Positions 1 to 64,000 of a stretch of 64,000 nt of DNA are shown here, one piece after another. The stretch comes from Agromyces sp. H66 (GTDB lineage Bacteria; Actinomycetota; Actinomycetes; Actinomycetales; Microbacteriaceae): the NCBI RefSeq assembly GCF_004959775.1, contig NZ_SJZG01000005.1:124001-188000 (forward strand), given 5' to 3'. A program made the position numbers and the translations under genes. Each line of letters begins with the position of its first letter. Position 1 is the stretch's first letter. The notes under the pieces were generated by a model, which saw only the letters and a list, made by a program, of their open reading frames with translations, was not told the origin of the DNA and searched no databases.

Positions 1-797
1 TCGAGGACGTCATCGACAAGCTCGCGCGACGCCATCTCTTCGAGCCCGAGTGGTCGCCGGCGATCGGTCGCATCGGCACGCGCCTGGTGGCCGCCGGGCA
101 GCATCGCGCCGCGATCGACGTGGTGCTCGAGAAGGCCGACGGATGGCTCGCCGCGCACCCCGAGGCGTTCGGCAGCATGGTCTCCGAACGGCTGCCGAAG
201 TGGGTGCCGTCCTTCGTGGGCGGGCTCGTCGACGACCGCGCCTACCGCGAGGTGCTCGCGTTCGTGCGGTCGGTGCGCGGGGATCCGGAGCATCCGCTGC
301 GCGAGGCCGTCGACGGGTGGCTCGCCGAGTTCACCGACGACCTGCAGCACGACCCCGCGATGATCGCCCGCGTCGAGCAGTTGAAGGCCGACCTGCTCGA
401 GAGCCCGCGCGTGCGCGAGTTCGCGGGCGAGGCGTGGGCGAGCATCAAGGCGACGCTCGAGACCGCGCTCGCCGACCCCGGGAGCGATCTGCGCGCCGGC
501 CTGCGGCAGGCGCTCATCGAGGTCGGCACGCGACTCACGACCGACGACGAGCTCGCCGCCAAGGTCGACGAGTGGGTGACGGATGCCGCGGAGTACCTCG
601 TGCGGAGCTACCGCCACGAGATCGCCGGGGTGATCACCGAGACCGTCGAGCGCTGGGATCCCCGCGAGACCACCGAGAAGCTCGAGCTGCAGGTGGGGCG
701 GGACCTGCAGTTCATCCGCATCAACGGCACCGTCGTCGGCGCGCTCGCGGGCCTCGTGATCTACACCGTGGCCTCCGGGCTGCACGCCCTCGTCTGA
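1..797 (+). CDS. DUF445 family protein, 5' truncated by the window edge
   Basis: The reading frame is already open at base 3, so the gene begins upstream of the window; GTG at 87 is internal. About 264 residues are visible, with the pattern of DUF445 proteins: a long acidic/amphipathic helical region, a phrase like MVSERLPKWVPSFV, and a hydrophobic C-terminal helix near GTVVGALAGLVIYTV. DUF445 members are membrane-anchored, poorly characterised proteins of Actinobacteria; no enzymatic role is known to me. The C-terminal membrane helix and a natural TGA stop suggest an intact 3' end. A repeat cluster follows directly. Family assignment is by recognition of conserved phrases, not a search. Confidence 0.8.
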   Translation, partial: EDVIDKLARRHLFEPEWSPAIGRIGTRLVAAGQHRAAIDVVLEKADGWLAAHPEAFGSMVSERLPKWVPSFVGGLVDDRAYREVLAFVRSVRGDPEHPLREAVDGWLAEFTDDLQHDPAMIARVEQLKADLLESPRVREFAGEAWASIKATLETALADPGSDLRAGLRQALIEVGTRLTTDDELAAKVDEWVTDAAEYLVRSYRHEIAGVITETVERWDPRETTEKLELQVGRDLQFIRINGTVVGALAGLVIYTVASGLHALV

Positions 798-807
798 CCA
801 CCGTACG

Positions 808-862
808 GAATTCAGGAGCGCGGTTGTGCAGAATTCAGGAGCGCGGTTGTGCAGAATTCAGG
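808..862. repeat. Tandem 23-base repeat containing GAATTCAGGAGC (repeat family A)
   Basis: Two exact 23-base direct copies (808-830 and 831-853) are followed by a 9-base partial third copy. The unit contains an EcoRI-type GAATTC. The junction word GTGCAGAATTCAGGAGC (826-842) recurs inverted at 58570-58586, so this is a dispersed element, not only a local duplication. It lies just after the stop of the DUF445 gene. Confidence 0.85.
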
Positions 863-931
863 TAGGCACGGGGAGTCGACACCGTCTCCCGCTCCGATTT
901 CCCTCGTGACCGCGTGAGGTGGGTCGAGCGT

Positions 932-1025
932 TCCTGAATTCTGGATTGGGGTTTCATCGATCTGAGCGCCCCGTTCCTGAATTGCGAACACGGGGTTCCG
1001 TGAGTGACGCGCACCTTCCTGAATT
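932..1025. repeat. Inverted copies of the TCCTGAATT core (family A)
   Basis: Three copies of TTCCTGAATT (near 931, 974 and 1015) are inverted relative to the tandem copies at 808-862, so the two groups could pair as a stem across about 100 bases. This segment fills the leader of the phosphoglucomutase gene; no coding sequence is supported here. Confidence 0.65.
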
Positions 1026-1062
1026 GTGGAAGCCAGGTCGCGGGCGGGGCAGACTGGAGCAC

Positions 1063-2697
1063 ATGCACGAGCGAGCGGGAACCCCGGCGACCGAGTCCGA
1101 CCTCATCGACGTGGAGGCCCTCGTCAGGGCCTACTACGAACGGAAACCGGATGCCTCGGTGCCCGGGCAGCGGGTCGTGTTCGGCACCTCGGGCCACCGC
1201 GGTTCGTCGTTCACGACGAGCTTCAACGAGGACCACATCCTCGCCGTCACCCAGGCCGTCGTCGACTACCGCACGGCGCAGGGCATCACCGGTCCGCTCT
1301 TCATCGGCGCCGACACGCACGGCCTCAGCGCGCCCGCGCTCACGACGGCGCTCGACGTGCTCGTCGGCAACGGCGTACGCGCGCTCGCCGACGAGTTCGA
1401 CGACTTCGTGCCGACGCCGGCCCTGAGCCACGCCATCCTGAAGTGGAACAACGACCCGGCGAAACGAGCCGAGGGCGAGGCCGACGGCATCATCATCACG
1501 CCGAGCCACAACCCGCCGCAGGACGGCGGCATCAAGTACAACCCGCCGCACGGGGGCCCTGCCGACTCGGATGCCACGAGCTGGATCGCGAACCGGGCGA
1601 ACGAGCTCATCGCCGGCGGCCTGCGCGAGGTGAACCAGGCCGAGCCGAGCGGCGTCGAGACCTACGACTTCCGCGGCGAGTACGTGGCCGACCTCGAGAA
1701 CATCATCGACTTCGACGCGATCCGCCGCGCGAAGATCCGCATCGGCGCGGACCCCCTCGGCGGGGCATCCGTGCACTACTGGGACGCGATCCGCGACCGC
1801 TACGACCTCGACCTCACGGTCGTGAACGAGATGGTCGATCCCACCTGGTCGTTCATGACGCTCGACTGGGACGGGAAGATCCGCATGGATCCGTCGAGCC
1901 CGCACGCGATGGCGTCGGTGCTCGCGCACGCCGACGACTACGACATCCTCACCGGCAACGACGCCGACGCCGACCGGCACGGCATCGTCACGCCCGACGG
2001 CGGGCTCATGAACCCGAACCACTACCTCGCGGTGGCGATCGAGTACCTCTTCGGCCATCGCAGCGGATGGCGGAAGGATGCCGCGGTGGGCAAGACGCTC
2101 GTCTCGAGCTCGATGATCGACCGCGTCGCCGACCACCTGCGCCGCCGGCTCTGGGAGGTGCCGGTCGGATTCAAGTGGTTCGTCCCCGGGCTCCTCGACG
2201 GCTCGGTCGGATTCGGCGGCGAGGAGAGCGCGGGCGCCTCGTTCCTGCGGTTCGACGGCACCGTGTGGACGACCGACAAGGACGGCATCCTGTTGTGCCT
2301 GCTCGCGTCCGAGATCCGCGCGGTCACTGGCAAGTCGCCGTCGGAGCTGTACCGCGAGCTCGTCGAGCGATTCGGCGACCCGGCCTACGAGCGAACGGAT
2401 GCCGCGGCCACCCCCGCGCAGAAGGCGGCGCTCGGCAGGCTCACCGCCGACTCGATTGCGGCGACCGAGCTCGCGGGCGAGCCGATCACCGCGAAGCTCT
2501 CGCACGCGCCCGGCAATGACGCGGCGATCGGCGGAGTGAAGGTGGCGACGGCCGACGCGTGGTTCGCGGCGCGCCCGAGCGGCACCGAGGACGTGTACAA
2601 GATCTACGCGGAGTCGTTCAAGGGGCCCGAGCACTTGGCGAAGGTGCAGGCGGAGGCGAAGGTCGTCGTGGGCGAGGCACTCGGCGCCGCGGGTTGA
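1063..2697 (+). CDS. pgm: Phosphoglucomutase (alpha-D-glucose phosphate-specific)
   Basis: Interconverts glucose 1-phosphate and glucose 6-phosphate in the cytoplasm, linking glycolysis with glycogen and nucleotide-sugar synthesis. The 544-residue length fits the Pgm family. The active-site loop [11 protein letters not shown] is at residues 146-156 with the phosphoserine at about 148. The metal loop NDADADRHG is at 299-307, a sugar-binding GEESAGASF follows, and the phosphate-binding [12 protein letters not shown] lies near the C-terminus. The ATG at 1063 is chosen because GGAG lies just upstream and the family N-terminus begins there. The frame stays open upstream to 919, but that part translates the GAATTC repeats. 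A hairpin terminator follows the stop. Confidence 0.93.
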
Positions 2698-2711
2698 GGA
2701 ACGAGCGCAGC

Positions 2712-2733
2712 AGCGTCTCGCCCACGAGACGCT
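2712..2733. terminator. Bidirectional hairpin terminator between convergent genes
   Basis: A perfect 9-base stem AGCGTCTCG / CGAGACGCT with a four-base ccca loop sits between the stop of pgm and the stop of the leftward glycosyltransferase gene. There is no U tract, as is usual in high-GC actinobacterial terminators. Confidence 0.6.
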
Positions 2734-2745
2734 CGTCGCGGAGGG

Positions 2746-4041
2746 TCAGGCCCTGAGGGCGGCGAACGCCCGCTCCGGACCCGGTCTCGCCGCCTGACGA
2801 GCTGCCATGGCATCCAGCCCGGCCCTCGTCTCGGCGTCGAGCCCGAGCACCTGCCCGATGGCGCGCGCGAGATCGTCGGCGGATGCCGCATTCGGATCGA
2901 GGGCGACCCCGAAGCCGCTCCGCTCGACGGCGGCGGCACCGGCGAACTGGTCGGTCGAGAACGGCAGGACCACGAGCGGCACTCCCGACCCGAGCGCCTC
3001 GGTCACGGAGTTGTTGCCGCCGTGCGTCACGGCGGCGGCGGCCTCACCGAGCAGTCGCACCTGCGGCAGGTAGTCGCGCACCAGCGAGTCGGCGGGAAGC
3101 TCGCCCAGCTCCGCGGCATCCGTCGACCCCGTCGCGATCGCCGCACGCACGTCGAGCGCGCGGAGCGCGTCGGCCACTCGCCGGAGCACATCGCCGCGCA
3201 CCGAGAGGAAACTGCCGAAGCTCACGTAGACGAACGAGCCGGACGCCGACAGCCAGTCCTCGACCTCGGTGTCGACGGGCTCGGTGCGTCGCATCGAGCC
3301 GAGGAAGCGGTGCGGCGGCAGGATGGCACGGCGCCCGTCATCGGCGAGGTCCTCGGGGTAGTTGTAGAGCACGATGGGGCCGTGCTCGGCGAACGCATCG
3401 CGGCTCGGCAGGGCGTCGGACCGGAGCTCCCGGGCGGCTCGATTCCACTCGTCGGTGAAGCGAGCCGACACCCGCTCGCACAGCCCGCGGAGCTCCTCGA
3501 GCTCGTCATCGCGCGGGTGGAACGCCTGCGGCCACGCCGGCGGAAACCCGTACACCTCGCTGCCGACGGGGAGCGCCGACGGGTGTCCGAGCACGACGTC
3601 GCCGTACGGGATCCCGGCGGTGGTGAGGCCCAGGCGCGCGCTGAAGGCGAGGTGGTCCACGACGATCTCGTCGGGCGACACATCGTCGACGACGCGCCGC
3701 GTCGCGCGCGCGGCCTCCACGGGCCGCCACATGAGGTCGGTGAGCCGCTCCTCGGCTTGGTACTTCAGCGTCGGCACGGCGCCGCGGCGGGTCGCCTCGA
3801 AGAACCCCAGGAGCGAATCGCGTTCGTCGACCTGCTGCTGCTCCGCACTGGTGACCCCCGGGTTCGATCCCCGACCGAGTCGAAGGTCGCGGCGCTCGAA
3901 GCCGAAGCGGGCGACGAGATCGGCCGTCGCCGGTCCACTGGCGACGACGACGCGCTCACCCCGCTCTCGCCATGCCGTCGCCAGGGTCGCGAGCGGCAGC
4001 AGATGCGAGGCGTAGTCGGGGCTGACGACGAGCAGGGTCAT
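2746..4041 (-). CDS. GT1-family glycosyltransferase (UGT/macrolide-transferase type)
   Basis: A 431-residue protein resembling the UGT/MGT (GT1, GT-B fold) superfamily that moves a sugar from a nucleotide-sugar donor to a small lipophilic or aglycone acceptor. The N-terminal half binds acceptor. The C-terminal half carries the donor signature: YVSFGSF, then DYLPQVRLLGEAAAAVTHGGNNSVTEALGSGVPLVVLPFSTDQ, where THGG(N)xS and the final D/Q contact UDP-sugar. Its ATG overlaps the TGA of the upstream glycosyltransferase (ATGA, 4038-4041), so the two are translationally coupled and may modify the same product. The acceptor cannot be told from the sequence. Confidence 0.82.
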   Translation of the reverse strand: MTLLVVSPDYASHLLPLATLATAWRERGERVVVASGPATADLVARFGFERRDLRLGRGSNPGVTSAEQQQVDERDSLLGFFEATRRGAVPTLKYQAEERLTDLMWRPVEAARATRRVVDDVSPDEIVVDHLAFSARLGLTTAGIPYGDVVLGHPSALPVGSEVYGFPPAWPQAFHPRDDELEELRGLCERVSARFTDEWNRAARELRSDALPSRDAFAEHGPIVLYNYPEDLADDGRRAILPPHRFLGSMRRTEPVDTEVEDWLSASGSFVYVSFGSFLSVRGDVLRRVADALRALDVRAAIATGSTDAAELGELPADSLVRDYLPQVRLLGEAAAAVTHGGNNSVTEALGSGVPLVVLPFSTDQFAGAAAVERSGFGVALDPNAASADDLARAIGQVLGLDAETRAGLDAMAARQAARPGPERAFAALRA

Positions 4042-6194
4042 CGGACGACGTCGACCCGCTCGAGCAGGGCGGCTTCATCGAGCGCCACTCCGCGGTACAC
4101 CTCGCCGAGGGCGGCCGACATCCGTTGGATCGTGAATCGATCGCGCACCATCGCCCGTGACCGTTCGACTCGGGCGTCATCGGGCTCGGACTCGACGGCC
4201 GACACCGCCGCGTCGAGCGCTTCATGGAGCCGGGCGACATCCCACGTCGCCGTGAGCAGCCCGGTCGCACCGTGCTCGACGTACGTGGCGGGTCCGCCGC
4301 CGTCGGGGGCGACGACGAAGAGCCCGGTCGCCATCGCCTCGACGAGCGCGATCCCGAACTCCTCCTTGATGCTGGCGCACGCGTAGACGCCGCCCGGTGC
4401 GGTGAGACCGGGCATCCCGAATCGCGCCGCGGCGACCCAGCGCGCGGCGATGTCGTTGGCCCGATGCCCTGGCAGCAGGAGTCCCGCGCGCGCCCGCTCG
4501 GCCGCGGGCACGATGGCCTCGATGAGGTCGAGCTGCTCACGCTCGTCGAGTGACGGCCGGTCGAGGTCGCCTCCGATCACGAGCAGGTTGGCGCGTCGGG
4601 CGAGCGGGTCGCGGGACCACGCCTCGACCAGGGCCGCCATGCCCTTCACGCGGTGCAGTCGCCCGACGCTCACGATGAGGGGCAGCCCACGACGATCGGG
4701 CGCGAGCGATTCGACCAGGCCGCGCAGCTCGCGCAGCGCCGGTCGGGGCTCGGCGCCACGCGCGTGCGCCGAGGCCTCAGCGAGCGCCGCATCGATGGTG
4801 TCGAGGTCGACGCCCTCGGGCACGATCGTGTGGCGCTCGGCATGCACGGTGAGGTCGATGCCGACGAGGCGCTGCATGTCCTCCTCGAGGCGCGGTCTCG
4901 GGAAGAACACCGTGTGCGCGGAGTTCGCCGCGAGGTTCTGCACGAGACGCGTGCGGAACCAGAAGTGCTCGGCGAGGTCGATCCGGCCGAACGACTCCCG
5001 CGTCATGGCACCCGACCGATCCAGCGAGTCGATGACCGCGTGCGGATCGGGGGCGACCGTGAAGACGACCGGGATCCCGAGCTCCCGCGCGACATCCGCC
5101 GCCGCCAGGCTGCCGACATCGGCCATCCGCAGGTGCAGCACGTCGACGCGTCCGGCTGCACGGAGGATCCGTCGGATGCCGCGGCGGATCACCACCCGCA
5201 GCGGCCACGCCGCGGTCGACGGCACGGGATCGCGGAGGAGCGGGATGCGCCCGTAGACGTGCCCGTGCTCGGCATCGCGGATCGCGGGAAGGTCGGCGGC
5301 GGCATCGAGCGCCGACCCGCGCGACAGGGTGATGACGCGTTGCCCGCCGCTCGTTCCGTCACGCGCGAGCGCATCCCCCAGTCGCACGAGAAGCGTCGCG
5401 ATGCCGCCGTTGTCACCCGACCCCGCGGAACTGAGCAGCGGATCGATGTCGGCGTGCAGGAAGAGCTGGGCGATCGTGAGCCCGTGTGCCCGGTCGGGCT
5501 CGGGCCCGCGCGGAGCGGCGAGGTCGACGAGGGCGAGACGTGCGACGTCGCCGAGGGGGTCGTGACCGGCGGACGCATCCTCGAGCAGGTCGACGACCCG
5601 CTCGTCGGGTGGGCGCTGCCCGATCGCCGACATCGCGGCGATCCGAACGACCTCGGCTTCGGCGGCATCTGCGGCCAGCCGCAGCAGCGGTGCAGCTGCG
5701 ACGGAGTGCCGTACGAGCCCGAGGGTCTCGACGAGTCGTGCCCGCGCTTCGGGTGCGGCGACGCCGAGGAGCGCCCCCTCGACGCCGACGACCAGTTGCT
5801 CGGCCGTCGCCGCCGACCACCGCTCGAGGGTGTGCTGCGCCAGCATGCCGGTGAATCCCCCGTCGACCACCATGCCGAGGAGTGCGCCCATCGCGTCGGC
5901 GCGCGGAAGGCCCGAGCCGAGCGCCCAGGCCGCGTGTTCGCGCAGGAAGGCACGCTCGTCCGACAGCAGGCCGACGAGCATCCGGCCGGCTTCGCGGTCG
6001 AACATCTCGGCGAGCGCGTGGGTCGCGGCGATCGCGGCGATCTCGTCGTCGCCGCGGAGTGCCTGAGCGAGCACCCGGAGCGTGCGGACCCCTGGGTCGC
6101 GACCGGTCTCGAAGGCCAGGTCGTCGGCGAGTCGCATGGCGTCGACGATGGACGGTGCTGCCAGGACGGCGTCGAGTGCGGTCTGGACTCCCAC
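4038..6194 (-). CDS. HEAT-repeat / GT4 glycosyltransferase fusion
   Basis: A 718-residue protein with two parts. Residues ~1-230 are short paired helices resembling HEAT/ARM repeats (phrases such as AAIAATHALAEMFD, LREHAAWALGSGL, VVRIAAMSAIGQ). Residues ~240-718 are a GT-B glycosyltransferase of family GT4, with an SVGRLHRVKGMAALVEAW donor-domain entry and the E-x7-E motif in KEEFGIALVEAMATG. GTG at 6194 is preferred over an upstream ATG at 6284: a strong GAGGGGAGG lies 4 bases before it, and a possible -10 (TATCAT, minus strand, 6257-6252) lies between the two. The HEAT part may scaffold a complex or sense acceptor; that is inference. Coupled by ATGA to the GT1 gene. Confidence 0.8.
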   Translation of the reverse strand: MGVQTALDAVLAAPSIVDAMRLADDLAFETGRDPGVRTLRVLAQALRGDDEIAAIAATHALAEMFDREAGRMLVGLLSDERAFLREHAAWALGSGLPRADAMGALLGMVVDGGFTGMLAQHTLERWSAATAEQLVVGVEGALLGVAAPEARARLVETLGLVRHSVAAAPLLRLAADAAEAEVVRIAAMSAIGQRPPDERVVDLLEDASAGHDPLGDVARLALVDLAAPRGPEPDRAHGLTIAQLFLHADIDPLLSSAGSGDNGGIATLLVRLGDALARDGTSGGQRVITLSRGSALDAAADLPAIRDAEHGHVYGRIPLLRDPVPSTAAWPLRVVIRRGIRRILRAAGRVDVLHLRMADVGSLAAADVARELGIPVVFTVAPDPHAVIDSLDRSGAMTRESFGRIDLAEHFWFRTRLVQNLAANSAHTVFFPRPRLEEDMQRLVGIDLTVHAERHTIVPEGVDLDTIDAALAEASAHARGAEPRPALRELRGLVESLAPDRRGLPLIVSVGRLHRVKGMAALVEAWSRDPLARRANLLVIGGDLDRPSLDEREQLDLIEAIVPAAERARAGLLLPGHRANDIAARWVAAARFGMPGLTAPGGVYACASIKEEFGIALVEAMATGLFVVAPDGGGPATYVEHGATGLLTATWDVARLHEALDAAVSAVESEPDDARVERSRAMVRDRFTIQRMSAALGEVYRGVALDEAALLERVDVVR

Positions 6195-6389
6195 GCTGCC
6201 TCCCCTCGGTGGTGCCACGACTCCACCGCCGGAGCGGTGAAGGTGCTGTGGATGATACTTGGGCAGATCGGGGATTCCATCCACGCCTTGACAGTGGGCG
6301 CAAGGACGGGTTCATGCGCGTCGTCGTGATCGGAGACATCGGCGTCTCGAACGCGCCGGCGGAGACCGCCGCACGAGAGGTGGTCCGTC

Positions 6390-7685
6390 TCAGCGGATCG
6401 AGAAGTAGGTGACCGAGCCTCCGCCCGTCGCGAGGGCCGTGTCGACGTCCCAGTAGTCCGCGTCCTTGGTGTGGCCGCCGACCCAGACCTTCGTGCCCGT
6501 GGCCGAGCGCTCCACGCGCGTCACGACGGCCGTGTGGTCGCGGTCGCCCGACGAGTCCCAGTCGAACTGCGCGATGTCGCCGACCTTGACGAGATCGCGC
6601 TGCGCGTCGCTCAGCTCGGTGGCGCGGTCGGGTCGCGTGTACAGGTAGTCGCGCAGGGCGGTCGAACTCGACCAGCTCGGCGACATCGCCCCGGTGCCGC
6701 CATCGAGGTACCAGCCGCCGTCCATCGTCCAGCCGCGGGCGATGAGCGACTGGCTCGCGAAGTTCGCGCAGTCGTACCCGGAGATGACCGGGTACACCGC
6801 CGAGTTGTAGCTGCTCCAGTACGTGAGGACGTAGCCGACCTGGGCGTCGATGTGCGGGTCGCTCGTGTAGGTGAGCGCGAGCGTGCGCGGCTCCGCCGGG
6901 ACCTCGGGCTCCGCAGCGCCGGTGAGCTCGCCCTCGAGCGGCTGCACCACCGACGTGCCCGCGGCGACCACGCCGGTCGGCACCTCCACCTCGACCGGCC
7001 GGCCCGCGGCATCCGCGAACTGCACCTCGACGGACGTGCCGAGCGCCGTGTCGGCCACCGACGGGACCGCGAACGTCAGCTGCTCGACCTCGGCCGCGAC
7101 GATCGTCGCCGGAGCGCCCCCGACCACGACCGACGCCACCTCGTCGAGCTGCTCACCGGTGACGGTGACCTGGGTGCCGCCCGTGAAGGGCGCCGCGGCG
7201 ACCGAGAGATCGCTCGTCACGGTGGGGCCCTCGTCGACCGCGACCTCGGCTGCGGCGATCGTGTCGCCCGCTGGCGCACTCGACGCGCCGGGCGAGTCGG
7301 TTGCGGCGGCCATCGCGCTGCGGTCGTCGTCGGCGGATGCCGCGACCGCGCCGAACGCGCTCACGCCCATGATGGCGGACGCCCAGCCGAGGGCGACGGC
7401 CCGACGTACGCCGCCGGCGCGCCGGTTGCGCACCCGCTCCGCACGGTGACGGGGTCGACCGGGACGGCCGGCTTCGCGACGATCCGGCCGCTCGGCCGCG
7501 GGGTCCGCGGTGGCGGCATCGCCATCGGCGACGTGCGCCCCGTTCGGGTGGAGCGCCGCCTGCGGAAGGAGTTCGGGGCGGGGTTCGGGTATGCGGAAGG
7601 TCGAGCGTCGGCGCAGGGGAAGGTCAGGGTATTCGGGGGTATCGGGCACAGTGAGGGGATTCCGTGTCGGCAGAAAGGGGGACAC
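6390..7685 (-). CDS. Exported IPT/TIG plus amidase-like (Amidase_6) protein
   Basis: A 431-residue protein with a long basic, proline-rich N-terminus (1-95). A single hydrophobic stretch follows (about 97-117, ending ASA) that should act as signal or anchor. Next come an IPT/TIG-like beta domain (~153-240) and a C-terminal domain (~275-431) with YDCANFASQSL (Cys306) and DHTAVVTRV (His384). The Cys/His pair and the phrase DCANFASQ are typical of the putative amidase family PF12671, related to NlpC/P60-like cell-wall hydrolases. Likely surface or wall-acting. The GTG start at 7685 has no clear ribosome site; a start nearer the hydrophobic segment is possible. No partner gene overlaps it. Confidence 0.75.
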   Translation of the reverse strand: MSPFLPTRNPLTVPDTPEYPDLPLRRRSTFRIPEPRPELLPQAALHPNGAHVADGDAATADPAAERPDRREAGRPGRPRHRAERVRNRRAGGVRRAVALGWASAIMGVSAFGAVAASADDDRSAMAAATDSPGASSAPAGDTIAAAEVAVDEGPTVTSDLSVAAAPFTGGTQVTVTGEQLDEVASVVVGGAPATIVAAEVEQLTFAVPSVADTALGTSVEVQFADAAGRPVEVEVPTGVVAAGTSVVQPLEGELTGAAEPEVPAEPRTLALTYTSDPHIDAQVGYVLTYWSSYNSAVYPVISGYDCANFASQSLIARGWTMDGGWYLDGGTGAMSPSWSSSTALRDYLYTRPDRATELSDAQRDLVKVGDIAQFDWDSSGDRDHTAVVTRVERSATGTKVWVGGHTKDADYWDVDTALATGGGSVTYFSIR

Positions 7686-7800
7686 GTCAGCCCATCACGC
7701 GTTTTTGTGAGGTTCCCTCTCGAACGCTGGGAGGACCGTGGGAGCGCGTTCAGGCGCTCGTCCGCGATTCGAACGATGGACGCGAGCGGCGGAGCCCCGC

Positions 7801-9129
7801 TCAGGCAGCGGCGCGTCGGCCGATCATGCTGAGCCGCAGGCCCGCGATCGCCAGTGGCACGAGCACGATGATCGCGACCACGTTGACCCCCGCGAAGCCG
7901 CCGATTCCGAGCACGAGCCCCGAGAGTGCCGCGGATGCCGCGGCCGCCACGTTCATCGCGGCATCCGTCGCCCCCTGCAGCGGCACGCGCAGGCGCTCGT
8001 CGACCGTGGTCGTGAGCAGGGTCGACCCGCCGATGAGCCCCGCCGACCAGCCGAGAGCGAGCAGTCCGAGGGCCAGCGGCACGAGCAGCACGTCGTCGCC
8101 GGGAGCGAGGATGCCGATGGTCGTGGCCGTGAGGAGGATCGCGGCGCCGATGGCGATGACACGCGTCGAGCCGATGCGATCGACGAGCCAGCCCATGAGC
8201 GGGCTCGCCCCGTACATGCCGAGGATGTGGATGCTGATGACGATCCCGACCAGCCCGATCGACAGGCCGTGCTGGGTCATGTGGATCGGGGTCATGACCA
8301 TGACGCCGACCATGACGGTGTGCGAGCACACGATGGCGAGGATCGCGACGAGGGCGGTCGGGTTGCGCACCGCCGTGCGGAGCGCCTGCCATGCGCCGAT
8401 GCGCGCGGGAGTCGGTGCGGGTTTCGGGACGGCGCTGGGCGCCTCCTCGACCCGCGCCCCTTCGACCCGCGCCCCCTCGGCGCGGTCGTCGGTCTCGAGG
8501 TGCCCCGCCCGGGGCGTGCGCAGGAGCGTGCCGACGAGGATTCCCGAGAGCGCGAATGCCGTCGCCGAGAAGAGGAACGGGCCGACGAGCGCGGGCAGTC
8601 CGAGCGAACGGCCGAACTCGTCGCCGACCTCGGAGAGCAGGGGGCCGGCCACCGAGCCGATCGTGGTGGCCCAGAGCACGAGCGACATCGATCGGGCCTC
8701 GAAGCCCGGCGCGGCGATCTCGGTCGCCGCGAACCGGGCCTGCAGCCCCGCGGCCGCCGCAGCGCCGAACGCCGCGAGCCCGACGAAGACCAGCGGCGCC
8801 CAGCCGCTCGTCGCCGCGACGATGACGAGCACGGCACCGGCGAACGCGCACGCATAGCCGGTGGCGAGCGCGATGTTGCGGCCGGCCCGCACGGCCAGGC
8901 GCGCGAGGGGCACGGCGGCGAGCGCCGCGCCGAGCACGCTCGCCGACTGCGCGAGTCCGCCCATGGCCGTCACCTCGGTGAGGTCGGCGACGAGGATGGC
9001 CGCGAGCGCCATGCCGGATGCCACGCCGACGCCGGCGAGCAGCTGGTTGACGATGAGCACCGTGAGCGAGACCCCGCGACGCGGCATCCGCTCGGTTCGC
9101 GGCACGTGCTCGACACTCGGCTGCGTCAT
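7801..9129 (-). CDS. MFS transporter
   Basis: A 442-residue, 12-helix-type protein of the major facilitator superfamily. The hydrophobic segments are split by a hydrophilic central loop (about residues 215-245) that contains a short tandem repeat (EGARVEGARVEE). It has MGWLVDRIGSTRV after the loop, matching the MFS motif A (GxLaDrxGrr) of the second half. The substrate is unknown; drug or small-metabolite efflux is typical of this type. The ATG lies 4 bases after the stop of the upstream carboxypeptidase gene, so the two form an operon. Confidence 0.85.
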   Translation of the reverse strand: MTQPSVEHVPRTERMPRRGVSLTVLIVNQLLAGVGVASGMALAAILVADLTEVTAMGGLAQSASVLGAALAAVPLARLAVRAGRNIALATGYACAFAGAVLVIVAATSGWAPLVFVGLAAFGAAAAAGLQARFAATEIAAPGFEARSMSLVLWATTIGSVAGPLLSEVGDEFGRSLGLPALVGPFLFSATAFALSGILVGTLLRTPRAGHLETDDRAEGARVEGARVEEAPSAVPKPAPTPARIGAWQALRTAVRNPTALVAILAIVCSHTVMVGVMVMTPIHMTQHGLSIGLVGIVISIHILGMYGASPLMGWLVDRIGSTRVIAIGAAILLTATTIGILAPGDDVLLVPLALGLLALGWSAGLIGGSTLLTTTVDERLRVPLQGATDAAMNVAAAASAALSGLVLGIGGFAGVNVVAIIVLVPLAIAGLRLSMIGRRAAA

Positions 9130-9133
9130 CGGC

Positions 9134-9940
9134 TCAGCCGTACTCGGGCGCGGGCGGGAGTCCGAAGAACTCCTCGAGGGTGGTCACGCCGGTCTCGCGC
9201 ATCTCGGTGGCGAGGTCGACGCCGACGTAGCGGAAGTGCCACGGCTCGAACGAGTACCCGGTGACCGGGGTCTTGTCGGCCGGGTACCGGAGGATGAAGC
9301 CGAACCGCCACGCGTTGTCGCGCAGCCAGATGCCCTCGGGCGTCTCGCCGAAGCACTCCTCGAGCGAGCACTCCCCCGACAGCGGCCCGATGTCGATCGT
9401 GAGGCCGGTCTGGTGCTCGCTGAACCCGGGCCGGGCCGTCGTCAGGTCGTCGCCGTCGTAGATGTTCTCCTGGGCGAAGTACGAGCGATACGCGCTGTTC
9501 GAGGCGAGCTCGAGGCCGGCCTCGTCGAAGGCGGCCTGGAACATCGCCACCACGGCGTCGGATGCCTCCTGCCGGAGCAACGGCTCGTTCGTGTACTCGA
9601 CGGGAACGTCGACGAGATCGGCGGGCTCGTAGTCCTGCGGATTGATCGGACGAAGCTTGTTGACCACGACCCAGATGCTCGCGGGGTCGTCGATCGAGTG
9701 GGCCGCCCGGTCGAACGTGTCGATCGACGCCGGCGGCGGTTCCACGGCGGGCTCGGGGCGCGGGGTGGGGGTCTCGGAGGCGGCGCCCGCGGTGGGGTCG
9801 TCGTCGGGCGCTGCGCCCGCGACCATTCCGACGACGACGGCGCTGACGGCCACGAGCACGAGGCTCAGCGAGATCGCGATCGCGAGGCGACGGTTCTGCC
9901 TCACGCGATCGGATGGATCTCGGTACTGGCTCGCGGACAC
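9134..9940 (-). CDS. VanY-type D-alanyl-D-alanine carboxypeptidase (peptidase M15B), membrane-anchored
   Basis: Trims the terminal D-Ala from peptidoglycan stem peptides on the outer face of the membrane. The 268-residue form starts at GTG 9940. A single membrane helix (about 18-42) is followed by an acidic/proline linker and the M15B catalytic domain. The zinc-binding SEHQTGLTID is at 174-183 and EPWHFRYVG at 232-240, the two signatures of the VanY family. An upstream open stretch to 10174 covers the ceb promoter region and is not likely coding. Divergent from cebE; forms an operon with the MFS gene. Confidence 0.87.
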   Translation of the reverse strand: MSASQYRDPSDRVRQNRRLAIAISLSLVLVAVSAVVVGMVAGAAPDDDPTAGAASETPTPRPEPAVEPPPASIDTFDRAAHSIDDPASIWVVVNKLRPINPQDYEPADLVDVPVEYTNEPLLRQEASDAVVAMFQAAFDEAGLELASNSAYRSYFAQENIYDGDDLTTARPGFSEHQTGLTIDIGPLSGECSLEECFGETPEGIWLRDNAWRFGFILRYPADKTPVTGYSFEPWHFRYVGVDLATEMRETGVTTLEEFFGLPPAPEYG

Positions 9941-10053
9941 CGTTCGAGTGTACGCCCGACCTCCCCCGCGCCAGCGTGGGTGGGTGCGCCCCAGACTGGG
10001 CAGGGTCGCGGGCACCGCCCGGGCGAGTTCCGCCGCGACCGGCGCACCACGCA

Positions 10054-10067
10054 TGAGAGCGCTCTCT
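10054..10067. promoter_or_regulatory. CebR-type operator O1
   Basis: TGAGAGCGCTCTCT, a near-perfect palindrome with central CG as expected for LacI-family repressors, ending on the first T of the -35 box of the cebE promoter. The known CebR site in actinobacteria (TGGGAGCGCTCCCA) is very similar. Confidence 0.85.
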
Positions 10068-10096
10068 TGACATTGCGGATCGTACCCCGCTACCAT
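10067..10096 (+). promoter_or_regulatory. cebE promoter
   Basis: TTGACA (10067-10072) and TACCAT (10091-10096) with 18-base spacing, flanked on both sides by CebR-type operators. This is a near-consensus housekeeping-sigma promoter that would be shut by bound repressor. Confidence 0.75.
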
Positions 10097-10109
10097 CGCC
10101 GTGCACACC

Positions 10110-10125
10110 GTGAGAGCGCTCTCAC
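10110..10125. promoter_or_regulatory. CebR-type operator O2
   Basis: GTGAGAGCGCTCTCAC, a perfect 16-base palindrome about 14 bases after the -10 box, so at or just beyond the start of transcription. An identical 16-mer precedes the GH6 cellulase at 34979. Confidence 0.9.
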
Positions 10126-10186
10126 CACCGAGTTTGAGCGCGTCCTCACGTGACCATTCCGACACCACGCACACAAGGGAGTGACC

Positions 10187-11452
10187 GTGAAACTTTCACG
10201 ACGCACCACGGCGATCGCGGCAGTAGCCGGCGCCGCATCCATCGCCCTCCTCGCCAGCGGCTGCGCGCCGTCGGCCGACGCCGAGGACGACGGCGGCAAC
10301 GTCGAACTGTCCATCGCCACGTTCAACGACTTCGGGTACACCGACGAACTCCTCCAGGAGTACATGGACGAGAACCCGAACGTCACCATCGTGCACAACC
10401 GGGCCGCGACCTCCAACGACGCCCGCGCCAACTACTTCCAGAAGCTCGGCAAGGAGGGCCTCGCCGACATCGAAGCCGTCGAGGTCGACTGGTTCACCGA
10501 GGCGATGCAGTACTCCGACCTGCTCGCCGAGGTGCCCGACAGCGCGAAGGGCCGCTGGCTCGATTGGAAGGAGGCCGCCGCCACCGACGCCGACGACCGC
10601 CTCGTCGGCTTTGGCACCGACATCGGCCCGCAGGGCGTGTGCTACCGCTCCGACCTCTTCGCCGCCGCGGGCCTGCCGACCGATCGCGCCGACGTCGCCG
10701 CGCTCCTCGACGGCGACTGGACGAACTTCTTCGACGTCGCCGACCAGTACAAGGCCGCGACCGGCAAGCCCTTCATCGACTCGGCCAACTCGGTGCTGCA
10801 GGGCATCGTGAACCAGCTCGAGACCGCCTACGAGGAGCCCGACGGCACCATCGTCGCCACCGAGAACGCCGACATCGAGGACGCCTACAACACGGTCGTC
10901 GAGCGCGCGGTGCCGATCTCGGCGTACGCCGGCCAGTGGAGCGACGACTGGTTCGCCTCGATGGCCAACGGCGAGTTCGCCGCCATGCTCTGCCCCGGCT
11001 GGATGCACGGCGTCATCTCGGGCAACGCCCCCGAGGTCACCGGCTGGGACATCGCCGACGTCTTCCCCGGCGGCGGCGGCAACTGGGGCGGCTCCTACCT
11101 GACCGTGCCCGCCAACGGCAAGCACGTCGAGGAGGCGCTCAAGCTCGCCGACTGGCTGACGGCCCCCGAGCAGCAGGTCAAGGCGTTCGCCAACGCCGGC
11201 ACGTTCCCGAGCCAGTCCGAGGCGTACGAGGACGAGGACCTCACCGGCTTCACCAACGAGTACTTCAACAACGCCCCCACCGGTGAGATCGGCATCGCCC
11301 GCGCCGAGGCGGTGACGGTCGCCACCTTCAAGGGACCGAAGTTCTTCCAGTTCCACGACGCACTCCAGAACGCGGTCACGCGCGTCTTCGACGGCGTCGA
11401 GGACCAGCAGACCTCGTGGAACACCTGGGTCACCGAGGTCAGCGCCTTCTGA
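10187..11452 (+). CDS. cebE: Cellobiose/cellodextrin ABC transporter, substrate-binding lipoprotein
   Basis: Captures cello-oligosaccharides outside the membrane for import. The 421-residue protein begins with a lipoprotein signal (MKLSRRTTAIAAV... LLASGC), lipidated at the Cys near residue 27. A type-1 extracellular solute-binding fold follows, with many aromatic residues (for example ending WNTWVTEVSAF) suited to sugar stacking. GTG 10187 is chosen over GTG 10181 because AAGGGAG lies 5 bases upstream of it. First gene of cebE-cebF-cebG-GH1; it is followed by a strong hairpin that probably keeps its transcript more abundant than those of the permeases. The cellobiose assignment rests on the operator, the GH1 enzyme and LacI context. 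Confidence 0.85.
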   Translation: MKLSRRTTAIAAVAGAASIALLASGCAPSADAEDDGGNVELSIATFNDFGYTDELLQEYMDENPNVTIVHNRAATSNDARANYFQKLGKEGLADIEAVEVDWFTEAMQYSDLLAEVPDSAKGRWLDWKEAAATDADDRLVGFGTDIGPQGVCYRSDLFAAAGLPTDRADVAALLDGDWTNFFDVADQYKAATGKPFIDSANSVLQGIVNQLETAYEEPDGTIVATENADIEDAYNTVVERAVPISAYAGQWSDDWFASMANGEFAAMLCPGWMHGVISGNAPEVTGWDIADVFPGGGGNWGGSYLTVPANGKHVEEALKLADWLTAPEQQVKAFANAGTFPSQSEAYEDEDLTGFTNEYFNNAPTGEIGIARAEAVTVATFKGPKFFQFHDALQNAVTRVFDGVEDQQTSWNTWVTEVSAF

Positions 11453-11459
11453 TCGAACG

Positions 11460-11490
11460 GTGCGGGCCGCGCCCCCAGCGCGGCCCGCAC
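11460..11490. terminator. Intra-operon hairpin after cebE (partial terminator / mRNA stabiliser)
   Basis: Perfect 13-base arms (11460-11472 and 11478-11490) around a 5-base loop, starting 8 bases after the cebE stop. Such hairpins after binding-protein genes commonly raise binding-protein mRNA over permease mRNA. Confidence 0.7.
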
Positions 11491-11533
11491 CTTCCCCCTC
11501 TCCCCAGATCAGACGCGACTCCCAGGAGCATCC

Positions 11534-12511
11534 GTGACCGCCACCGCGACGCGCCCGACGGCGCCACCGACGAGCCGCCCGCCGCGGGCGCCGCGCGTCA
11601 TCTCGTTCAGCCAGCGCCTCAGCCGCTGGGACCTCAAGGTCTCGCCCTACCTCTACATCTCGCCGTTCTTCATCATGTTCGCGATCGTCGGGCTGTTCCC
11701 GATCGCGTTCACCGCCGTGATCTCGTTCATGGACTGGGACCTCGTGCGCAACTCGGGCGAGTTCATCGGGTTCGACCAGTACGTCTGGATCCTCGGCCAG
11801 GCGCACTTCTGGACCGCACTGCGCAACACGTTCAGCATCTTCCTGCTCTCGAGCGTGCCGCAGCTGATCGCCGCGGTGTTCATCGCCGCGATGCTCGATC
11901 GCAACATCCGCGCCAAGACCTTCTGGCGCATGGGCGTGCTCGTGCCGTTCGTCATGGCGCCCGTCGCCGTCGCGCTCATCTTCAGCAACATGTTCGGCGA
12001 CAACCACGGCCTCGTGAACAACGTGATCACGAACCTCGGCATGGAGCCCATCCCGTGGCACAAGGACCCGTTCTGGAGCCACATCGCCATCGCGACCATG
12101 GTGAACTTCCGCTGGACGGGCTACAACACGCTCATCCTCCTCGCCGCCATGCAGGCGATCCCGCGCGACTACTACGAGGCCGCCACCGTCGACGGCGCGG
12201 GTCCCTTCCGCCAGTTCTTCAGCATCACGCTGCCGTCGCTGAAGCCGACGCTCATCTTCGTGATCATCACGGCGACGATCGGCGGCCTGCAGATCTTCGA
12301 CGAGCCTCGGATGTACGACCAGTTCGGCCGTGGCGGCGCAGGCCAGCAGTGGCTCACGATCACGCTCTACCTCTACGACATCGGCTGGGGCCAGTGGAAC
12401 TTCGGCCGGGCGGCGGCGCTCGCCTGGATCCTGTTCCTCATCATCCTGCTCATCGGACTGATCAACCTGCTCGTCACGAGGCGACTCGTGCGCGACGAAG
12501 GGCGGCGATAG
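11534..12511 (+). CDS. cebF: Sugar ABC transporter permease (MalF-like)
   Basis: Integral membrane subunit of the cellodextrin importer, 325 residues. Six or so hydrophobic segments begin at YLYISPFFIMFAIVGLF, and the EAA motif that docks the ATPase appears as EAATVDGAGPFRQFFSITLP. A hydrophilic N-terminal tail of about 35 residues precedes the first helix. The GTG start has AGGAG five bases upstream. The gene ends two bases before the next permease gene. No ATP-binding subunit is encoded in the cluster; actinobacterial ceb systems normally use the shared ATPase MsiK encoded elsewhere. Confidence 0.86.
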   Translation: MTATATRPTAPPTSRPPRAPRVISFSQRLSRWDLKVSPYLYISPFFIMFAIVGLFPIAFTAVISFMDWDLVRNSGEFIGFDQYVWILGQAHFWTALRNTFSIFLLSSVPQLIAAVFIAAMLDRNIRAKTFWRMGVLVPFVMAPVAVALIFSNMFGDNHGLVNNVITNLGMEPIPWHKDPFWSHIAIATMVNFRWTGYNTLILLAAMQAIPRDYYEAATVDGAGPFRQFFSITLPSLKPTLIFVIITATIGGLQIFDEPRMYDQFGRGGAGQQWLTITLYLYDIGWGQWNFGRAAALAWILFLIILLIGLINLLVTRRLVRDEGRR

Positions 12512-12513
12512 CC

Positions 12514-13434
12514 ATGACCGCACTCGACACCCGCAGCGTCACGACCGCCGGCGGCTCCGGGGGCAGCGCACCCGGCAGCCCTCGGACTCGCACGCGCACC
12601 CGGCACATCCGCGGCGTGCGCGCCGGCTTCTGGGTCTACGCGGGCCTCGGCGTCGTGCTCATCGCGTCGCTGTTCCCCTTCTACTGGTCGTTCCTCATCG
12701 GGTCGGGCGACTCGTCGACCATCAACGACCCCGACATGTCGTGGATCCCGGGCGGCAACTTCCTCGCCAACGCGACGACGGTCGTGAACGACCCGGCCGT
12801 GAACTTCTGGCCGGCCCTGTGGAACTCCATCTACAGCTCGGCGCTGATCGCGGCATCCGTCGTCGTCACCTCGACGCTCGCCGGCTGGGCGTTCTCGAAG
12901 CTGCGGTTCCCGGGCTCGAAGCCGCTGCTGGTGTTCGTCGTCGCGACGATGGCCGTGCCCATGCAGCTCGGCGTCGTGCCCCTGTACATCCTGTTCGCCG
13001 ACCTCGGCTGGACGGGCCACATCGGAGCGATCATCATCCCGTCGATCACGAGCGCGTTCGGCGTGTTCTGGATGACTCAGTACCTGCGCCAGTCGGTGCC
13101 CGACGAGCTCATTGAGGCCGCACGCGTCGACGGGGCATCCATGATCCGCACCTTCTGGACCATCGGCGTCGTCGCCGCCCGCCCGGCCGCCGCCATGCTC
13201 GGCCTCTTCACCTTCGTCACGGCCTGGAACAACTTCTTCTGGCCGTTCATCGTGCTCGATCGCAGCAATCCCACGCTGCCCGTCGCGCTCTCGCTGCTGC
13301 AGTCCAACCACTTCGTGGACTTCTCCATCGTGCTCGCCGGCGTGCTGCTGTCGACCATTCCCCTCCTCCTGCTGTTCGTCTTCGCCGGCAAGCAGCTCGT
13401 CTCAGGAATCATGCAAGGAGCCGTCAAGGGATGA
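12514..13434 (+). CDS. cebG: Sugar ABC transporter permease (MalG-like)
   Basis: Second membrane subunit, 306 residues, partner of CebF. The EAA loop reads EAARVDGASMIRTFWTIGVV. The first helix is at about residue 36 (AGFWVYAGLGVVLIASLF), and a short Gly/Ser/Thr-rich cytoplasmic tail precedes it. ATG 12514 lies two bases past the cebF stop with GAAGGG upstream; although the frame is open much further upstream, that part runs through cebF in another frame. Its stop overlaps the start of the GH1 gene by ATGA. Confidence 0.86.
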   Translation: MTALDTRSVTTAGGSGGSAPGSPRTRTRTRHIRGVRAGFWVYAGLGVVLIASLFPFYWSFLIGSGDSSTINDPDMSWIPGGNFLANATTVVNDPAVNFWPALWNSIYSSALIAASVVVTSTLAGWAFSKLRFPGSKPLLVFVVATMAVPMQLGVVPLYILFADLGWTGHIGAIIIPSITSAFGVFWMTQYLRQSVPDELIEAARVDGASMIRTFWTIGVVAARPAAAMLGLFTFVTAWNNFFWPFIVLDRSNPTLPVALSLLQSNHFVDFSIVLAGVLLSTIPLLLLFVFAGKQLVSGIMQGAVKG

Positions 13435-14906
13435 CCATCGTCCACCTCGAAACCACCCCGACCGCCGCAGCCGTTCGGCCATTCCCCGAGGGCTTCCTCC
13501 TCGGGGCCGCCGCCGCGGCGTACCAGATCGAGGGCGCCGCCCACGAAGACGGGCGCACCGACTCGATCTGGGACGCGTTCAGCCGCGTGCCCGGTGCGGT
13601 GATCAACGCCGACAACGGGGATGTCGCGTGCGACCACTACCACCGCTACCGCGACGACGTGGCGCTCATGCGCGAACTCGGCCTGGACTCGTACCGGTTC
13701 TCGACGTCCTGGGCGCGGGTGCGCCCCGACGGCGGACCGGTGAACCCGAAGGGCGTCGACTTCTACTCGCGCCTCGTCGACGAACTGCTCGAGGCGAGCA
13801 TCACGCCGTGGCTCACGCTCTACCACTGGGACCTCCCGCAGGCACTCGAGGAGCTGGGCGGGTGGACGAACCGCGACACCGCGTTCCGGTTCCGCGACTA
13901 CGCGCTCTCGGTGCACGACGCGCTCGGCGACCGCGTGAAGATCTGGACGACGCTGAACGAGCCGTGGTGCTCGTCGTTCCTGAGCTACACGGGCGGCGCG
14001 CACGCACCGGGGCGGCAGGATGTCGCGGCCGGCCTCGCGGCGGCGCACCACCTGATGCTCGGCCACGGCCTCGCCGTGCAGGCGCTGCGCGAGCGCGACG
14101 CGTCGCTCGACCTCGGCATCACGCTCAACCTCACGGTGGCTCGGCCGGTCGACCCAGGCGACCCGACCGACCTCGACGCCGCCCGGCGCATCGACGGGCA
14201 GTTCAACCGGGTGTTCCTCGACCCAATCTTCCGCGGGCACTACGCAGGCGACCTGCTGGCGGACGTCGGCCACCTCGGCCTGCGCGACGTCATCATGCCG
14301 GGCGACCTCGAGATCATCTCGACGCCGATCGACGCGCTCGGCGTGAACTACTACCACGGCGAGTTCGTAAGCGCTCGCCCGGCGGCGGAGCCGCACGCCG
14401 GCGACGCACCCACCGACCGGCCCACGCGGTCACCGTATCCGGCCGCCGAGGGCGTGCACTTCCACTCCCAGGGCCTGCCGCAGACGGTCATGGGCTGGGA
14501 GGTCGAACCCGACGGCCTGCGCGAACTGCTCGGCCGCGTGCACCGCGAGTACTCGGGCCCGGCGGGCGTGCGCCTGTTCGTCACCGAGAACGGCGCGGCC
14601 TACGACGACGTCGTGTCGCCCGACGGCGTCGTGCACGACGTGGAGCGCACCGAGTTCCTGCTCGGCCACCTCTCGTCGATCCTCGACGCCATCGACGAGG
14701 GCACGCCCGTGCACGGCTACTTCTACTGGTCGATCCTCGACAACTTCGAATGGGCGTGGGGCTACGACAAGCGGTTCGGGCTCGTGCGCGTCGACTACGA
14801 CACGCAGGAGCGCACGGTGAAGGACAGCGGGCGGGCGTACCAGCGCGTCATCCGCGAGCGCGGCCTGCCCGCGGCATCCGGTGCGCCCGCGGCATCCGTC
14901 GACTGA
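13431..14906 (+). CDS. bglC: GH1 beta-glucosidase (intracellular cellobiase)
   Basis: Hydrolyses imported cellobiose/cellodextrins to glucose in the cytoplasm; there is no signal peptide. The 491-residue length and motifs fit family GH1. The N-terminal signature FLLGAAAAAYQIEGA is present. The acid/base is in TLNEPW (Glu177), the nucleophile in LFVTENGAAYDD (Glu386), and the aglycone/glucose-binding WSILDNFEWAWGYDKRFGLV is near the C-terminus. Its start codon overlaps the cebG stop (ATGA), tying uptake and hydrolysis together in one operon, as in the known cebEFG-bglC arrangement. An alternative narrow beta-glycosidase specificity cannot be excluded. Confidence 0.92.
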   Translation: MTIVHLETTPTAAAVRPFPEGFLLGAAAAAYQIEGAAHEDGRTDSIWDAFSRVPGAVINADNGDVACDHYHRYRDDVALMRELGLDSYRFSTSWARVRPDGGPVNPKGVDFYSRLVDELLEASITPWLTLYHWDLPQALEELGGWTNRDTAFRFRDYALSVHDALGDRVKIWTTLNEPWCSSFLSYTGGAHAPGRQDVAAGLAAAHHLMLGHGLAVQALRERDASLDLGITLNLTVARPVDPGDPTDLDAARRIDGQFNRVFLDPIFRGHYAGDLLADVGHLGLRDVIMPGDLEIISTPIDALGVNYYHGEFVSARPAAEPHAGDAPTDRPTRSPYPAAEGVHFHSQGLPQTVMGWEVEPDGLRELLGRVHREYSGPAGVRLFVTENGAAYDDVVSPDGVVHDVERTEFLLGHLSSILDAIDEGTPVHGYFYWSILDNFEWAWGYDKRFGLVRVDYDTQERTVKDSGRAYQRVIRERGLPAASGAPAASVD

Positions 14907-14944
14907 ACGCCTGCTGCCCGGACGACGCAAATAGACTGACCGAC

Positions 14945-15970
14945 ATGCAACGGGGTGGAGTACGCGCACGGCCCGCCGCACCGACGCTCGAGGCGGTCGC
15001 GCGCGAGGCGAAGGTCTCGCGCGCGACCGTGAGCCGCGTCGTCAACGGGTCGCCGAAGGTCAGCCCCGACGTCGTGCGCGCCGTGAACGCGGCCATCGCC
15101 AAGCTCAACTACGTGCCCAACCGTGCGGCGCGCTCGCTCGCGAGCCGCACGACCCAGGCGATCGCGCTCGTCGTGCCCGAAGACACCACGCGGTTCTTCG
15201 GCGACCCGTACTTCGCCGCCATCGTGCAGGGCATCACGCGCCGGCTCGATGACAGCGAGTACCTGCTGAACCTGCTCGTCGCCAGCAACGATCCGGGCCG
15301 GAAAGCGTTGCGCTACCTGCGCTCGGGCGTGGTCGACGGTGCGCTCGTCGTGTCGCACCACGAGGGCGACGACGCGTTGTGGGAGGCCTTCGACTCGGTG
15401 CCGATGGTGTTCGGCGGCCGGCCCTCGCACGAGTCCGACGACGAGACCTACGTCGACGTCGACAACGTCGAGGGCGGCATGACGGGCACCGAGCACCTCA
15501 TCGCGATCAAGCGCCACCGCATCGGCAGCATCACCGGCCCGCTCGACATGCCCGCGGGCGTCGACCGGCTCGAGGGGTTCCGGCGCGCGATGGCGGTGGC
15601 CGGGCTGCCCGCCGATGCGGTGGAGACGGCGGACTGGTCGGTCTCGGGCGCCGTGGCCGCCACCCGGCGCCTGCTCGACCGGGTGCCCGACCTCGACGCG
15701 CTGTTCGTCGCGAGCGACCTCATGGCGACGGGCGCGCTCTCGGTGCTGCGCGAACGCGGGCGCCGCGTGCCCGAGGACGTCGCTGTCGTCGGCTTCGACG
15801 ACAGCCCCGCCGCGACCTCGTCGGCCATCCCCCTCACGACCGTGCACCAGCCGTCGGAGCAGATGGGCTTCGAGATGGCCGACCTGCTGCTGCGCGTGCT
15901 CGCCGGCGAGACCGACGTGCCGCACCGCAACCTCATGCCGACGCGGCTCGTGCGGCGCGCGTCGGCGTAG
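14945..15970 (+). CDS. cebR: LacI-family repressor of the cellobiose cluster
   Basis: A 341-residue DNA-binding regulator. The HTH at about residues 14-36 reads TLEAVAREAKVSRATVSRVVNG, followed by the hinge helix region VPNRAARSLASR. A periplasmic-binding-like effector domain ends VVGFDDSPAATSSAIPLTTVHQPSEQMG. By position directly after cebEFG-bglC, it should bind the GAGAGCGCTCTC palindromes at 10054, 10110 and 34979 and release them on cellobiose. ATG 14945 is favoured because the HTH begins at the usual distance. A TAGACT hexamer at 14932 is a possible -10 of its own promoter. Repeat family B hairpins follow the stop. Confidence 0.87.
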   Translation: MQRGGVRARPAAPTLEAVAREAKVSRATVSRVVNGSPKVSPDVVRAVNAAIAKLNYVPNRAARSLASRTTQAIALVVPEDTTRFFGDPYFAAIVQGITRRLDDSEYLLNLLVASNDPGRKALRYLRSGVVDGALVVSHHEGDDALWEAFDSVPMVFGGRPSHESDDETYVDVDNVEGGMTGTEHLIAIKRHRIGSITGPLDMPAGVDRLEGFRRAMAVAGLPADAVETADWSVSGAVAATRRLLDRVPDLDALFVASDLMATGALSVLRERGRRVPEDVAVVGFDDSPAATSSAIPLTTVHQPSEQMGFEMADLLLRVLAGETDVPHRNLMPTRLVRRASA

Positions 15971-16030
15971 GCCGCCTCGCTTCGCGGGTTGAGGAGCGCC
16001 GCGCGCAGCGCGCGGCGCGCGCCCGCCCGG

Positions 16031-16084
16031 AATCGAGAAGTCGCGGATGCAGGGTGCGACCCTGCATCTGCGCCCGTTCGATCG
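16031..16084. repeat. Hairpin repeat family B, copy 1
   Basis: The core GATGCAGGGT-GCG-ACCCTGCATC is a 10-base perfect stem with a 3-base loop, flanked by weaker-pairing arms ATCGAGAAG... and ...CGTTCGAT. It lies between the convergent cebR and zinc-ribbon genes. Sister copies are at 16114 and 30721. It resembles a REP element and may double as a terminator. Confidence 0.85.
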
Positions 16085-16113
16085 GGGCGGCCCACATGGC
16101 GCGGCATGGTCGT

Positions 16114-16166
16114 AATCGAGAAGTCGCAGATGCAGGGTGCGACCCTGCATCTGCGCCCGTTCGATC
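16114..16166. repeat. Hairpin repeat family B, copy 2
   Basis: Nearly identical to copy 1 over 53 bases (AATCGAGAAGTCGC then G/A, then the 23-base hairpin core, then TGCGCCCGTTCGATC), in direct orientation 29 bases after copy 1. Confidence 0.85.
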
Positions 16167-16253
16167 CGGCCGCCGTGCCCGCTCGATGTGCACTCTCGCT
16201 GCGGAAGTCAGGCTCCTGCGCTGGACGGGGCTTGGTCCGCTACTTGGTGCACC

Positions 16254-16997
16254 TCATGGCCGCGTCGTGCGGTCGAGGGGCCATACGTGGTACTCGGGCT
16301 CGGCCTCGCACTCGGCCACCATCTGGCGCTTGGTCACCCTCCGCGAGCCCGAATTGTCGATGATCCATTCTGTGGGCTTGTTGTAGAAATGGAGTCTCGC
16401 ACCGCATTTCGTGCAGGCTCCTACGAGCTTCGCGAGTCCAATTCTGCGACCCCATCCGATGAGCGCTGGGAGGAAACTCGGACCAACGATGAGAAGTTGA
16501 TGCCTCGCGATCCTGTGGAGCATCAGGGCAATCATCATCAGGACCATCGCGGCGGCGAACACCAGTAGCCATGGCGACGATACGCCTGCAGGAACGATGT
16601 CCGAAAGGCCCCCTGATTCGGAATGGTCGAGCCCGTCCGCTCGAACTGGACCCTCGATCAGAGCGATCGTTCCCTGATAGCCGGCGAAGAGGCTTGCGAC
16701 GCCCATGAGAGCGCTGAGCCACGCCAGCGCGGCCTGGGTCAGAGGACTTCGCCAGGTCCATTTCGTGGAAACGCCAGGCGGCTCTGGTTCGAAGTTCGCG
16801 CCGGGATTGTGAATCGTGACGTGGGTACCCTGAATGATGTCGCGCGCGTGGACATCTCTACCACCCGAAACACTCTGCCCACCTGGCACGGTCGAGAGAG
16901 ACGTTCCGCAAGCCGAGCAGAAAAGCGCGCCATCTCCTGCTCCGGCGCCGCACGAGTGGCAGTATCGAAGCGATTCTGCAGCATTGTCAGTCATCAA
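16254..16997 (-). CDS. Zinc-ribbon membrane protein, function unknown
   Basis: A 247-residue protein not recognised as a named family. Residues ~12-33 form a zinc ribbon (CHSCGAG...FCSACGT). Two hydrophobic helix segments follow (about 87-113, ALAWLSALMGVASLFAGYQGTIAL, and 140-160, SPWLLVFAAAMVLMMIALML). A second CxxC (ACTKCGARLHF) lies near residue 195, before a basic tail. Composition is less GC-rich than the neighbouring sugar genes. It is the last gene of the leftward R-M island, 51 bases after hsdR, so it may share the hsdR transcript. It could be a membrane accessory of the island or simply a passenger. Confidence 0.6.
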   Translation of the reverse strand: MMTDNAAESLRYCHSCGAGAGDGALFCSACGTSLSTVPGGQSVSGGRDVHARDIIQGTHVTIHNPGANFEPEPPGVSTKWTWRSPLTQAALAWLSALMGVASLFAGYQGTIALIEGPVRADGLDHSESGGLSDIVPAGVSSPWLLVFAAAMVLMMIALMLHRIARHQLLIVGPSFLPALIGWGRRIGLAKLVGACTKCGARLHFYNKPTEWIIDNSGSRRVTKRQMVAECEAEPEYHVWPLDRTTRP

Positions 16998-17048
16998 CTA
17001 CCTCCGAAGCTCGGTACAGCAGACCCATCGTCAGGACAGTCCCCCTCT

Positions 17049-20000
17049 TCATGGGATATCCCGCTCGTCCGAGTACCGCGGCGCCATCGACTCCATCTGC
17101 TCCATCACGAGCTTGATGGCCTCCGGCTGCTTGTCGGGCGGATACCCCTTCAGCACGAGTAGCCGTTTGATCGACGAACGCAGCTTCGCCTTCACGTCCG
17201 CCCGCACCGTCCAGTCGGTGCGCACATCGCGGCGCATGATCGCGACGAGTTCGCGAGCGATCTCGGCGAGAACACTCTCACCTTGGATCTCGACTGCCGA
17301 CTCGTTCTGGGCGACGGCGTCGTAGAACGCGAGTTCATCGTCGTTGAGCGGCGGCGAGAAGTGCTGCCCGCGGTTGCCCTCGGCCGCCACTTCGCGCGCC
17401 AGCTCGACGAGTTCGGCGATGACCTCGGCCGAGGTGAGCTGCTGGTTCGTGTACTTGTTCATGAGCTCGGCGATCCGCGCTGAGAACGCGCGCTCGCGCA
17501 CGAGATTCCCTCGTGAGACCGCGGCCGACTCCTCGAGCAGAAGGTCGCGCAGCGCCTCGATCGCGAGTTGCGGGTTGCGTGCCTGCTGGGCGCGACGCGC
17601 GAACTCGGGCGTCAGTTGCGACAGCGACGGTCGCGGCATCCCGGCGGCCTCGTAGATGTCGACGACGTCGCCGGCATCCGTCGCCTGTGCAATGAGGCCG
17701 CCGAGCAGCCGCTGGATGTCCTCGGGAATCGGCTGACCGGACGCTTTGCGCTCGGCGGCGTCGAACTTCGCCATCCAGACACGGACCTCTTCGTAGAAGC
17801 CGATCTCCTCGCGGTACTCCAGCATCGTTCTCTGCCCCGATGCGAGCGCCCACGCGCGCGCGAGCTGCCCCGAGAATCGGCGGTACTGCGCGGCGAGCGT
17901 CTCGCCCTCGAGCTTCGGATCGTTCAGCGGATTCTGCAGGTCACGGAGGTGCGCGACCGTGCCGCTCACCGCGTTGAGGAACGCCTTCGACCCGCCTTCG
18001 GCGAGCTTCGCGCGCCAGTCGTACCCCGCCACCAGGCCACGCACCCGCTCGACGAGCTGCACCGCGAGCGACACCGCCTCATCTATGTCGCGCCCGACCG
18101 GCTTCGTCTTCTGATCGGTGACCGTGTACTCGGCGAGCGCAGCGCTCAGGTTCTCAGCGATCGGCGCGTACCCGACGAGCAGCCCGTCCTCCTTGCCGCG
18201 GAACGTGCGGTTCACGCGCGCAAGCGTCTGCATGAGCAGCGCACCCTTCAACGGGCGGTCGAGGTAGAGCGTATGCAGCGGCGGCGCGTCGAAGCCGGTG
18301 AGCATCATGTCCTTGACGATCACGAGCTCGAGCTCGTCGTCGACGTCGCGCAAGCGCTCCTTGATCGCGGCGTTCGCGCTGTCGCGGCGCACATGCTCGA
18401 CGATCGGCGACGGGTCGCTCGGCACGCCCGAGTACACGACCTTGATGCGCCCGCCGGTGAGGTCGTCGGAGTGCCAGTCGGGGCGAACCTTCACGATCTG
18501 CTCGTAGAGCCGCGCGCAGATCTCTCGTGTGCCGCCGACGATCAGTGCCTTGCCCGGGCCGCCGATGAACGGCCGCATGCGCTCACGTCGTTCCTCCCAG
18601 TGCGCGACCAGGTCGGCCGCGAGCGCCTCGAGCCGCTCGGGCGCACCGTACACAGCGTTGACGACGGCGACGGATGCCTCGAGCCGAGCACGCTCGACGT
18701 CGGAGAGCCCGACAGTGGCTTCGTCGGCGGCGAGGTCGATCTCCTCCTCGCTGAGTTCCTCGGCCCGTCGCACCTTGATGAGGCGCGGTTCGAAGTAGAC
18801 GGGCACGGTCGCGCCATCCGCCACTGCCCGGCTGAGGTCGTAGATGTCGATGTACTCGCCGAACACTTCTTGGGTGTTGCGCTCATCGAACGAGACCGGC
18901 GTGCCGGTGAACGCGATCAGCGTGGCGTTCGGCAGCGCGTCGCGCAGATGGCGCGCATACCCGTCGAGGTCGTCATAGTGGCTCCGGTGGGCCTCGTCGA
19001 CGACCACGATGATGTTGCGCCGCGATGAGAGCAGCGGGTGCTCGACGCCGGCATCCTTCTCGGCCTTGCTGAGTCCGAACTTCTGCAGGGTCGTGAAGTA
19101 GATGCCGCCGGTGGTGCGGTTCGACAGCTCGTCGCGCAGCTCGCGTCGCAGCCGGATCTGCTTGGGCTTCTCGGGCAGTAGCAGGCTGCGGTCGAAACCG
19201 GCGAAGAGCTGACCGTCGAGCTCGTTTCGGTCGGTGATGACAACGACCGTGGGGTTCTTCAGCGCCGGCTCGCGCATGACGAGGGCAGTGTAGAGCTCCA
19301 TCTCCATCGACTTGCCGGAGCCCTGCGTGTGCCAGACGACACCGGCCTTGCCGTTGGATGCCACGGCCTGCCGGGTCGCGCCGACCGCCTTCGACACGGC
19401 GAAGTACTGGTGCGGCTTCGCGATGCGCTTGACCAGCCCGTCGTCGCCCTCGTCGAACGCGGTGTAATCGCGCATGAGCTGCAGGAACCGCTCCTGGTTG
19501 CAGAGGCCGTTGAGCGAATCCTCGAGCGCGGGGATGGTTTCGCCGTCGATCTGCCGGTTGGACCCGACGGGTTCGCCGTCGTCGTCCACGTTCCACGGGG
19601 AGAAGTGGTTGAGCGGCGTGAACGGCGTGCCGTAGATCGCTTCGAGCCCGTCACTCGCGAGCACGAACACGCAGAAACGGAAGGCCATCGGGAACTCGCG
19701 AAGGTAGGTGGTGAGCTGCGCGTGTGCCGACGTGGCATCCGCTCGCTCGGTGCCGGCCTTCTTGAGCTCGATGATGCTGACGGGCAGGCCGTTGAGGTAG
19801 AGCACGAGGTCGAAGCGTCGGGTGCGGTCGCCCTGGCGGATCGTGACCTGGTTGACGGCGAGCCAGTCGTTCTCGTCGGGGTCGTGGCTGACGAGCCGGA
19901 TGGTCGGGTTGTGCTCGGTGCCGTCGGCGTCGAGGTAGCTGAGCCGATAGCCGCCGACGAGGATGTCGTGGATCCGGTGGTTCTCGGCGATCGGGTCCTG

Positions 20001-20234
20001 CGACTTCGGCGCGACGATCTCGGCGAGCGCCTGCTGCAGGTACGTTGCCGGCACGGCCGGATTGAGCTTCTGCATCGCGACGAGCAGGCGCGGCCGGATC
20101 AGCAGCTCGCTCCACGAGTCGCGCTCGTCGGTGCCGGGGGCGATGGCCTCACCTGCGGCTGGCCGCCACAGCAGCGGCTCGGCAAGTGTGTCGAGTGCGA
20201 GCTGTTCCCACTCGGCCTCTGAGAATCCGGTCAC
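17049..20234 (-). CDS. hsdR: Type I restriction endonuclease subunit R
   Basis: Motor and nuclease subunit of a type I R-M system. The 1061-residue form contains the PD-(D/E)xK nuclease at the N-terminus (FDLVLY Asp142, ELKK Glu156/Lys158). Walker A is QGSGKS (304-309), DEAH is VVVDEAHRSHYDDLDG (413-416) and motif III is AFTGTP. Helicase motifs LMTGFDAPPLHTLYLDRPL and QTLARVNRTFRGKEDG follow, then a C-terminal helical domain that binds the methylase. GTG 20234 is chosen: AAGGGGAC precedes it and the conserved MTGFSEAEWEQLAL start follows. It has its own promoter region containing a palindromic site similar to that upstream of the methylase operon. Confidence 0.93.
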   Translation of the reverse strand: MTGFSEAEWEQLALDTLAEPLLWRPAAGEAIAPGTDERDSWSELLIRPRLLVAMQKLNPAVPATYLQQALAEIVAPKSQDPIAENHRIHDILVGGYRLSYLDADGTEHNPTIRLVSHDPDENDWLAVNQVTIRQGDRTRRFDLVLYLNGLPVSIIELKKAGTERADATSAHAQLTTYLREFPMAFRFCVFVLASDGLEAIYGTPFTPLNHFSPWNVDDDGEPVGSNRQIDGETIPALEDSLNGLCNQERFLQLMRDYTAFDEGDDGLVKRIAKPHQYFAVSKAVGATRQAVASNGKAGVVWHTQGSGKSMEMELYTALVMREPALKNPTVVVITDRNELDGQLFAGFDRSLLLPEKPKQIRLRRELRDELSNRTTGGIYFTTLQKFGLSKAEKDAGVEHPLLSSRRNIIVVVDEAHRSHYDDLDGYARHLRDALPNATLIAFTGTPVSFDERNTQEVFGEYIDIYDLSRAVADGATVPVYFEPRLIKVRRAEELSEEEIDLAADEATVGLSDVERARLEASVAVVNAVYGAPERLEALAADLVAHWEERRERMRPFIGGPGKALIVGGTREICARLYEQIVKVRPDWHSDDLTGGRIKVVYSGVPSDPSPIVEHVRRDSANAAIKERLRDVDDELELVIVKDMMLTGFDAPPLHTLYLDRPLKGALLMQTLARVNRTFRGKEDGLLVGYAPIAENLSAALAEYTVTDQKTKPVGRDIDEAVSLAVQLVERVRGLVAGYDWRAKLAEGGSKAFLNAVSGTVAHLRDLQNPLNDPKLEGETLAAQYRRFSGQLARAWALASGQRTMLEYREEIGFYEEVRVWMAKFDAAERKASGQPIPEDIQRLLGGLIAQATDAGDVVDIYEAAGMPRPSLSQLTPEFARRAQQARNPQLAIEALRDLLLEESAAVSRGNLVRERAFSARIAELMNKYTNQQLTSAEVIAELVELAREVAAEGNRGQHFSPPLNDDELAFYDAVAQNESAVEIQGESVLAEIARELVAIMRRDVRTDWTVRADVKAKLRSSIKRLLVLKGYPPDKQPEAIKLVMEQMESMAPRYSDERDIP

Positions 20235-20302
20235 GTGTTCGTCCCCTTGTCGGCGATGTGATGCCAGCGTATGGGTGGATGCCGCCGCGCGACGCTCGCG
20301 GC

Positions 20303-20324
20303 GCTGATAACCCCTTTCATCGGC
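20303..20324. promoter_or_regulatory. Candidate operator upstream of hsdR
   Basis: GCTGATAA-N6-TCATCGGC, an imperfect palindrome 69 bases upstream of the hsdR start. It matches the perfect palindrome at 28591-28612 in 17 of 22 positions, including the conserved GATAACCC left side and ATCGGC right side. Confidence 0.55.
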
Positions 20325-20575
20325 CGATCGAATGGGGTCCTTCCGGCGTTGGAGCCGCAGTTGAGTTGGTGGGTGAACGAGATTCGCATTCGGGGTTCCG
20401 TGCGGATCCGAGGCGTGGCTACACTGGATCCCGCGACGGGCAATAGCCCCGAGAAGTGAGCCTGGCAGTCTTCCGGACGGTATGACGAGCCGGGCTCGCG
20501 GAGTTAACCGAGCGGTCTGATACCTGTGACGAGCGTCTCTATCCGCCGTGGCCACTCCCCGCCGGCCTGTTGACA
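20325..20575. other. Intergenic region upstream of hsdR, no gene seen
   Basis: About 340 bases lie between hsdR and the broken gene upstream. Apart from the palindromic site at 20303-20324 I see no supported gene, tRNA or long repeat. A rightward TACACT (20420-20425) could be a -10 box, but no gene begins after it. Confidence 0.5.
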
Positions 20576-20960
20576 TCAGGCCACGGCGTCGCTGACCCAG
20601 AGCACTGGCTGCTCGGCAGGGCTCACGTGGTGGTACTCGATCAGGCCCAGCGAATCGTTTCGCACGAGAGCGTCACGTACGAGTCGCCGGTCAGCGGCTT
20701 CGACCGAGGCGTCACGCTCCAAGCAGAGCCGTGACGCGCTTGAGGAGACGAGGTCGTCGACGAGAGCGTTGAGGCAGAGCGCCCGTGATTCTGGGTGGGA
20801 ACGGCCTCGGACGACGTAACCTCCACGCCGACGCTCATTTCGCACATCCTTGAGATGAGACTCCTGCGCGCCGAATCGCTCTCGCTCTTGAAGTGAACGC
20901 GGTTCTGCCCCTTCCGCGTTAGCGCGCGAAGATCACGGGAGAGCGCAACGCTATCGCACC
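20576..20960 (-). pseudogene. Remnant of a DUF3800-like hypothetical gene (truncated and frameshifted)
   Basis: Two neighbouring frames together give a recognisable protein. One frame reads RALTRKGQNRVHFKSESDSARRSLI...VGVEV; from about 20830-20815 the homology moves to the next frame with VVRGRSHPESRALCLNALVDDL, then RLCLERD...AADRRLVRDAL and EQPVLWVSDAVA. This order (KGQ-(R/K)-H(W/F), ...RALCL..L, LE-R...D, P.LW..DAV) matches a common actinobacterial DUF3800-like protein with an RNase-H-like fold. The N-terminal MDESG-type segment is missing, because the 435-aa gene ends there, and the C-terminal tail is missing too. It is therefore probably dead, unless a programmed shift or sequencing error is involved. 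Confidence 0.6.
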
Positions 20961-20971
20961 CCTCCGTCACG

Positions 20972-22279
20972 TTAGGCAGCGATGGCCGGGAACACACGGA
21001 GCGATCCGTCGGTGGATCGCTCGATCTCGATCACCGCGTCTGTTCCCGAACTCCGCGCGCCCAGGTCATCCCCCAAGGAGCGGAGACGATATGCGGTTCT
21101 CAGGAGGTCGTCCACCTCGCCGTGCGTGAACACTGGGCTCCTGAACCCGCCAGGGCGCTTGAGCTCTAACGTCGAGAGCCGGAGCAGGACCGAGTTGATG
21201 CCCGATTCCACCTCCTCGATGCGACGTTCGTCATCGCGCAACGTCGCGAGGAAACTCGTGAACGGGTTACCCTCCATCTCGAGCTGGGCATGTTCAACGG
21301 CCTGAAGCACGAGCACTCGGCGCTTGAGCGCCATCGCGAGTCGCGCAATTTCGAGGTGGGCGCGGAACAGGCCGCCAGCCTCGTTGATGCCGGGAAATGC
21401 TTTCGTCAAGGCACTGAGTTCGATCGGACCGTCGGGCAGTGTGGTGACAGCCTCCTGCCATTTCGCGAGTCGGCGCTTCGCGCGTTCCATCGCCGTACTG
21501 ATCGCATAAGCCGAGGAATCCAGTCCGAGCGAGAGTCCGATCTTGCCCTGGTCGAGGAGGATCGAGGTCGCCTTGTCGATCGCGTCGCGACAGCCGTCGA
21601 GTTCGCTGCGCTCTTGCTCGAGGTGCTCCTCGTGCAGTTGCTCGAGGAGATCGGTGATGTGCTCGATCGCCTTCTGGCGTTGGTGATCGGCATAGGCGCT
21701 GAGGCTCACCGCCACGGCCATCAACACGAGCGGGGCAGCCACGGTCAGCGCCCCGGCGGTTGCTACAGCGACACCCGCTGTGGCGGCCGAACCGGTTGCA
21801 GCGCCAGCAACCGCAGCCTTCCCAGCAACAGGAACGAAGGTCGCCTTGGCAACGATGCCGGTGGAATCGCGCAGTGCGCTGTATACGCCTCCTGCGACCG
21901 CCTTCGAGGCCATCGGCTTCACGAGACCCTCACCCACCTGTGCAGCCACCTTCGCGGGCACCACCATTCGGTAGAGCACCTCGCCTGTCTCCGCCAGGTT
22001 CACCTTCGCCGGCGCCGACTTCGCGGTCTGCGTGACGAGCTGGGACAACTGCTGCGCGAGCGGACTGGTCCCATGCAGCACGATCCCACCGGTGCGGTTC
22101 CGCGCGGCCGGCATCGGGTGCGCTTCGAGCGTCGCAATGGGGGTTTCCGCGAGCGTAGCGAGAGCGGTTCTCAGCTCCGAGAGTCGCGTCAGCGTGATCT
22201 CCTCATCGCCGAAGAGTCGCGGCACGCTCACCTCCCCCGTCGCGAGCGTCCAGATCGGCACGATTGCGTTGTCATCCAT
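20972..22279 (-). CDS. Unknown protein with glycine/alanine-rich hydrophobic core
   Basis: 435 residues; I do not recognise the family. Residues ~1-135 are mixed alpha/beta. Residues ~150-195 form a long Gly/Ala-rich hydrophobic stretch (VPVAGKAAVAGAATG..., GVAVATAGALTVAAPLVLMAVAVSLSAYADHQRQ) resembling glycine-zipper membrane segments. Residues ~200-345 are charged helices likely to be coiled-coil (AIEHITDLLEQLHEEHLEQERSEL), and the C-terminus is compact with a final FPAIAA. ATG 22279 is the first start in the frame. It sits inside the R-M island between the TAC trio and hsdR, is codirectional and has lower GC than core genes. A membrane-acting effector or immunity role is only inference. 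Confidence 0.6.
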   Translation of the reverse strand: MDDNAIVPIWTLATGEVSVPRLFGDEEITLTRLSELRTALATLAETPIATLEAHPMPAARNRTGGIVLHGTSPLAQQLSQLVTQTAKSAPAKVNLAETGEVLYRMVVPAKVAAQVGEGLVKPMASKAVAGGVYSALRDSTGIVAKATFVPVAGKAAVAGAATGSAATAGVAVATAGALTVAAPLVLMAVAVSLSAYADHQRQKAIEHITDLLEQLHEEHLEQERSELDGCRDAIDKATSILLDQGKIGLSLGLDSSAYAISTAMERAKRRLAKWQEAVTTLPDGPIELSALTKAFPGINEAGGLFRAHLEIARLAMALKRRVLVLQAVEHAQLEMEGNPFTSFLATLRDDERRIEEVESGINSVLLRLSTLELKRPGGFRSPVFTHGEVDDLLRTAYRLRSLGDDLGARSSGTDAVIEIERSTDGSLRVFPAIAA

Positions 22280-22380
22280 GGATGGGCTCCTGATTGGTGA
22301 GGCGAATCTCCGATCGCCCGAAGTTATCGACGTCAGCGCACAAACTCTATAAGTTGAGCGACTCTTGAAAAGCTCGTGAA

Positions 22381-22791
22381 TTACGCGTCGGCGTCGGCAT
22401 CTTCGCGCTTGACGAGTTCGCGGATCACCGGGGCCGGCGCCTTTGTCGGGACAGTGACGTCGGCTTCGGTCAGTGCGAGCACGGAACGCAGGCTCACCCG
22501 CGCGAAGTCGTAGAGCGTCTCCACCGCGTCGGAGATCTCGAGATCGGAGGCCAACTCTTCAACGTCCCACGGCTCGTCGGTGGTCCGCCACAGCAGCGCG
22601 CTCACTTCGACGTCGCCACCACCATTCGCTCCGGCGGCGTGAACGGTCGCGAGCACGACGCGGGCGTCGCGGTCTTCGGTCAGGTCTGGCGCGTAACCGA
22701 CGTACCAGTGCACGTGCGGCTCCTCGGCTCCATCGCGGTGCGCCCGGACGAACGAGACCTGAGGGTCGGTGATTCGAAAGCGGGCGTTCAT
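22381..22791 (-). CDS. SecB-like chaperone of a toxin-antitoxin-chaperone (TAC) system
   Basis: 136 residues with an acidic C-terminus. The order of elements parallels SecB. Alternating beta strands (VVLATVHAAGAN.., DVEVSALLWRT) come first, then an acidic loop (EPWDVEELASDLE), and then a helix TLYDFARVSLRSVLALTEADVTVPTKAP. That helix is comparable to SecB [25 protein letters not shown] and to the mycobacterial SecB-like Rv1957. Such chaperones hold the antitoxin until it folds. The ATG (22791) overlaps the antitoxin stop by ATGA, the expected third position of a TAC operon. Assignment is by pattern; a structure-based comparison would decide. Confidence 0.62.
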   Translation of the reverse strand: MNARFRITDPQVSFVRAHRDGAEEPHVHWYVGYAPDLTEDRDARVVLATVHAAGANGGGDVEVSALLWRTTDEPWDVEELASDLEISDAVETLYDFARVSLRSVLALTEADVTVPTKAPAPVIRELVKREDADADA

Positions 22792-23177
22792 CGGGCAGCC
22801 CGAGTCGGGAGAGCCCAACCGTGCGAGGCTCGCGGGTGAGGCGCCGCAAGATGCTGCTCATCGGAGGGAAATCGCCATTCACTGCGCGCTGTATGAGCCG
22901 GCCGGCCGAGTCCAGACTCGAGGGAGAGCTCCAGCCTTTGTCCCAAGGCGTGCAGGGTGGCGGCCAGTGTGCGCACGGTGATATTGCGTTCACCCGCGAG
23001 GCGTGCGGAGATCTCGCTCTTGCTCACGCCGAGCCGTTCGGCAAGCTCAGACTTCTTCATGCCGCACTCAACAAGGGCCGCGGCGATGAGTTCACTCGCA
23101 TCAACCATCGCAGCCTCCTCCGCGTAGACCGCGTCAAAGTCTGAGTCACCAGTTGGGAACACGGATCCGTTGCTCAT
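22788..23177 (-). CDS. higA: HigA-type antitoxin with C-terminal extension
   Basis: 129 residues. The helix-turn-helix (XRE type) is at about residues 27-75: ASELIAAALVECGMKKSELAERLGVSKSEISARLAGERNITVRTLAATLHALGQRLEL. A tail of about 48 residues follows that ordinary HigA proteins lack, with aromatic residues in EWRF and GW. In TAC systems such a tail is the chaperone-addiction segment bound by the SecB-like partner. Start ATG 23177 overlaps the toxin stop (ATGA) and its stop overlaps the chaperone start, so all three genes are coupled. It probably represses its own promoter upstream of the toxin. Confidence 0.8.
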   Translation of the reverse strand: MSNGSVFPTGDSDFDAVYAEEAAMVDASELIAAALVECGMKKSELAERLGVSKSEISARLAGERNITVRTLAATLHALGQRLELSLESGLGRPAHTARSEWRFPSDEQHLAAPHPRASHGWALPTRAAR

Positions 23178-23551
23178 GAGTGGTCTCCTCGCGCCTCCCA
23201 GAAGATCGCACGCGCCTTCTGGGTCTCCTTCGTTACCTGGTTGTCGTTGGGCTTCGGGCGGCCGTGCGTGACGAACCATCGGCTTCCGACTCTGATGAGG
23301 TAGAGCCGGTACTTGTCCGCCTTCAGTTCGTGAACGGCCGGCTCGCTGCCGTCGTTCAGCCGCCGAATGTGCTCGGGCGACTGGATCTGGTGGCCGTCGC
23401 GGAGCCGCTCGAAGTAGCGCTTGAACCTGGCCTGATACCGCTTGTCGAGCGACTGGATGAACTGCAGAGCATCGCTATCCCCGTTCCCGCGTCTGACGAG
23501 CACGACGACATCGCTGTCTTCAAAGACGCGAATCTCGTGTTGTTCAGTCAA
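23174..23551 (-). CDS. higB: HigB/Gp49-like RelE-superfamily toxin
   Basis: 125 residues resembling phage Gp49/HigB-like toxins (RelE fold), ribosome-dependent mRNA endonucleases. Phrases include DALQFIQSLDKRYQARFKRYFERLRDGHQIQSPEHIRRLNDG, HELKADKYRLYLIRVGSRWFVTHGRPK and a C-terminal helix KETQKARAIFWEAR. The only start in frame is TTG 23551, since TAA lies two codons upstream; there is no good ribosome site, which would keep toxin levels low. The gene order toxin-antitoxin-chaperone matches HigB-HigA-SecB. It is inserted between hsdS (72 bases upstream) and the rest of the R-M island, in a locally AT-richer stretch. Confidence 0.78.
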   Translation of the reverse strand: MTEQHEIRVFEDSDVVVLVRRGNGDSDALQFIQSLDKRYQARFKRYFERLRDGHQIQSPEHIRRLNDGSEPAVHELKADKYRLYLIRVGSRWFVTHGRPKPNDNQVTKETQKARAIFWEARGDHS

Positions 23552-23623
23552 AACTTAACACACCGCCTCGCCTGCTTCAAGCACGCTCGGTCGGGGCGAG
23601 CGTGGCCGCCGACGCCGACACAG

Positions 23624-24793
23624 CTACACCTCATCCGTCCAAGCGCGCACGCGCAGCTTGCCGGATATGAGTTGTGGAACAAGCGCGTCGCGCATCTCTG
23701 CAAGCGTTCGATTCTCCGCATCAGCGGCCATAGCCGCAGACGCAAGTGACTCGATGGTTGCCCGCGATTCTTCTGGCCATCCGCGCGGGTCCGACACGCG
23801 AGCCTCGAGAACCTCGATCGGCTTCACGCGCTGGTGGCTGCCTGAAGTACCCGCGACCTTCGACTCCAGAGCACGACCGAACGACGGCTGGGCAAGAAGA
23901 CTCCAAAGGACGGAAGTCGATATCTCACGCGGCTCCAGGACGAGAAACTCGGTCGACGCCAGCGCTCGTCGCCCATTCACCCGCGCGAGGTCCCACACGC
24001 GCGGGAACCGAGGATTGAGCTTGGAGATCAACACGCACGGCTCCGACACGACGAACTTGCTGCTCTTGATGTTGCGCGCCTCCACCAGTTCCGGGCCGTC
24101 CCCTGAGTCGAACGCTGGGAGGCTGTAGTGGTCTACGACCTCGTCGCCCAGAGTTCCCGGATCGACCTGCGTCTTCTGAAGCGTCGCGAACTCCAGAACC
24201 GTTACACGATCGCCCGTGGTCGGCACCATCGCGAGTGCAAGTTCACGTGCGGTTGCGGCGAGCTTGGTGTTGGCGGCGATCTTGTCGTCGAGGGCGCCGA
24301 GCACCTCCGCGATTGCCCTCTGTTCACCGATCGGCGGGAGTCTGAGACTGAATTCGGCGATTTGCCGACCACTGATGTGTGGCACCGCACTGCCAGTTTG
24401 CACCGAGACCAAGTAGTCGGAGAAGGAACCGCTGCTCACGATCGCTGCGAGATACCCCTGATCAAGCTTTCCGTCAACGCCTCGGAGTCGCGCGACACGC
24501 TGAACGAGCACGGCCGGAAGGTCATCGTCTCGCACGGTCGCCTGCTTGAGCCCCGCCTCAATCCAGGGACGATCCATTGCGAGGACGACATCGCCCGGCG
24601 CCAACGCGTATCGCGAGTCGTACGGTGATCCGATCGGCCAACGCTTGACTCCAGCCCACCGCAGTCGCCCTTGCGCGATGTTGTCGCCCCGCAAGAGACG
24701 AATGTCCTGAGGGTTCTCCGAGAAGCACTCGCTCTTGAACGGAAACCCCACGTCGATTTTGGTCACGTCCCCAAGTCGGACCTCCCCAGTCAT
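23624..24793 (-). CDS. hsdS: Type I restriction-modification specificity subunit S
   Basis: 389 residues, the usual HsdS length. Two target-recognition domains are each followed by a conserved helix. TRD1 runs from VRLGDVTKIDVGFPFKS to HISGRQIAEFSLRLPPIGEQRAIAEVLGALDDKIAANTKL, and TRD2 to EMRDALVPQLISGKLRV. It sets the two halves of the DNA target for both HsdM methylation and HsdR cleavage. The ATG overlaps the hsdM stop (ATGA at 24790-24793), the standard coupling. The target cannot be read from the sequence. Confidence 0.92.
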   Translation of the reverse strand: MTGEVRLGDVTKIDVGFPFKSECFSENPQDIRLLRGDNIAQGRLRWAGVKRWPIGSPYDSRYALAPGDVVLAMDRPWIEAGLKQATVRDDDLPAVLVQRVARLRGVDGKLDQGYLAAIVSSGSFSDYLVSVQTGSAVPHISGRQIAEFSLRLPPIGEQRAIAEVLGALDDKIAANTKLAATARELALAMVPTTGDRVTVLEFATLQKTQVDPGTLGDEVVDHYSLPAFDSGDGPELVEARNIKSSKFVVSEPCVLISKLNPRFPRVWDLARVNGRRALASTEFLVLEPREISTSVLWSLLAQPSFGRALESKVAGTSGSHQRVKPIEVLEARVSDPRGWPEESRATIESLASAAMAADAENRTLAEMRDALVPQLISGKLRVRAWTDEV

Positions 24794-26415
24794 CGACCCA
24801 CCCGATCGAGCTGCTGCTTCACGACACCCGCGAGCCGCTCCGACTCAGCGAACTCACTGAAGAGCGCCACTCTTAGTCGCGCGAGCTTCTCCTCAATCGG
24901 TTCTCCATCGTCTTCTGCGTCAGCTGCGCCGACGTAACGGCCGGGCGTGAGCGCGTAGTCCGCGTTCTTGATCTCGTCGAGGGTCGCGGAGCGGCAGAAC
25001 CCGGCCTCGTCCGCATACGCCGGCAGCGCGGCATCCGTCGCCGACTTCGTGCCGCGCCAGGCGTGGAACGTGTTCGCGATCTTCGCGATGTCGTCGTCGC
25101 TGAGGGCACGCTCGGCGCGGTCGACCATGTAGCCGAGGTTGCGGGCGTCGATGAAGAGCACCTGACCGGTGCGATCGATCGAGCCGCAAGGGCCGGCGGT
25201 CTTGTCCTTCGCGAAGAACCAGACGCACACCGGAATGCCGGTCGAGCGGAATAGCTGCGTCGGCAGCGCCACCATGCATGAAATGAGATCCGCCTCGACG
25301 ATCTGCGCGCGGATCTGGCCCTCGCCGCCGGAGTTCGACGACATCGAGCCGTTCGCCATGACGACAGCACCTTGCCCGCCCGGGGCGAGCTTCGAGAGGA
25401 TGTGTTGGATCCACGCGTAGTTCGCGTTGCCGGTGGGCGGCACGCCGTAGCGCCAGCGCGGGTCCTGCTCGTTGCGCGCCCAGTCCTTGATGTTGAACGG
25501 CGGATTCGACATCACGTAGTCGGCCTGCATGTCGGCGTGCAGGTCGCGCGCGAACGTGTCTCCCCAGCGCGGGCCGAGGTTGCCGTTCAAGCCGTGGATG
25601 GCCAGGTTCATCTTCGCGAGACGCCATGTGCGCTCGTTGAGCTCCTGACCGTAGACCGAGATGTCGCTGCCCTCGCGGTCGTGGGCCTCGAGGAACTTCT
25701 CGGCCTGCACGAACATGCCGCCCGACCCGCACGCCGGGTCGTAGACTCGGCCGCTTGTCGGCTCCAGCACCTCGACGAGCACGCGCACCACCCCCGCTGG
25801 CGTGAAGAACTCGCCGCCCCGCTTGCCCTCGGCACGCGCGAACTTCTCGAGGAAGTACTCGTAGACCTCACCCAGGATGTCTCGCGCTCGGGTCGCGCCC
25901 TGACCCGTGAACCGCGCCGAGTTGAGCAGGTCCATGAGCTCGCCGAGCCGGCGCTGATCGACGTTGTCGCGGTTGAAGATGCGCGGCAGCGTCGCCGCGA
26001 GCGACGGGTTCGCGGTCATGATCGCGTCCATCGCCTCGTCGATGAGCTGGCCGATCGACTTCGCCGGCTCACCGCCCATCGCAGGCAGGCCCTTCGCGTT
26101 CTCGGCGAGAAAGCCCCAGCGCGCGGCATCCGGAACCCAGAACACCCCGCGGCCGGTGTACTCGTCGACATCGTCGATGAGCTGCGCCACCTGCTCGTCG
26201 TTCATGCCGTCGGCGCGCAGCTCGGCGGCGATCTGCTCTCGCCGCTCGTCGAACGCGTCGCTGACGTACTTGAGGAACACGAGCCCGAGGATCACATCTT
26301 TGTATTGCGACGCGTCCATGGAACCGCGCAGCTTGTCGGCGGCCTTCCAGAGCGTGTCCTTCAGCTCCTTCATGGTTGAGGGCGCCGACGGGGCGGCCTT
26401 TGTTCTCGGGGGCAT
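24790..26415 (-). CDS. hsdM: Type I restriction-modification methylase subunit M
   Basis: 541 residues. An N-terminal helical HsdM domain (TLWKAADKLRGSMDASQYKDVILGLVFLKYVSDAF) precedes an N6-adenine methylase domain. The SAM-binding motif VYDPACGSGGMF is at about 225-235 and the catalytic NPPFNIKDW at 304-312; both are intact. It methylates the host target with HsdS. A weak AGGATCG lies before the ATG, 43 bases after the stop of the degenerate methylase-like gene, so the two are probably cotranscribed. Confidence 0.95.
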   Translation of the reverse strand: MPPRTKAAPSAPSTMKELKDTLWKAADKLRGSMDASQYKDVILGLVFLKYVSDAFDERREQIAAELRADGMNDEQVAQLIDDVDEYTGRGVFWVPDAARWGFLAENAKGLPAMGGEPAKSIGQLIDEAMDAIMTANPSLAATLPRIFNRDNVDQRRLGELMDLLNSARFTGQGATRARDILGEVYEYFLEKFARAEGKRGGEFFTPAGVVRVLVEVLEPTSGRVYDPACGSGGMFVQAEKFLEAHDREGSDISVYGQELNERTWRLAKMNLAIHGLNGNLGPRWGDTFARDLHADMQADYVMSNPPFNIKDWARNEQDPRWRYGVPPTGNANYAWIQHILSKLAPGGQGAVVMANGSMSSNSGGEGQIRAQIVEADLISCMVALPTQLFRSTGIPVCVWFFAKDKTAGPCGSIDRTGQVLFIDARNLGYMVDRAERALSDDDIAKIANTFHAWRGTKSATDAALPAYADEAGFCRSATLDEIKNADYALTPGRYVGAADAEDDGEPIEEKLARLRVALFSEFAESERLAGVVKQQLDRVGR

Positions 26416-26458
26416 TGCGATCCTTTCGGTAGGTCTCGGTACGTCGCCTCGCTCGGAG

Positions 26459-28504
26459 CTACTCGGCCGGTGGTTCGGTGAGGGTCAGCGTTCCGGCGGT
26501 CGTTCCCGCCACGATCAGGTGCTCGAGTTGCTCGAGCTGGGCGATCCGCTGCAGCGCCTCGGCGCGAGCGCTGCGGAGGTCGGCCAGGGTGCGCGCGAGC
26601 GGTGCTCGCTGGTCGGTCGCGACGCGGCGTACCCTCCACGAGTGCCACGGGGTCGCGGGTGCGCTTCGGGCGACGTCCATGGCGAGGACGTCGGGCAGCA
26701 GGCCCGCGTCATCGTCGCGGTTGATGCGCAGCACGCGTGCAGGAGCCATCACGACCGATGAGCCGTCATAGTCCACCCACGCGGCGGGTTCGGCACCGGT
26801 CAGGAACACGACGTCACCGGGTTCCGTGAGCCGAGCCGATGGGTACGTCGCGGCGAGGCGAAGTCGGTCGATCCGGCGGCCGCCCGGCGTGCGCTCGCCG
26901 CGCACCTCGCCGGGGCCGATCACGGTGAATCCCGAGCGGTCGTCGGCGGCCAGGTCGCCGATGTCGAGACGCGAGCCTGGCACGTAACGCACGTGGCCCT
27001 CACGCACCAGGTCGGCGAGTGTCGCCGGCGGCACGCGCGCCGGGGAAGCGGAGGGCGCAGCGGCGCGTACGGAGGCCGGCACGGAATCCGCGCCGAGATC
27101 ATCCACGATCTCGTCGAAGCGAGCGGATGTCTGGGCGTCGACATTGGCCCGTTCGGGGGCATGACGCAGCATCCCGCCGGCATCGAGCAGCGAGCCGGAG
27201 CGTGCGAGCACCCTGCTGGTGGGAGTCACGCGCGTGAACGTGAACGAGTGCGCGTGCACCGACTGTCGGTCACCCATGGCCGCGGCGAGATCGCCGACGA
27301 GGTCGGCGCGCACGACCGGCGTGAGCTCGAACGTGCTGAGGTCGGAGAGCATCGTCCAACGATCGGCGATGGCGATGCCCTCGTGCGCCGGTCCGAGCAC
27401 CCAGATCGCCAGGTGCTGGCGCGGCGCCGATGGCAGGAGTCCGGCTGGAAGCCGCACGATCGCTCGAACCCGATCGGTGCGCAGCACTTGCGAGCGGAGA
27501 GCGGCCGCCTGCGGTTGGAGTCCGCCGTCGACGAGCACCGATGACGGCGCGACCACGACCGCGCGCTGCGCGTCATCCATCTGCAGTGCGATCTGGTCGA
27601 CGGCCGACAGGGTCGTCAGGGCATCGAGCGCACCACCATCGGGTGAGGGGTACTGCGCCACGTTCACGACCGGTCCGCTCACCTGGAAGTCGCCGGCGGC
27701 GTCGACGGCGAGTCCGGTTCGCGGAACGCCGTGGGCGAGCAGGCGTCGGCGCAGGAGCCTCGCCGCCGAAGTGTCGCCGTCGGCACTCATCACGACCGGT
27801 TCGGCGACATCGGTCAGCCGGTCGACGACATCGATCAGCCGATCGGCACACGCGCCGGTGGGATCGGCGAAACGCGGGGCCGCGGCATCCGCCAGCGGAT
27901 TCGTCAGGGCGAGCTCGATCGCGATCTCGGCGCACAGCGATGCGGCCTCGGCGGCGAGTTCCGATCTCCCGTCATCGCGACTCGAACGGCGGTGCGCGAC
28001 GAGCGTGTGCTCGAACGCCGGAGCGACCCCGTATGCCCCCTCCACGAGTTGATCGGCGTGCCGCGCCATCCGCTCGAGGCCCGACTCGACACGATCGAGT
28101 TCGCGGAACAACGCCTCGTCGTCGGGATCGGTCTCGTCGGCGAGATCAATCAGGTCGTCGCGTGCGAGCGCCCCGAGTTCAGACCCGTGCGCGGCTCGAA
28201 GGGCGAGCAGGGACGTCATGACGTCGACGTACGAACCCTCGAACGCCTGAGGCCGGGCATGAAGCGGCACCTCGGTGATCGCGTCGGGGTTGTTTCCGTG
28301 CTCGGTGTCGACGAGCCAGCGCGCGACGGCGACGGCATCGAAGAGCTCGACAGCGCCCGTCGTCTCCAGGGCAGCGGGGAACGCACTCGGGCCCGTCGAG
28401 AACCTCTTGCGCCACATCGACACCACCGGGCGCTGAACGCGCGCGAGTCGTGCGACGTCGGCGAGGCCGATGCGAAGGTCGGTGGCTTCTGCGACAGTGG
28501 TCAT
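26459..28504 (-). CDS. HTH plus degenerate N6-methylase plus specificity-like fusion
   Basis: 681 residues from ATG 28504 (GGAGG six bases upstream). An HTH is at about 8-35 (LRIGLADVARLARVQRPVVSMWRKRF). The middle matches actinobacterial stand-alone N-6 DNA methylases, but the SAM motif DPxCGxG is replaced by DPTGACADRL (~214-223). The place of NPPF is taken by AQYPSPDG (~283-290), while the downstream RAIVRLPAGLLPS..HLAIWVL (~347-369) is kept. The C-terminal third resembles half an HsdS: LVREGHVRYVPGSRLDIGDL..., then a coiled coil LADLRSARAEALQRIAQLEQLEHLIV. It therefore probably binds DNA but cannot methylate. It heads the hsdM-hsdS operon. A regulatory or specificity role is inferred. Confidence 0.75.
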   Translation of the reverse strand: MTTVAEATDLRIGLADVARLARVQRPVVSMWRKRFSTGPSAFPAALETTGAVELFDAVAVARWLVDTEHGNNPDAITEVPLHARPQAFEGSYVDVMTSLLALRAAHGSELGALARDDLIDLADETDPDDEALFRELDRVESGLERMARHADQLVEGAYGVAPAFEHTLVAHRRSSRDDGRSELAAEAASLCAEIAIELALTNPLADAAAPRFADPTGACADRLIDVVDRLTDVAEPVVMSADGDTSAARLLRRRLLAHGVPRTGLAVDAAGDFQVSGPVVNVAQYPSPDGGALDALTTLSAVDQIALQMDDAQRAVVVAPSSVLVDGGLQPQAAALRSQVLRTDRVRAIVRLPAGLLPSAPRQHLAIWVLGPAHEGIAIADRWTMLSDLSTFELTPVVRADLVGDLAAAMGDRQSVHAHSFTFTRVTPTSRVLARSGSLLDAGGMLRHAPERANVDAQTSARFDEIVDDLGADSVPASVRAAAPSASPARVPPATLADLVREGHVRYVPGSRLDIGDLAADDRSGFTVIGPGEVRGERTPGGRRIDRLRLAATYPSARLTEPGDVVFLTGAEPAAWVDYDGSSVVMAPARVLRINRDDDAGLLPDVLAMDVARSAPATPWHSWRVRRVATDQRAPLARTLADLRSARAEALQRIAQLEQLEHLIVAGTTAGTLTLTEPPAE

Positions 28505-28590
28505 CGGCAGCCTCCGCTCGTCGATCGGGGCCAGACGGTTGCCCGGCTTACGCAACGGTAGCGAGTCCTCCGCTACTTTCTCAGCGAATC

Positions 28591-28612
28591 GCCGATAACC
28601 CTCCTTATCGGC
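28591..28612. promoter_or_regulatory. Palindromic operator of the R-M operon
   Basis: GCCGATAA-N6-TTATCGGC, perfect 8-base arms, 87 bases upstream of the HTH-methylase-like gene and 75 bases upstream of the divergent DUF3892 gene. A related site lies before hsdR (20303-20324). Likely bound by an HTH protein of the island, perhaps the fusion protein itself. Confidence 0.65.
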
Positions 28613-28686
28613 TGTCTGGCGTTGAGCGGTGCCACTTCCGCTCTACCTTCAACGACGTCCTCAACGCCGAACGAAGGAGCCCGAGC

Positions 28687-28968
28687 ATGCCGTTCATCCG
28701 TCGAGTCAGGGTGCAGTCGCCCGGGCTCCGAAGCGAGCACATCACCACCGTGCAGTACTCCCAGACGATGTCGGGGCCGCTGACGGTCGCCTCGACCGAG
28801 GCGATGGTCCACGCCATCGACGCCGGCACCGTCATCTACAGCCGCCACGACGTCACCGGAGCCCAGGCGCTGGTGATCACGCGCGCCGGCAACAACGGCC
28901 GGCGCCATCTCACGACCGTCGCCAACGGGCGGGAGACCGACAACCTGCTGCAGCTGCCGCGGTTCTGA
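28687..28968 (+). CDS. DUF3892 domain protein
   Basis: A 93-residue single-domain protein ending in ETDNLLQLPRF. The layout (short basic start, VxxVxYS...LTVAS, I-DAGTVIYSRH, GAQALVITR, HLTTVANGRETDNLLQLP) matches DUF3892, a small protein of unknown function common in R-M and mobile neighbourhoods. AAGGAG lies seven bases before the ATG. It is transcribed away from the R-M operon; possible promoter boxes TTGAGC (28622) and TACCTT (28644) sit just past the shared operator, so it may respond to the same regulator. Confidence 0.7.
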   Translation: MPFIRRVRVQSPGLRSEHITTVQYSQTMSGPLTVASTEAMVHAIDAGTVIYSRHDVTGAQALVITRAGNNGRRHLTTVANGRETDNLLQLPRF

Positions 28969-28979
28969 AAGGACCCAGC

Positions 28980-29501
28980 ATGAACGAGGAATCCAATCCA
29001 CAGGTCGGCGCTGAGGCTCAGCCCGTCGAGCGCACCGACATCACCGATCCTGCGGTCCCCGGCCCGCCGCCCGATGCAGGCGCCCCGAGCACGCGGCACC
29101 TCGTCATCGGAGCTGCCGGCGTCGGGATCGGCCTCATCGCCGGCATCCTCATCGGCGCACTCGCAGGCCCGCTGTTCAATGCGGTCACCGCCGCCGTGAG
29201 CCCGAGTCCCATCACCAACGCCGTGGAGACCTGCGACGTCGCCGACAACCCCTGGATCGTCGTGGGCGACGACGGCGACAGCGTGTCGCTGCAGACCGAG
29301 GGCGATGAGGCCAGCGGCGCAGAACTCACCGACGTCGTCTGCGTGCTCGTGGAACTCGACGTGCCCGACAGTGTCATCACTCGCATGGACAGCACCCGCG
29401 CGCTCGATGGGCGCCAGACCGCCGAGTGGGACGACCTCTCGGCGTCGTGGGGCTATCACCCCTCGAACGGCCTCGACGTCGTGATCGAGTTCACCGGCTG
29501 A
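28980..29501 (+). CDS. Single-pass membrane protein, function unknown
   Basis: 173 residues: a Pro/Asp-rich cytoplasmic tail (1-37), one glycine-rich membrane helix (about 40-68, HLVIGAAGVGIGLIAGILIGALAGPLF), and an external domain of about 100 residues. That domain has two cysteines (ETCDVAD, DVVCVLVELD), probably a disulfide. No known family was recognised. It starts 11 bases after the DUF3892 stop with AAAGGA upstream, and is followed by other envelope proteins, suggesting a small cell-surface operon. Confidence 0.6.
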   Translation: MNEESNPQVGAEAQPVERTDITDPAVPGPPPDAGAPSTRHLVIGAAGVGIGLIAGILIGALAGPLFNAVTAAVSPSPITNAVETCDVADNPWIVVGDDGDSVSLQTEGDEASGAELTDVVCVLVELDVPDSVITRMDSTRALDGRQTAEWDDLSASWGYHPSNGLDVVIEFTG

Positions 29502-29557
29502 CCCGGCGCGGCTCGCTCGGACGCACTCCTAACCCAACCAAGAGAAGGAAACCACTC

Positions 29558-30103
29558 ATGAACACTCGCATCAGCATCACCGCCGCCGCCCTCCTGCTCG
29601 CCGGCCTGGCCCTCACCGGGTGTGCGCAGACCGGCGGAGCGACGACCTCGCGCGACGAGCCCGCGGCGGCCGTGGCATCCGACGCACCGGCGCCGGCGCA
29701 GCCCGACGTGACACCGTTCGGGGGCACCTTCACCTACGAGGACGGGGTCGCCCTGACCGTCGCGGCCCCGGCGCCCTACACACCGTCGCCGTACGCGGCC
29801 GGTGCGACGCACCCGAACAACGTGACCATCACGTTCACGGTCGTCAACGGCAGCGACGCGACCCTCGAACTGCTCTCGATGCCCGAGGTCACCTCGGGAG
29901 GAGTGAAGGGCGAGTCGATCACCGACCTGTCGAATGACACCGTGGCCCTCGAGCCCTTCGGCGGCAACGCCGACGTGCTCCCCGGGCAGTCCTTCTCGTG
30001 GACCATGGCGTACTCGCTGGCGGATGCCGCGGACGTGACCGTGTCCATCGCGCCGACGCCGTTCACGTACGACGCGGCGATCTTCTCGACGTTGGCCGGC
30101 TGA
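29558..30103 (+). CDS. Lipoprotein with DUF4352-like beta domain
   Basis: 181 residues. A clear lipoprotein signal (MNTRISITAAALLLAGLALTGC, Cys22) leads to an Ala/Pro linker. The beta-rich domain has GGTFTYEDGVALTVAAPAPYTPS... NNVTITFTVVNGSDATLELLSMPEV ... LPGQSFSWTMAYSLADAADVTVSI, the pattern of DUF4352/telokin-like extracellular domains that follow actinobacterial lipoprotein signals. AGAGAAGGAAACC precedes the ATG. Its stop overlaps the next gene (TGATG). Confidence 0.68.
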   Translation: MNTRISITAAALLLAGLALTGCAQTGGATTSRDEPAAAVASDAPAPAQPDVTPFGGTFTYEDGVALTVAAPAPYTPSPYAAGATHPNNVTITFTVVNGSDATLELLSMPEVTSGGVKGESITDLSNDTVALEPFGGNADVLPGQSFSWTMAYSLADAADVTVSIAPTPFTYDAAIFSTLAG

Positions 30104-30690
30104 TGTCAGGGGAAGCCACGGTCGGCCAGGAGGTCCCACCTCGCCGGAAGCGCGCCTGGCCCCGCCTGCTGCTGCCGCTGATTGCTGCGAGCCTGGTCGC
30201 GGCCGCTGCGCTGGCGGCCCTGGTGACGATCAGCATCACGTGGACGAACGAAACCGCCGAACTCAGCGACTCGCTCGAACGGGAGCAGTCACGAGCTGAG
30301 AGCCTGAACGGACAGCTCACGTCCTATAAGGAGCGCGAGCAGGAGCTCGTCGACCGGGAGGTCGCTGTCGAGGCCCGCGAGGTCGACGCTGACGACCGAG
30401 AGGTCGAGCTCGAACGTCGTGAGGCCGCCGTCTCGAAGGTCGAGCAGCAGGTCGCCGCGACGACGCTCAAGGACGGGCACGTCTACACGGTGGGTTCGAC
30501 GATGGAGGCCGGCACATATCAGGCGAATCCAACGGGGGGCAGTTGCTACTGGGTGATCTACACCTCCGGCACGAACTACTCCGACATCGTGGAGAACGAT
30601 TACGGCACCATGGGCAGCATCACCGTCACTGTGTCAGCCGGGCAGGACTTCAGGTCCAGCAAGTGCGGCGACTGGACGAAGGTGGGTTGA
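30103..30690 (+). CDS. Membrane-anchored coiled-coil protein with C-terminal beta domain
   Basis: 195 residues. A basic start is followed by a membrane helix (about 21-46) and a charged coiled coil with many Glu/Arg repeats (about 50-118, DREVAVEAREVDADDREVELERREAAV). The C-terminal domain begins DGHVYTVGSTMEAGTYQANPTGGSCYWVIY and ends FRSSKCGDWTKVG; this DGxYxVGxDIxPGTYxxxxxxxCYW pattern is common in exported actinobacterial proteins. Start and upstream stop share TGATG, so it is coupled to the lipoprotein gene. Probably spans the wall and presents the beta domain outside. Confidence 0.68.
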   Translation: MSGEATVGQEVPPRRKRAWPRLLLPLIAASLVAAAALAALVTISITWTNETAELSDSLEREQSRAESLNGQLTSYKEREQELVDREVAVEAREVDADDREVELERREAAVSKVEQQVAATTLKDGHVYTVGSTMEAGTYQANPTGGSCYWVIYTSGTNYSDIVENDYGTMGSITVTVSAGQDFRSSKCGDWTKVG

Positions 30691-30720
30691 GCAGCGACGG
30701 CCCCGCGGGACATCCGCTGG

Positions 30721-30772
30721 ATCGAGAGGGCGCGGATGCAGGGTGCGACCCTGCATCTGCGACCTCTCGATT
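30721..30772. repeat. Hairpin repeat family B, copy 3
   Basis: The best-paired copy: arms of 24 bases beginning ATCGAGAGG and ending CCTCTCGAT with two mismatches and a GCG loop, sharing the 23-base core with the copies at 16031 and 16114. Located between convergent genes, so it may act as a terminator; together with copies 1-2 it brackets the defence island. Confidence 0.85.
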
Positions 30773-30782
30773 CGCGCCCCCC

Positions 30783-31715
30783 TCAACCCGCGGCCGAGGC
30801 CGGCACGCCCTCCTGGAACTCGACGCCCGCGACATCCTTGAACCGCGCTCGCATGACCTCGATCGCCTCGGCGTTCTTCTCGACGAGCACGAAGCGGCGG
30901 CCGAGCGTCGCCGCCACCGCGCCCGTCGTGCCCGAGCCGGCGAAGAAGTCGAGCACCCAGTCGCCCTCGCGCGTCGACGCCTGCACGATGCGCCGCAGGA
31001 TCCCCTCGGGCTTCTGCGTCGGGTACCCCGTCTTCTCGCGGCCCGTCGGCGACACGATCGTGTGCCACCACACGTCGGTCGGCAGCTTGCCGAGCTCCGC
31101 CTTCTCGGGCGTCACGAGCCCGGGCGCCATGTACGGCTCGCGGTCGACGGCGGACGAGTCGAACCAGTAGCGGGCCGGGTCCTTCACGTACACGAGGATC
31201 GTGTCGTGCTTCGTCGGCCACTTGCGCTTCGCCTTGGCGCCGTAGTCGTACGCCCACACGATCTCGTTGAGGAAGCACTCCCGCCCGAACAGCGCGTCGA
31301 GCAGCACCTTCGCGTAGTGCGCCTCGCGATAGTCGAGGTGCAGGTACAGCGTGCCGTCGTCGGCGAGCACGCGCCACGCCTCGGTGAGCCGCGGCTCGAG
31401 GAACGCCCAGTAGTCCTCGAACCGGTCGTCGTAGCGCAGCAGGTCGCCGCGGATGCGCTCGTACTGCTTGCCGGCGAACCCGGTGATGGTTCCGGATGAC
31501 GCGGGGCGCGGGGCATCCGTCGCCTGCTCGTCGCCCGAGCCCTCGGCGAGCGCGGGCGCGACGACCCGCACGTGACGCGTGGCCCGCCGCGCCTGCATGC
31601 GCCCCGTGTTGAACGGCGGATCCAGGTACACGAGCGTGAAGCGCCCGTCGGGCAGGGTCGGCAGCACGTCGAGGTTGTCCGCATGGATGATGCGGTCGGG
31701 TTCGTCGGATGCCAC
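30783..31715 (-). CDS. Orphan site-specific DNA methyltransferase (N6-A/N4-C, beta-type order)
   Basis: 310 residues with the PF01555 layout. The catalytic DPPF is at 32-35 (VYLDPPFNTGR), TQKPEGILRRIVQAST at about 233-248, and the SAM-binding FAGSGTT at 258-264. The catalytic motif therefore precedes the SAM motif, typical of beta-class enzymes. An insertion of about 30 residues after the catalytic motif contains a low-complexity acidic stretch. No restriction enzyme or specificity subunit accompanies it, so it is probably an orphan methylase protecting DNA or marking it for regulation. Divergent from the flavodoxin gene and convergent with the envelope cluster. Confidence 0.9.
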   Translation of the reverse strand: MASDEPDRIIHADNLDVLPTLPDGRFTLVYLDPPFNTGRMQARRATRHVRVVAPALAEGSGDEQATDAPRPASSGTITGFAGKQYERIRGDLLRYDDRFEDYWAFLEPRLTEAWRVLADDGTLYLHLDYREAHYAKVLLDALFGRECFLNEIVWAYDYGAKAKRKWPTKHDTILVYVKDPARYWFDSSAVDREPYMAPGLVTPEKAELGKLPTDVWWHTIVSPTGREKTGYPTQKPEGILRRIVQASTREGDWVLDFFAGSGTTGAVAATLGRRFVLVEKNAEAIEVMRARFKDVAGVEFQEGVPASAAG

Positions 31716-31784
31716 GGCTCCAGTCTGCCAGCGGGTTCACCTCGTCGCGTGGTCGGCGTAGGGTGGCGCGGGAGGGGGTCCGAC

Positions 31785-32288
31785 ATGCGAGTGATGGTGG
31801 TCTACGAGACCATTTGGGGAAACACCGAGCAGATCGCGCGCGAGATCGCCGCGGGCATCGGGGCCGAGGCGGTCGATGTCGTGGATGCGGCATCCGCACC
31901 GCCCGCGATCGAGGACGATGTCGACCTGCTGGTCGTCGGCGGACCCACGCACGCGTTCTCGATGACGAGCGCGTCGACCCGCGAGTCGGCGCGGCAACAG
32001 GGTGCCACGCGGATTCCGGCGAACGGTATCCGGGAGTGGATCGAGCGGCTGTCGTCGCCCGGGAGCGCCGTGGCGGTGGCGACGTTCGACACGCGCACGG
32101 TCTCACCGCGGCTGCCCGGTTCGGCCGCGAAGAAGGCGATGAAGAAGCTCGTCGCGCTCGGGTTCCGGCCCGCGGCCAAGCCCGAGACGTTCGGCGTGCA
32201 CGGCTACTCCGGACCCATCGCCGACGGCGAGCTCGAGCGCGCGAAGGCGTGGGGCGCCGGGCTCGAGGGCGTGCTGCCGCTCAGCTGA
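31785..32288 (+). CDS. Flavodoxin-family protein
   Basis: 167 residues, a small FMN-binding fold. The phosphate loop YETIWGNTEQIA lies at residues ~7-18; VVGGPTHAFSM and the later AVATFDTR contact the flavin in this family. Length and motifs fit stand-alone flavodoxin-like proteins of actinobacteria, which probably act as small redox or quinone/heme-related proteins; the partner is unknown. The ATG has GGAGGGGG upstream. Divergent from the methylase gene. Confidence 0.85.
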   Translation: MRVMVVYETIWGNTEQIAREIAAGIGAEAVDVVDAASAPPAIEDDVDLLVVGGPTHAFSMTSASTRESARQQGATRIPANGIREWIERLSSPGSAVAVATFDTRTVSPRLPGSAAKKAMKKLVALGFRPAAKPETFGVHGYSGPIADGELERAKAWGAGLEGVLPLS

Positions 32289-32317
32289 GACACGGCGTCC
32301 GCGGGCCGCGTCAGGAC

Positions 32318-32638
32318 TCAGCCGCGGTCGATGTCGAGACGGATCCGGCCCCGGAACCGATCGGGGTGCTCTTCGTCGACGTCGTCGGCGGCGAACGCGA
32401 TGCCCTTGTCACCGTCGCCGGGAAGGGGCGCCGGCGCGGGCAGGCGACTCTGCCGGTCGAGCTCGGCCTGCGCCTCGTGCTTGCGGGGCGCGAACACCTC
32501 GTCGCCGATCATCATGATGCCGCCACCGCCGCCACCTCGGCGGGTCTTGTCGGAGAGGTCGATCCAGCCGCGCCGCACGGCGAGCCACCCGGCGCCGACG
32601 ACGAGCACGGCGATCCCGACCCACATCCACCACTCCAC
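32318..32638 (-). CDS. Small conserved single-helix membrane protein
   Basis: 106 residues: one membrane helix (MWVGIAVLVVGAGWLAVRRG), a glycine run (RRGGGGGGIMMIGDEVFAPRKHEAQAELDRQ), then a Pro/Asp-rich tail ending RLDIDRG. The IGDEVFAPxKHEAQxELDRQ phrase recurs in hypothetical proteins of Microbacteriaceae as I recall them; function unknown. Two starts are possible. GTG 32638 lies exactly 7 bases after a TACAAT -10 box, giving a leaderless mRNA. ATG 32626 has GGAG six bases upstream. Confidence 0.65.
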   Translation of the reverse strand: MEWWMWVGIAVLVVGAGWLAVRRGWIDLSDKTRRGGGGGGIMMIGDEVFAPRKHEAQAELDRQSRLPAPAPLPGDGDKGIAFAADDVDEEHPDRFRGRIRLDIDRG

Positions 32639-32713
32639 CCGGGTGATTGTAGCGGGGATCGCTGAGCCTTCCTCGGTGGGTGTGGAGGAGGCATCCGGAT
32701 GCCTCGGCCGTCT

Positions 32714-32791
32714 CATTCTGCGGATATACGATCCGACACCCGGGGCGGCGCCCCGCAACTGCGGCGCGCCCGATCGTATATCCGCAGAATG
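32714..32791. repeat. Long inverted repeat C
   Basis: Perfect 20-base arms CATTCTGCGGATATACGATC (32714-32733) and its complement (32772-32791), with a 38-base GC-rich spacer that itself folds (ggggc-ggc-gcccc). No open frame covers it. Located between two leftward genes, after the lipoate-ligase stop. Confidence 0.85.
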
Positions 32792-32826
32792 GGACACGAG
32801 CGGATGCCACGGCACGGCGTCGCCGC

Positions 32827-33876
32827 TCAGGGCACGCGGTAGAGCCACTCCCGGGTGGAGAACTTCGCCTCGACCAGTTCCTCCGCCTCGGCGAGTTCGT
32901 CGGCCGCGACCGATCCCGGCGTCGCGCCGTAGAGTCCGGTGAACGTCTGCTTGAGCGCCTCGATGATCTCCGCCCGCGGCAGGCCCGTCTGCGAGCGCAG
33001 CGGGTCGACGCGCTTGGCCGCCGACGCGATGCCCTTGTCGCTGATCTTCTCGCGCCCGATGCGCAGCACCTCGAGCATCTTCTCGTTGTCGAGGTCGTAC
33101 GCCATGGTCACGTGGTGCAACACCCCACCCGACCCGAGCCGCTTCTGCGCCGCACCGCCGATCTTGCCGGCCGGGCTCGCGATGTCGTTGAGGGGCTGGT
33201 ACGTCGCCTCGACGCCGATCGAGCGCAGCCCCTGCAGCACCCAGTCGTCGAGGAACGCATACGAGTCGGCGAAGCTCATGCCCTGCACGAGCTCGGCGGG
33301 CACGTAGAGCGAGTAGGTGACGACGTTGCCCTTCTCCATCATCATCGCGCCGCCGCCCGAGATGCGTCGCACGACCTCGAAGCCGTGCCGCTCGGCCCCG
33401 TCGGGGTCGACCTCGTTGCGCACCGACTGGAACGAGCCGATGACGACGGCCGACTCGTCCCATTCCCAGAAGCGCAGCGTGGGCTTGCGGCGCCCTTCGC
33501 CGACGCGCGTGGCGAGCACCTCGTCGAGCGCGAGGTGCAGCCGCGGCGGCACGGCCGGGTCGTGCACGAGCTCCCATTCGTAGTTCGACCAGGTCGTGGC
33601 ATCCGTCATGGCCCGTCGCACGGCGACGGCGACGGCGTCGGCCGAGAAGCCGAGCATCACCGCGTCGGGGCGCAGTCCCTTCGCGACCGCCGCGGCGATC
33701 TGCTTGGCGTCGGATGCCGCGGGCAGGCCCTCGAGCGCCCGGTTGATGTCGTCGAGCGCCTCGTCGGGCTCGAGGAAGAAGTCGCCGGCCACCCGCGGGT
33801 TGCGGATGACGCCGTCGACCACGTCGAAGTCGACGACCACGAGCTTGCCGCCGGGGACCTTGTACTCACCGTGCAT
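32827..33876 (-). CDS. lplA: Lipoate-protein ligase family protein, permuted domains
   Basis: Attaches lipoate (or octanoate) to lysines of 2-oxoacid dehydrogenase and glycine-cleavage E2/H proteins. 349 residues. Residues 1-~92 look like the small ligase accessory domain usually found at the C-terminus (GVIRNPRVAGDFFLEPDEALDDIN). The catalytic domain follows with VIGSFQSVRNEVD, RRISGGGAMMME (170-181) and PAGKIGGAAQKR, where Lys238 should contact lipoyl-AMP. The accessory domain therefore precedes the catalytic one. The normally conserved His after SGGGAVxHD is absent (SGGGAMMMEKG), as in many actinobacterial members. Confidence 0.85.
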   Translation of the reverse strand: MHGEYKVPGGKLVVVDFDVVDGVIRNPRVAGDFFLEPDEALDDINRALEGLPAASDAKQIAAAVAKGLRPDAVMLGFSADAVAVAVRRAMTDATTWSNYEWELVHDPAVPPRLHLALDEVLATRVGEGRRKPTLRFWEWDESAVVIGSFQSVRNEVDPDGAERHGFEVVRRISGGGAMMMEKGNVVTYSLYVPAELVQGMSFADSYAFLDDWVLQGLRSIGVEATYQPLNDIASPAGKIGGAAQKRLGSGGVLHHVTMAYDLDNEKMLEVLRIGREKISDKGIASAAKRVDPLRSQTGLPRAEIIEALKQTFTGLYGATPGSVAADELAEAEELVEAKFSTREWLYRVP

Positions 33877-33893
33877 GGGGTCCAGCCTACGGT

Positions 33894-33965
33894 CAGCTTG
33901 CGCAGGAGAATGGGCCCCATCCTCGCAGTCAGCCGGGGATGCCGCCCATTCTCCTGCACGAGCTG
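33894..33965. repeat. Long inverted repeat D
   Basis: Arms of 22 bases (33894-33915, 33944-33965) match at 20 positions around the core GCAGGAGAATGGGC, with a 28-base spacer. Noncoding, between the lipoate ligase start and the hydrolase stop. Its arm sequence is unrelated to repeats B, C and E. Confidence 0.82.
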
Positions 33966-33988
33966 CAGGGGTCGGGGCGCAGGCCGGG

Positions 33989-34837
33989 TCAGTCGACCGC
34001 GAATCGCTCGTCGAGCCAGCGGATGAGGTCGGCGCGCACCTCGGCGCGGTTCGTCTCGTTGAAGACCTCGTGCCGGGCCTCGGGGTACACGATGAGCTCG
34101 ACGTCGACGAGTCCTGAACGGCGGCGGTAGCTGTCGGCGAGCTTCTCGGCGCTGCGAGCGCCGCCGAGGGGGTCGTCGGAACCCACCATGATGAGGACCG
34201 GCAACTCGGCGGGCAGCGCCCGCGCAGGCCGTCCGAGGAGGCGTGCGGCGTCGACGAGTCCGAAGAGCTTCTGCAGCGACACCTCCGTGGTGTACGGGTC
34301 GGCCATGAATGCGGGCGGCACCTCGGGGTCGCGGCTGAGCCACTCCACGGGCGTCGTCCCGAGATGGCGGTGCCGGCGGTTGAGGTCGCCGCCGTTCATG
34401 TCGAGCAGGGTGCGGTGCGCGGTGCCGGTGAGCACGACGGCGTCGAACTCGTCGGGGTACCGGTTCAACAGGATCTGGGCCATGAGGGAGCCCCACGAGT
34501 GGCCGAGGAGCACGAGCGGGAGGCCGGGTGCCTCGGCGTCGCGGATGACGGAGGTGAACCGGTGCACGGCCTCGATCGCCGCCCGCAGCCCGCCCGGACC
34601 CAGCCGGCCCATGCGGGTGAGGTCGCCGCCGTGCTGCTCGAAACCCGTCTGCCCGTGGCCGCGGTGGTCGTCGGCCCACACCGAGTACCCGGCGTCGTTC
34701 AGCGCCTGGATGAGCTCGGTGTAGCGGCCGATGTGCTCGCCGACGCCGTGCGCGAGCTGCACCACGGCGGTCGCGTCGGGCACGCGCCACGACTGATAGT
34801 GGATGCGGACCCCGTGGTCGTCGGTGAACGTGGGCAT
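33989..34837 (-). CDS. Alpha/beta hydrolase, monoacylglycerol lipase/lysophospholipase-like
   Basis: 282 residues from ATG 34837. The oxyanion segment is QLAHGVGEHIGRY, the nucleophile elbow GHSWGS (Gly-His-Ser-x-Gly), an acidic residue lies in GSDDPLGG, and the catalytic His is in YPEARHEVFNE. This is the Hydrolase_4 (serine aminopeptidase S33/lysophospholipase) pattern, likely cleaving lipid esters in the cytoplasm. The frame is open upstream to 34972, but that stretch covers the GH6 promoter region. Divergent from the GH6 gene. Confidence 0.85.
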   Translation of the reverse strand: MPTFTDDHGVRIHYQSWRVPDATAVVQLAHGVGEHIGRYTELIQALNDAGYSVWADDHRGHGQTGFEQHGGDLTRMGRLGPGGLRAAIEAVHRFTSVIRDAEAPGLPLVLLGHSWGSLMAQILLNRYPDEFDAVVLTGTAHRTLLDMNGGDLNRRHRHLGTTPVEWLSRDPEVPPAFMADPYTTEVSLQKLFGLVDAARLLGRPARALPAELPVLIMVGSDDPLGGARSAEKLADSYRRRSGLVDVELIVYPEARHEVFNETNRAEVRADLIRWLDERFAVD

Positions 34838-34978
34838 GCGGCCATTGTCGCAGTCGCGGCATCCGCTGCTCGACTCTCGCCGCGAACGCTTCGGCACGCC
34901 GCCCACCGTCGAGGCGTCCGGCAACCCTCGCCCTTGACGCGAACCCGGACCAGGAGCAAGGTAGATCATCAACCGGCC

Positions 34979-34994
34979 GTGAGAGCGCTCTCAC
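34979..34994. promoter_or_regulatory. CebR-type operator of the GH6 cellulase gene
   Basis: GTGAGAGCGCTCTCAC, identical over 16 bases to the cebE operator O2 at 10110-10125, 38 bases before the GH6 start. A TTGACG at 34934 could be a -35 box, but no well-spaced -10 is clear. Confidence 0.88.
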
Positions 34995-35031
34995 TCCGAG
35001 CGCGAGGCCAGAAACCGAGCAGGAGGAACCG

Positions 35032-36321
35032 ATGTCGCTTCCACCGATCTTCAGACGAGCCGCCGCGACGTCCGCCGCCGCGCTCGCCGCTGTCGCCATC
35101 GCCGTCGCGCCCGCACCCGCGGCGCTCGCGGCGAACGACGTACTCCATCCCGGAGCCGAGCTCTGGGTCAATCCCGACAGCACCACCATCGAAGCCGCCG
35201 CGGAGCTGACCGGCCAGGCCCGCACCGACGCGCTCCTGCTCGGCTCCTTCCCGAGCGCCACGTGGATCAACGGCGGCACGCCGAACGAGGCCAAGCGCGA
35301 CGTGAAGCGCGCAGTCGCGGCCGCGCATGCCGCGCAGGAGGTTCCGGTCCTCGTCGCCTACAACGTGCCGTTCCGCGATTGCGCCCAGTACTCCGCCGGC
35401 GGCGCGACGAGCGTCGACGAGTACACCGCGTGGATCGACGGCTTCGCCAAGGGCATCGGCAACAAGGATGCCGTCGTGATCCTCGAGCCCGACGGGCTCG
35501 GCATCATCCCCTGGTACACCACCGTCGACGGCGTGCTCGAGTGGTGCCAGCCCGCAGAGGGCGACCCCGCGACGGCGGCCGCCGAGCGGTTCGAGATGCT
35601 GAACTACGCCGTCGACACGTTCGCCGGGCTGCCCAACACGGCGGTCTACCTCGATGGCACGCACAGCGGCTGGCTCAACGTCGGCGACATCACCGACCGA
35701 CTGCTGAAGGCCGGCGTCGAGCGGGCCGACGGGTTCTTCCTCAACGCGTCGAACTACCACTTCACGCCGAACCTCGTGGCCTACGGCACGTGGATCTCCT
35801 CCTGCGTCGCGCTCGTCACCGAGGTGCAGCCCGGGGCGTTCGGCGAGTGCGGCAACCAGTACTGGAACGGCGGCCCCGCCAACAACTGGACCGGCGTCGC
35901 CATGTCGCCGTTCGGCGAGTGGAGCGCGGATGCCGCCGACCCGGCGCTCGACACGGCCGGCGTCGACTCCCGCTACGCGCTCCAGCTCGGCGAGGTCGAG
36001 GCGACCACGCACTTCGTGATCGACACGAGCCGGAACGGGCAAGGGCCGTGGGACGCCTCGGGCACCGGCCTGGCGGTCCCCGAGGACTGGTGCAACCCGC
36101 CCGACCGCGGCCTGGGCCTGCGCCCGACGACCGACACGGGCAACGACCTCGTCGACGCGTACCTCTGGATCAAGATCCCCGGCGAGTCCGACGGACAGTG
36201 CCTGCGCGGCACGGCCGGCCCGACCGATCCCGTTCGCGGGGTCGTCGACCCGCCCGCCGGCGTCTGGTTCCCCGACATGGCCGCCGAGCTCATCGCGAAC
36301 GCGGTGCCGGCGCTGCCGTAG
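35032..36321 (+). CDS. Secreted GH6 cellulase (endoglucanase/cellobiohydrolase)
   Basis: Cleaves cellulose outside the cell to cellobiose/cellodextrins. 429 residues: a basic n-region and Ala-rich signal peptide cut after ALAA (about 34), then one GH6 domain. It has YNVPFRDCAQYSAGG (Asp116) and VVILEPDGLGIIPW (Asp154), the two conserved GH6 aspartates. Later come DGTHSGW, FFLNASNYHFTPN, DTSRNGQGPW and a C-terminal PAGVWFPDMAAELI. No carbohydrate-binding module is present, so it probably acts on soluble or amorphous substrate. AGGAGGAACCG precedes the ATG. The CebR operator links it to the cellodextrin importer 25 kb away. Confidence 0.92.
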   Translation: MSLPPIFRRAAATSAAALAAVAIAVAPAPAALAANDVLHPGAELWVNPDSTTIEAAAELTGQARTDALLLGSFPSATWINGGTPNEAKRDVKRAVAAAHAAQEVPVLVAYNVPFRDCAQYSAGGATSVDEYTAWIDGFAKGIGNKDAVVILEPDGLGIIPWYTTVDGVLEWCQPAEGDPATAAAERFEMLNYAVDTFAGLPNTAVYLDGTHSGWLNVGDITDRLLKAGVERADGFFLNASNYHFTPNLVAYGTWISSCVALVTEVQPGAFGECGNQYWNGGPANNWTGVAMSPFGEWSADAADPALDTAGVDSRYALQLGEVEATTHFVIDTSRNGQGPWDASGTGLAVPEDWCNPPDRGLGLRPTTDTGNDLVDAYLWIKIPGESDGQCLRGTAGPTDPVRGVVDPPAGVWFPDMAAELIANAVPALP

Positions 36322-36338
36322 GGTCCGTCTCCCGGAGA

Positions 36339-36372
36339 CGACGGGGTGGCCGGGCTGCCGGTCGCCCCGTCG
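36339..36372. terminator. Terminator between GH6 and vapC
   Basis: Arms CGACGGGG / CCCCGTCG (36339-36346, 36365-36372) enclose an 18-base GC-rich loop. An adjacent small hairpin GTCTCC-c-GGAGAC precedes it. It sits between convergent genes. Confidence 0.55.
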
Positions 36373-36389
36373 CACCCGATGACCGACGG

Positions 36390-36809
36390 TCAGCCCTCGA
36401 AGGGATTGCGCAGCTCGACCCCCGACACGCGCTGACCGTGATCGAGATCTTCGGTCCAGAGCACCGAGCAGTTCATCTGCGTCGCGCTCCGCACGATCAT
36501 CGCGTCCCAGAACGAGCGCCGCGTCTGCTCGGCGATCTCACTCGCTGCGATGACATCGGCAGCGCTCGGTGTGTGCAGGCGCCACCGAGCGAGCGCAAGC
36601 ACCCGTTCGCGAGCGCTCGCGGGTGAGAGCGGTTCGGCGATCTTCCGGGTGGCGTTGACGTAGAACTCCTGGAGCACCTGCACGCTGAGCACTCCCATGC
36701 GCTCGCGTCCGAGCCGACCGACGAGCTCGCGGGCACGGACGTGCCGCTCCCCGGCGGAGACGTCGTAGGCGTAGAGCAGGACGTTGGTGTCGACGAACTC
36801 GTGCATCAT
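36390..36809 (-). CDS. vapC: PIN-domain toxin VapC
   Basis: 139 residues. A metal-dependent ribonuclease fold with the acidic residues expected for PIN domains: FVDTNVLLYAYD (first Asp), a Glu in LQEFYVNATRK, RRSFWDAMIV (central Asp) and a late LWTEDLDHG. In VapBC pairs it cleaves a specific RNA, often tRNA. Its start overlaps the antitoxin stop by ATGA. The protein lacks its own promoter. Confidence 0.88.
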   Translation of the reverse strand: MMHEFVDTNVLLYAYDVSAGERHVRARELVGRLGRERMGVLSVQVLQEFYVNATRKIAEPLSPASARERVLALARWRLHTPSAADVIAASEIAEQTRRSFWDAMIVRSATQMNCSVLWTEDLDHGQRVSGVELRNPFEG

Positions 36810-37039
36810 CGCGCGTGCGCATCTTCACGCGACAGCGTGGCCTCGCCGATCCGCGGCCCGACGCCCTCGCGCATGAGCCGCTCCTCCTCGGCCCACACGC
36901 CGTCGTACTCGACGTCGACGTGGGTCCTCAGCAGATCTGCGACGAGTGCCGACACCGAGGTGTCGTGTTCGGCGGCGAAGACCCTGGCGCGCCGGAACAG
37001 CTCCTCGGGGAGCGAGAGCGTGACATTGCGATTCGCCAT
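36806..37039 (-). CDS. vapB: RHH antitoxin VapB
   Basis: 77 residues: a ribbon-helix-helix DNA-binding half (MANRNVTLSLPEELFRRARVFAAEHDTSVSALVADLLRTH) and an acidic C-terminal tail that should wrap VapC. Its ATG lies inside a perfect palindrome, and a TACACT -10 box ends exactly 7 bases before it, so the transcript is probably leaderless and blocked when VapB(C) binds. Confidence 0.87.
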   Translation of the reverse strand: MANRNVTLSLPEELFRRARVFAAEHDTSVSALVADLLRTHVDVEYDGVWAEEERLMREGVGPRIGEATLSREDAHAR

Positions 37040-37067
37040 GTGAACCAGTGTAACACTGGTTCACATG
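37037..37067. promoter_or_regulatory. VapBC autoregulatory palindrome overlapping the vapB start codon
   Basis: Perfect 15-base arms CATGTGAACCAGTGT (37037-37051) and ACACTGGTTCACATG (37053-37067) around one central base. It contains the vapB initiation codon and the likely -10 element. Confidence 0.88.
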
Positions 37068-37101
37068 ATCACCTCCGACCAGGGCGGCCGACCCTGGCGA
37101 T

Positions 37102-37132
37102 TTTACTTAGCAAGACTAATGAGTTATGCTAA
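37102..37132 (+). promoter_or_regulatory. marR promoter with overlapping inverted repeat
   Basis: TTTACT (37102-37107), 17 bases, TATGCT (37125-37130). An inverted repeat TTAGCAAGAC...GTTATGCTAA (37107-37132) overlaps both boxes and is the likely MarR binding site. The GTG at 37139 follows only 8 bases after the -10, consistent with a leaderless transcript. Confidence 0.65.
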
Positions 37133-37138
37133 CTAACC

Positions 37139-37561
37139 GTGGCGACCATCACCGAGCTGAGCACCGAACTGCGCATGGCGACCTTCCGGCTGTCTCGACG
37201 GCTGCGTGCCGAGAAGGCCGATCAGGCCCTCTCGGACGCCCAGCTCGCAGTGCTCGGCGTGCTCTACCGCCGCGGCGCCCGCACGCTCACCGAGCTCGCC
37301 GAGGCCGAGCGGGTCTCGGCGCCGTCGATGAACCGCACGGTGAACTGCCTCGAGGAGTCAGGGCACGTCGTGCGCACCGCCGACGAGGTCGACCGCCGCA
37401 AGTCCAACATCACGCTGACCGATGCCGGCCGCGACGTCGTGCAGCAGACGCTCTCCAAGCGCGATGCGTGGCTCACCACGCGCCTCCGGGAGCTCTCCAA
37501 GGAGGATCGCGCCGTCCTCGCCCGTGCCGCAGAACTGATGGGAGGTCTCGCCACCAGATGA
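37139..37561 (+). CDS. MarR-family transcriptional regulator
   Basis: 140 residues. The winged HTH lies at about 33-100: LSDAQLAVLGVLYRRGARTLTELAEAERVSAPSMNRTVNCLEESGHVVRTADEVDRRKSNITLTDAGR. Probably represses itself and the downstream MFS exporter through the TTAGCA-type repeat in its promoter and is released by an exported compound. The GTG start gives the family-typical N-terminus. Its TGA overlaps the ATG of the MFS gene. Confidence 0.9.
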   Translation: MATITELSTELRMATFRLSRRLRAEKADQALSDAQLAVLGVLYRRGARTLTELAEAERVSAPSMNRTVNCLEESGHVVRTADEVDRRKSNITLTDAGRDVVQQTLSKRDAWLTTRLRELSKEDRAVLARAAELMGGLATR

Positions 37562-39114
37562 GTGCCATGTTCCGTTCCCTCGCCATCCGCAACTACCGCA
37601 TCTGGTTCATCGGCGCCCTCGTCTCGAGCGTCGGCACGTGGATGCAGGCCACCGCCCAGAACTGGGTCGTGCTCACCGAGCTCACCGACAACGACGCCTT
37701 CGCCGTCGGTGTCACGATGGCCCTGCAGTTCGCGCCGCAGCTCCTGCTCGTGCCCGTCACCGGACTCATCGCCGATCGCTTCGACCGGCGCACCACGCTC
37801 ATGCTGACGCAGGGCTCCATGATGATGCTCGGCCTGGCACTCGGCGTCCTGCTCGTGACGGGCGTCGCCCAACTCTGGCACCTCTACGCCTTCGCCCTCG
37901 CGCTCGGCATCGTCAGCGCCGTCGACACGCCCGTGCGCCAGACGATCGTCACCGACCTCGTGTCGAGCTCGCACATGTCGAATGCGGTGGCGCTGAACTC
38001 CGCGTCGTTCAACACCGCGCGGCTCATCGGACCCGCGGTCGCCGGCGTCCTCATCGTGCTCGTCGGCTCGGGGTGGGTCTTCATCGTGAACGCGGCAACG
38101 TTCCTCGCGATGCTCGGTGCGCTCGCGCTGCTCCGGACGGACTCCATGCGCCAGCACGCGCGGGGCCCACGGCAGCGCGGGCAGTTGGTCGCCGGATTCC
38201 GGTACGTCGCCGGCCGCCCCGACCTCGTGGTCGTCTTCGTCATCGTGTTCCTCATCGGCGCCTTCGGCATGAACTTCCCGATCTTCGCGTCGACCATGGC
38301 GGTCGAGTTCGGCCGTGGCGCCGGGGAGTTCGGCCTGCTCTCGTCGATCCTCGCGATCGGGTCGCTCGCCGGGGCCCTGCTCGCCGCCCGACGCGATCGG
38401 GCGCGGCTGCGCGTCGTCATCATCGCCGCGGGGTTCTTCGGCCTGGCCGCGCTCATCGCCGCGCTGATGCCCACGTTCTGGACCTTCGCGGCCTCGATGG
38501 TGCTGATCGGCTTCGGCGTGGTAACGATCCTCACGACCGCCAACGGCTACGTGCAGTCCACCACCGACCCGGCCCTCCGCGGACGGGTCATGGCGCTCTA
38601 CATGGCGGTCATGGTCGGCGGCACCCCGGTCGGCGCACCCATCGTGGGCGCTGTCGCCGACGCCTTCGGCCCCCGGTGGGCCCTCGGCGTCGCGGCATCC
38701 GCCGGGGCGACGGCCGCACTGATCGGCCTGGGCTGGCTCATCGTCGCGCGGGGAATGCACCTGGCGAGGCATCCGCGTGCCCGCTGGCGGCCCGTCGTGC
38801 GGTTCGCGGATGCCCCGACCGCTGCCCTCGCGGCGATCGCGACGCAGCCCGTCGAGGTCGTGCGCGACCTCGAGGCCGAGCAACGCGAACGCGAGCACGC
38901 CCTGGTGCCGCCCGTGCCCACCGATCGGCTCGTGCCCGCCGACTTCTCGGAGCAGGTCGCGCTCACCTCGCCGATCCCGCTCACGAAGCCGGGCCATCGA
39001 GACGCCGCCTCACGCGAGTCCGGAACCCGCGAGCCCGGCACCCGCGAGCCGATCCACCGCGACGGTCGCCGCGGCGAGACCGGCCCGCGGTGCGAGGCCT
39101 CGCCGGCTACTTGA
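37558..39114 (+). CDS. MFS exporter (MFS_3/enterobactin-exporter type) with long C-terminal tail
   Basis: 518 residues. About 12 hydrophobic segments begin FRSLAIRNYRIWFIGALVSSVGTWMQATAQNWVVL, the N-terminus typical of the MFS_3 group, with VTGLIADRFDRRTTLM as motif A. A hydrophilic tail of about 115 residues follows the last helix and contains a short repeat (SGTREPGTREP). The ATG overlaps the MarR stop, so a drug-type efflux pair is likely. Its last 8 bases overlap the end of the convergent permease gene. Confidence 0.88.
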   Translation: MSAMFRSLAIRNYRIWFIGALVSSVGTWMQATAQNWVVLTELTDNDAFAVGVTMALQFAPQLLLVPVTGLIADRFDRRTTLMLTQGSMMMLGLALGVLLVTGVAQLWHLYAFALALGIVSAVDTPVRQTIVTDLVSSSHMSNAVALNSASFNTARLIGPAVAGVLIVLVGSGWVFIVNAATFLAMLGALALLRTDSMRQHARGPRQRGQLVAGFRYVAGRPDLVVVFVIVFLIGAFGMNFPIFASTMAVEFGRGAGEFGLLSSILAIGSLAGALLAARRDRARLRVVIIAAGFFGLAALIAALMPTFWTFAASMVLIGFGVVTILTTANGYVQSTTDPALRGRVMALYMAVMVGGTPVGAPIVGAVADAFGPRWALGVAASAGATAALIGLGWLIVARGMHLARHPRARWRPVVRFADAPTAALAAIATQPVEVVRDLEAEQREREHALVPPVPTDRLVPADFSEQVALTSPIPLTKPGHRDAASRESGTREPGTREPIHRDGRRGETGPRCEASPAT

Positions 39115-40021
39115 TGCCGGTGGTCGCGAACCCCTTGATCAGGTAGCGCTGCCCGATGAGGAACGCGAGGAACAGCGGGATGAGGCTGACCACCGACATC
39201 GCGAACATCGCCCCGTAGTCCGACGAGGACTGCGCGTCGACGAAGCCCTTCAGCGCGATCGACACGGGGAAGTTCTCGCGCGTGCGCAGGTAGATCAACG
39301 GCCCGAAGAAGTCGCCCCAGGTCCAGATGAACGTGAAGATCGCGGTGGTGGCGAGCGCGGGCACCATGAGCGGGAGCGTGATCTGCGAGTAGATCCGGAA
39401 CTGGCCGGCACCGTCGATGCGCGCCGCCTCGAAGATCTCCTTCGGGAGGCCGCGGATGAACTGCACCATGAGGAAGATGAAGAAGGCGTCGGCAGCGAGG
39501 AACTTCGGCACGATCAGCGGCAGGAACGTCTCGAGCCAGCCCAGCTCGCGGAAGATGACGAACTGCGGCACGAGCACGACGTGGAACGGCAGCATGATCG
39601 TGCCGAGCATGATCGCGAAGAACGCGTTGCGCCCCCAGAATCGGAGCCGGGCGAAGGCGTACGCGGCCAGCGAGCACGAGATGAGGTTGCCGACGATCGC
39701 GCCGAGCACGAGGATCGACGAGTTGACCAGGAACACGCTGAACGGCAGTTGCTGCGACGTCCAGCCGTGCAGGTAGTTCTCGAACGTCAGGTCGCCGGTG
39801 AAGATGCTGAGATCGCTGAAGATCTTCTCGTTGGGCTTGAACGACGAGACCACGAGCCAGATGAGCGGGTACACCATCACGACCGAGAGCGCGATGAGCC
39901 CGGCGTGCTTCAGTACCGACATCCATCGGCGGCGCGCGATCCCCGCGTCGGGCTGATCGACGGATGCCCCGACCATCGCCCGGGTGGTGGGCGGCTCGAT
40001 CGTTGAGCCCGTTGACGTCAT
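39107..40021 (-). CDS. Sugar ABC transporter permease (MalG-like), second sugar locus
   Basis: 304 residues from ATG 40021, preferred over ATG 40075 because AAGGGAACG lies upstream and the alternative would overlap the preceding gene without a ribosome site. A hydrophilic N-terminus is followed by six hydrophobic segments and the EAA loop FEAARIDGAGQFRIYSQITLPLM. Partner of the permease encoded 43 bases upstream; the binding protein is encoded across the divergent LacI gene. No ATPase gene is present. Substrate unknown, presumably an oligosaccharide handled by the nearby GH5 and MGH1-like enzymes. Confidence 0.85.
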   Translation of the reverse strand: MTSTGSTIEPPTTRAMVGASVDQPDAGIARRRWMSVLKHAGLIALSVVMVYPLIWLVVSSFKPNEKIFSDLSIFTGDLTFENYLHGWTSQQLPFSVFLVNSSILVLGAIVGNLISCSLAAYAFARLRFWGRNAFFAIMLGTIMLPFHVVLVPQFVIFRELGWLETFLPLIVPKFLAADAFFIFLMVQFIRGLPKEIFEAARIDGAGQFRIYSQITLPLMVPALATTAIFTFIWTWGDFFGPLIYLRTRENFPVSIALKGFVDAQSSSDYGAMFAMSVVSLIPLFLAFLIGQRYLIKGFATTGIK

Positions 40022-40064
40022 GGTCGCGTTCCCTTCGGTGGTCGTACGCGAGGCGCGGTCGAGT

Positions 40065-41006
40065 TCAGTCGTCATAGAACACCCAGTACTTCGAGAGCCA
40101 GAAGTTGAGGCCGGTGATGGCGCCGATGACGAGCAGGAGGAACCACGCCATGGCCGAGGCGTAGCCCATGTTCAGCTCGGTGAACGCCTGCTTGTAGAGG
40201 TAGAGCGTGAAGAACATCGTGGAGTCGCTCGGACCTCCGGTGCCGCCCGAGACGATGTACGCCTGCGTGAACGACTGGAAGGCGAAGATCACCTGCAGCA
40301 CCAGGTTGAAGAAGATGATCGGCGTGAGCAGCGGCAGCGTGATCGAGAAGAAGCGGCGCACCCGGCCGGCGCCGTCGACCTCGGCCGCCTCGTAGAACAT
40401 GTCGGGGATCTGCCGGAGCCCCGCGAGGAAGATCACCATCGGCGAGCCGAACGTCCAGATGTGGAGCACGATGATCGTGCCGAGTGCGAAGTCGGGATGC
40501 GCGATCCAGCCGGGACCCTCGATGCCGAACCAGGAGAGGAAGCCGTTGACGATGCCCTCCTTGCCGAACACCTGACGCCAGAGGATGGCGATCGCGACCG
40601 ACCCGCCGAGCAGGCTCGGCAGGTAGAAGACCGACCGATAGAAGGAGAGTCCGCGCATGCCGCGATCCAGCAGCATCGCGACGCCGAGCGCGAGGGCCAG
40701 CTGCAGCGGCACCGAGACGAAGACATAGACGAGCGTGACCCGGAACGAGTTCCAGAGTCGCGCGTCGCCGAGCATGCGCACGAAGTTGTCGATGCCCGCC
40801 CAGGTCGGCGGCTGCAGCAGGTTGTAGTCGGTGAACGCGAGGTACAGCGACGCCAGCATCGGACCTACGGTGAAGACGAGGATGCCGACGAGCCACGGGA
40901 GCAGGAAGAGGAATCCCGCCTTGTTGTCAGGATGCTTCTCCTTGACCCGTGGCCCGCTCGAACGCGCCGCACGCGCCAGCGTGCGGAGTTCGCCGAGACT
41001 GCTCAT
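40065..41006 (-). CDS. Sugar ABC transporter permease (MalF-like), second sugar locus
   Basis: 313 residues from ATG 41006 with GGGAGG close upstream. The first helix FLFLLPWLVGILVFTVGPMLASLYLAF matches the usual MalF/UgpA-type start, and the EAA loop is YEAAEVDGAGRVRRFFSITLPLLTP. First gene of the leftward transcript, whose promoter (minus-strand TTGACA at 41099-41094) is followed by a LacI operator at 41043-41060. Confidence 0.86.
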   Translation of the reverse strand: MSSLGELRTLARAARSSGPRVKEKHPDNKAGFLFLLPWLVGILVFTVGPMLASLYLAFTDYNLLQPPTWAGIDNFVRMLGDARLWNSFRVTLVYVFVSVPLQLALALGVAMLLDRGMRGLSFYRSVFYLPSLLGGSVAIAILWRQVFGKEGIVNGFLSWFGIEGPGWIAHPDFALGTIIVLHIWTFGSPMVIFLAGLRQIPDMFYEAAEVDGAGRVRRFFSITLPLLTPIIFFNLVLQVIFAFQSFTQAYIVSGGTGGPSDSTMFFTLYLYKQAFTELNMGYASAMAWFLLLVIGAITGLNFWLSKYWVFYDD

Positions 41007-41042
41007 CACGACCTCCCTGTCAGAGCTGAGAACCGCTACGCT

Positions 41043-41060
41043 CGTGAAAGCGGTTTCTCG
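41043..41060. promoter_or_regulatory. LacI operator for the second sugar locus, permease side
   Basis: CGTGAAAGCGGTTTCTCG, 17 of 18 bases shared with the perfect-armed site at 46850. It lies downstream of a minus-strand TTGACA and AAAAAT promoter and upstream of the permease start. Confidence 0.82.
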
Positions 41061-41124
41061 CGCTGTCTGATTTTTGTTGCACGCACCGCGATTTGTCAAA
41101 TACGTTCCTTGAGTGAGGAGACCG

Positions 41125-42177
41125 ATGGCTCGACGAGGCACCACCACCACGATCGCCGACGTCGCCCGACATGCGGGCGTCTCGCCGGCGACCGTGTCGC
41201 GCGTGATGAACGATCGATTCGTCGGGGAGCCGTCGGTCGCCGATCGCGTCCGCCGATCCGCGACCGAGCTCGGGTACTCGCCGAGCCCGCTCGCGCGCAG
41301 CCTCGCCCTCGGCGAGACCCACACGGTCGCGCTCCTCGTGCCCGACATCCGCAACCCGGCGTTCCAGGCCATCCTCGGCGGCCTCACTCGCGCCGCCGCG
41401 CGCGACGGCTACCGCGTGCTCGTCGCGGACTCCGCCGAGACGCCCGACGATGAACCCGTGCTCGCGACCGAGTTGCGCCGCCGCTGCGATTCGGTCGTGC
41501 TGTGCGCCCCGCGCATGCCCGAGGAGACGCTCGTCGAGCTCGCCGCGACACTCGGCCCCGTGGTGCTCATCAACCGACCGTCGCCGTCGGTCTCCGCCCC
41601 CTCGCTCTCCATCGACTACGGCGCGGGGATCACGGAGCTCGCGCAGCACCTGTACGACCAGGGGCACCGCACCTTCGTGTACCTCGGCGGACCCGAGCGC
41701 AGCGTCTCGAACGAGCGGCGGCGACGCGCGCTCGACGAGTTCGAGGCGACGATGCCCGACGTGATCCTGCATCGCATCAGCTGCGGCGCCGACACCGAGG
41801 ACGGGCGACGCGTCGCGACCCTCGTCAGGGAGTCGGGCGCGACGGCCGCGATCGCGTTCAACGACCTCGTCGCCATCGGACTCGTCGACGGCCTCGCCGC
41901 CGAGGGCGTGCGCGTGCCCGAGCACCTGTCGGTGACCGGGTTCGACGACATCCCGTTCGCGCGCTACACGTCGCCGCCCCTCACGACCGCCTCCGTCCCC
42001 TACGAGGAGCTGGGCATGCAGGCGTGGCAGCGGCTGCATGCCCTCGGCCGCGACGAGGCTCCGGGCGACGATGTGCTCCTCCAGCCGCGGGTCGCGATCC
42101 GCGGGTCGACCGCCGCGCCGGGCCGGCGCGCCGGCATCGGCAGCGGTGCCGCCGCGGAGACCGTCGGCTCGAGCTGA
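41125..42177 (+). CDS. LacI-family regulator of the second sugar locus
   Basis: 350 residues. The HTH is at about 10-32 (TTIADVARHAGVSPATVSRVMNDRF), with a hinge YSPSPLARSLALG and an effector domain ending VTGFDDIPFARYTSPPLTTASVPYEELG. ATG 41125 is chosen with GAGGAG four bases upstream. Located between the divergent permease and binding-protein genes; its likely targets are the CGAGAAAGCGGTTTCTCG-type sites at 41043, 42259 and 46850. Confidence 0.88.
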   Translation: MARRGTTTTIADVARHAGVSPATVSRVMNDRFVGEPSVADRVRRSATELGYSPSPLARSLALGETHTVALLVPDIRNPAFQAILGGLTRAAARDGYRVLVADSAETPDDEPVLATELRRRCDSVVLCAPRMPEETLVELAATLGPVVLINRPSPSVSAPSLSIDYGAGITELAQHLYDQGHRTFVYLGGPERSVSNERRRRALDEFEATMPDVILHRISCGADTEDGRRVATLVRESGATAAIAFNDLVAIGLVDGLAAEGVRVPEHLSVTGFDDIPFARYTSPPLTTASVPYEELGMQAWQRLHALGRDEAPGDDVLLQPRVAIRGSTAAPGRRAGIGSGAAAETVGSS

Positions 42178-42227
42178 CGCGGTCTCGGCGCCCTCTGCAA
42201 CGTTTCAGATTCCCCGAGGATATTTCG

Positions 42228-42256
42228 TTGACACCCCAACATATCGATGCTAGTTT
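42228..42256 (+). promoter_or_regulatory. Promoter of the second sugar-binding protein gene
   Basis: TTGACA (42228-42233) and TAGTTT (42251-42256) with 17-base spacing, followed within 3 bases by a LacI operator. Confidence 0.75.
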
Positions 42257-42258
42257 CC

Positions 42259-42276
42259 CGAGAAAGCGGTTTCACA
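42259..42276. promoter_or_regulatory. LacI operator, binding-protein side
   Basis: CGAGAAAGCGGTTTCACA overlaps the expected transcription start of the binding-protein gene. It shares 16 of 18 bases with the site at 46850. Confidence 0.82.
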
Positions 42277-42385
42277 GGATGATCCCCAGGTCGTGTGCAC
42301 CGCCCCTCCGCGACGAATCCGACGTCACGGAGTACAGCACCGGGACCGCGGGAACGCGGCCCTCGATCACATGGAAAGAGGCGCA

Positions 42386-43696
42386 ATGACGCGTATGACA
42401 CGCTCCGTTGCACGACGGACGACGCTGGGCGTCGCCCTGACCGCGACCCTGTTCCTGACCGCATGCTCGGGCACCGCCTCGGGCGAGTCCGGCGGGTTCG
42501 ATCCCGACGAGGAGATCGAGCTCCACATCGCGTGGTGGGGCAACGACGAGCGCTCGGCGATCATGGCCGACGCGATCGACCTCTTCGAGGAGGAGTACCC
42601 GAACATCACGGTCGTCGAGGAGCCCGTCGGCGCCCCCGACGACCTGTTCAACCGACTCGCCACGGACTTCGCCTCGGGCACCGCGCCCGACGTGTTCGCC
42701 CTCGGCGGGGCCAAGCCCCAGGAGTACGGCGCGGCCGGCGCCCTGCTCGACCTGTCCACGGTGAGCGAGCAGCTCGACACGAGCAAGTACGAGGACTTCA
42801 CGCTCACCAACGCGATCGTCGACGACACGCTGTACGGGCTGCCCACGGGCGGCAATGCCATCGGCGCGCTCATCAACACGACCATCTTCGAGCAGGCCGG
42901 CGTCCCCGTGCCCGGTGACGACTGGACGTGGGAGGACCTGGTCGCGGCGGCGAACGAGATCTCGGCGAAGGTCCCGGGCGTGGTCGGCCTCGACCTGCGC
43001 GTGCAGGACATCCTCGGCACCTACGTCGCCCAGTACACCGAGGAGGGCATCTACGGCTGGGACGGCGAGCTCGCCACCGACGCCGAGATCATCCAGCAGT
43101 GGTACGAGCTCGAGCAGGAGCTCGTCGAAGGCGGCGGACTGCCCGACCCCTCGGTCATCGTCGAGCACTGGAACGTGACCCCCGACCTGTCGTTGTTCGG
43201 CACCGGCAAGGCCGCGATCACGTTCGCCTACAACAACCAGATCGGGTCGTACGCGGCCGGCACCGGCGGTGCGGACATCCAGATCGTCGCCCCGCCCACG
43301 TCGACGGGCGTCTCGGGCGTCGCCGTGCTGCCCTCGCAGTTCTGGGCGATCGCGTCGGAGACGAAGCACCCCGAGGCATCCGCACTCCTCGTCGACTGGC
43401 TGCTCAACCAGCCCGAGCCGGCGAAGATCATCCTCGCCAACCGCGGATTGCAGTTCAACCCCGACATCCTCGGAGTCGTGAAGCCGCTGCTCGCCCCGGC
43501 CGACGCGCAGTCGGCGGAGTACCTCGAGAAGGTGCTCGAGATCGGCGTGGTCGCACCCCCGCAGCCGGCGGGCGGCGCGATCCTCAACGAGTTGTCGCAG
43601 CGCATCGAGTCGGACATCCTGTTCGGCAAGACGTCGGTCGCCGACGGCGCCGCGCAGTGGGTCTCGGAACTCGAGGCGGCACTCGCGGCCGGCTGA
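42386..43696 (+). CDS. Sugar-binding lipoprotein of the second ABC importer
   Basis: 436 residues. The lipoprotein signal is MTRMTRSVARRTTLGVALTATLFLTACSG (Cys27). A type-1 extracellular solute-binding fold follows (IELHIAWWGNDERSAIMADAIDLFEEEYPNI), with the central PTSTGVSGVAVLPSQFWAIASETKHPEASALLVDWLL hinge and C-terminal region. AAAGAGG precedes the ATG. Divergent from the permease operon but sharing the same LacI operators, so binding protein and permeases are coregulated. Followed by a 15-base perfect hairpin before the glycosidase gene. Confidence 0.87.
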   Translation: MTRMTRSVARRTTLGVALTATLFLTACSGTASGESGGFDPDEEIELHIAWWGNDERSAIMADAIDLFEEEYPNITVVEEPVGAPDDLFNRLATDFASGTAPDVFALGGAKPQEYGAAGALLDLSTVSEQLDTSKYEDFTLTNAIVDDTLYGLPTGGNAIGALINTTIFEQAGVPVPGDDWTWEDLVAAANEISAKVPGVVGLDLRVQDILGTYVAQYTEEGIYGWDGELATDAEIIQQWYELEQELVEGGGLPDPSVIVEHWNVTPDLSLFGTGKAAITFAYNNQIGSYAAGTGGADIQIVAPPTSTGVSGVAVLPSQFWAIASETKHPEASALLVDWLLNQPEPAKIILANRGLQFNPDILGVVKPLLAPADAQSAEYLEKVLEIGVVAPPQPAGGAILNELSQRIESDILFGKTSVADGAAQWVSELEAALAAG

Positions 43697-43717
43697 CCCG
43701 ACCCGCTCCCCCGGTGC

Positions 43718-43755
43718 GCGGCCGTGGGCGATCCCCCCAGATCGCCCACGGCCGC
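43718..43755. terminator. Intra-operon hairpin after the binding-protein gene
   Basis: Perfect 15-base arms (43718-43732, 43741-43755) with an 8-base loop, similar in placement to the hairpin after cebE. Likely an attenuating terminator or 3' stabiliser. Confidence 0.7.
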
Positions 43756-43797
43756 CGTTCCGATTCCCGGCTACGATCTCCCGAAGGCCCCAGCATC

Positions 43798-45387
43798 ATG
43801 TCGCACTCCACTCCCGTTCTCGAGCGCCTGCGCGCCTCGTCGGTGCGCCTCGGCGACGTGCGCTTCGCCGCCCTCGGCGGTCCCCTCGAGGCGGCGTGGC
43901 AGCAGGCCGTCGACGAGCTGGCCCGCTGCATCCTGCCGCTCGACGGCGACGTGCCCGTGCTGAACGAGGGGGGCGTCTACCTCGGCAGCTGGATGGAGAG
44001 CACCGCCACCATCAACGCCGAGGTGCTCGACCGCTTCGACCCCGCGGTCACCCGCGACACGCACCTGCAGTTCGCCGCACACCAGCGCGGCGACGGACTG
44101 CTCCCCTACAAACTCACCGCCGATGGCGCCGGGTACGCCCAGATCCAGATGGTCACGCCGTTCGCCCGCAGCGTCTGGCACCATTACCTCCTCGACGGGC
44201 GCGACCGCGAGTACCTCGCCACGATGTACGGCGCGCTCGCCCGCCATGACGCGTGGCTTGCGGAGCACCGCGACACGCGTGGCACCGGCGGCGTCGAGGC
44301 GTTCTGCACCTTCGACACCGGCCACGACCGGTCTCCCCGGTTCTGGGGCGTGCCCGACCAGACCCCGGGCGGCGACGCCGCCGCGTTCGATCCCGAGTCG
44401 GGGGTGCTGCCGTTCCTCGCGCCCGATCTCACCGCCAACGTCGCCTGCCAGCGCGCGTACCTCGCTCTCATCGCGGAGGAACTCGGCGACGATCCCACCC
44501 CCTGGCGCGCGAAGTCCGCCGCGAGCCTCGCCGCACTCGAGGCCTGCTTCGACGAGACCGACGGATGCTGGTACGACGTGGATGCCGCGGGCCGCCACGT
44601 GCGCGTGCAGTCCGACGTGCTCCTGCGCGTGCTCGCGAGCGAGGTCGGCGACCACGGGTTCTTCACGTCTTCGCTCGAGCGGTACCTGCTGAACTCGCGC
44701 AAGTTCTTCTCCGCGTATCCGTTCACGTCGCTCGCGCTCGACGACCCGCGGTTCGACCACGACTTCCACGCGAACTCCTGGGGTGGACCCGTCAACTTCC
44801 TGACCCTCATCCGCGCTCCGCACGCCTTCGAGCACCACGGCCACGTGGCCGAGCTCGCCTTCTCGCTCATGCCGGTCGTCGCCGCCGTGGCACGCATGGG
44901 ACGGTTCCCCCAGGTGATGAGCCCGTGGACGGGTGAGCCGGGCTACACCGAGCAGTACTCCCCGGCCATCCTGTGGCTGCTCGACACGGTCGAGCGGCTC
45001 TTCGGGATCCTGCCCCGGCCCGACGGGGAGCTCTGGTTCACGGGCATGGTGCCGCGGCGGGTCGACCACCACGATGTCGCCGACGAGCTCGCCTACGAGC
45101 GCACCGTCGACGGCACGCGCTTCGAGCTCGTGAACACGGGCACCGAGGCGGTCGGCTATCGCGACGGCCGCCAGTTCCTGCGGATGCCGCACGGGCTGCG
45201 CGCCGTCACCGACCGCGCCGGGCGCCTGAGCGCCCTCGTCGGCATGACCGCTCGGCCGGTCGCCGGGGCTGTGCACCTGGACGGCGAGGAGTTCTCCGTC
45301 GAGATCGCGGGCAACGAGCGGGTCGAGCTCGACGGCGCCCGTGTCATGCGGCGCTCGGGACCAAGGGTGGTGCTGCCGCGCGCCTGA
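43798..45387 (+). CDS. (alpha/alpha)6 glycoside hydrolase, MGH1-like
   Basis: 529 residues without a signal peptide. It looks like an (alpha/alpha)6-barrel enzyme of the MGH1/GH63-type group: LNEGGVYLGSWMESTATINAE, DGLLPYKLT, FWGVPDQTPGG, the long central helical region with RYLLNSRKFFSAYPFTSLAL, and HANSWGGPVNFLTLIRA. A GYTEQYSPAILWLLDTVERLFGILPRPDGELWFTG region and a beta-sandwich tail follow. It should act on sugars brought in by the neighbouring ABC system. GAAGG lies about 10 bases before the ATG. Exact specificity is unknown; mannosylglycerate-type hydrolysis is only one possibility. Confidence 0.68.
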   Translation: MSHSTPVLERLRASSVRLGDVRFAALGGPLEAAWQQAVDELARCILPLDGDVPVLNEGGVYLGSWMESTATINAEVLDRFDPAVTRDTHLQFAAHQRGDGLLPYKLTADGAGYAQIQMVTPFARSVWHHYLLDGRDREYLATMYGALARHDAWLAEHRDTRGTGGVEAFCTFDTGHDRSPRFWGVPDQTPGGDAAAFDPESGVLPFLAPDLTANVACQRAYLALIAEELGDDPTPWRAKSAASLAALEACFDETDGCWYDVDAAGRHVRVQSDVLLRVLASEVGDHGFFTSSLERYLLNSRKFFSAYPFTSLALDDPRFDHDFHANSWGGPVNFLTLIRAPHAFEHHGHVAELAFSLMPVVAAVARMGRFPQVMSPWTGEPGYTEQYSPAILWLLDTVERLFGILPRPDGELWFTGMVPRRVDHHDVADELAYERTVDGTRFELVNTGTEAVGYRDGRQFLRMPHGLRAVTDRAGRLSALVGMTARPVAGAVHLDGEEFSVEIAGNERVELDGARVMRRSGPRVVLPRA

Positions 45388-45396
45388 GCCGCCGGG

Positions 45397-46809
45397 TCAG
45401 GCGCGCGCCGCGGCCGGCTGCAGGTGCTCGCGCAGCACGTCGGAGAGCCCGGTGCGCTCGATGCAGCGGTCGAACCGGAACGACGCGGCAAGGCCGGCCG
45501 CGGCATCCGGAGTCAGTCCCCGGAAGCGATCGCCGAAGCGCTCGGCCAGGGGCTCGGCCAGCAGGATGTGCCGCACGAGCACGGCGATGTGCGGCTGGCG
45601 GCCCCAGGGCCACGGCGCATAGCCCGGGAACTCGGCGTCGAAGACCGCGTCGATGGGATCGAGGATGTCGCGGACGCCCGCGTCCGACCCGCCCCACGAG
45701 TCGATGCCGAGCCGTTGCTTCGTCTCGAGCTCGGGACGGATGAGCTCGACGTAGTCGCTGTCGGGCCGCGCGTGCACGAGGCCCTGGAGGCCGATGTCCT
45801 TGTACGTCCAGAGGGCCCAGCTCGCGCCGTGGTCGCGGTAGATCTCGAGCTGGTCGCGCAGCAACTGCAGGCGCCACGGGTCCTGCGACCGGTCGGTCGA
45901 GTACACGGGGCCGAACTCGCCGATCCAGATGGGCGTGCCGGTGCGGCGCATGTATTCGGTTCGGCGCAGGAACGTCTGCTCCACGACCGAACGGTCGAAG
46001 TACTCGCCGCGTGTCGTGCCGGGGTACTCGGTCGCGCTCGTGATGCCGGGCAGCGCGTAGTCGTGCGCCGTGTACACGGTGTTCGGCAGCGGCTCGCTGC
46101 GCGCGTCGAAGGCGCTGAAGTCGGTCGAATACTTGTTGCCGTCGAGGAACAGCACGTGCCGGGGGTCGATCGCGCGGATCGCCCGCTCGAGCCGGTCGTA
46201 GAACCGCGGCAGCACCTCGCCGGTCTCGTCGGCGGGCTCGTTCACCGGGTTGTAGCCCGCCACCTCGGGGCGGTCGCGATAGCGGTCGGCGAGCGCCTCC
46301 CACAGGTGCACCACGCGGTCCTGGAAGTGCGGATGCCTCCAGAACGCGGCCCGGTGGGTGGGGTTGTCGCTGTGCCAGTGCTGGTTCTGCGCACCGGGCA
46401 CGGCGTGCAGATCGAGGATCGAGTAGATGCCGTGGCGGGCGAGCAGCGTCACCACCCGGTCGAGGCGCTCGAAGCCCTCCTCCTTCAGCTCGAACGGCCG
46501 GGCGTCGTCTTCGAAGTGCCGGTAGTTGAAGGGGATGCGAACGCTGTCGATGCCGAGCGATGCGAGGTGCGCGGCATCCGCCTCATCGAAGAAGTCCCGG
46601 GTGAACGCCTCGAAGAACGCGTCGTACGCCTCGCGCCCCATGCGGTCGAGCAGGATGCGACGTATGTCCTCCTCGTTGCCCGGGTACCCCGTGATGAAGT
46701 TCTCCATGTTCATCCAGCCGCCGAGGCCGACGCCGGCGAGCCGGACCGCGGCTCCGCTCTCGTCGACGAGGTCGGTGCCGCGTACGGTGAGCCAGTCGAG
46801 ACGGGTCAT
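45397..46809 (-). CDS. GH5-type glycoside hydrolase, intracellular
   Basis: 470 residues, no signal peptide. The GH5 TIM barrel is visible as RLAGVGLGGWMNMENFITG, LGIDSVRIPFNYRHF, LDLHAVPGAQNQHWHSDN and AGYNPVNEP (acid/base Glu). Next come TVYTAHDY, PIWIGEFGPVY (nucleophile Glu) and WALWTYKDIG. It probably cleaves beta-linked oligosaccharides in the cytoplasm. Its promoter region holds a LacI operator at 46850-46867, so it belongs to the second sugar regulon though transcribed towards the MGH1-like gene, which ends 9 bases away. Confidence 0.87.
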   Translation of the reverse strand: MTRLDWLTVRGTDLVDESGAAVRLAGVGLGGWMNMENFITGYPGNEEDIRRILLDRMGREAYDAFFEAFTRDFFDEADAAHLASLGIDSVRIPFNYRHFEDDARPFELKEEGFERLDRVVTLLARHGIYSILDLHAVPGAQNQHWHSDNPTHRAAFWRHPHFQDRVVHLWEALADRYRDRPEVAGYNPVNEPADETGEVLPRFYDRLERAIRAIDPRHVLFLDGNKYSTDFSAFDARSEPLPNTVYTAHDYALPGITSATEYPGTTRGEYFDRSVVEQTFLRRTEYMRRTGTPIWIGEFGPVYSTDRSQDPWRLQLLRDQLEIYRDHGASWALWTYKDIGLQGLVHARPDSDYVELIRPELETKQRLGIDSWGGSDAGVRDILDPIDAVFDAEFPGYAPWPWGRQPHIAVLVRHILLAEPLAERFGDRFRGLTPDAAAGLAASFRFDRCIERTGLSDVLREHLQPAAARA

Positions 46810-46849
46810 CGGTGTCCTCTCCCGGGTAGGTGGTCGGGTCGACCGTATC

Positions 46850-46867
46850 CGAGAAAGCGGTTTCTCG
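46850..46867. promoter_or_regulatory. LacI operator upstream of the GH5 gene
   Basis: CGAGAAAGCGGTTTCTCG, the best-armed of three sites (7-base perfect arms around a GCGG centre), 41 bases before the GH5 start on the minus strand. Confidence 0.87.
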
Positions 46868-46908
46868 CAACGGGCGTCGATGACGGAGAGGCGAGGCCGA
46901 TCGGGGCG

Positions 46909-49397
<2,489 letters not shown>

Positions 49398-49492
49398 CAG
49401 TTGCCTCCCTCGTCGGAGTCTATGGAGTGCGAGCGCATCCGAAGACAGGAAAGCGCAATCCGCTTGTGCCGATCGGTGGCGTGTCGTATCGT

Positions 49493-49504
49493 TGAAACGA
49501 TTCA
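49493..49504. promoter_or_regulatory. Candidate LacI operator for the rhamnose operon
   Basis: TGAAACGATTCA has inverted TGAA/TTCA ends and a central CG, 18 bases upstream of the mutarotase start. The form resembles TGAAACGTTTCA-type LacI sites. Confidence 0.62.
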
Positions 49505-49521
49505 TGAACGATGGGAACAGG

Positions 49522-49950
49522 ATGAACGGCTCAACGACGAGCGCGGGCTCGGCGCACGGCGACGGCGAGCGGGTCTGCTTCCAACTGCAGGTCGACCCCG
49601 CGCGCCTCGACGAGTACCGCGAACGGCACGCCGCGGTCTGGCCCGACATGCTCCGGGCGATCGAGGCCTCGGGCCGACGCAACTACTCCCTCTTCCTCCG
49701 CGAGGACGGCCTCCTCATCGGCTACTACGAAGTCGACGACGACCGGGCCGCGCAGGCCGCCCTCGCGAACGACCCGCGCACCGCGCCGTGGGAGGCGGAG
49801 ATGGCCGGGTTCTTCGTCGCACTCGACGGCGCCCGCCCCGACCAGGGCGCCCCGCGGATTCCCGAGGTGTTCCACCTCGAAGACCAGCTCGCCGCGCTCG
49901 AAGCAGACGCGGCATCCGCCACCACCGACACAGAAGGCAGCAACTCGTGA
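49522..49950 (+). CDS. rhaM: L-rhamnose mutarotase
   Basis: Interconverts alpha- and beta-anomers of L-rhamnose so the isomerase receives its substrate. 142 residues; the domain matches the rhamnose mutarotase family: RVCFQLQVDPARLDEYRERHAAVWPDMLRAIEASGRRNYSLFLREDGLLIGYYEVDD, with the conserved His and the YS pair, and a late IPEVFHLE. Residues 1-16 and the last ~18 are low-complexity. First gene of the operon; its TGA overlaps the GTG of the isomerase gene. Confidence 0.9.
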   Translation: MNGSTTSAGSAHGDGERVCFQLQVDPARLDEYRERHAAVWPDMLRAIEASGRRNYSLFLREDGLLIGYYEVDDDRAAQAALANDPRTAPWEAEMAGFFVALDGARPDQGAPRIPEVFHLEDQLAALEADAASATTDTEGSNS

Positions 49951-51113
49951 GCACCATTCCGCAGTCCGTCCTCGATCAGCTCGAGATGCAGGCCATCGAG
50001 CTGCCGAGTTGGGCGTTCGGCAACTCGGGCACCCGCTTCAAGGTGTTCGGCACGCCGGGCACTCCGCGCGACCCGTACGAGAAGATCGCGGATGCCGCGC
50101 AGGTGCACGCCTACACGAAGCTCGCGCCGACCGTGGCGCTGCACATCCCGTGGGACAAGGTCGACTCCTACGACGACCTGCGCCGCCACGCCGAGGAGCA
50201 CGGCGTGGCGCTCGGCACGATCAACTCCAACACGTTCCAGGACGACGACTACAGGTTCGGCGCCCTCACCCACGAAGACGCCGCCGTGCGGCAGAAGGCC
50301 ATCGACCACCACTTCGAGTGCATCGACATCATGCACGCGACCGGCAGCCGCGACCTCAAGATCTGGCTCGCCGAGGGCTCGAACTACCCCGGCCAGGCCG
50401 ATCTGCGCGGCCGCCAGGACCGCCTGCACGAATCGCTCGCCACGATCTACGAGCGCCTCGGCGACGAGCAGCGCCTCGTGCTCGAGTACAAGTTCTTCGA
50501 GCCGGCGTTCTACCACACCGACGTGCCCGACTGGGGCACGAGCTACGTCCAGGTCGCGGCCCTCGGCGACAAGGCCATGGTCTGCCTCGACACGGGCCAC
50601 CACGCGCCCGGCACGAACATCGAGTTCATCGTCATGCAGCTGCTGCGCCTCGGCAAGCTGGGCTCGTTCGACTTCAACTCGCGCTTCTACGCCGACGACG
50701 ATCTCATCGTCGGCGCGGCCGACCCGTTCCAGCTGTTCCGCATCATCTTCGAGGTGGCGCGCGGCGGCGGCCTCAACCACCCCGATGTCGCGTTCATGCT
50801 CGACCAGTGCCACAACGTGGAGGACAAGATCCCCGGCCAGATCCGCTCGGTGCTGAACGTGCAGGAGATGACCGCGCGGGCGCTGCTCGTCGACACCGTC
50901 GCGCTGCGCGCCTCGCAGGTGTCGGGCGACGTGCTCGAGGCGAACCGCATCTTCATGGACGCGTTCTACACCGACGTGCGCCCCGCTCTCGCCGAGTGGC
51001 GCGAGTCGCGCGGACTCGCGGCCGACCCGATGCGCGCGTTCGCGGCATCCGGTTACCTGCAGAAGATCGCCGAAGACCGCGTCGGCGGCGTGCAGGCGGG
51101 TTGGGGCGCCTGA
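49947..51113 (+). CDS. rhaI: L-rhamnose isomerase
   Basis: Converts L-rhamnose to L-rhamnulose in the cytoplasm. 388 residues of the actinobacterial/Pseudomonas-type RhaI (TIM barrel, metal-dependent). Conserved stretches include LPSWAFGNSGTRFKVF, VALHIPWDKVD, GSRDLKIWLAEGSNYPGQ, LEYKFFEPAFYHTDVPDWG, CLDTGHHAPGTNIEFIV and FDFNSRFYADDDLIVGA, with the metal-binding Glu, Asp and His. The GTG start overlaps the mutarotase stop (GTGA). Confidence 0.93.
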   Translation: MSTIPQSVLDQLEMQAIELPSWAFGNSGTRFKVFGTPGTPRDPYEKIADAAQVHAYTKLAPTVALHIPWDKVDSYDDLRRHAEEHGVALGTINSNTFQDDDYRFGALTHEDAAVRQKAIDHHFECIDIMHATGSRDLKIWLAEGSNYPGQADLRGRQDRLHESLATIYERLGDEQRLVLEYKFFEPAFYHTDVPDWGTSYVQVAALGDKAMVCLDTGHHAPGTNIEFIVMQLLRLGKLGSFDFNSRFYADDDLIVGAADPFQLFRIIFEVARGGGLNHPDVAFMLDQCHNVEDKIPGQIRSVLNVQEMTARALLVDTVALRASQVSGDVLEANRIFMDAFYTDVRPALAEWRESRGLAADPMRAFAASGYLQKIAEDRVGGVQAGWGA

Positions 51114-51118
51114 GCACC

Positions 51119-52063
51119 ATGTCGTTCGAGATGGCCGAGTCGTACGGCGCTGCCGGCGGACTCGTGCGGGTGTACCCGGCGGATGCCGCGGCGGCGCGCC
51201 CGACGGCCGGGCTGGTCTGGGTGCACGGCGGCGGGTTCGCCGCCGGCGACCTCGACATGCCCGAGGCCGACCGGGTCTCCCGCGAGCTCGCGGCTCGGGG
51301 CGTCACGGTCGTGTCGGTCGACTACCGACTGGTGGGCGACGGATGCCGCTACCCCGCCCCGTCCGATGACGTGATCGCGGCCTGGAGGTGGACGCTCGGG
51401 CACGTCGACGAGCTCGGCATCGCCCCCGCCCGGGCCGCGCTCGGCGGAGCCAGCGCGGGTGCGAACCTCGCGGCGGGTTCCACGCTTCGGATGCTCGCTC
51501 GCGCGACCGTGGGCGAGGGCGCTATCATCGACTCCGCCGGCGGGGCGCCTGCGCCCGGCGCCACACCCGAGGTCGCGCAGGAGACGCGCGCCCTGTCGGC
51601 GAACCTCGACCTGCCCGCGGGCGTCTTCCTCGCCTACCCGACGCTGCTGGCGGTGCAGCCGACGCCGGACGCAGCGCTCCGCGCCCTGCTGGACGCGAAC
51701 CCCGAGGCCGACACGTTCGGGCCGGCGCGGGTCCGCGCGATGTACGAGGGTTACCTCGGCGGGCCCGTCGAGGACGCACCGCTGCCTGCGGTGCCGGGTC
51801 TCGCCGCGGCATCCGACCTCGCGGGTTTCCCGCCCGTGCTCATGGTGAACTCCGAGACCGACGAGCTTCGCGTCTCGGGCGAGGTGTTCGCCGCCACGCT
51901 CGCCGAGGCGGGCGTTCCCGCCGAGGTCGTGACCGAGCCCGGCACGCGGCACGGGCACCTGAACCGACCCGACGAGCCCGCGGCATCCGTCACCATCGAG
52001 CGCGTCGTGCGCTGGCTCGACGCCCTGACCACCGATTCGACCACCGAAGGATCCACCCCATGA
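51119..52063 (+). CDS. Alpha/beta hydrolase, HSL/acetyl-esterase type
   Basis: 314 residues. The oxyanion hole is VHGGGFAAGD, the serine elbow GGASAGANLA (GxSxG variant GASAG), the acidic residue lies in NSETDELRVSG and the catalytic His in GTRHGHLNRPDE. This is the hormone-sensitive-lipase esterase family. It is embedded in the rhamnose operon, 5 bases after the isomerase stop and overlapping the aldolase gene by ATGA. A role removing acyl groups from plant-derived rhamnosides is inferred from that position; a lactonase-like role is an alternative. Confidence 0.8.
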   Translation: MSFEMAESYGAAGGLVRVYPADAAAARPTAGLVWVHGGGFAAGDLDMPEADRVSRELAARGVTVVSVDYRLVGDGCRYPAPSDDVIAAWRWTLGHVDELGIAPARAALGGASAGANLAAGSTLRMLARATVGEGAIIDSAGGAPAPGATPEVAQETRALSANLDLPAGVFLAYPTLLAVQPTPDAALRALLDANPEADTFGPARVRAMYEGYLGGPVEDAPLPAVPGLAAASDLAGFPPVLMVNSETDELRVSGEVFAATLAEAGVPAEVVTEPGTRHGHLNRPDEPAASVTIERVVRWLDALTTDSTTEGSTP

Positions 52064-54114
52064 CGAACCAGGCAGCTGCCGACCTCATCGCGCGGTCGAA
52101 CCGCCTCGGCGCCGACCCGAAGAACACCAACTATGCCGGCGGCAACACCTCGGCCAAGGGCACCGAGACCGACCCGGTCACCGGCGAGCCCGTGGAGCTC
52201 CTCTGGGTCAAGGGCTCGGGCGGCGATCTCGGCACGCTCACCGAGCAGGGCCTCGCGGTGCTTCGCCTCGACCGCCTGCGCGCGCTCGTCGACGTCTACC
52301 CCGGCGTCGACCGCGAAGACGAGATGGTTACGGCGTTCGATTACACGCTGCACGGCAAGGGCGGCGCCGCGCCGTCGATCGACACCGCCATGCACGGTTT
52401 GGTCGACGCGGCGCACGTCGACCACCTGCACCCCGACTCGGGCATCGCGATCGCGACGGCCGCCGACGGCGAGGAGCTCACACGCAAGATCTTCGGCGAC
52501 CGGGTCGTGTGGGTGCCGTGGCGCCGGCCGGGATTCCAGCTCGGGCTCGACATCGCGGAGGTCAAGGCCGCGAACCCGCAGGCGATCGGCTGCATCCTCG
52601 GCGGGCACGGCATCACGGCCTGGGGTGACACGTCGGAGGAGTCGGAGCGCAACTCGCTCTGGATCATCGACACGGCCGCGGCGTACATCGCCGACCACGG
52701 GAAGGCCGAGCCCTTCGGAACCGTCTTGCCCGGTTACGAACCCCTCGACCCGGCCGAGCGCCGCGCCAAGGCTGCTGCGCTCGCTCCGACCATCCGCGGG
52801 CTCGCGTCGCATGACCGGCCCATGGTCGGCCACTTCACGGATGCACCCGAGGTGCTCGACTTCCTCGCACGAGCGGAGCATCCCCGCCTCGCGGCGCTCG
52901 GGACGAGCTGCCCCGACCACTTCCTGCGCACCAAGGTGAAGCCCATGGTGCTCGACCTTCCGGCTGCGGCATCCGTCGACGAGTCGATCGCCAGGCTGAA
53001 GGAACTGCACGAGGCGTACCGCGCCGACTACCGAGCGTACTACGAGCGCTTCGCTTCGACCGGCTCAGCGGACGAACCGGCGTCGCCCGCGATGCGCGGC
53101 GCCGACCCTCTCATCGTGCTCGTGCCCGGTGTCGGCATGTTCTCGTACGGGGCGAACACGCAGACCGCGCGCGTCGCCGGCGAGTTCTACCTCAACGCGA
53201 TCAACGTGATGCGGGGCGCCGAAGCCCTCTCCACCTACTCCCCCATCTCGGACGCCGAGAAATTCCGCATCGAGTACTGGGCGCTCGAGGAGGCGAAGCT
53301 GCAGCGCTTGCCGAGGCCGAAGCCGCACGCGACGCGCATCGCGCTCGTCACCGGCGCGGCATCCGGCATCGGCAAGGCCATCGCCACCCGCCTCGCGGCC
53401 GAGGGCGCGTGCGTCGTGATCGCCGACCTCGACCTCGAGAAGGCGCAGGCCGCCGCGGCCGAACTCGGAACGACGGATGTCGCGATCGGCGTGCAGGCGG
53501 ACGTGACGGATGCCGCGGCCGTGCAGCGGGCGGTCGACGACGCGGTGCTCGCCTTCGGCGGGCTCGACCTCGTGGTGAACAATGCGGGCCTGTCGCTGTC
53601 GAAGCCGCTGCTGGAGACCACCGAGGCCGACTGGGACCTGCAGCACGACGTCATGGCGAAGGGCTCGTTCCTCGTGTCGAAGGCCGCGGCCCGGGTCATG
53701 ATCGAGCAGGGGCTCGGCGGCGACATCGTCTACATCTCCTCGAAGAACTCGGTGTTCGCAGGACCCAACAACATCGCCTACTCGGCGACGAAGGCCGACC
53801 AGGCGCACCAGGTGCGGCTGCTCGCGGTCGAGCTCGGCGAGTACGGCATCAAGGTCAACGGCATCAACCCCGACGGGGTGGTGCGCGGCTCGGGCATCTT
53901 CGCGTCGGGCTGGGGCGCGAACCGCGCGAAGACGTACGGGATCCCCGAGGAGGACCTCGGGAAGTTCTACGCGCAGCGCACCATCCTGAAGCGCGAGGTG
54001 CTGCCCGAGCACGTCGCCAACGCGGTCATCGTGCTCACCGGCCCCGAGCTCAGCCATACCACGGGCCTGCACATCCCGGTCGACGCCGGGGTCGCCGCGG
54101 CGTTCCTGCGATGA
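52060..54114 (+). CDS. rhaD: Bifunctional rhamnulose-1-phosphate aldolase / lactaldehyde dehydrogenase
   Basis: 684 residues in two domains. Residues 1-~400 are a class II aldolase: NTNYAGGNTSAKG, the zinc ligands in DHLHPDSGIA and GGHGITAWG, ending about VPGVGMFSYGANTQTARVAGEFY. It splits rhamnulose 1-phosphate into DHAP and L-lactaldehyde. Residues ~425-684 are a short-chain dehydrogenase: ALVTGAASGIGKAIA, NNAGLSLSKPL, a Ser in YISSKNSVFAGPNNIAYSATKAD (YxxxK) and NGINPDGVVRG. It oxidises lactaldehyde to lactate. This fusion is known in actinobacterial and rhizobial rhamnose pathways. Confidence 0.92.
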   Translation: MTNQAAADLIARSNRLGADPKNTNYAGGNTSAKGTETDPVTGEPVELLWVKGSGGDLGTLTEQGLAVLRLDRLRALVDVYPGVDREDEMVTAFDYTLHGKGGAAPSIDTAMHGLVDAAHVDHLHPDSGIAIATAADGEELTRKIFGDRVVWVPWRRPGFQLGLDIAEVKAANPQAIGCILGGHGITAWGDTSEESERNSLWIIDTAAAYIADHGKAEPFGTVLPGYEPLDPAERRAKAAALAPTIRGLASHDRPMVGHFTDAPEVLDFLARAEHPRLAALGTSCPDHFLRTKVKPMVLDLPAAASVDESIARLKELHEAYRADYRAYYERFASTGSADEPASPAMRGADPLIVLVPGVGMFSYGANTQTARVAGEFYLNAINVMRGAEALSTYSPISDAEKFRIEYWALEEAKLQRLPRPKPHATRIALVTGAASGIGKAIATRLAAEGACVVIADLDLEKAQAAAAELGTTDVAIGVQADVTDAAAVQRAVDDAVLAFGGLDLVVNNAGLSLSKPLLETTEADWDLQHDVMAKGSFLVSKAAARVMIEQGLGGDIVYISSKNSVFAGPNNIAYSATKADQAHQVRLLAVELGEYGIKVNGINPDGVVRGSGIFASGWGANRAKTYGIPEEDLGKFYAQRTILKREVLPEHVANAVIVLTGPELSHTTGLHIPVDAGVAAAFLR

Positions 54115-55547
54115 TCGCGGGCACCGTCGCGGCGGTCGACCTCGGCGCGACGAGCGGTCGCGTCATCCTCGGCCGCGTCGACGGTCGGGCGGGCACGCTC
54201 GAGCTCGACCAGGTCGCGCGGTTCCCGAACGGGCCCGTGCGACTCGCCTCGGGCCTGCACTGGGACTTCACCGGGCTCCACCGCGATCTCACCGCCGGTC
54301 TCGCCGAGGCCTTCCGCCGCGACCCCGCGATCGCGTCGATCGGCGTCGACGCGTGGGCGGTCGACTACGCGCTGCTGCGCGGCGGCCGCATGCTCGGCGA
54401 GCCGTTCCACTACCGCGACGACCGCAACGAGGTCGGCGTCGAACGGGTGCACGCGATCGTGCCGTTCGACGAGCTCTACCGCCGCAACGGGCTGCAGTTC
54501 CTGCCGTTCAACACGCTGTACCAGCTCGCGGCCGAGCAACAGCAGCACAATGGCTGGCTCGACCTCGCCGACTCGTTCCTGCTCATCCCCGACCTCATCG
54601 GGTTCCAGCTCACCGGCGCGAAGGTCGCCGAGCGCACGAACGCCTCGACGACCGGGCTCGTGGCGGTCGACTCCGGTGAATGGGACGACGAGCTCATCGA
54701 ACGGCTCGGCTTCGCGGCATCCCTGTTCCCACCGCTCGTATCGCCGGGCGAGTCGCTCGGAGGTCTGCGATCGGATGTCGCGGCCGAGCTCGGCGCACCC
54801 TCGACCCTGGAGGTCGTCGCCGTCGGCTCGCACGACACGGCGTCTGCGGTGGTCGCGGTGCCCATGCGCGCCGAGTCGGCCGCGTACATCTCGTGCGGCA
54901 CGTGGGGACTCGTGGGCGTCGAACTCGAGCATCCGGTGACGACGGATGCCGCGCGCGACGCGAACTTCACGAACGAGGGCGGCGTCGACGGACGGGTCCG
55001 CTTCCTGCACAACGTCATGGGCCTGTGGCTGCTCAGCGAGTCGGTGCGCTGGTGGGAGCGCGACGGCGAGACCGTCGAGCTCGCGGAGTTGCTTGCGGCC
55101 GCGGCATCCGTCACCGACCGCGTCGCCGTCTTCGACGCGAACGATCCGCGGTTCCTCGCCCCCGGCGACCTACCCGGCCGCATTTCGGAATGGTGCGCCG
55201 AGCACGGCGTCGCCGCCCCGCAGAGCCGTGCCGAGTTCGCGCGCTCGATCATCGAGAGCCTCGCCGAGGCGTTCGCGTCGGCGGTGCGCACGGCGTCAGT
55301 GCTCTCGACGGTCGATGTCGAGACGATCCACCTGGTGGGCGGCGGCGTGCTCAACGAGCTGCTGTGCCAGCGCACGGCCGACCGATCGGGCATCCCGGTG
55401 CTCGCCGGACCTGTCGAGGCGACCGCGATCGGCAACGTGCTCGTGCAGGCGCGTGCGCAGGGCTTCGCGAGCGGCGACCTCGAGTCGCTGCGCGCGCTCG
55501 TGGCGGCGGCGTTCGTGCCGAAGCGGTACGTGCCGCGCGCCCGCTGA
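54111..55547 (+). CDS. rhaB: L-rhamnulokinase
   Basis: Phosphorylates L-rhamnulose at C1 with ATP. 478 residues of the FGGY sugar-kinase family: VAAVDLGATSGRVILGRV, SIGVDAWAVDYALL, LFLPFNTLYQLAAEQ, then GSHDTASAVVAVP and ISCGTWGLVGVE, and the ADP-binding IHLVGGGVLNELLCQRTAD near the end. The ATG overlaps the aldolase stop (ATGA). Last gene of the operon, four bases from the convergent membrane-protein gene. No rhamnose transporter is encoded in this operon. Confidence 0.92.
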   Translation: MIAGTVAAVDLGATSGRVILGRVDGRAGTLELDQVARFPNGPVRLASGLHWDFTGLHRDLTAGLAEAFRRDPAIASIGVDAWAVDYALLRGGRMLGEPFHYRDDRNEVGVERVHAIVPFDELYRRNGLQFLPFNTLYQLAAEQQQHNGWLDLADSFLLIPDLIGFQLTGAKVAERTNASTTGLVAVDSGEWDDELIERLGFAASLFPPLVSPGESLGGLRSDVAAELGAPSTLEVVAVGSHDTASAVVAVPMRAESAAYISCGTWGLVGVELEHPVTTDAARDANFTNEGGVDGRVRFLHNVMGLWLLSESVRWWERDGETVELAELLAAAASVTDRVAVFDANDPRFLAPGDLPGRISEWCAEHGVAAPQSRAEFARSIIESLAEAFASAVRTASVLSTVDVETIHLVGGGVLNELLCQRTADRSGIPVLAGPVEATAIGNVLVQARAQGFASGDLESLRALVAAAFVPKRYVPRAR

Positions 55548-55551
55548 CCGG

Positions 55552-56136
55552 TCAGTGCCCGTGGGCGAGCTGCTGCAGCACGATGACCGCGAGGCCCAAC
55601 GCCACGAGGGCACCGAGCGCGGCGAGCTGCTTCCACCACGTCACCTTGGTGCGCCGCACGGCGACGTAGCCGATGAGGGCGAGGGTGGCGAGATAGACGA
55701 CCGAGGCGGCGACCAGCGCGGCCTCGAGCGGGAAGACGCCGAACGCGGCGAGCGCCAGCAGGATGAGCGGGAGCGCCGCGGAGGCGACTGCGGACCCCGA
55801 GACCCGCACCATGCGACCGAGTTCCTCTCGACCGGGGAACGCGGCGTGCACGGCGAGGTGCGCGATCACCTCGGCGACGAATCCCGCGGCGGTGATGGCG
55901 ACGATCCCGACGAGGAGCGTCACGGCGGCCCGCACCGCACTGATGTGCTCGACGTTCGACAGCTGCACGAGCACGATCGCGAGCCCGGTGAACGTCGCGT
56001 AGACCCGCTCCTTCAGTGCCTCTGCGCGCTCGTCCTCGGGCCGGTCGTGGCGGCGTTCGCGTCGTGATCGACGCGGCCCACCACGGACCCGGTCGGACGG
56101 CCGATCGACGGCACTGCTGCTCGGCTGCTCCCCCAT
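55552..56136 (-). CDS. Integral membrane protein, function unknown
   Basis: 194 residues: a strongly basic N-terminal tail (1-~45, many Arg), then about five hydrophobic segments (ATFTGLAIVLVQLS, AAVTLLVGIVAITAAGFVAEVIAHL, ASAALPLILLALAAFGVFPLEAALVAASVVYLATLALIGYVAV, LAALGALVALGLAVIVLQQ). Resembles uncharacterised four- or five-helix proteins of Actinobacteria. ATG 56136 or GTG 56145 are possible starts; neither has a convincing ribosome site. It is convergent with rhaB. Confidence 0.7.
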   Translation of the reverse strand: MGEQPSSSAVDRPSDRVRGGPRRSRRERRHDRPEDERAEALKERVYATFTGLAIVLVQLSNVEHISAVRAAVTLLVGIVAITAAGFVAEVIAHLAVHAAFPGREELGRMVRVSGSAVASAALPLILLALAAFGVFPLEAALVAASVVYLATLALIGYVAVRRTKVTWWKQLAALGALVALGLAVIVLQQLAHGH

Positions 56137-56169
56137 GCGGGTCACCGTAGCAGGCGGGTCCCGCAGACG

Positions 56170-56667
56170 TCAGACCACGACGGATGCCGCGGCCGGCGCT
56201 CGGCCGCGAGCGCGCTCGGTGTCGCGCATGCCCAGTGCCGAGACGCCGACGCCGTAGGTGACGAAGTCGCCCCGCGGCCGCACGGCGATGCCGATGAGTG
56301 CGCCCCGCTCGCCGCCATCCGTGACCTCGAGCCCATGCAGGAGCGCGCGGCGCACGTCATCGGGAAGGTCGGCGACCGGCACCGCCTCGGCGACGCCGTG
56401 GAACGTGATCGTCGCCGGCGGAATCCTCACCCACGGCACGAACGGCACGCGCTTCGCGATCGGCACGGTCACCGAGACCGCCGGGTTCGCGGCGACGTGC
56501 CGCGCCTTCCACTCGCGTTCGTTGGTGGTGAACCAGATGACGCCGTCATGCACGTGATGCATGACGCCTGCACTGCGGGCCTCGCCGCGAGCCGAGACCA
56601 TCCCGATCACCATGAAGTTCTCCCTCGCGATGGCCTGCCAGACCTCGTCGCTCGTGATGTCGACCAT
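56170..56667 (-). CDS. Pyridoxamine 5'-phosphate oxidase-family flavoprotein
   Basis: 165 residues with a split-barrel FMN/F420-binding fold: ENFMVIGMVSARGEARSAGVMHHVHDGVIWFTTNEREWKARHVAANPAVSVTVPI, then ITFHGVAEAVPV. This is the PNPOx-like group seen in many actinobacterial detoxifying or deazaflavin-dependent reductases. The substrate is unknown. Its promoter region contains three copies of CTTTACNNTGTNAAG that also lie upstream of the divergent TetR gene, so expression is probably induced by a TetR ligand. Confidence 0.82.
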   Translation of the reverse strand: MVDITSDEVWQAIARENFMVIGMVSARGEARSAGVMHHVHDGVIWFTTNEREWKARHVAANPAVSVTVPIAKRVPFVPWVRIPPATITFHGVAEAVPVADLPDDVRRALLHGLEVTDGGERGALIGIAVRPRGDFVTYGVGVSALGMRDTERARGRAPAAASVVV

Positions 56668-56679
56668 GCCGCACCTCCG

Positions 56680-56742
56680 CTTTACATTGTCAAGGCTTTA
56701 CGATGTAAAGCAGGATATGGACGTTCCCTTTACAATGTCAAG
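56680..56742. promoter_or_regulatory. Three TetR-type operators in the divergent promoter
   Basis: CTTTACATTGTCAAG (56680-56694), CTTTACGATGTAAAG (56696-56710, perfect outer arms) and CTTTACAATGTCAAG (56728-56742): consensus CTTTACNNTGTNAAG. They span the gap between the PNPOx-like and TetR genes. Confidence 0.85.
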
Positions 56743-56755
56743 CGGTGGGAGCATG

Positions 56756-57409
56756 ATGACGGAAACCGCGGCAGCACCCGCACCCGGGACACCGGTGACC
56801 GGCGCCGGCCAGGGCACCGGCTCACCCGGCCGGGCGGCGCTCCTCCGCGCCCTGGAGGAGCTGGCACGCGAGCAGGGCGTGAGCAACGTCGGCCTCCGAG
56901 AGGTCGCCCGCCGTGCGGGACTCTCCCACGCGGCGCCCACGCACTTCTTCGGCAGCCGGGAGGGCATGATCCGGGCGCTGGCGTTCGAGGGGCTCGAACT
57001 CCTCGACGACGAACTCTGCGTCGCGCAGGAACGCGACGCGCAGCTGCCCGGACGTGAGCGACTCGTCTCCGACGCCAAGGAGTTCGTCGCGTTCGCCCAG
57101 CGGCATCCGGCGCACTTCGATGCGATCTTCCGCACCCCGTCGGCAGCGGCGGGCGATGGCAGCCTCGACCGCGCTCGGCGTGCAGCCCTCGACGGGCTCC
57201 GTGCGCTGGTGGCGGAGGTCCATGCCGCGGGCGACATCGGCGGTGACGTGGAGACGGCGTTCCTCCAGCTCTGCACGCTGAGCCACGGCATCGCGTCCCT
57301 GGCGGTCGACGGCCTCCTGCAGGGGTTGGACGAGGTGCCCGAGGGGCCGAACGCCGCCGCCGACGTCGTGGAGCGGATCATCCGGGCCCAGGTCGCGCAG
57401 CTGCCGTGA
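56756..57409 (+). CDS. TetR-family regulator
   Basis: 217 residues. The HTH is at about 30-75: GRAALLRALEELAREQGVSNVGLREVARRAGLSHAAPTHFFGSREGMIRALAFEGLELL. A ligand-binding helical domain follows (TetR_C type, ending VVERIIRAQVAQ). ATG 56756 is favoured by GGTGGGAG upstream; ATG 56717, 56735 and 56753 are in frame, but the first two lie within the operator array. It probably represses itself and the PNPOx-like gene. Confidence 0.85.
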   Translation: MTETAAAPAPGTPVTGAGQGTGSPGRAALLRALEELAREQGVSNVGLREVARRAGLSHAAPTHFFGSREGMIRALAFEGLELLDDELCVAQERDAQLPGRERLVSDAKEFVAFAQRHPAHFDAIFRTPSAAAGDGSLDRARRAALDGLRALVAEVHAAGDIGGDVETAFLQLCTLSHGIASLAVDGLLQGLDEVPEGPNAAADVVERIIRAQVAQLP

Positions 57410-57488
57410 TCTCGACGCGTGGCCGAAATCCTGCCGCCGGTCACTGCCCGCCCGACGGATCGGGATGCCGCTCTGGAAGGATGGCGGC

Positions 57489-58427
57489 ATGACCGAATCC
57501 CGCCTGCTCGTGACCGTGCCCGGCGAGACCCTGCGGGACGCCCTCGCGCACGGCCCCGGCGGCGTGCCCGAGGGCGTCGACGTCGTCGTCTGGGACCTCT
57601 CGACCCCGCCGCCCGCCGACCACCTCGACATCGTGGTGCCGCCGTACATGGGCACCGCACGCGTGCTCGGCGCCCTCGAGCACGTGACCACCCGGCTGGT
57701 GCAGGCGCAGTCCATCGGCTACGACGACATCGCCGCGGCGCTCCCGCCCGGCCACGTCTACGCGAATGCGGCGAGCGTGCACGAGACGTCGACGGCCGAG
57801 CTCGCCCTCGCGCTCACGCTCGCGGTGCAGCGCGGCATCCCCGGATTCGTGCGCGGCGCCGTCGAGGGCCGCTGGGCTCCCGCCCGGCACGCGAGCCTCG
57901 CCGACCGTCGCGTGATGCTGCTCGGCTACGGCGGCGTCGGCCGGGCGATCGGGGCGCGGCTCGCCCCGTTCGAGGTCGAGCTCGTGCGAGTGGCGTCACG
58001 GGCGCGCGACGACGACACCGGGCGCATCCACGGCATCGACGAGCTGCCGGCCCTCCTTCCCGGAGTCGACATCGTGATCGTCGGCGTACCGCTCACCGGA
58101 GAGACCGCGCACCTCGTCGATGATGCCTTCCTCTCGGCACTGCCCGACGGCGCGCTCGTCGTGAACATCTCGCGCGGACGGGTCGCCGACACCGCGGCGG
58201 TCCTCGACCACGCCTCGCGAGGCCGCCTGCGCTTCGCGCTCGACGTCACCGACCCCGAGCCGCTCCCCCAGGGCCATCCGCTGTTCGCGCTCCCGAACGT
58301 GCTCATCTCGCCGCACGTCGGCGGCGCGTCGACCGCTATGATGCCCCGCATGGCACGGCTCCTGCGCGATCAGATCGAGCGGATGCGCCGGGGCGACGAC
58401 CCTCGCAACGTCGTGCTGCGCAGCTGA
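57489..58427 (+). CDS. D-isomer-specific 2-hydroxyacid dehydrogenase
   Basis: 312 residues. An NAD(P)-dependent oxidoreductase with GYGGVGRAIGARL as the Rossmann motif, INISRG-like VVNISRGRVADTAAV, DVTDPEPLPQGHPLFALPNVLISPHVGG with the catalytic Glu and His, and an Arg in NISRGR. The reaction interconverts a 2-oxoacid and a D-2-hydroxyacid; the exact substrate is unknown. GGAAGG lies upstream of the ATG. A repeat-bearing gap follows. Confidence 0.88.
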   Translation: MTESRLLVTVPGETLRDALAHGPGGVPEGVDVVVWDLSTPPPADHLDIVVPPYMGTARVLGALEHVTTRLVQAQSIGYDDIAAALPPGHVYANAASVHETSTAELALALTLAVQRGIPGFVRGAVEGRWAPARHASLADRRVMLLGYGGVGRAIGARLAPFEVELVRVASRARDDDTGRIHGIDELPALLPGVDIVIVGVPLTGETAHLVDDAFLSALPDGALVVNISRGRVADTAAVLDHASRGRLRFALDVTDPEPLPQGHPLFALPNVLISPHVGGASTAMMPRMARLLRDQIERMRRGDDPRNVVLRS

Positions 58428-58444
58428 CCCCCTGTTTGTGTTCA

Positions 58445-58586
58445 GAATTCAGGAACAGCGGAAGCGGGCGATGCAGCATCTACGACAAGAGGGGATCACG
58501 CGCGACATCCGTGCATTCTTCCACCACTGGATCAAAGCATCTTCGTGAACAACGTGAACCCCTTACCCCGCTCCTGAATTCTGCAC
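58445..58586. repeat. Inverted pair of family A repeat (GAATTCAGGA)
   Basis: GAATTCAGGA (58445-58454) and its inverse in GCTCCTGAATTCTGCAC (58570-58586) bracket 115 bases of noncoding sequence. The 17-base right copy equals the inverse of 826-842, linking the two loci. Confidence 0.75.
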
Positions 58587-58621
58587 CGCCGTCGGCCGAC
58601 CCGCGCGAGAAAGGAACCTCC

Positions 58622-59608
58622 ATGCCCCGCTTCGACCACGCCTTCGACTGGGTCCGCCGTCACGTCGAGCACGGACCGCTGCCGACCGCCGTGCTCGGCA
58701 TCGCGACCGCCGAGGGCGTGATCGCACTCGACGCGTTCGGGTCGGAGCGCGGGCGCGCGACATCCGTCGACGATCACTACCCGCTGTTCTCGGTCACGAA
58801 GCCGATCGTCGGGCTCGCAGCACTGCGGCTCATCGAGGAGGGTCGGCTCACGCCCGACACGCCGCTCACCGCCGCCGTTCCCGAGTTCGGGTCCGATCGA
58901 GACGATCTCGTGCGCCTGCGCCACCTCGTCAGCCACACCTCCGGCATCGCCGAGCCGCCGATGGAGACGCCGCTCGGGCTGCGGCCGTCGCTCCTCGCAC
59001 CGGGCCGGGATTTCGCAGCCGGCACGATGTCGCGATACTCGACCATCGCGTTCGAGGGCGTCGCGGCGCTCATCGAGCACGCGAGCGGTGCACCGTGGGA
59101 GCGGGCGGTCGCGGCCGTCGGCGAGCGAGCGGATGCCCCGGGCATCACCTTCGACGCCGACGCGTCGTCGCACGCCCCCGTCGACGCCGCCGAGCAGGGC
59201 GTGGACTACGCCCGGTTCGCAGCGCTGCGGCATCCGGGTTCCGGCGCACTCGCGCGGGCCGTCGACGTGCTCGCCATCGGCAGCGCGCTGCTCCGGAACG
59301 ACGGTTCGCTCGTCGCGCCCGTCACGTACGATGCCATGCTGCGCCCGCTCACCGCGGGGCTCCCGAAGCTCGAGCCCTACGTCGAGAGCCGCGGCCAGGA
59401 CTGGGGCTTCACGTGGAACCTGCGCCACTCGGCTCGGGGGCTGCTCGCCCGCGACACGTTCGGCCACGGCGGCTGGGCGGGAGCGGAGTTCTGGATCACC
59501 CCGTCAGCAGGGGTGTGCTTCGTGCTGCTCACGAACCTCGGCGCCGGCTTCCGACGGCTCGGCGTCGACGCCGACGAGCTGCACAACGCGGTGGCCGCCG
59601 CGGTGTGA
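58622..59608 (+). CDS. Beta-lactamase-fold serine hydrolase
   Basis: 328 residues, no signal peptide. A class C/beta-lactamase-type esterase or peptidase fold: SVTK (57-60) provides the nucleophilic Ser and Lys, YST (139-141) replaces the usual YxN, and FGHGGWAG near residue 285 takes the place of the third motif. VSHTSGIAEPP is the conserved neighbour of the second motif. Such proteins act on esters or D-amino-acid peptides, not necessarily on antibiotics. AAAGGA lies six bases before the ATG. Confidence 0.87.
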   Translation: MPRFDHAFDWVRRHVEHGPLPTAVLGIATAEGVIALDAFGSERGRATSVDDHYPLFSVTKPIVGLAALRLIEEGRLTPDTPLTAAVPEFGSDRDDLVRLRHLVSHTSGIAEPPMETPLGLRPSLLAPGRDFAAGTMSRYSTIAFEGVAALIEHASGAPWERAVAAVGERADAPGITFDADASSHAPVDAAEQGVDYARFAALRHPGSGALARAVDVLAIGSALLRNDGSLVAPVTYDAMLRPLTAGLPKLEPYVESRGQDWGFTWNLRHSARGLLARDTFGHGGWAGAEFWITPSAGVCFVLLTNLGAGFRRLGVDADELHNAVAAAV

Positions 59609-59625
59609 CGCAGGACGTGCGGTCA

Positions 59626-59673
59626 CCGAGCGTGCATTCGCCGCCCTTCGGCGGGCGGGATCTGCACGCTCGG
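59626..59673. terminator. Terminator-like nested hairpin between convergent genes
   Basis: Outer arms CCGAGCGTGCA / TGCACGCTCGG (59626-59636, 59663-59673) enclose an inner CCGCC-CTTC-GGCGG hairpin. It sits between the hydrolase stop and the IclR stop. Confidence 0.6.
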
Positions 59674-59711
59674 CGAGGCGGCGTGCGCACGCGCATACAG
59701 GCGACAACGGA

Positions 59712-60488
59712 TCAGCCGGCGACGCGCGCAGACACCTGCCACGCCCCGCGGCGCACCGCCCGCTCGAGCTCCCACGCGCGCGACGGCAGGTCCTTCGCCG
59801 AGACCGACACCGACACGGCGCCGACCACGCGTCCGGCGGGGCTGCGCACGGGCGCCGCGATGCACGCGAGCTTCGGCAGGTACTCCTCCACCTCGACGGC
59901 GAGCTGCTGGGCGCGCACCTCGTCGAGCTGCTCGCGCAGCGTCGCGACATCCGTCACGCTCGACGCCGTGAGCCTCGCGGCGCCGCGCTTCTCGAGGAAG
60001 CGGGCGACCGCCGCGTCGTCGCGTGAGGCGAGCATGAGCTTGCCGAACGCGGTCGTGTGCGACGCCTCGGCGAAGCCCACGTGCAGCTGGCCGATGCGCG
60101 GATGCTCGGGCGAATCCGCGATGTGCGCCACCGCGATGTCGTCGCCGCGGAACACCGTGAGGTAGGCGGGCGCGTGCGCCGCATCGTGCAGGGCGCGGAG
60201 CACCGCTCGCACCGGGTCGGTCGCGACGAGCTGCACCTGCAGCGCGCGTCCGAGCTCGTCGACGGAGCGGCCGAGGATGTAGCGGTGCTCGCCGGGCTGG
60301 CGGGTCAGGTAGTCCTCGTGCTGCAGCGTCGCGAGCAGCCGGTAGGCGGTCGACTGGCCGAGCCCGAGCCGCTCGGCGATCTCGGCCGCCGTGAGCCCGG
60401 TGGGCGCGGCGCCGACGAGTTCGAGGATGCGCAACGCGCGCTCGGCCGACTGGATGCCCGCGCCGCTCCGGCGCTCCACTGCGCTCAT
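59712..60488 (-). CDS. IclR-family regulator
   Basis: 258 residues. An N-terminal winged HTH reads IQSAERALRILELVGAAPTGLTAAEIAERLGLGQSTAYRLLATLQHEDYLTRQPGEHRYILG, with a typical IclR effector domain (AVAHIADSPEHPRIGQLHVGFAEASHTTAFGKLMLASRDD, and ACIAAPVRSPAGRVVGAVSVSVSA). ATG 60488. Divergent from the DJ-1 gene 171 bases away, a possible target. Confidence 0.9.
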   Translation of the reverse strand: MSAVERRSGAGIQSAERALRILELVGAAPTGLTAAEIAERLGLGQSTAYRLLATLQHEDYLTRQPGEHRYILGRSVDELGRALQVQLVATDPVRAVLRALHDAAHAPAYLTVFRGDDIAVAHIADSPEHPRIGQLHVGFAEASHTTAFGKLMLASRDDAAVARFLEKRGAARLTASSVTDVATLREQLDEVRAQQLAVEVEEYLPKLACIAAPVRSPAGRVVGAVSVSVSAKDLPSRAWELERAVRRGAWQVSARVAG

Positions 60489-60659
60489 GACGCCGATGCT
60501 ACGTGCGCGAGCGGCGGACTTCCATGACGATTCGCACATAGTGCGAACGCACCGTGACGCGGTGTGCCGCCCAGGGCGACGATCGTCGGGGGGATGCCGC
60601 GGGCGGGGCATCCGACCGACGAAGCATTCCGACCGCCCCGACGTACAGAGAGGTACCCC

Positions 60660-61253
60660 ATGTCGAAGATCCTGATCCTCACCGGCGACGCCGCCGAGAC
60701 CCTCGAGGTGTTCTACCCCTACCACCGCCTGCAGGAGGCGGGCTTCGAGGTGCACCTCGGCGCGCCGGAGGCACGCAAGCTGCAGTTCGTCGTGCACGAC
60801 TTCGTCGACGGGTTCGACACGTACACCGAGAAGCTCGGCCACACCTGGCCGGCGGATGTCGCGTTCGCCGACGTCGACCCGGCCGACTACGTCGCCATCG
60901 TCGTGCCCGGCGGCCGCGCGCCCGAGTACATCCGCAACAACGAGGACGCGAAGCGCATCGTGCGGCACTTCTTCGAGGCGGATGCCCCGGTCGCAGCCAC
61001 CTGCCACGGGCCGCTGCTGCTCGCCGCGGCCGGTGTGCTGCAGGGCCGCACGTCGTCGGCGTATCCCGAGCTCGCGGTCGACGTGGAGACGGCCGGCGGC
61101 GTGTTCGAGAACGGCGGCGGCGTGGTCGACGGCAAGCTCGTCACGGCCCGCGCGTGGCCCGACAACGGCACGTGGATGAAGGCGTTCCTCGAGGTGCTCG
61201 AGGCCGCCGGCGTGCGCGCCGAGGGCGAGCTCGCCGAGGCATCCGCCGGCTGA
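60660..61253 (+). CDS. DJ-1/PfpI family protein
   Basis: 197 residues of the class I glutamine-amidotransferase-like fold. It has IVVPGGRAPEYIRN and the nucleophile elbow VAATCHGPLLLAAAG with the reactive Cys followed by His, and an N-terminal ILILTGDAAETLEVFYPYHRLQEAGFEVHLGAPE. Members act as stress proteins, glyoxalases or small hydratases; the specific activity is not evident. GAGAGG precedes the ATG. Confidence 0.88.
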   Translation: MSKILILTGDAAETLEVFYPYHRLQEAGFEVHLGAPEARKLQFVVHDFVDGFDTYTEKLGHTWPADVAFADVDPADYVAIVVPGGRAPEYIRNNEDAKRIVRHFFEADAPVAATCHGPLLLAAAGVLQGRTSSAYPELAVDVETAGGVFENGGGVVDGKLVTARAWPDNGTWMKAFLEVLEAAGVRAEGELAEASAG

Positions 61254-61279
61254 CCGTTCGAGCACCGGGGCGCTCTTGT

Positions 61280-61353
61280 CGCCCTGTGTTCCCGTTCGCG
61301 CGCCGCGTGCCCCTCCGGCCGGGCACCGCGCGCGCGAACGGAAACACAGGGCG
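61280..61353. repeat. Long inverted repeat E
   Basis: Arms of 23 bases (61280-61302 and 61331-61353) match at 22 positions around GCCCTGTGTT and CGTTCGCGCG, with a 28-base spacer that holds an inner GTGCCCC/GGGCAC pairing. It lies between two rightward genes and carries no open frame. Confidence 0.85.
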
Positions 61354-61425
61354 GTGGCGTTCCGCCGGGCGCTCCTCCCCCCGCGGGCCTACGATCGAGG
61401 TGACGCCAATCGACGGAAGGTCGAC

Positions 61426-62478
61426 ATGTCCGCCTCGACAGAACCCCGTGTGGCCCTGTACTTCGATTTCGACAACATCGTCATCTCGCGCTACGACCAA
61501 CTCCACGGCGACGGCGCGTATCGCAAGGACACGTCGCGCACCAAGACCGTGTCGCCCGGCACCCAGGCCGCCGCGCGGCTGAAGGAGGCGACGGTCGACA
61601 TCGACGCGGTGCTCGACTTCGCCGCGACGTTCGGCACGATCGCGATCTCCCGCGCCTACGCCGACTGGTCGACACCCGTGAACGCGAGCTACCGCGGCCA
61701 GCTCATCGACCGCGCCGTCGACCTCGTGCAGTTGTTCCCGCTGTCGGCGACGAAGAACGGCGCCGACATCCGCCTCGCCGTCGACGCGGTCGAGGACATG
61801 TTCCGCATCGAGGACCTGACCCACATCGTCATCGTCGGCGGCGACTCCGACTACGTCGCCCTCGCCCAGAAGTGCAAGCGGCTCGGCCGCTACGTCGTGG
61901 GCATCGGCGTGTCGGGCGGCACGAGTCGTGCGCTCACCGCGTCGTGCGACGAGTTCGCCGACTACGACGCGTTGCTGTCGACGGATGCCGCGGTCGAGGA
62001 GGACGAGGCCGGCGCGGAGGAGGCGCCGTCCGCACGCACGGAGCCCGAGGCATCCGCCCCTGCTCGATCACGCCGCGCGTCGTCACGCGGGGGGAAGGTG
62101 AAGCCCGAGGAACCCTCGACGGAGGCCGCGTCGGAGGCGCCGCCCGAACCCGCCGCCGAACCTGCCGCGTCGAAGTCGACCGCGAAGGCGGCGGCACGTC
62201 GCGCGAGCCCGGGGGCCGAGGAAACGCCGACGACGCGCAATCCCGGGCGCCTGCTGCTGAAGGCGCTGGAGTTGCTGCGGGCCAAGAACGACCAGGAGTG
62301 GCAGGCGAGCGGTGCCGTGAAGAACCAGATGCTCCGCATGGACCCGGGCTTCCAGGAGCGCCGACTCGGTTTCGCATCGTTCACCGACTTCGTGAAGTCG
62401 CGTGCGGGCGTGGTCGAACTCGACGAGACGGGCGGCAACCGCATCCGCATCCGCCCGAAGGCCGCCAAGAAGGACTGA
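61426..62478 (+). CDS. NYN-domain nuclease-like protein with C-terminal OST-HTH/LOTUS domain
   Basis: 350 residues. The NYN (PIN-like) domain is at ~8-185 with acidic residues in ALYFDFDNIVISRYD, KNGADIRLAVDAVED and IVIVGGDSDYVALAQKCKRLGRYVVGIGV. An Ala/Glu/Pro-rich linker of about 75 residues follows, and a C-terminal LOTUS/OST-HTH-like domain ~270-345 (LLLKALELLRAKNDQEWQASGAVKNQMLRMDPGFQERRLGFASFTDFVKSRAGVVELDE). NYN domains cut RNA and LOTUS domains bind RNA, so a role in RNA turnover is likely. GGAAGG precedes the ATG. Confidence 0.88.
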   Translation: MSASTEPRVALYFDFDNIVISRYDQLHGDGAYRKDTSRTKTVSPGTQAAARLKEATVDIDAVLDFAATFGTIAISRAYADWSTPVNASYRGQLIDRAVDLVQLFPLSATKNGADIRLAVDAVEDMFRIEDLTHIVIVGGDSDYVALAQKCKRLGRYVVGIGVSGGTSRALTASCDEFADYDALLSTDAAVEEDEAGAEEAPSARTEPEASAPARSRRASSRGGKVKPEEPSTEAASEAPPEPAAEPAASKSTAKAAARRASPGAEETPTTRNPGRLLLKALELLRAKNDQEWQASGAVKNQMLRMDPGFQERRLGFASFTDFVKSRAGVVELDETGGNRIRIRPKAAKKD

Positions 62479-62496
62479 CGGCAGACCGGAGTCCGC

Positions 62497-63024
62497 TCAG
62501 CCGGAACGACGGCTGTCGCCGCCCGGTCCGTAGATGATGATCGCGGCGACCGGGATGATGAAGAACCACAGCCACGACCACGCGAAGTACCCGGCGAATC
62601 CGAACAGGAAGAACAGCCCGACCGCGAGGAACGGGGTGAGCGCCATGATCGTGTCGCCGATGCGGCCGCCGAGCGCGCGTGAGCCGCGCGGCTCCCGATA
62701 GGCGTCGGCGCCGTAACCGGTGATCGGTGCCGCGGGCGCCGGCGGCGCTGGGGGGACAGGGGGTGCGGCAGGCATGGGCCCCGGCACCGCCGTCGTCGGC
62801 TGCGGCAACTGCTGCTCGGCGGGTGCCGAATCGGGAAGGTCGGCGAAGAGCGGCATGAGGTCGCCTCTGGTGACGGCTCTGCGCACGGCGCTCGCCCGCT
62901 CCTGGTACTCGGTCTCGGCGAGGCGCCCCTCCGTGCGAGCGGCCGCGAGAGCGCCCACTGCCTCGTCGCGCTCGGCGTCGCTCAGCCGCAGGTCGGGCCG
63001 GTCTGGATTCGCATATCCGCTCAT
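62497..63024 (-). CDS. DUF1707 membrane protein
   Basis: 175 residues. The N-terminal DUF1707 domain reads RLSDAERDEAVGALAAARTEGRLAETEYQERASAVRRAVTRGDLMPLFADLP. A Pro/Ala linker and two or three C-terminal hydrophobic helices (IMALTPFLAVGLFFLFGFAGYFAWSWLWFFIIPVAAIII) follow. DUF1707 proteins are common actinobacterial membrane proteins with no established role. It is convergent with the NYN gene and divergent from the alcohol dehydrogenase. Confidence 0.88.
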   Translation of the reverse strand: MSGYANPDRPDLRLSDAERDEAVGALAAARTEGRLAETEYQERASAVRRAVTRGDLMPLFADLPDSAPAEQQLPQPTTAVPGPMPAAPPVPPAPPAPAAPITGYGADAYREPRGSRALGGRIGDTIMALTPFLAVGLFFLFGFAGYFAWSWLWFFIIPVAAIIIYGPGGDSRRSG

Positions 63025-63144
63025 GGGTCCAGCCTGCCGCGTCCGCACGGCGGAACGGAAGGACTTTCGTCCGCGACATCCGCCGCCTCGACCGTGCAGA
63101 CTGTGGCGCAGGCGGAACCGCCACGACGAACGGAGCACGTGGAC

Positions 63145-64000
63145 ATGAAAGCACTGCAATACCGCGAGATCGGCGCCGAACCCGAGGTGGTCGAGGTCGA
63201 GACACCCGAACCGGGTCCCGGTCAGGTACGCCTCAGGGTGACCGCAGCGGGCGCCTGCCATTCCGACAGCTTCCTCATGAGCCTCCCGGAGGACCAGTAC
63301 ACCTTCGGGCTGCCGCTCACGCTCGGCCACGAGGGTGTCGGCGTCGTCGACAAGCTGGGCGAGGGTGTCACCGGCCTCGAGCTCGGCGAGTCGGTGGCGG
63401 TGTACGGCCCGCAGGGCTGCGGCCGCTGCTACCAGTGCGCGCAGGGCAAGGAGAACTACTGCCCGCGTGCCGCCGAACTGGGCATCGCGCCTCCGGGCCT
63501 CGGTGCGCCCGGCTCGATGGCCGAGTACATGCTGGTGCCCGACGCGCGGCATCTCCTCCCGCTCGGCGACCTCGATCCGGTCGCGAACGTGGCGTTGACG
63601 GATGCCGGCCTGACCCCGTATCACGCGATCAAGATGTCGCTGCCGAAGCTCGTGCCCGGCTCGACCGCCGTCGTCATCGGTGCGGGCGGACTCGGCCACG
63701 TCGCGATCCAGATGCTGCGCGCCCTGACCCCCGCCATGGTGATCGCGCTCGACGTGAGCGTCGACAAGCTGAAGCTCGCGACCGAGGTGGGCGCGCACCA
63801 CGTGTTCCCGTCCGACGGCGAGTCCGCCGAACGGGTGCGGGAACTCACGCACGGCACGGGCGCCACCGCGGTGTTCGACTTCGTCGCGATCCAGCCGACC
63901 CTCGACTCGGGCCACGCCATGGTCGCCACGGAGGGCGACCAGGTGCTCGTCGGCGTCGGCGCCGGCACGCTGCCGAGCGGCGTGCTCGCGGGCCCGTACG
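63145..64000 (+). CDS. Zinc-dependent alcohol dehydrogenase, 3' truncated by the window edge
   Basis: 285 codons are visible. An MDR-family NAD(P)-dependent dehydrogenase: catalytic-zinc ligands in AGACHSDSF (Cys) and LTLGHEGVG (His, Glu), structural-zinc cysteines in GPQGCGRCYQCAQGKENYC, and Rossmann VVIGAGGLGHVAIQMLRAL. Oxidises an alcohol to an aldehyde; the substrate is unclear. GTG 63139 is an alternative in-frame start. The stop codon lies outside the window. Confidence 0.9.
   Translation, partial: MKALQYREIGAEPEVVEVETPEPGPGQVRLRVTAAGACHSDSFLMSLPEDQYTFGLPLTLGHEGVGVVDKLGEGVTGLELGESVAVYGPQGCGRCYQCAQGKENYCPRAAELGIAPPGLGAPGSMAEYMLVPDARHLLPLGDLDPVANVALTDAGLTPYHAIKMSLPKLVPGSTAVVIGAGGLGHVAIQMLRALTPAMVIALDVSVDKLKLATEVGAHHVFPSDGESAERVRELTHGTGATAVFDFVAIQPTLDSGHAMVATEGDQVLVGVGAGTLPSGVLAGPY

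Follow-up and report, generated by a model that had tools for sequence, protein, structure and literature searches.

A catalytically dead N6-adenine methyltransferase as a probable autoregulatory activator of its own type I restriction-modification locus

The window analysed here, a stretch of 64,000 nucleotides from Agromyces sp. H66, holds a type I restriction-modification (R-M) locus headed by a pseudo-methyltransferase (PM) gene. The loss of its motifs marks PM as an N6-adenine methyltransferase that is catalytically dead, and it has probably been turned into a dedicated, autoregulatory transcription activator of the R-M locus to which it belongs. The best reading of PM is that of a C-protein analogue of unrelated origin, working through a candidate operator upstream of its own gene, YGATAA-N6-TTATCR, which appears to be new here.

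Locus and protein architecture

The type I R-M locus is complete, with hsdM, hsdS and hsdR all intact and each assigned by Pfam, NCBIfam and PADLOC. On the minus strand PM is followed by hsdM, hsdS, a toxin-like and an antitoxin-like gene, a pair of unknown genes, and finally hsdR (Table 1); the gap between PM and hsdM is 43 bp, and hsdM and hsdS overlap by 4 bp.

Table 1. Genes and candidate control elements of the PM locus (positions in the window)
Feature	Position	Strand	Remarks
hsdR	17049..20234	-	1061 aa; open frame from 20576, start at 20234 set by homologues
-10-like TACGCT of hsdR	20266..20271	-	33 bp past O2
Candidate operator O2, TGATAACCCCTTTCATCG on the + strand	20305..20322		Upstream of hsdR; 1 mismatch
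HTH antitoxin-like gene	22788-23279	-	Between hsdS and hsdR, with the toxin gene (pair 22788..23551)
Gp49/HigB-like toxin gene	23174-23551	-	Pfam Gp49 below cut-off
hsdS	23624..24793	-	389 aa
hsdM	24790..26415	-	541 aa; motifs DPACGSG and NPPF intact
PM (pseudo-methyltransferase gene)	26459..28504	-	681 aa; directly upstream of hsdM and hsdS
-10-like TACCGT, putative PM-hsdM-hsdS promoter	28555..28560	-	32 bp past O1
Candidate operator O1, CGATAACCCTCCTTATCG	28593..28610		Between PM and the divergent accessory genes
-10-like TACCTT, divergent side	28644..28649	+	33 bp from O1
Divergent accessory gene, DUF3892	28687..28968	+	Pfam E 7e-10
Divergent accessory gene without Pfam family	28980..29501	+	Membrane-anchored, judged by eye
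Divergent accessory gene without Pfam family	29558..30103	+	Lipoprotein-like, judged by eye
Divergent accessory gene, membrane coiled coil	30103..30690	+	C-terminal 'GTYxx...SCYW' by eye; Pfam matches all below cut-off

The preliminary description had placed intact hsdM and hsdS genes directly after PM, as borne out by these assignments, and had portrayed the PM product as an N-terminal HTH, a mid-region related to N-6 DNA methylases with both catalytic signatures lost, and a C-terminal HsdS half with its coiled coil; this portrait holds throughout, also in the structural comparison with HsdM and HsdS that it had called for. A predicted winged HTH (residues 10-72) is followed by a helical region (75-205), a methyltransferase-like part (206-447) in which structure comparison finds the HsdM fold, and an HsdS-like C-terminus with a TRD at about 490-625 and a coiled coil at about 630-669. 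Foldseek matches of the HTH hint at the beta-HTH-beta-wing-alpha fold of the MerR/BldC type but are weak (best E 0.09), led by BldC, gpNu1 and CarA and then CarH, SoxR and RacA, and Pfam gives no Xre/HTH_3 match in PM. The protein has no Pfam or NCBIfam assignment: it does not rise above the gathering cut-off of N6_Mtase (PF02384), the one Pfam match at E 1 is CLZ (E 0.038, below the CLZ cut-off), and PADLOC returns weak MTase_I matches only (best E 0.004). Its nearest named relative, from A. bauzanensis, is 93% identical.

Catalytic motif IV (NPPY/F) is absent, and most of the next loop is gone, in 45/45 aligned relatives; in L035 an SPPW stands near the place of motif IV, with the loop absent. 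SAM motif I (DPxxGxG) is degenerate in 41 of the 45, including the window, where it reads DPTGACADRL, and is retained in L034, L036, L037 and L040. Pseudogene decay was rejected in view of purifying selection on PM (dN/dS 0.196) and of a single internal stop, that of G869, among all near-full-length matches from the family, phylum-wide, order and G528-genus searches. Over 40 sequences the best conserved domain is the HTH, with a mean pairwise identity of 0.49, next to 0.40 for the TRD and 0.26-0.38 for the methyltransferase part, and the TRD stretch GDVVF...PARVLRI is among the most conserved parts of the protein. HsdS evolves fast (dN/dS 0.44), and it is full-length (367-404 aa) in the five loci where its length was read, namely the window, L013 and L055-L057.

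Distribution and linkage to hsdM

PM was found in 9/199 genomes of the family and, with a single-protein query, in 3/396 genomes of a phylum-wide draw, the own genome being included in both counts. A profile search of the order gave near-full-length PM in 25/297 genomes (own included), one of them split across two contigs and another, G869, with an internal stop, and any PM match in 33/297, the additional eight being short matches. In the genus of G528, which is probably Streptomyces-like, PM is present in 7/101 genomes, and three more have C-terminal matches only. Five plasmid records carry PM, four of them predicted to be conjugative; the gene is annotated as 'hypothetical protein' in 5/5, and in one copy (H3) it sits under two annotated genes. 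Gene order was read in three of these records (H3 and H4 lie outside that set), in which PM, hsdM, hsdS and hsdR stand in a row.

Our survey covers 45 distinct loci, with L024-L026, L031 and L183 recognized as repeats of counted loci and L021 and L045, which break off inside PM and do not reach hsdM, left outside the linkage count. Homologues sitting mostly away from hsdMSR loci would have spoken against the preliminary description; the opposite was found, since hsdM lies downstream of PM on the same strand in 43/43 testable loci, within 100 bp in 40 of them. The Rhodococcus locus L013 has PM, hsdM and hsdS, with no hsdR match in the stretch available. HsdM of at least 60% identity occurs in 24 of the 297 genomes of the order and PM in 24/24 of these, against near-full-length PM in 0/11 genomes with a distant HsdM only (51-56%, E <=1e-100); each genome was scored on four first-look candidates, so that a miss is possible. 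Because of this co-occurrence and of the unbroken linkage, we regard PM as an invariable fourth component of a single type I clade.

An unannotated phage record from human faeces (MT835479), not counted among the 45 loci, also holds PM-hsdM-hsdS-hsdR, preceded at about 90 bp by a one-mismatch site; we judge this record to be more probably a bacterial contig than a phage. A scan of viral contigs with the PM alignment returned 22 stretches that fit a pattern and zero relatives.

A conserved candidate operator upstream of PM

The candidate operator lies upstream of PM in 45/45 distinct loci, in 38 exactly, in six with one mismatch and in one with two. In the window it is contained in a perfect 22-bp inverted repeat, GCCGATAA-N6-TTATCGGC. 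The repeat was first spotted by eye in the upstream sequence of 15 loci, and the consensus was loosened to Y and R at its ends after CGATAA...TTATCG variants appeared. When the 420 bp upstream of PM were scored, a site was present in 40/40 loci, the duplicate L031 among them (33 exact, six with one mismatch, one with two); the 25 loci outside the discovery set, again with L031, account for 20 exact sites, four with one mismatch and one with two. Among shuffled upstream regions, 1.05% score two mismatches or better. Once the consensus had been fixed, six more loci of the G528 genus were scored, and every one of them has an exact site with a -10 box at 32-33 bp.

The site goes with PM across genomes. 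The 33 PM genomes contain 32 exact sites spread over 27 genomes, and 28/32 stand directly before PM; in G846 two exact sites go with two PM copies, six genomes have imperfect sites only, and the reversed control pattern matches once in the 33. Of the four exact sites elsewhere, G863 holds two, and G760 and G869 hold one each; the one in G869 precedes an accessory coiled-coil gene with a -10 box at 32. Four exact sites were counted in 31 PM-less genomes, hand-picked from the listed non-matches: members of the same genus or family together with the 11 genomes whose only HsdM is distant. Around the seven exact sites not before PM (G869 excluded) no TAnnnT occurs at 29-36 bp in either direction (0/14), and in six PM-less hsdM loci from the genomes with a distant HsdM (L083-L088) the best site has at least three mismatches.

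Several other explanations of the repeat were set aside. The shuffles, the PM-less genomes, the off-locus sites without a -10 box and the single match of the reversed pattern speak against a chance palindrome. A terminator or RNA element was rejected in view of the Rfam scan of 28300-29000, with nothing at gathering score, together with the fixed spacing to the -10 box, two-sided in 14/39 loci. Reading of the operator by HsdS or HsdM is countered by the argument that HsdS diverges between loci and the site does not. Covariation between operator variants and PM residues (45 sequences) favoured neither the HTH nor the TRD and is likely to be phylogenetic noise.

Promoter geometry and the reach of the operator

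A TAnnnT box lies 31-34 bp past the repeat in 41/45 loci and is missing at this spacing in L012, L034, L036 and L040; over 39 loci, 35 TAnnnT matches fall on the four offsets 31-34, and the remaining 62 offsets share 2. No -35 box is detectable, the best match to TTGACA averaging 2.49 of 6 against 2.23 at random positions. In 24 of the 41 loci an A is found 12 bp past the start of the -10 box, at the position expected of a transcription start, and in leaderless loci this A is that of the ATG; leaderless transcripts are predicted in 8/41, where the start codon is at most 8 bp from the -10 box (one start codon in this set, at a distance of -50, was mis-chosen). With transcription starting at that A, the centre of the operator would fall near -53, a little upstream of the -35 position. 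An operator so placed, combined with the lack of a -35 element, is the layout of an activator-dependent promoter, and the fixed distance of the repeat and the undetectable -35 element are why we tentatively assign the PM promoter to this type.

On the divergent side a mirrored TAnnnT at 32-33 bp is present in 14/39 loci, the window among them; apart from six occurrences at 3-10 bp, no other offset up to 65 bp is used. The genes there vary between loci and include DUF3892, lipoprotein-like, coiled-coil membrane and TM2-like proteins and others, names beyond DUF3892 having been given by eye or taken from plasmid annotation. Control by the operator would therefore extend beyond R-M in about a third of loci, and the operator singles out the accessory genes on that side as candidate members of one immune programme with R-M.

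A second copy may serve hsdR. In the own 4.23-Mb genome TGATAAN6TTATC, with at most one mismatch, has 3 matches in 2 places, before PM and before hsdR. The pattern read backwards also gives 3 matches, so the near-match count is not unusual, and in the window the two-mismatch count is 3 against a shuffled mean of 1.81; the case for O2 therefore rests on position, spacing and recurrence. A site with a -10 box at 32-33 bp precedes hsdR in the window, L011 and L012, which makes two independent lineages only, because L011 is closely related to the window. These are three of the seven loci in which hsdR lies 2.4-6.8 kb from hsdM; the other four, L017-L020 (2.4-4.8 kb), have no site at hsdR. Where hsdR comes straight after hsdS (L014-L016, L055-L057), 0/6 have a site at hsdR, as expected if the genes form one operon.

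Origin from orphan methyltransferases

Actinobacterial orphan N6-methyltransferases exist that carry a like N-terminal HTH together with catalytic motifs (DPACGTG and NPPY in P0002/L053), and such relatives occur in 26/61 genomes of the genus of G528. These proteins (P0002/L053, L153-L182) share with PM the order of HTH, helical region, methyltransferase and C-terminal part, the last a TRD, and hhalign aligns PM with the orphan family over columns 1-684 of 698 (prob 99.7, E 3.9e-25, 19% identity). They differ from PM in that many retain the catalytic motif and none of the 30 orphan loci has the operator in front, the best upstream site having at least three mismatches. By pattern, NPPY/F is kept in 12/30 loci (plus P0002), and the others examined read HPPF; the 30 include one fragment (L157) and two members without an HTH by pattern (L169, L181).

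Since PM and the orphan family are homologous nearly end to end, the HTH of PM is probably ancestral, and a newly added regulator domain was rejected, the HTH being common to the orphan enzymes. For the same reason the HTH alone is no evidence of regulation; the operator is the evidence. What is special to PM is the loss of the catalytic motif, the place in the hsd operon and the operator.

Proposed mechanism and alternative readings

Of the three roles envisaged in the preliminary description, that of a regulator analogous to C proteins has gained strong support from the conserved operator at a fixed spacing to the -10 box, the tie between sites and PM, and the second copy at hsdR, whereas we saw nothing that favours in particular the decoy role or that of an alternative specificity partner. 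PM is taken to be the reader of the operator on two grounds, its recurrence together with the site and its HTH. These features strongly suggest that PM binds the operator, although some other protein could be the reader; activation rather than repression, suggested by the promoter geometry, is the less certain step. In the mechanism that we propose, a PM dimer would bind YGATAA-N6-TTATCR, most likely via the winged HTH, possibly helped or replaced by the HsdS-like TRD, and, with its centre some 53 bp ahead of the transcription start, would recruit RNA polymerase. It would turn on its own gene and hsdM-hsdS, hsdR where this has its own operator (20305 in the window), and the divergent accessory genes in some genomes. 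Positive feedback would delay full expression on entry into a new host, as with C proteins in type II systems. The methyltransferase-like and TRD parts may provide dimerisation, extra DNA contact or sensing (of SAM, methylation state, or free HsdM/HsdS), the sensing step being speculation. A second, physical role with HsdM/HsdS is possible in view of the co-occurrence with one HsdM clade.

A tentative variant, overlapping with the main reading, has the pair of TRDs rather than the HTH read the operator, so that a dead modification enzyme would be parked on its own promoter. GATAA-N6-TTATC is a bipartite palindrome of type I-like form, fit for a dimer of single-TRD M-S fusions, and both the conservation of the GDVVF...PARVLRI stretch and the orphan relatives, with their HTH and without the operator, are in keeping with it. 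The higher conservation of the HTH than of the TRD points the other way, as do M.SsoII and M.Ecl18kI, which bind their regulatory site by the N-terminal region and not by the methyltransferase domain, as stated in PMC3978073. We regard as speculative the fuller picture in which the disarmed enzyme acts as an activator on the bipartite palindrome by its paired TRDs, with the HTH touching polymerase or the flanks, commands an immune regulon made up of R-M and the swappable divergent membrane and lipoprotein-like genes, and may sense methylation or SAM via its empty active site; if true, PM would be a natural counterpart of dCas9-type activation.

That PM is instead an autorepressor, keeping restriction low until needed through the same operator, we consider unlikely. 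The site would suit an autoregulator of either sign, and both described regulators of type I hsd loci that we found, RptR and HsdC, are repressors (PMC12255303 for RptR, PMC5282649 and PMC12707154 for HsdC). However, the PM operator is clear of the -10 box and lies, at constant spacing, farther upstream than the -35 position, in promoters without a detectable -35 element, whereas, by the same accounts, the 6-bp palindromes of RptR overlap the -10 box and the sites of HsdC are direct repeats.

Still less probable is a purely structural role, in which PM would be an inactive M partner that alters specificity or controls HsdR, and the operator would belong to another regulator. The HsdM-like fold and HsdS-like C-terminus, the all-or-none association with close HsdM (24/24 against 0/11) and the existence of two-M systems such as PacII M1M2S (structure entry titles) would fit it. 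The concentration of exact sites directly before PM, against the 4 in 31 PM-less genomes, makes a host regulator unlikely; the TRD of PM is no less conserved than its methyltransferase part while HsdS is fast, which argues that PM does not track target specificity, and HsdS is already full-length in the five loci named above. Finally, it is barely credible that PM could still methylate DNA by means of unusual motifs, or at least still bind SAM, for the retained HsdM-like fold, the four loci that keep DPxxGxG and the loopless SPPW of L035 are outweighed by the disappearance of NPPY and most of its loop in 45/45 relatives and by the degeneration of motif I in 41/45, the window included.

Comparison with known systems

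In the open-access literature, with subscription papers and preprints outside scope, we found among the matches listed no description of a dead-methyltransferase regulator or of a YGATAA-N6-TTATCR operator. The best whole-chain structural matches to PM include the M-S fused methyltransferase of Vibrio vulnificus YJ016 (7eew), M.BseCI and CamA, in which, as in PM, the methyltransferase is followed by the recognition domain; they differ from PM in that their structure entries, by title, are of DNA methyltransferases bound to cofactor or DNA. To our knowledge, none of the three has an N-terminal HTH.

Closer to the proposed function are the regulatory methyltransferases with an N-terminal HTH, to which M.EcoRII belongs. 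M.SsoII and M.Ecl18kI, as outlined in PMC3978073 and PMC12707154, use an N-terminal DNA-binding extension on a palindromic operator at their own R-M promoters and control the M and R genes. The likeness of PM to the M.SsoII type, drawn from model and sequence, lies in an N-terminal HTH on a methyltransferase scaffold and in an operator of its own. M.SsoII, however, is according to these accounts an active C5 methyltransferase of a type II system that represses its own gene, whereas PM has an N6-type scaffold without the catalytic motif, belongs to a type I system with a separate intact HsdM, and shows an activator-type geometry. C proteins are described, in PMC12707154, as using an autoregulatory operator, coordinating R-M promoters and delaying establishment, and, in PMC3978073, as small HTH dimers of the Xre family. 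PM is like them, by sequence only, in having a candidate operator at its own promoter and at another promoter of the locus; it differs as a protein of 681 aa with an HTH of possibly MerR/BldC-like type, a dead methyltransferase and a TRD. By analogy, PM would thus resemble a C protein or a regulatory methyltransferase in function, yet without the small Xre fold and without an active methyltransferase.

Among type I systems, RptR and HsdC share with PM the position at the head of the hsd locus and binding sites conserved across genomes. According to PMC12255303, PMC5282649 and PMC12707154 they belong to Gammaproteobacteria and Mollicutes and are repressors of other folds (HsdC apparently represses its operon, PMC5282649 and PMC12707154), with TAGCTA repeats and (GTGTTAN5)2 direct repeats as their sites. 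A 2025 review speaks of 'surprisingly little information' on the control of type I transcription (PMC12707154). The two type I locus regulators that we found described are small repressors, and to these PM adds a candidate that occurs in many actinobacterial genera and is so far uncharacterised, with a precise candidate operator and descent from an enzyme of the same trade. Control by PM could explain how such loci, some of them on predicted conjugative plasmids (4/5), are established in new hosts. If the proposal is true, PM would be an unambiguous example of an enzyme of DNA modification that has become a transcription factor, with a possible parallel in mtTFB, the mitochondrial transcription factor that is related to rRNA methyltransferases.

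Operator-linked and variant genes

Besides the operator of PM, the catalytically dead pseudo-methyltransferase and proposed regulator, genome G869 carries an additional exact copy, with a -10 box at 32 bp, before a coiled-coil 'SCYW' gene; operator and gene lie on a different contig from PM. This gene is a possible regulon member outside the hsd genes. In the window, a divergent cluster is preceded by a mirrored -10, a -10-like hexamer at PM's own operator. In other PM loci its place is held by different gene types, and these genes are possibly swappable accessory immune genes. The separate hsdR operator in the window may be present because a toxin-antitoxin-like pair splits hsdS from hsdR. 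A second, intact DNA methylase gene lies about 2.3 kb past PM.

Coordinates of operator-linked, neighbouring and variant features
Feature	Location	Strand	E-value
Toxin-antitoxin-like pair (Gp49/HigB-like, HTH), between hsdS and hsdR	window 22788-23551	-	
Divergent cluster (DUF3892, membrane-anchored unknown, lipoprotein-like, coiled-coil 'SCYW' protein)	window 28687-30690	+	
N6_N4 DNA methylase	window 30783-31715	-	1.4e-45
Additional operator	L095 (G869:C89:1272-1289)		
Rhodococcus yunnanensis PM-hsdM-hsdS	L013 13693-17500		
PM-like HTH fragment adjoining HsdR C-terminus	L050 1233-1671	-	

The Rhodococcus yunnanensis locus gave no hsdR match within the sequence stretch examined; the gene after hsdS is phospholipase-D-like, as judged by eye. 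Unlike other loci, L022 and L032 (G502, G779) have ~500-800 bp between PM and hsdM, where a gene has likely been inserted. L050 looks as if the operon between the PM-like HTH and the HsdR C-terminus had been deleted.

Relation to orphan methyltransferases

Among the orphans, actinobacterial HTH-N6-MTase-TRD homologues of PM lacking the operator, a Streptomyces-like group (L163, L165, L166, L168, L175) has HPPF instead of NPPF as catalytic motif and a motif I of DPACGTG/DPASGTG type, and is possibly another MTase class, inactive or altered. Three HTH-MTase-like proteins (L190-L192) with no operator in front of their genes carry SPPY or DPPY and are matched by the PM profile in their C-terminal part (E about 1e-24 to 1e-26); they are possible intermediates linking the orphans with PM.
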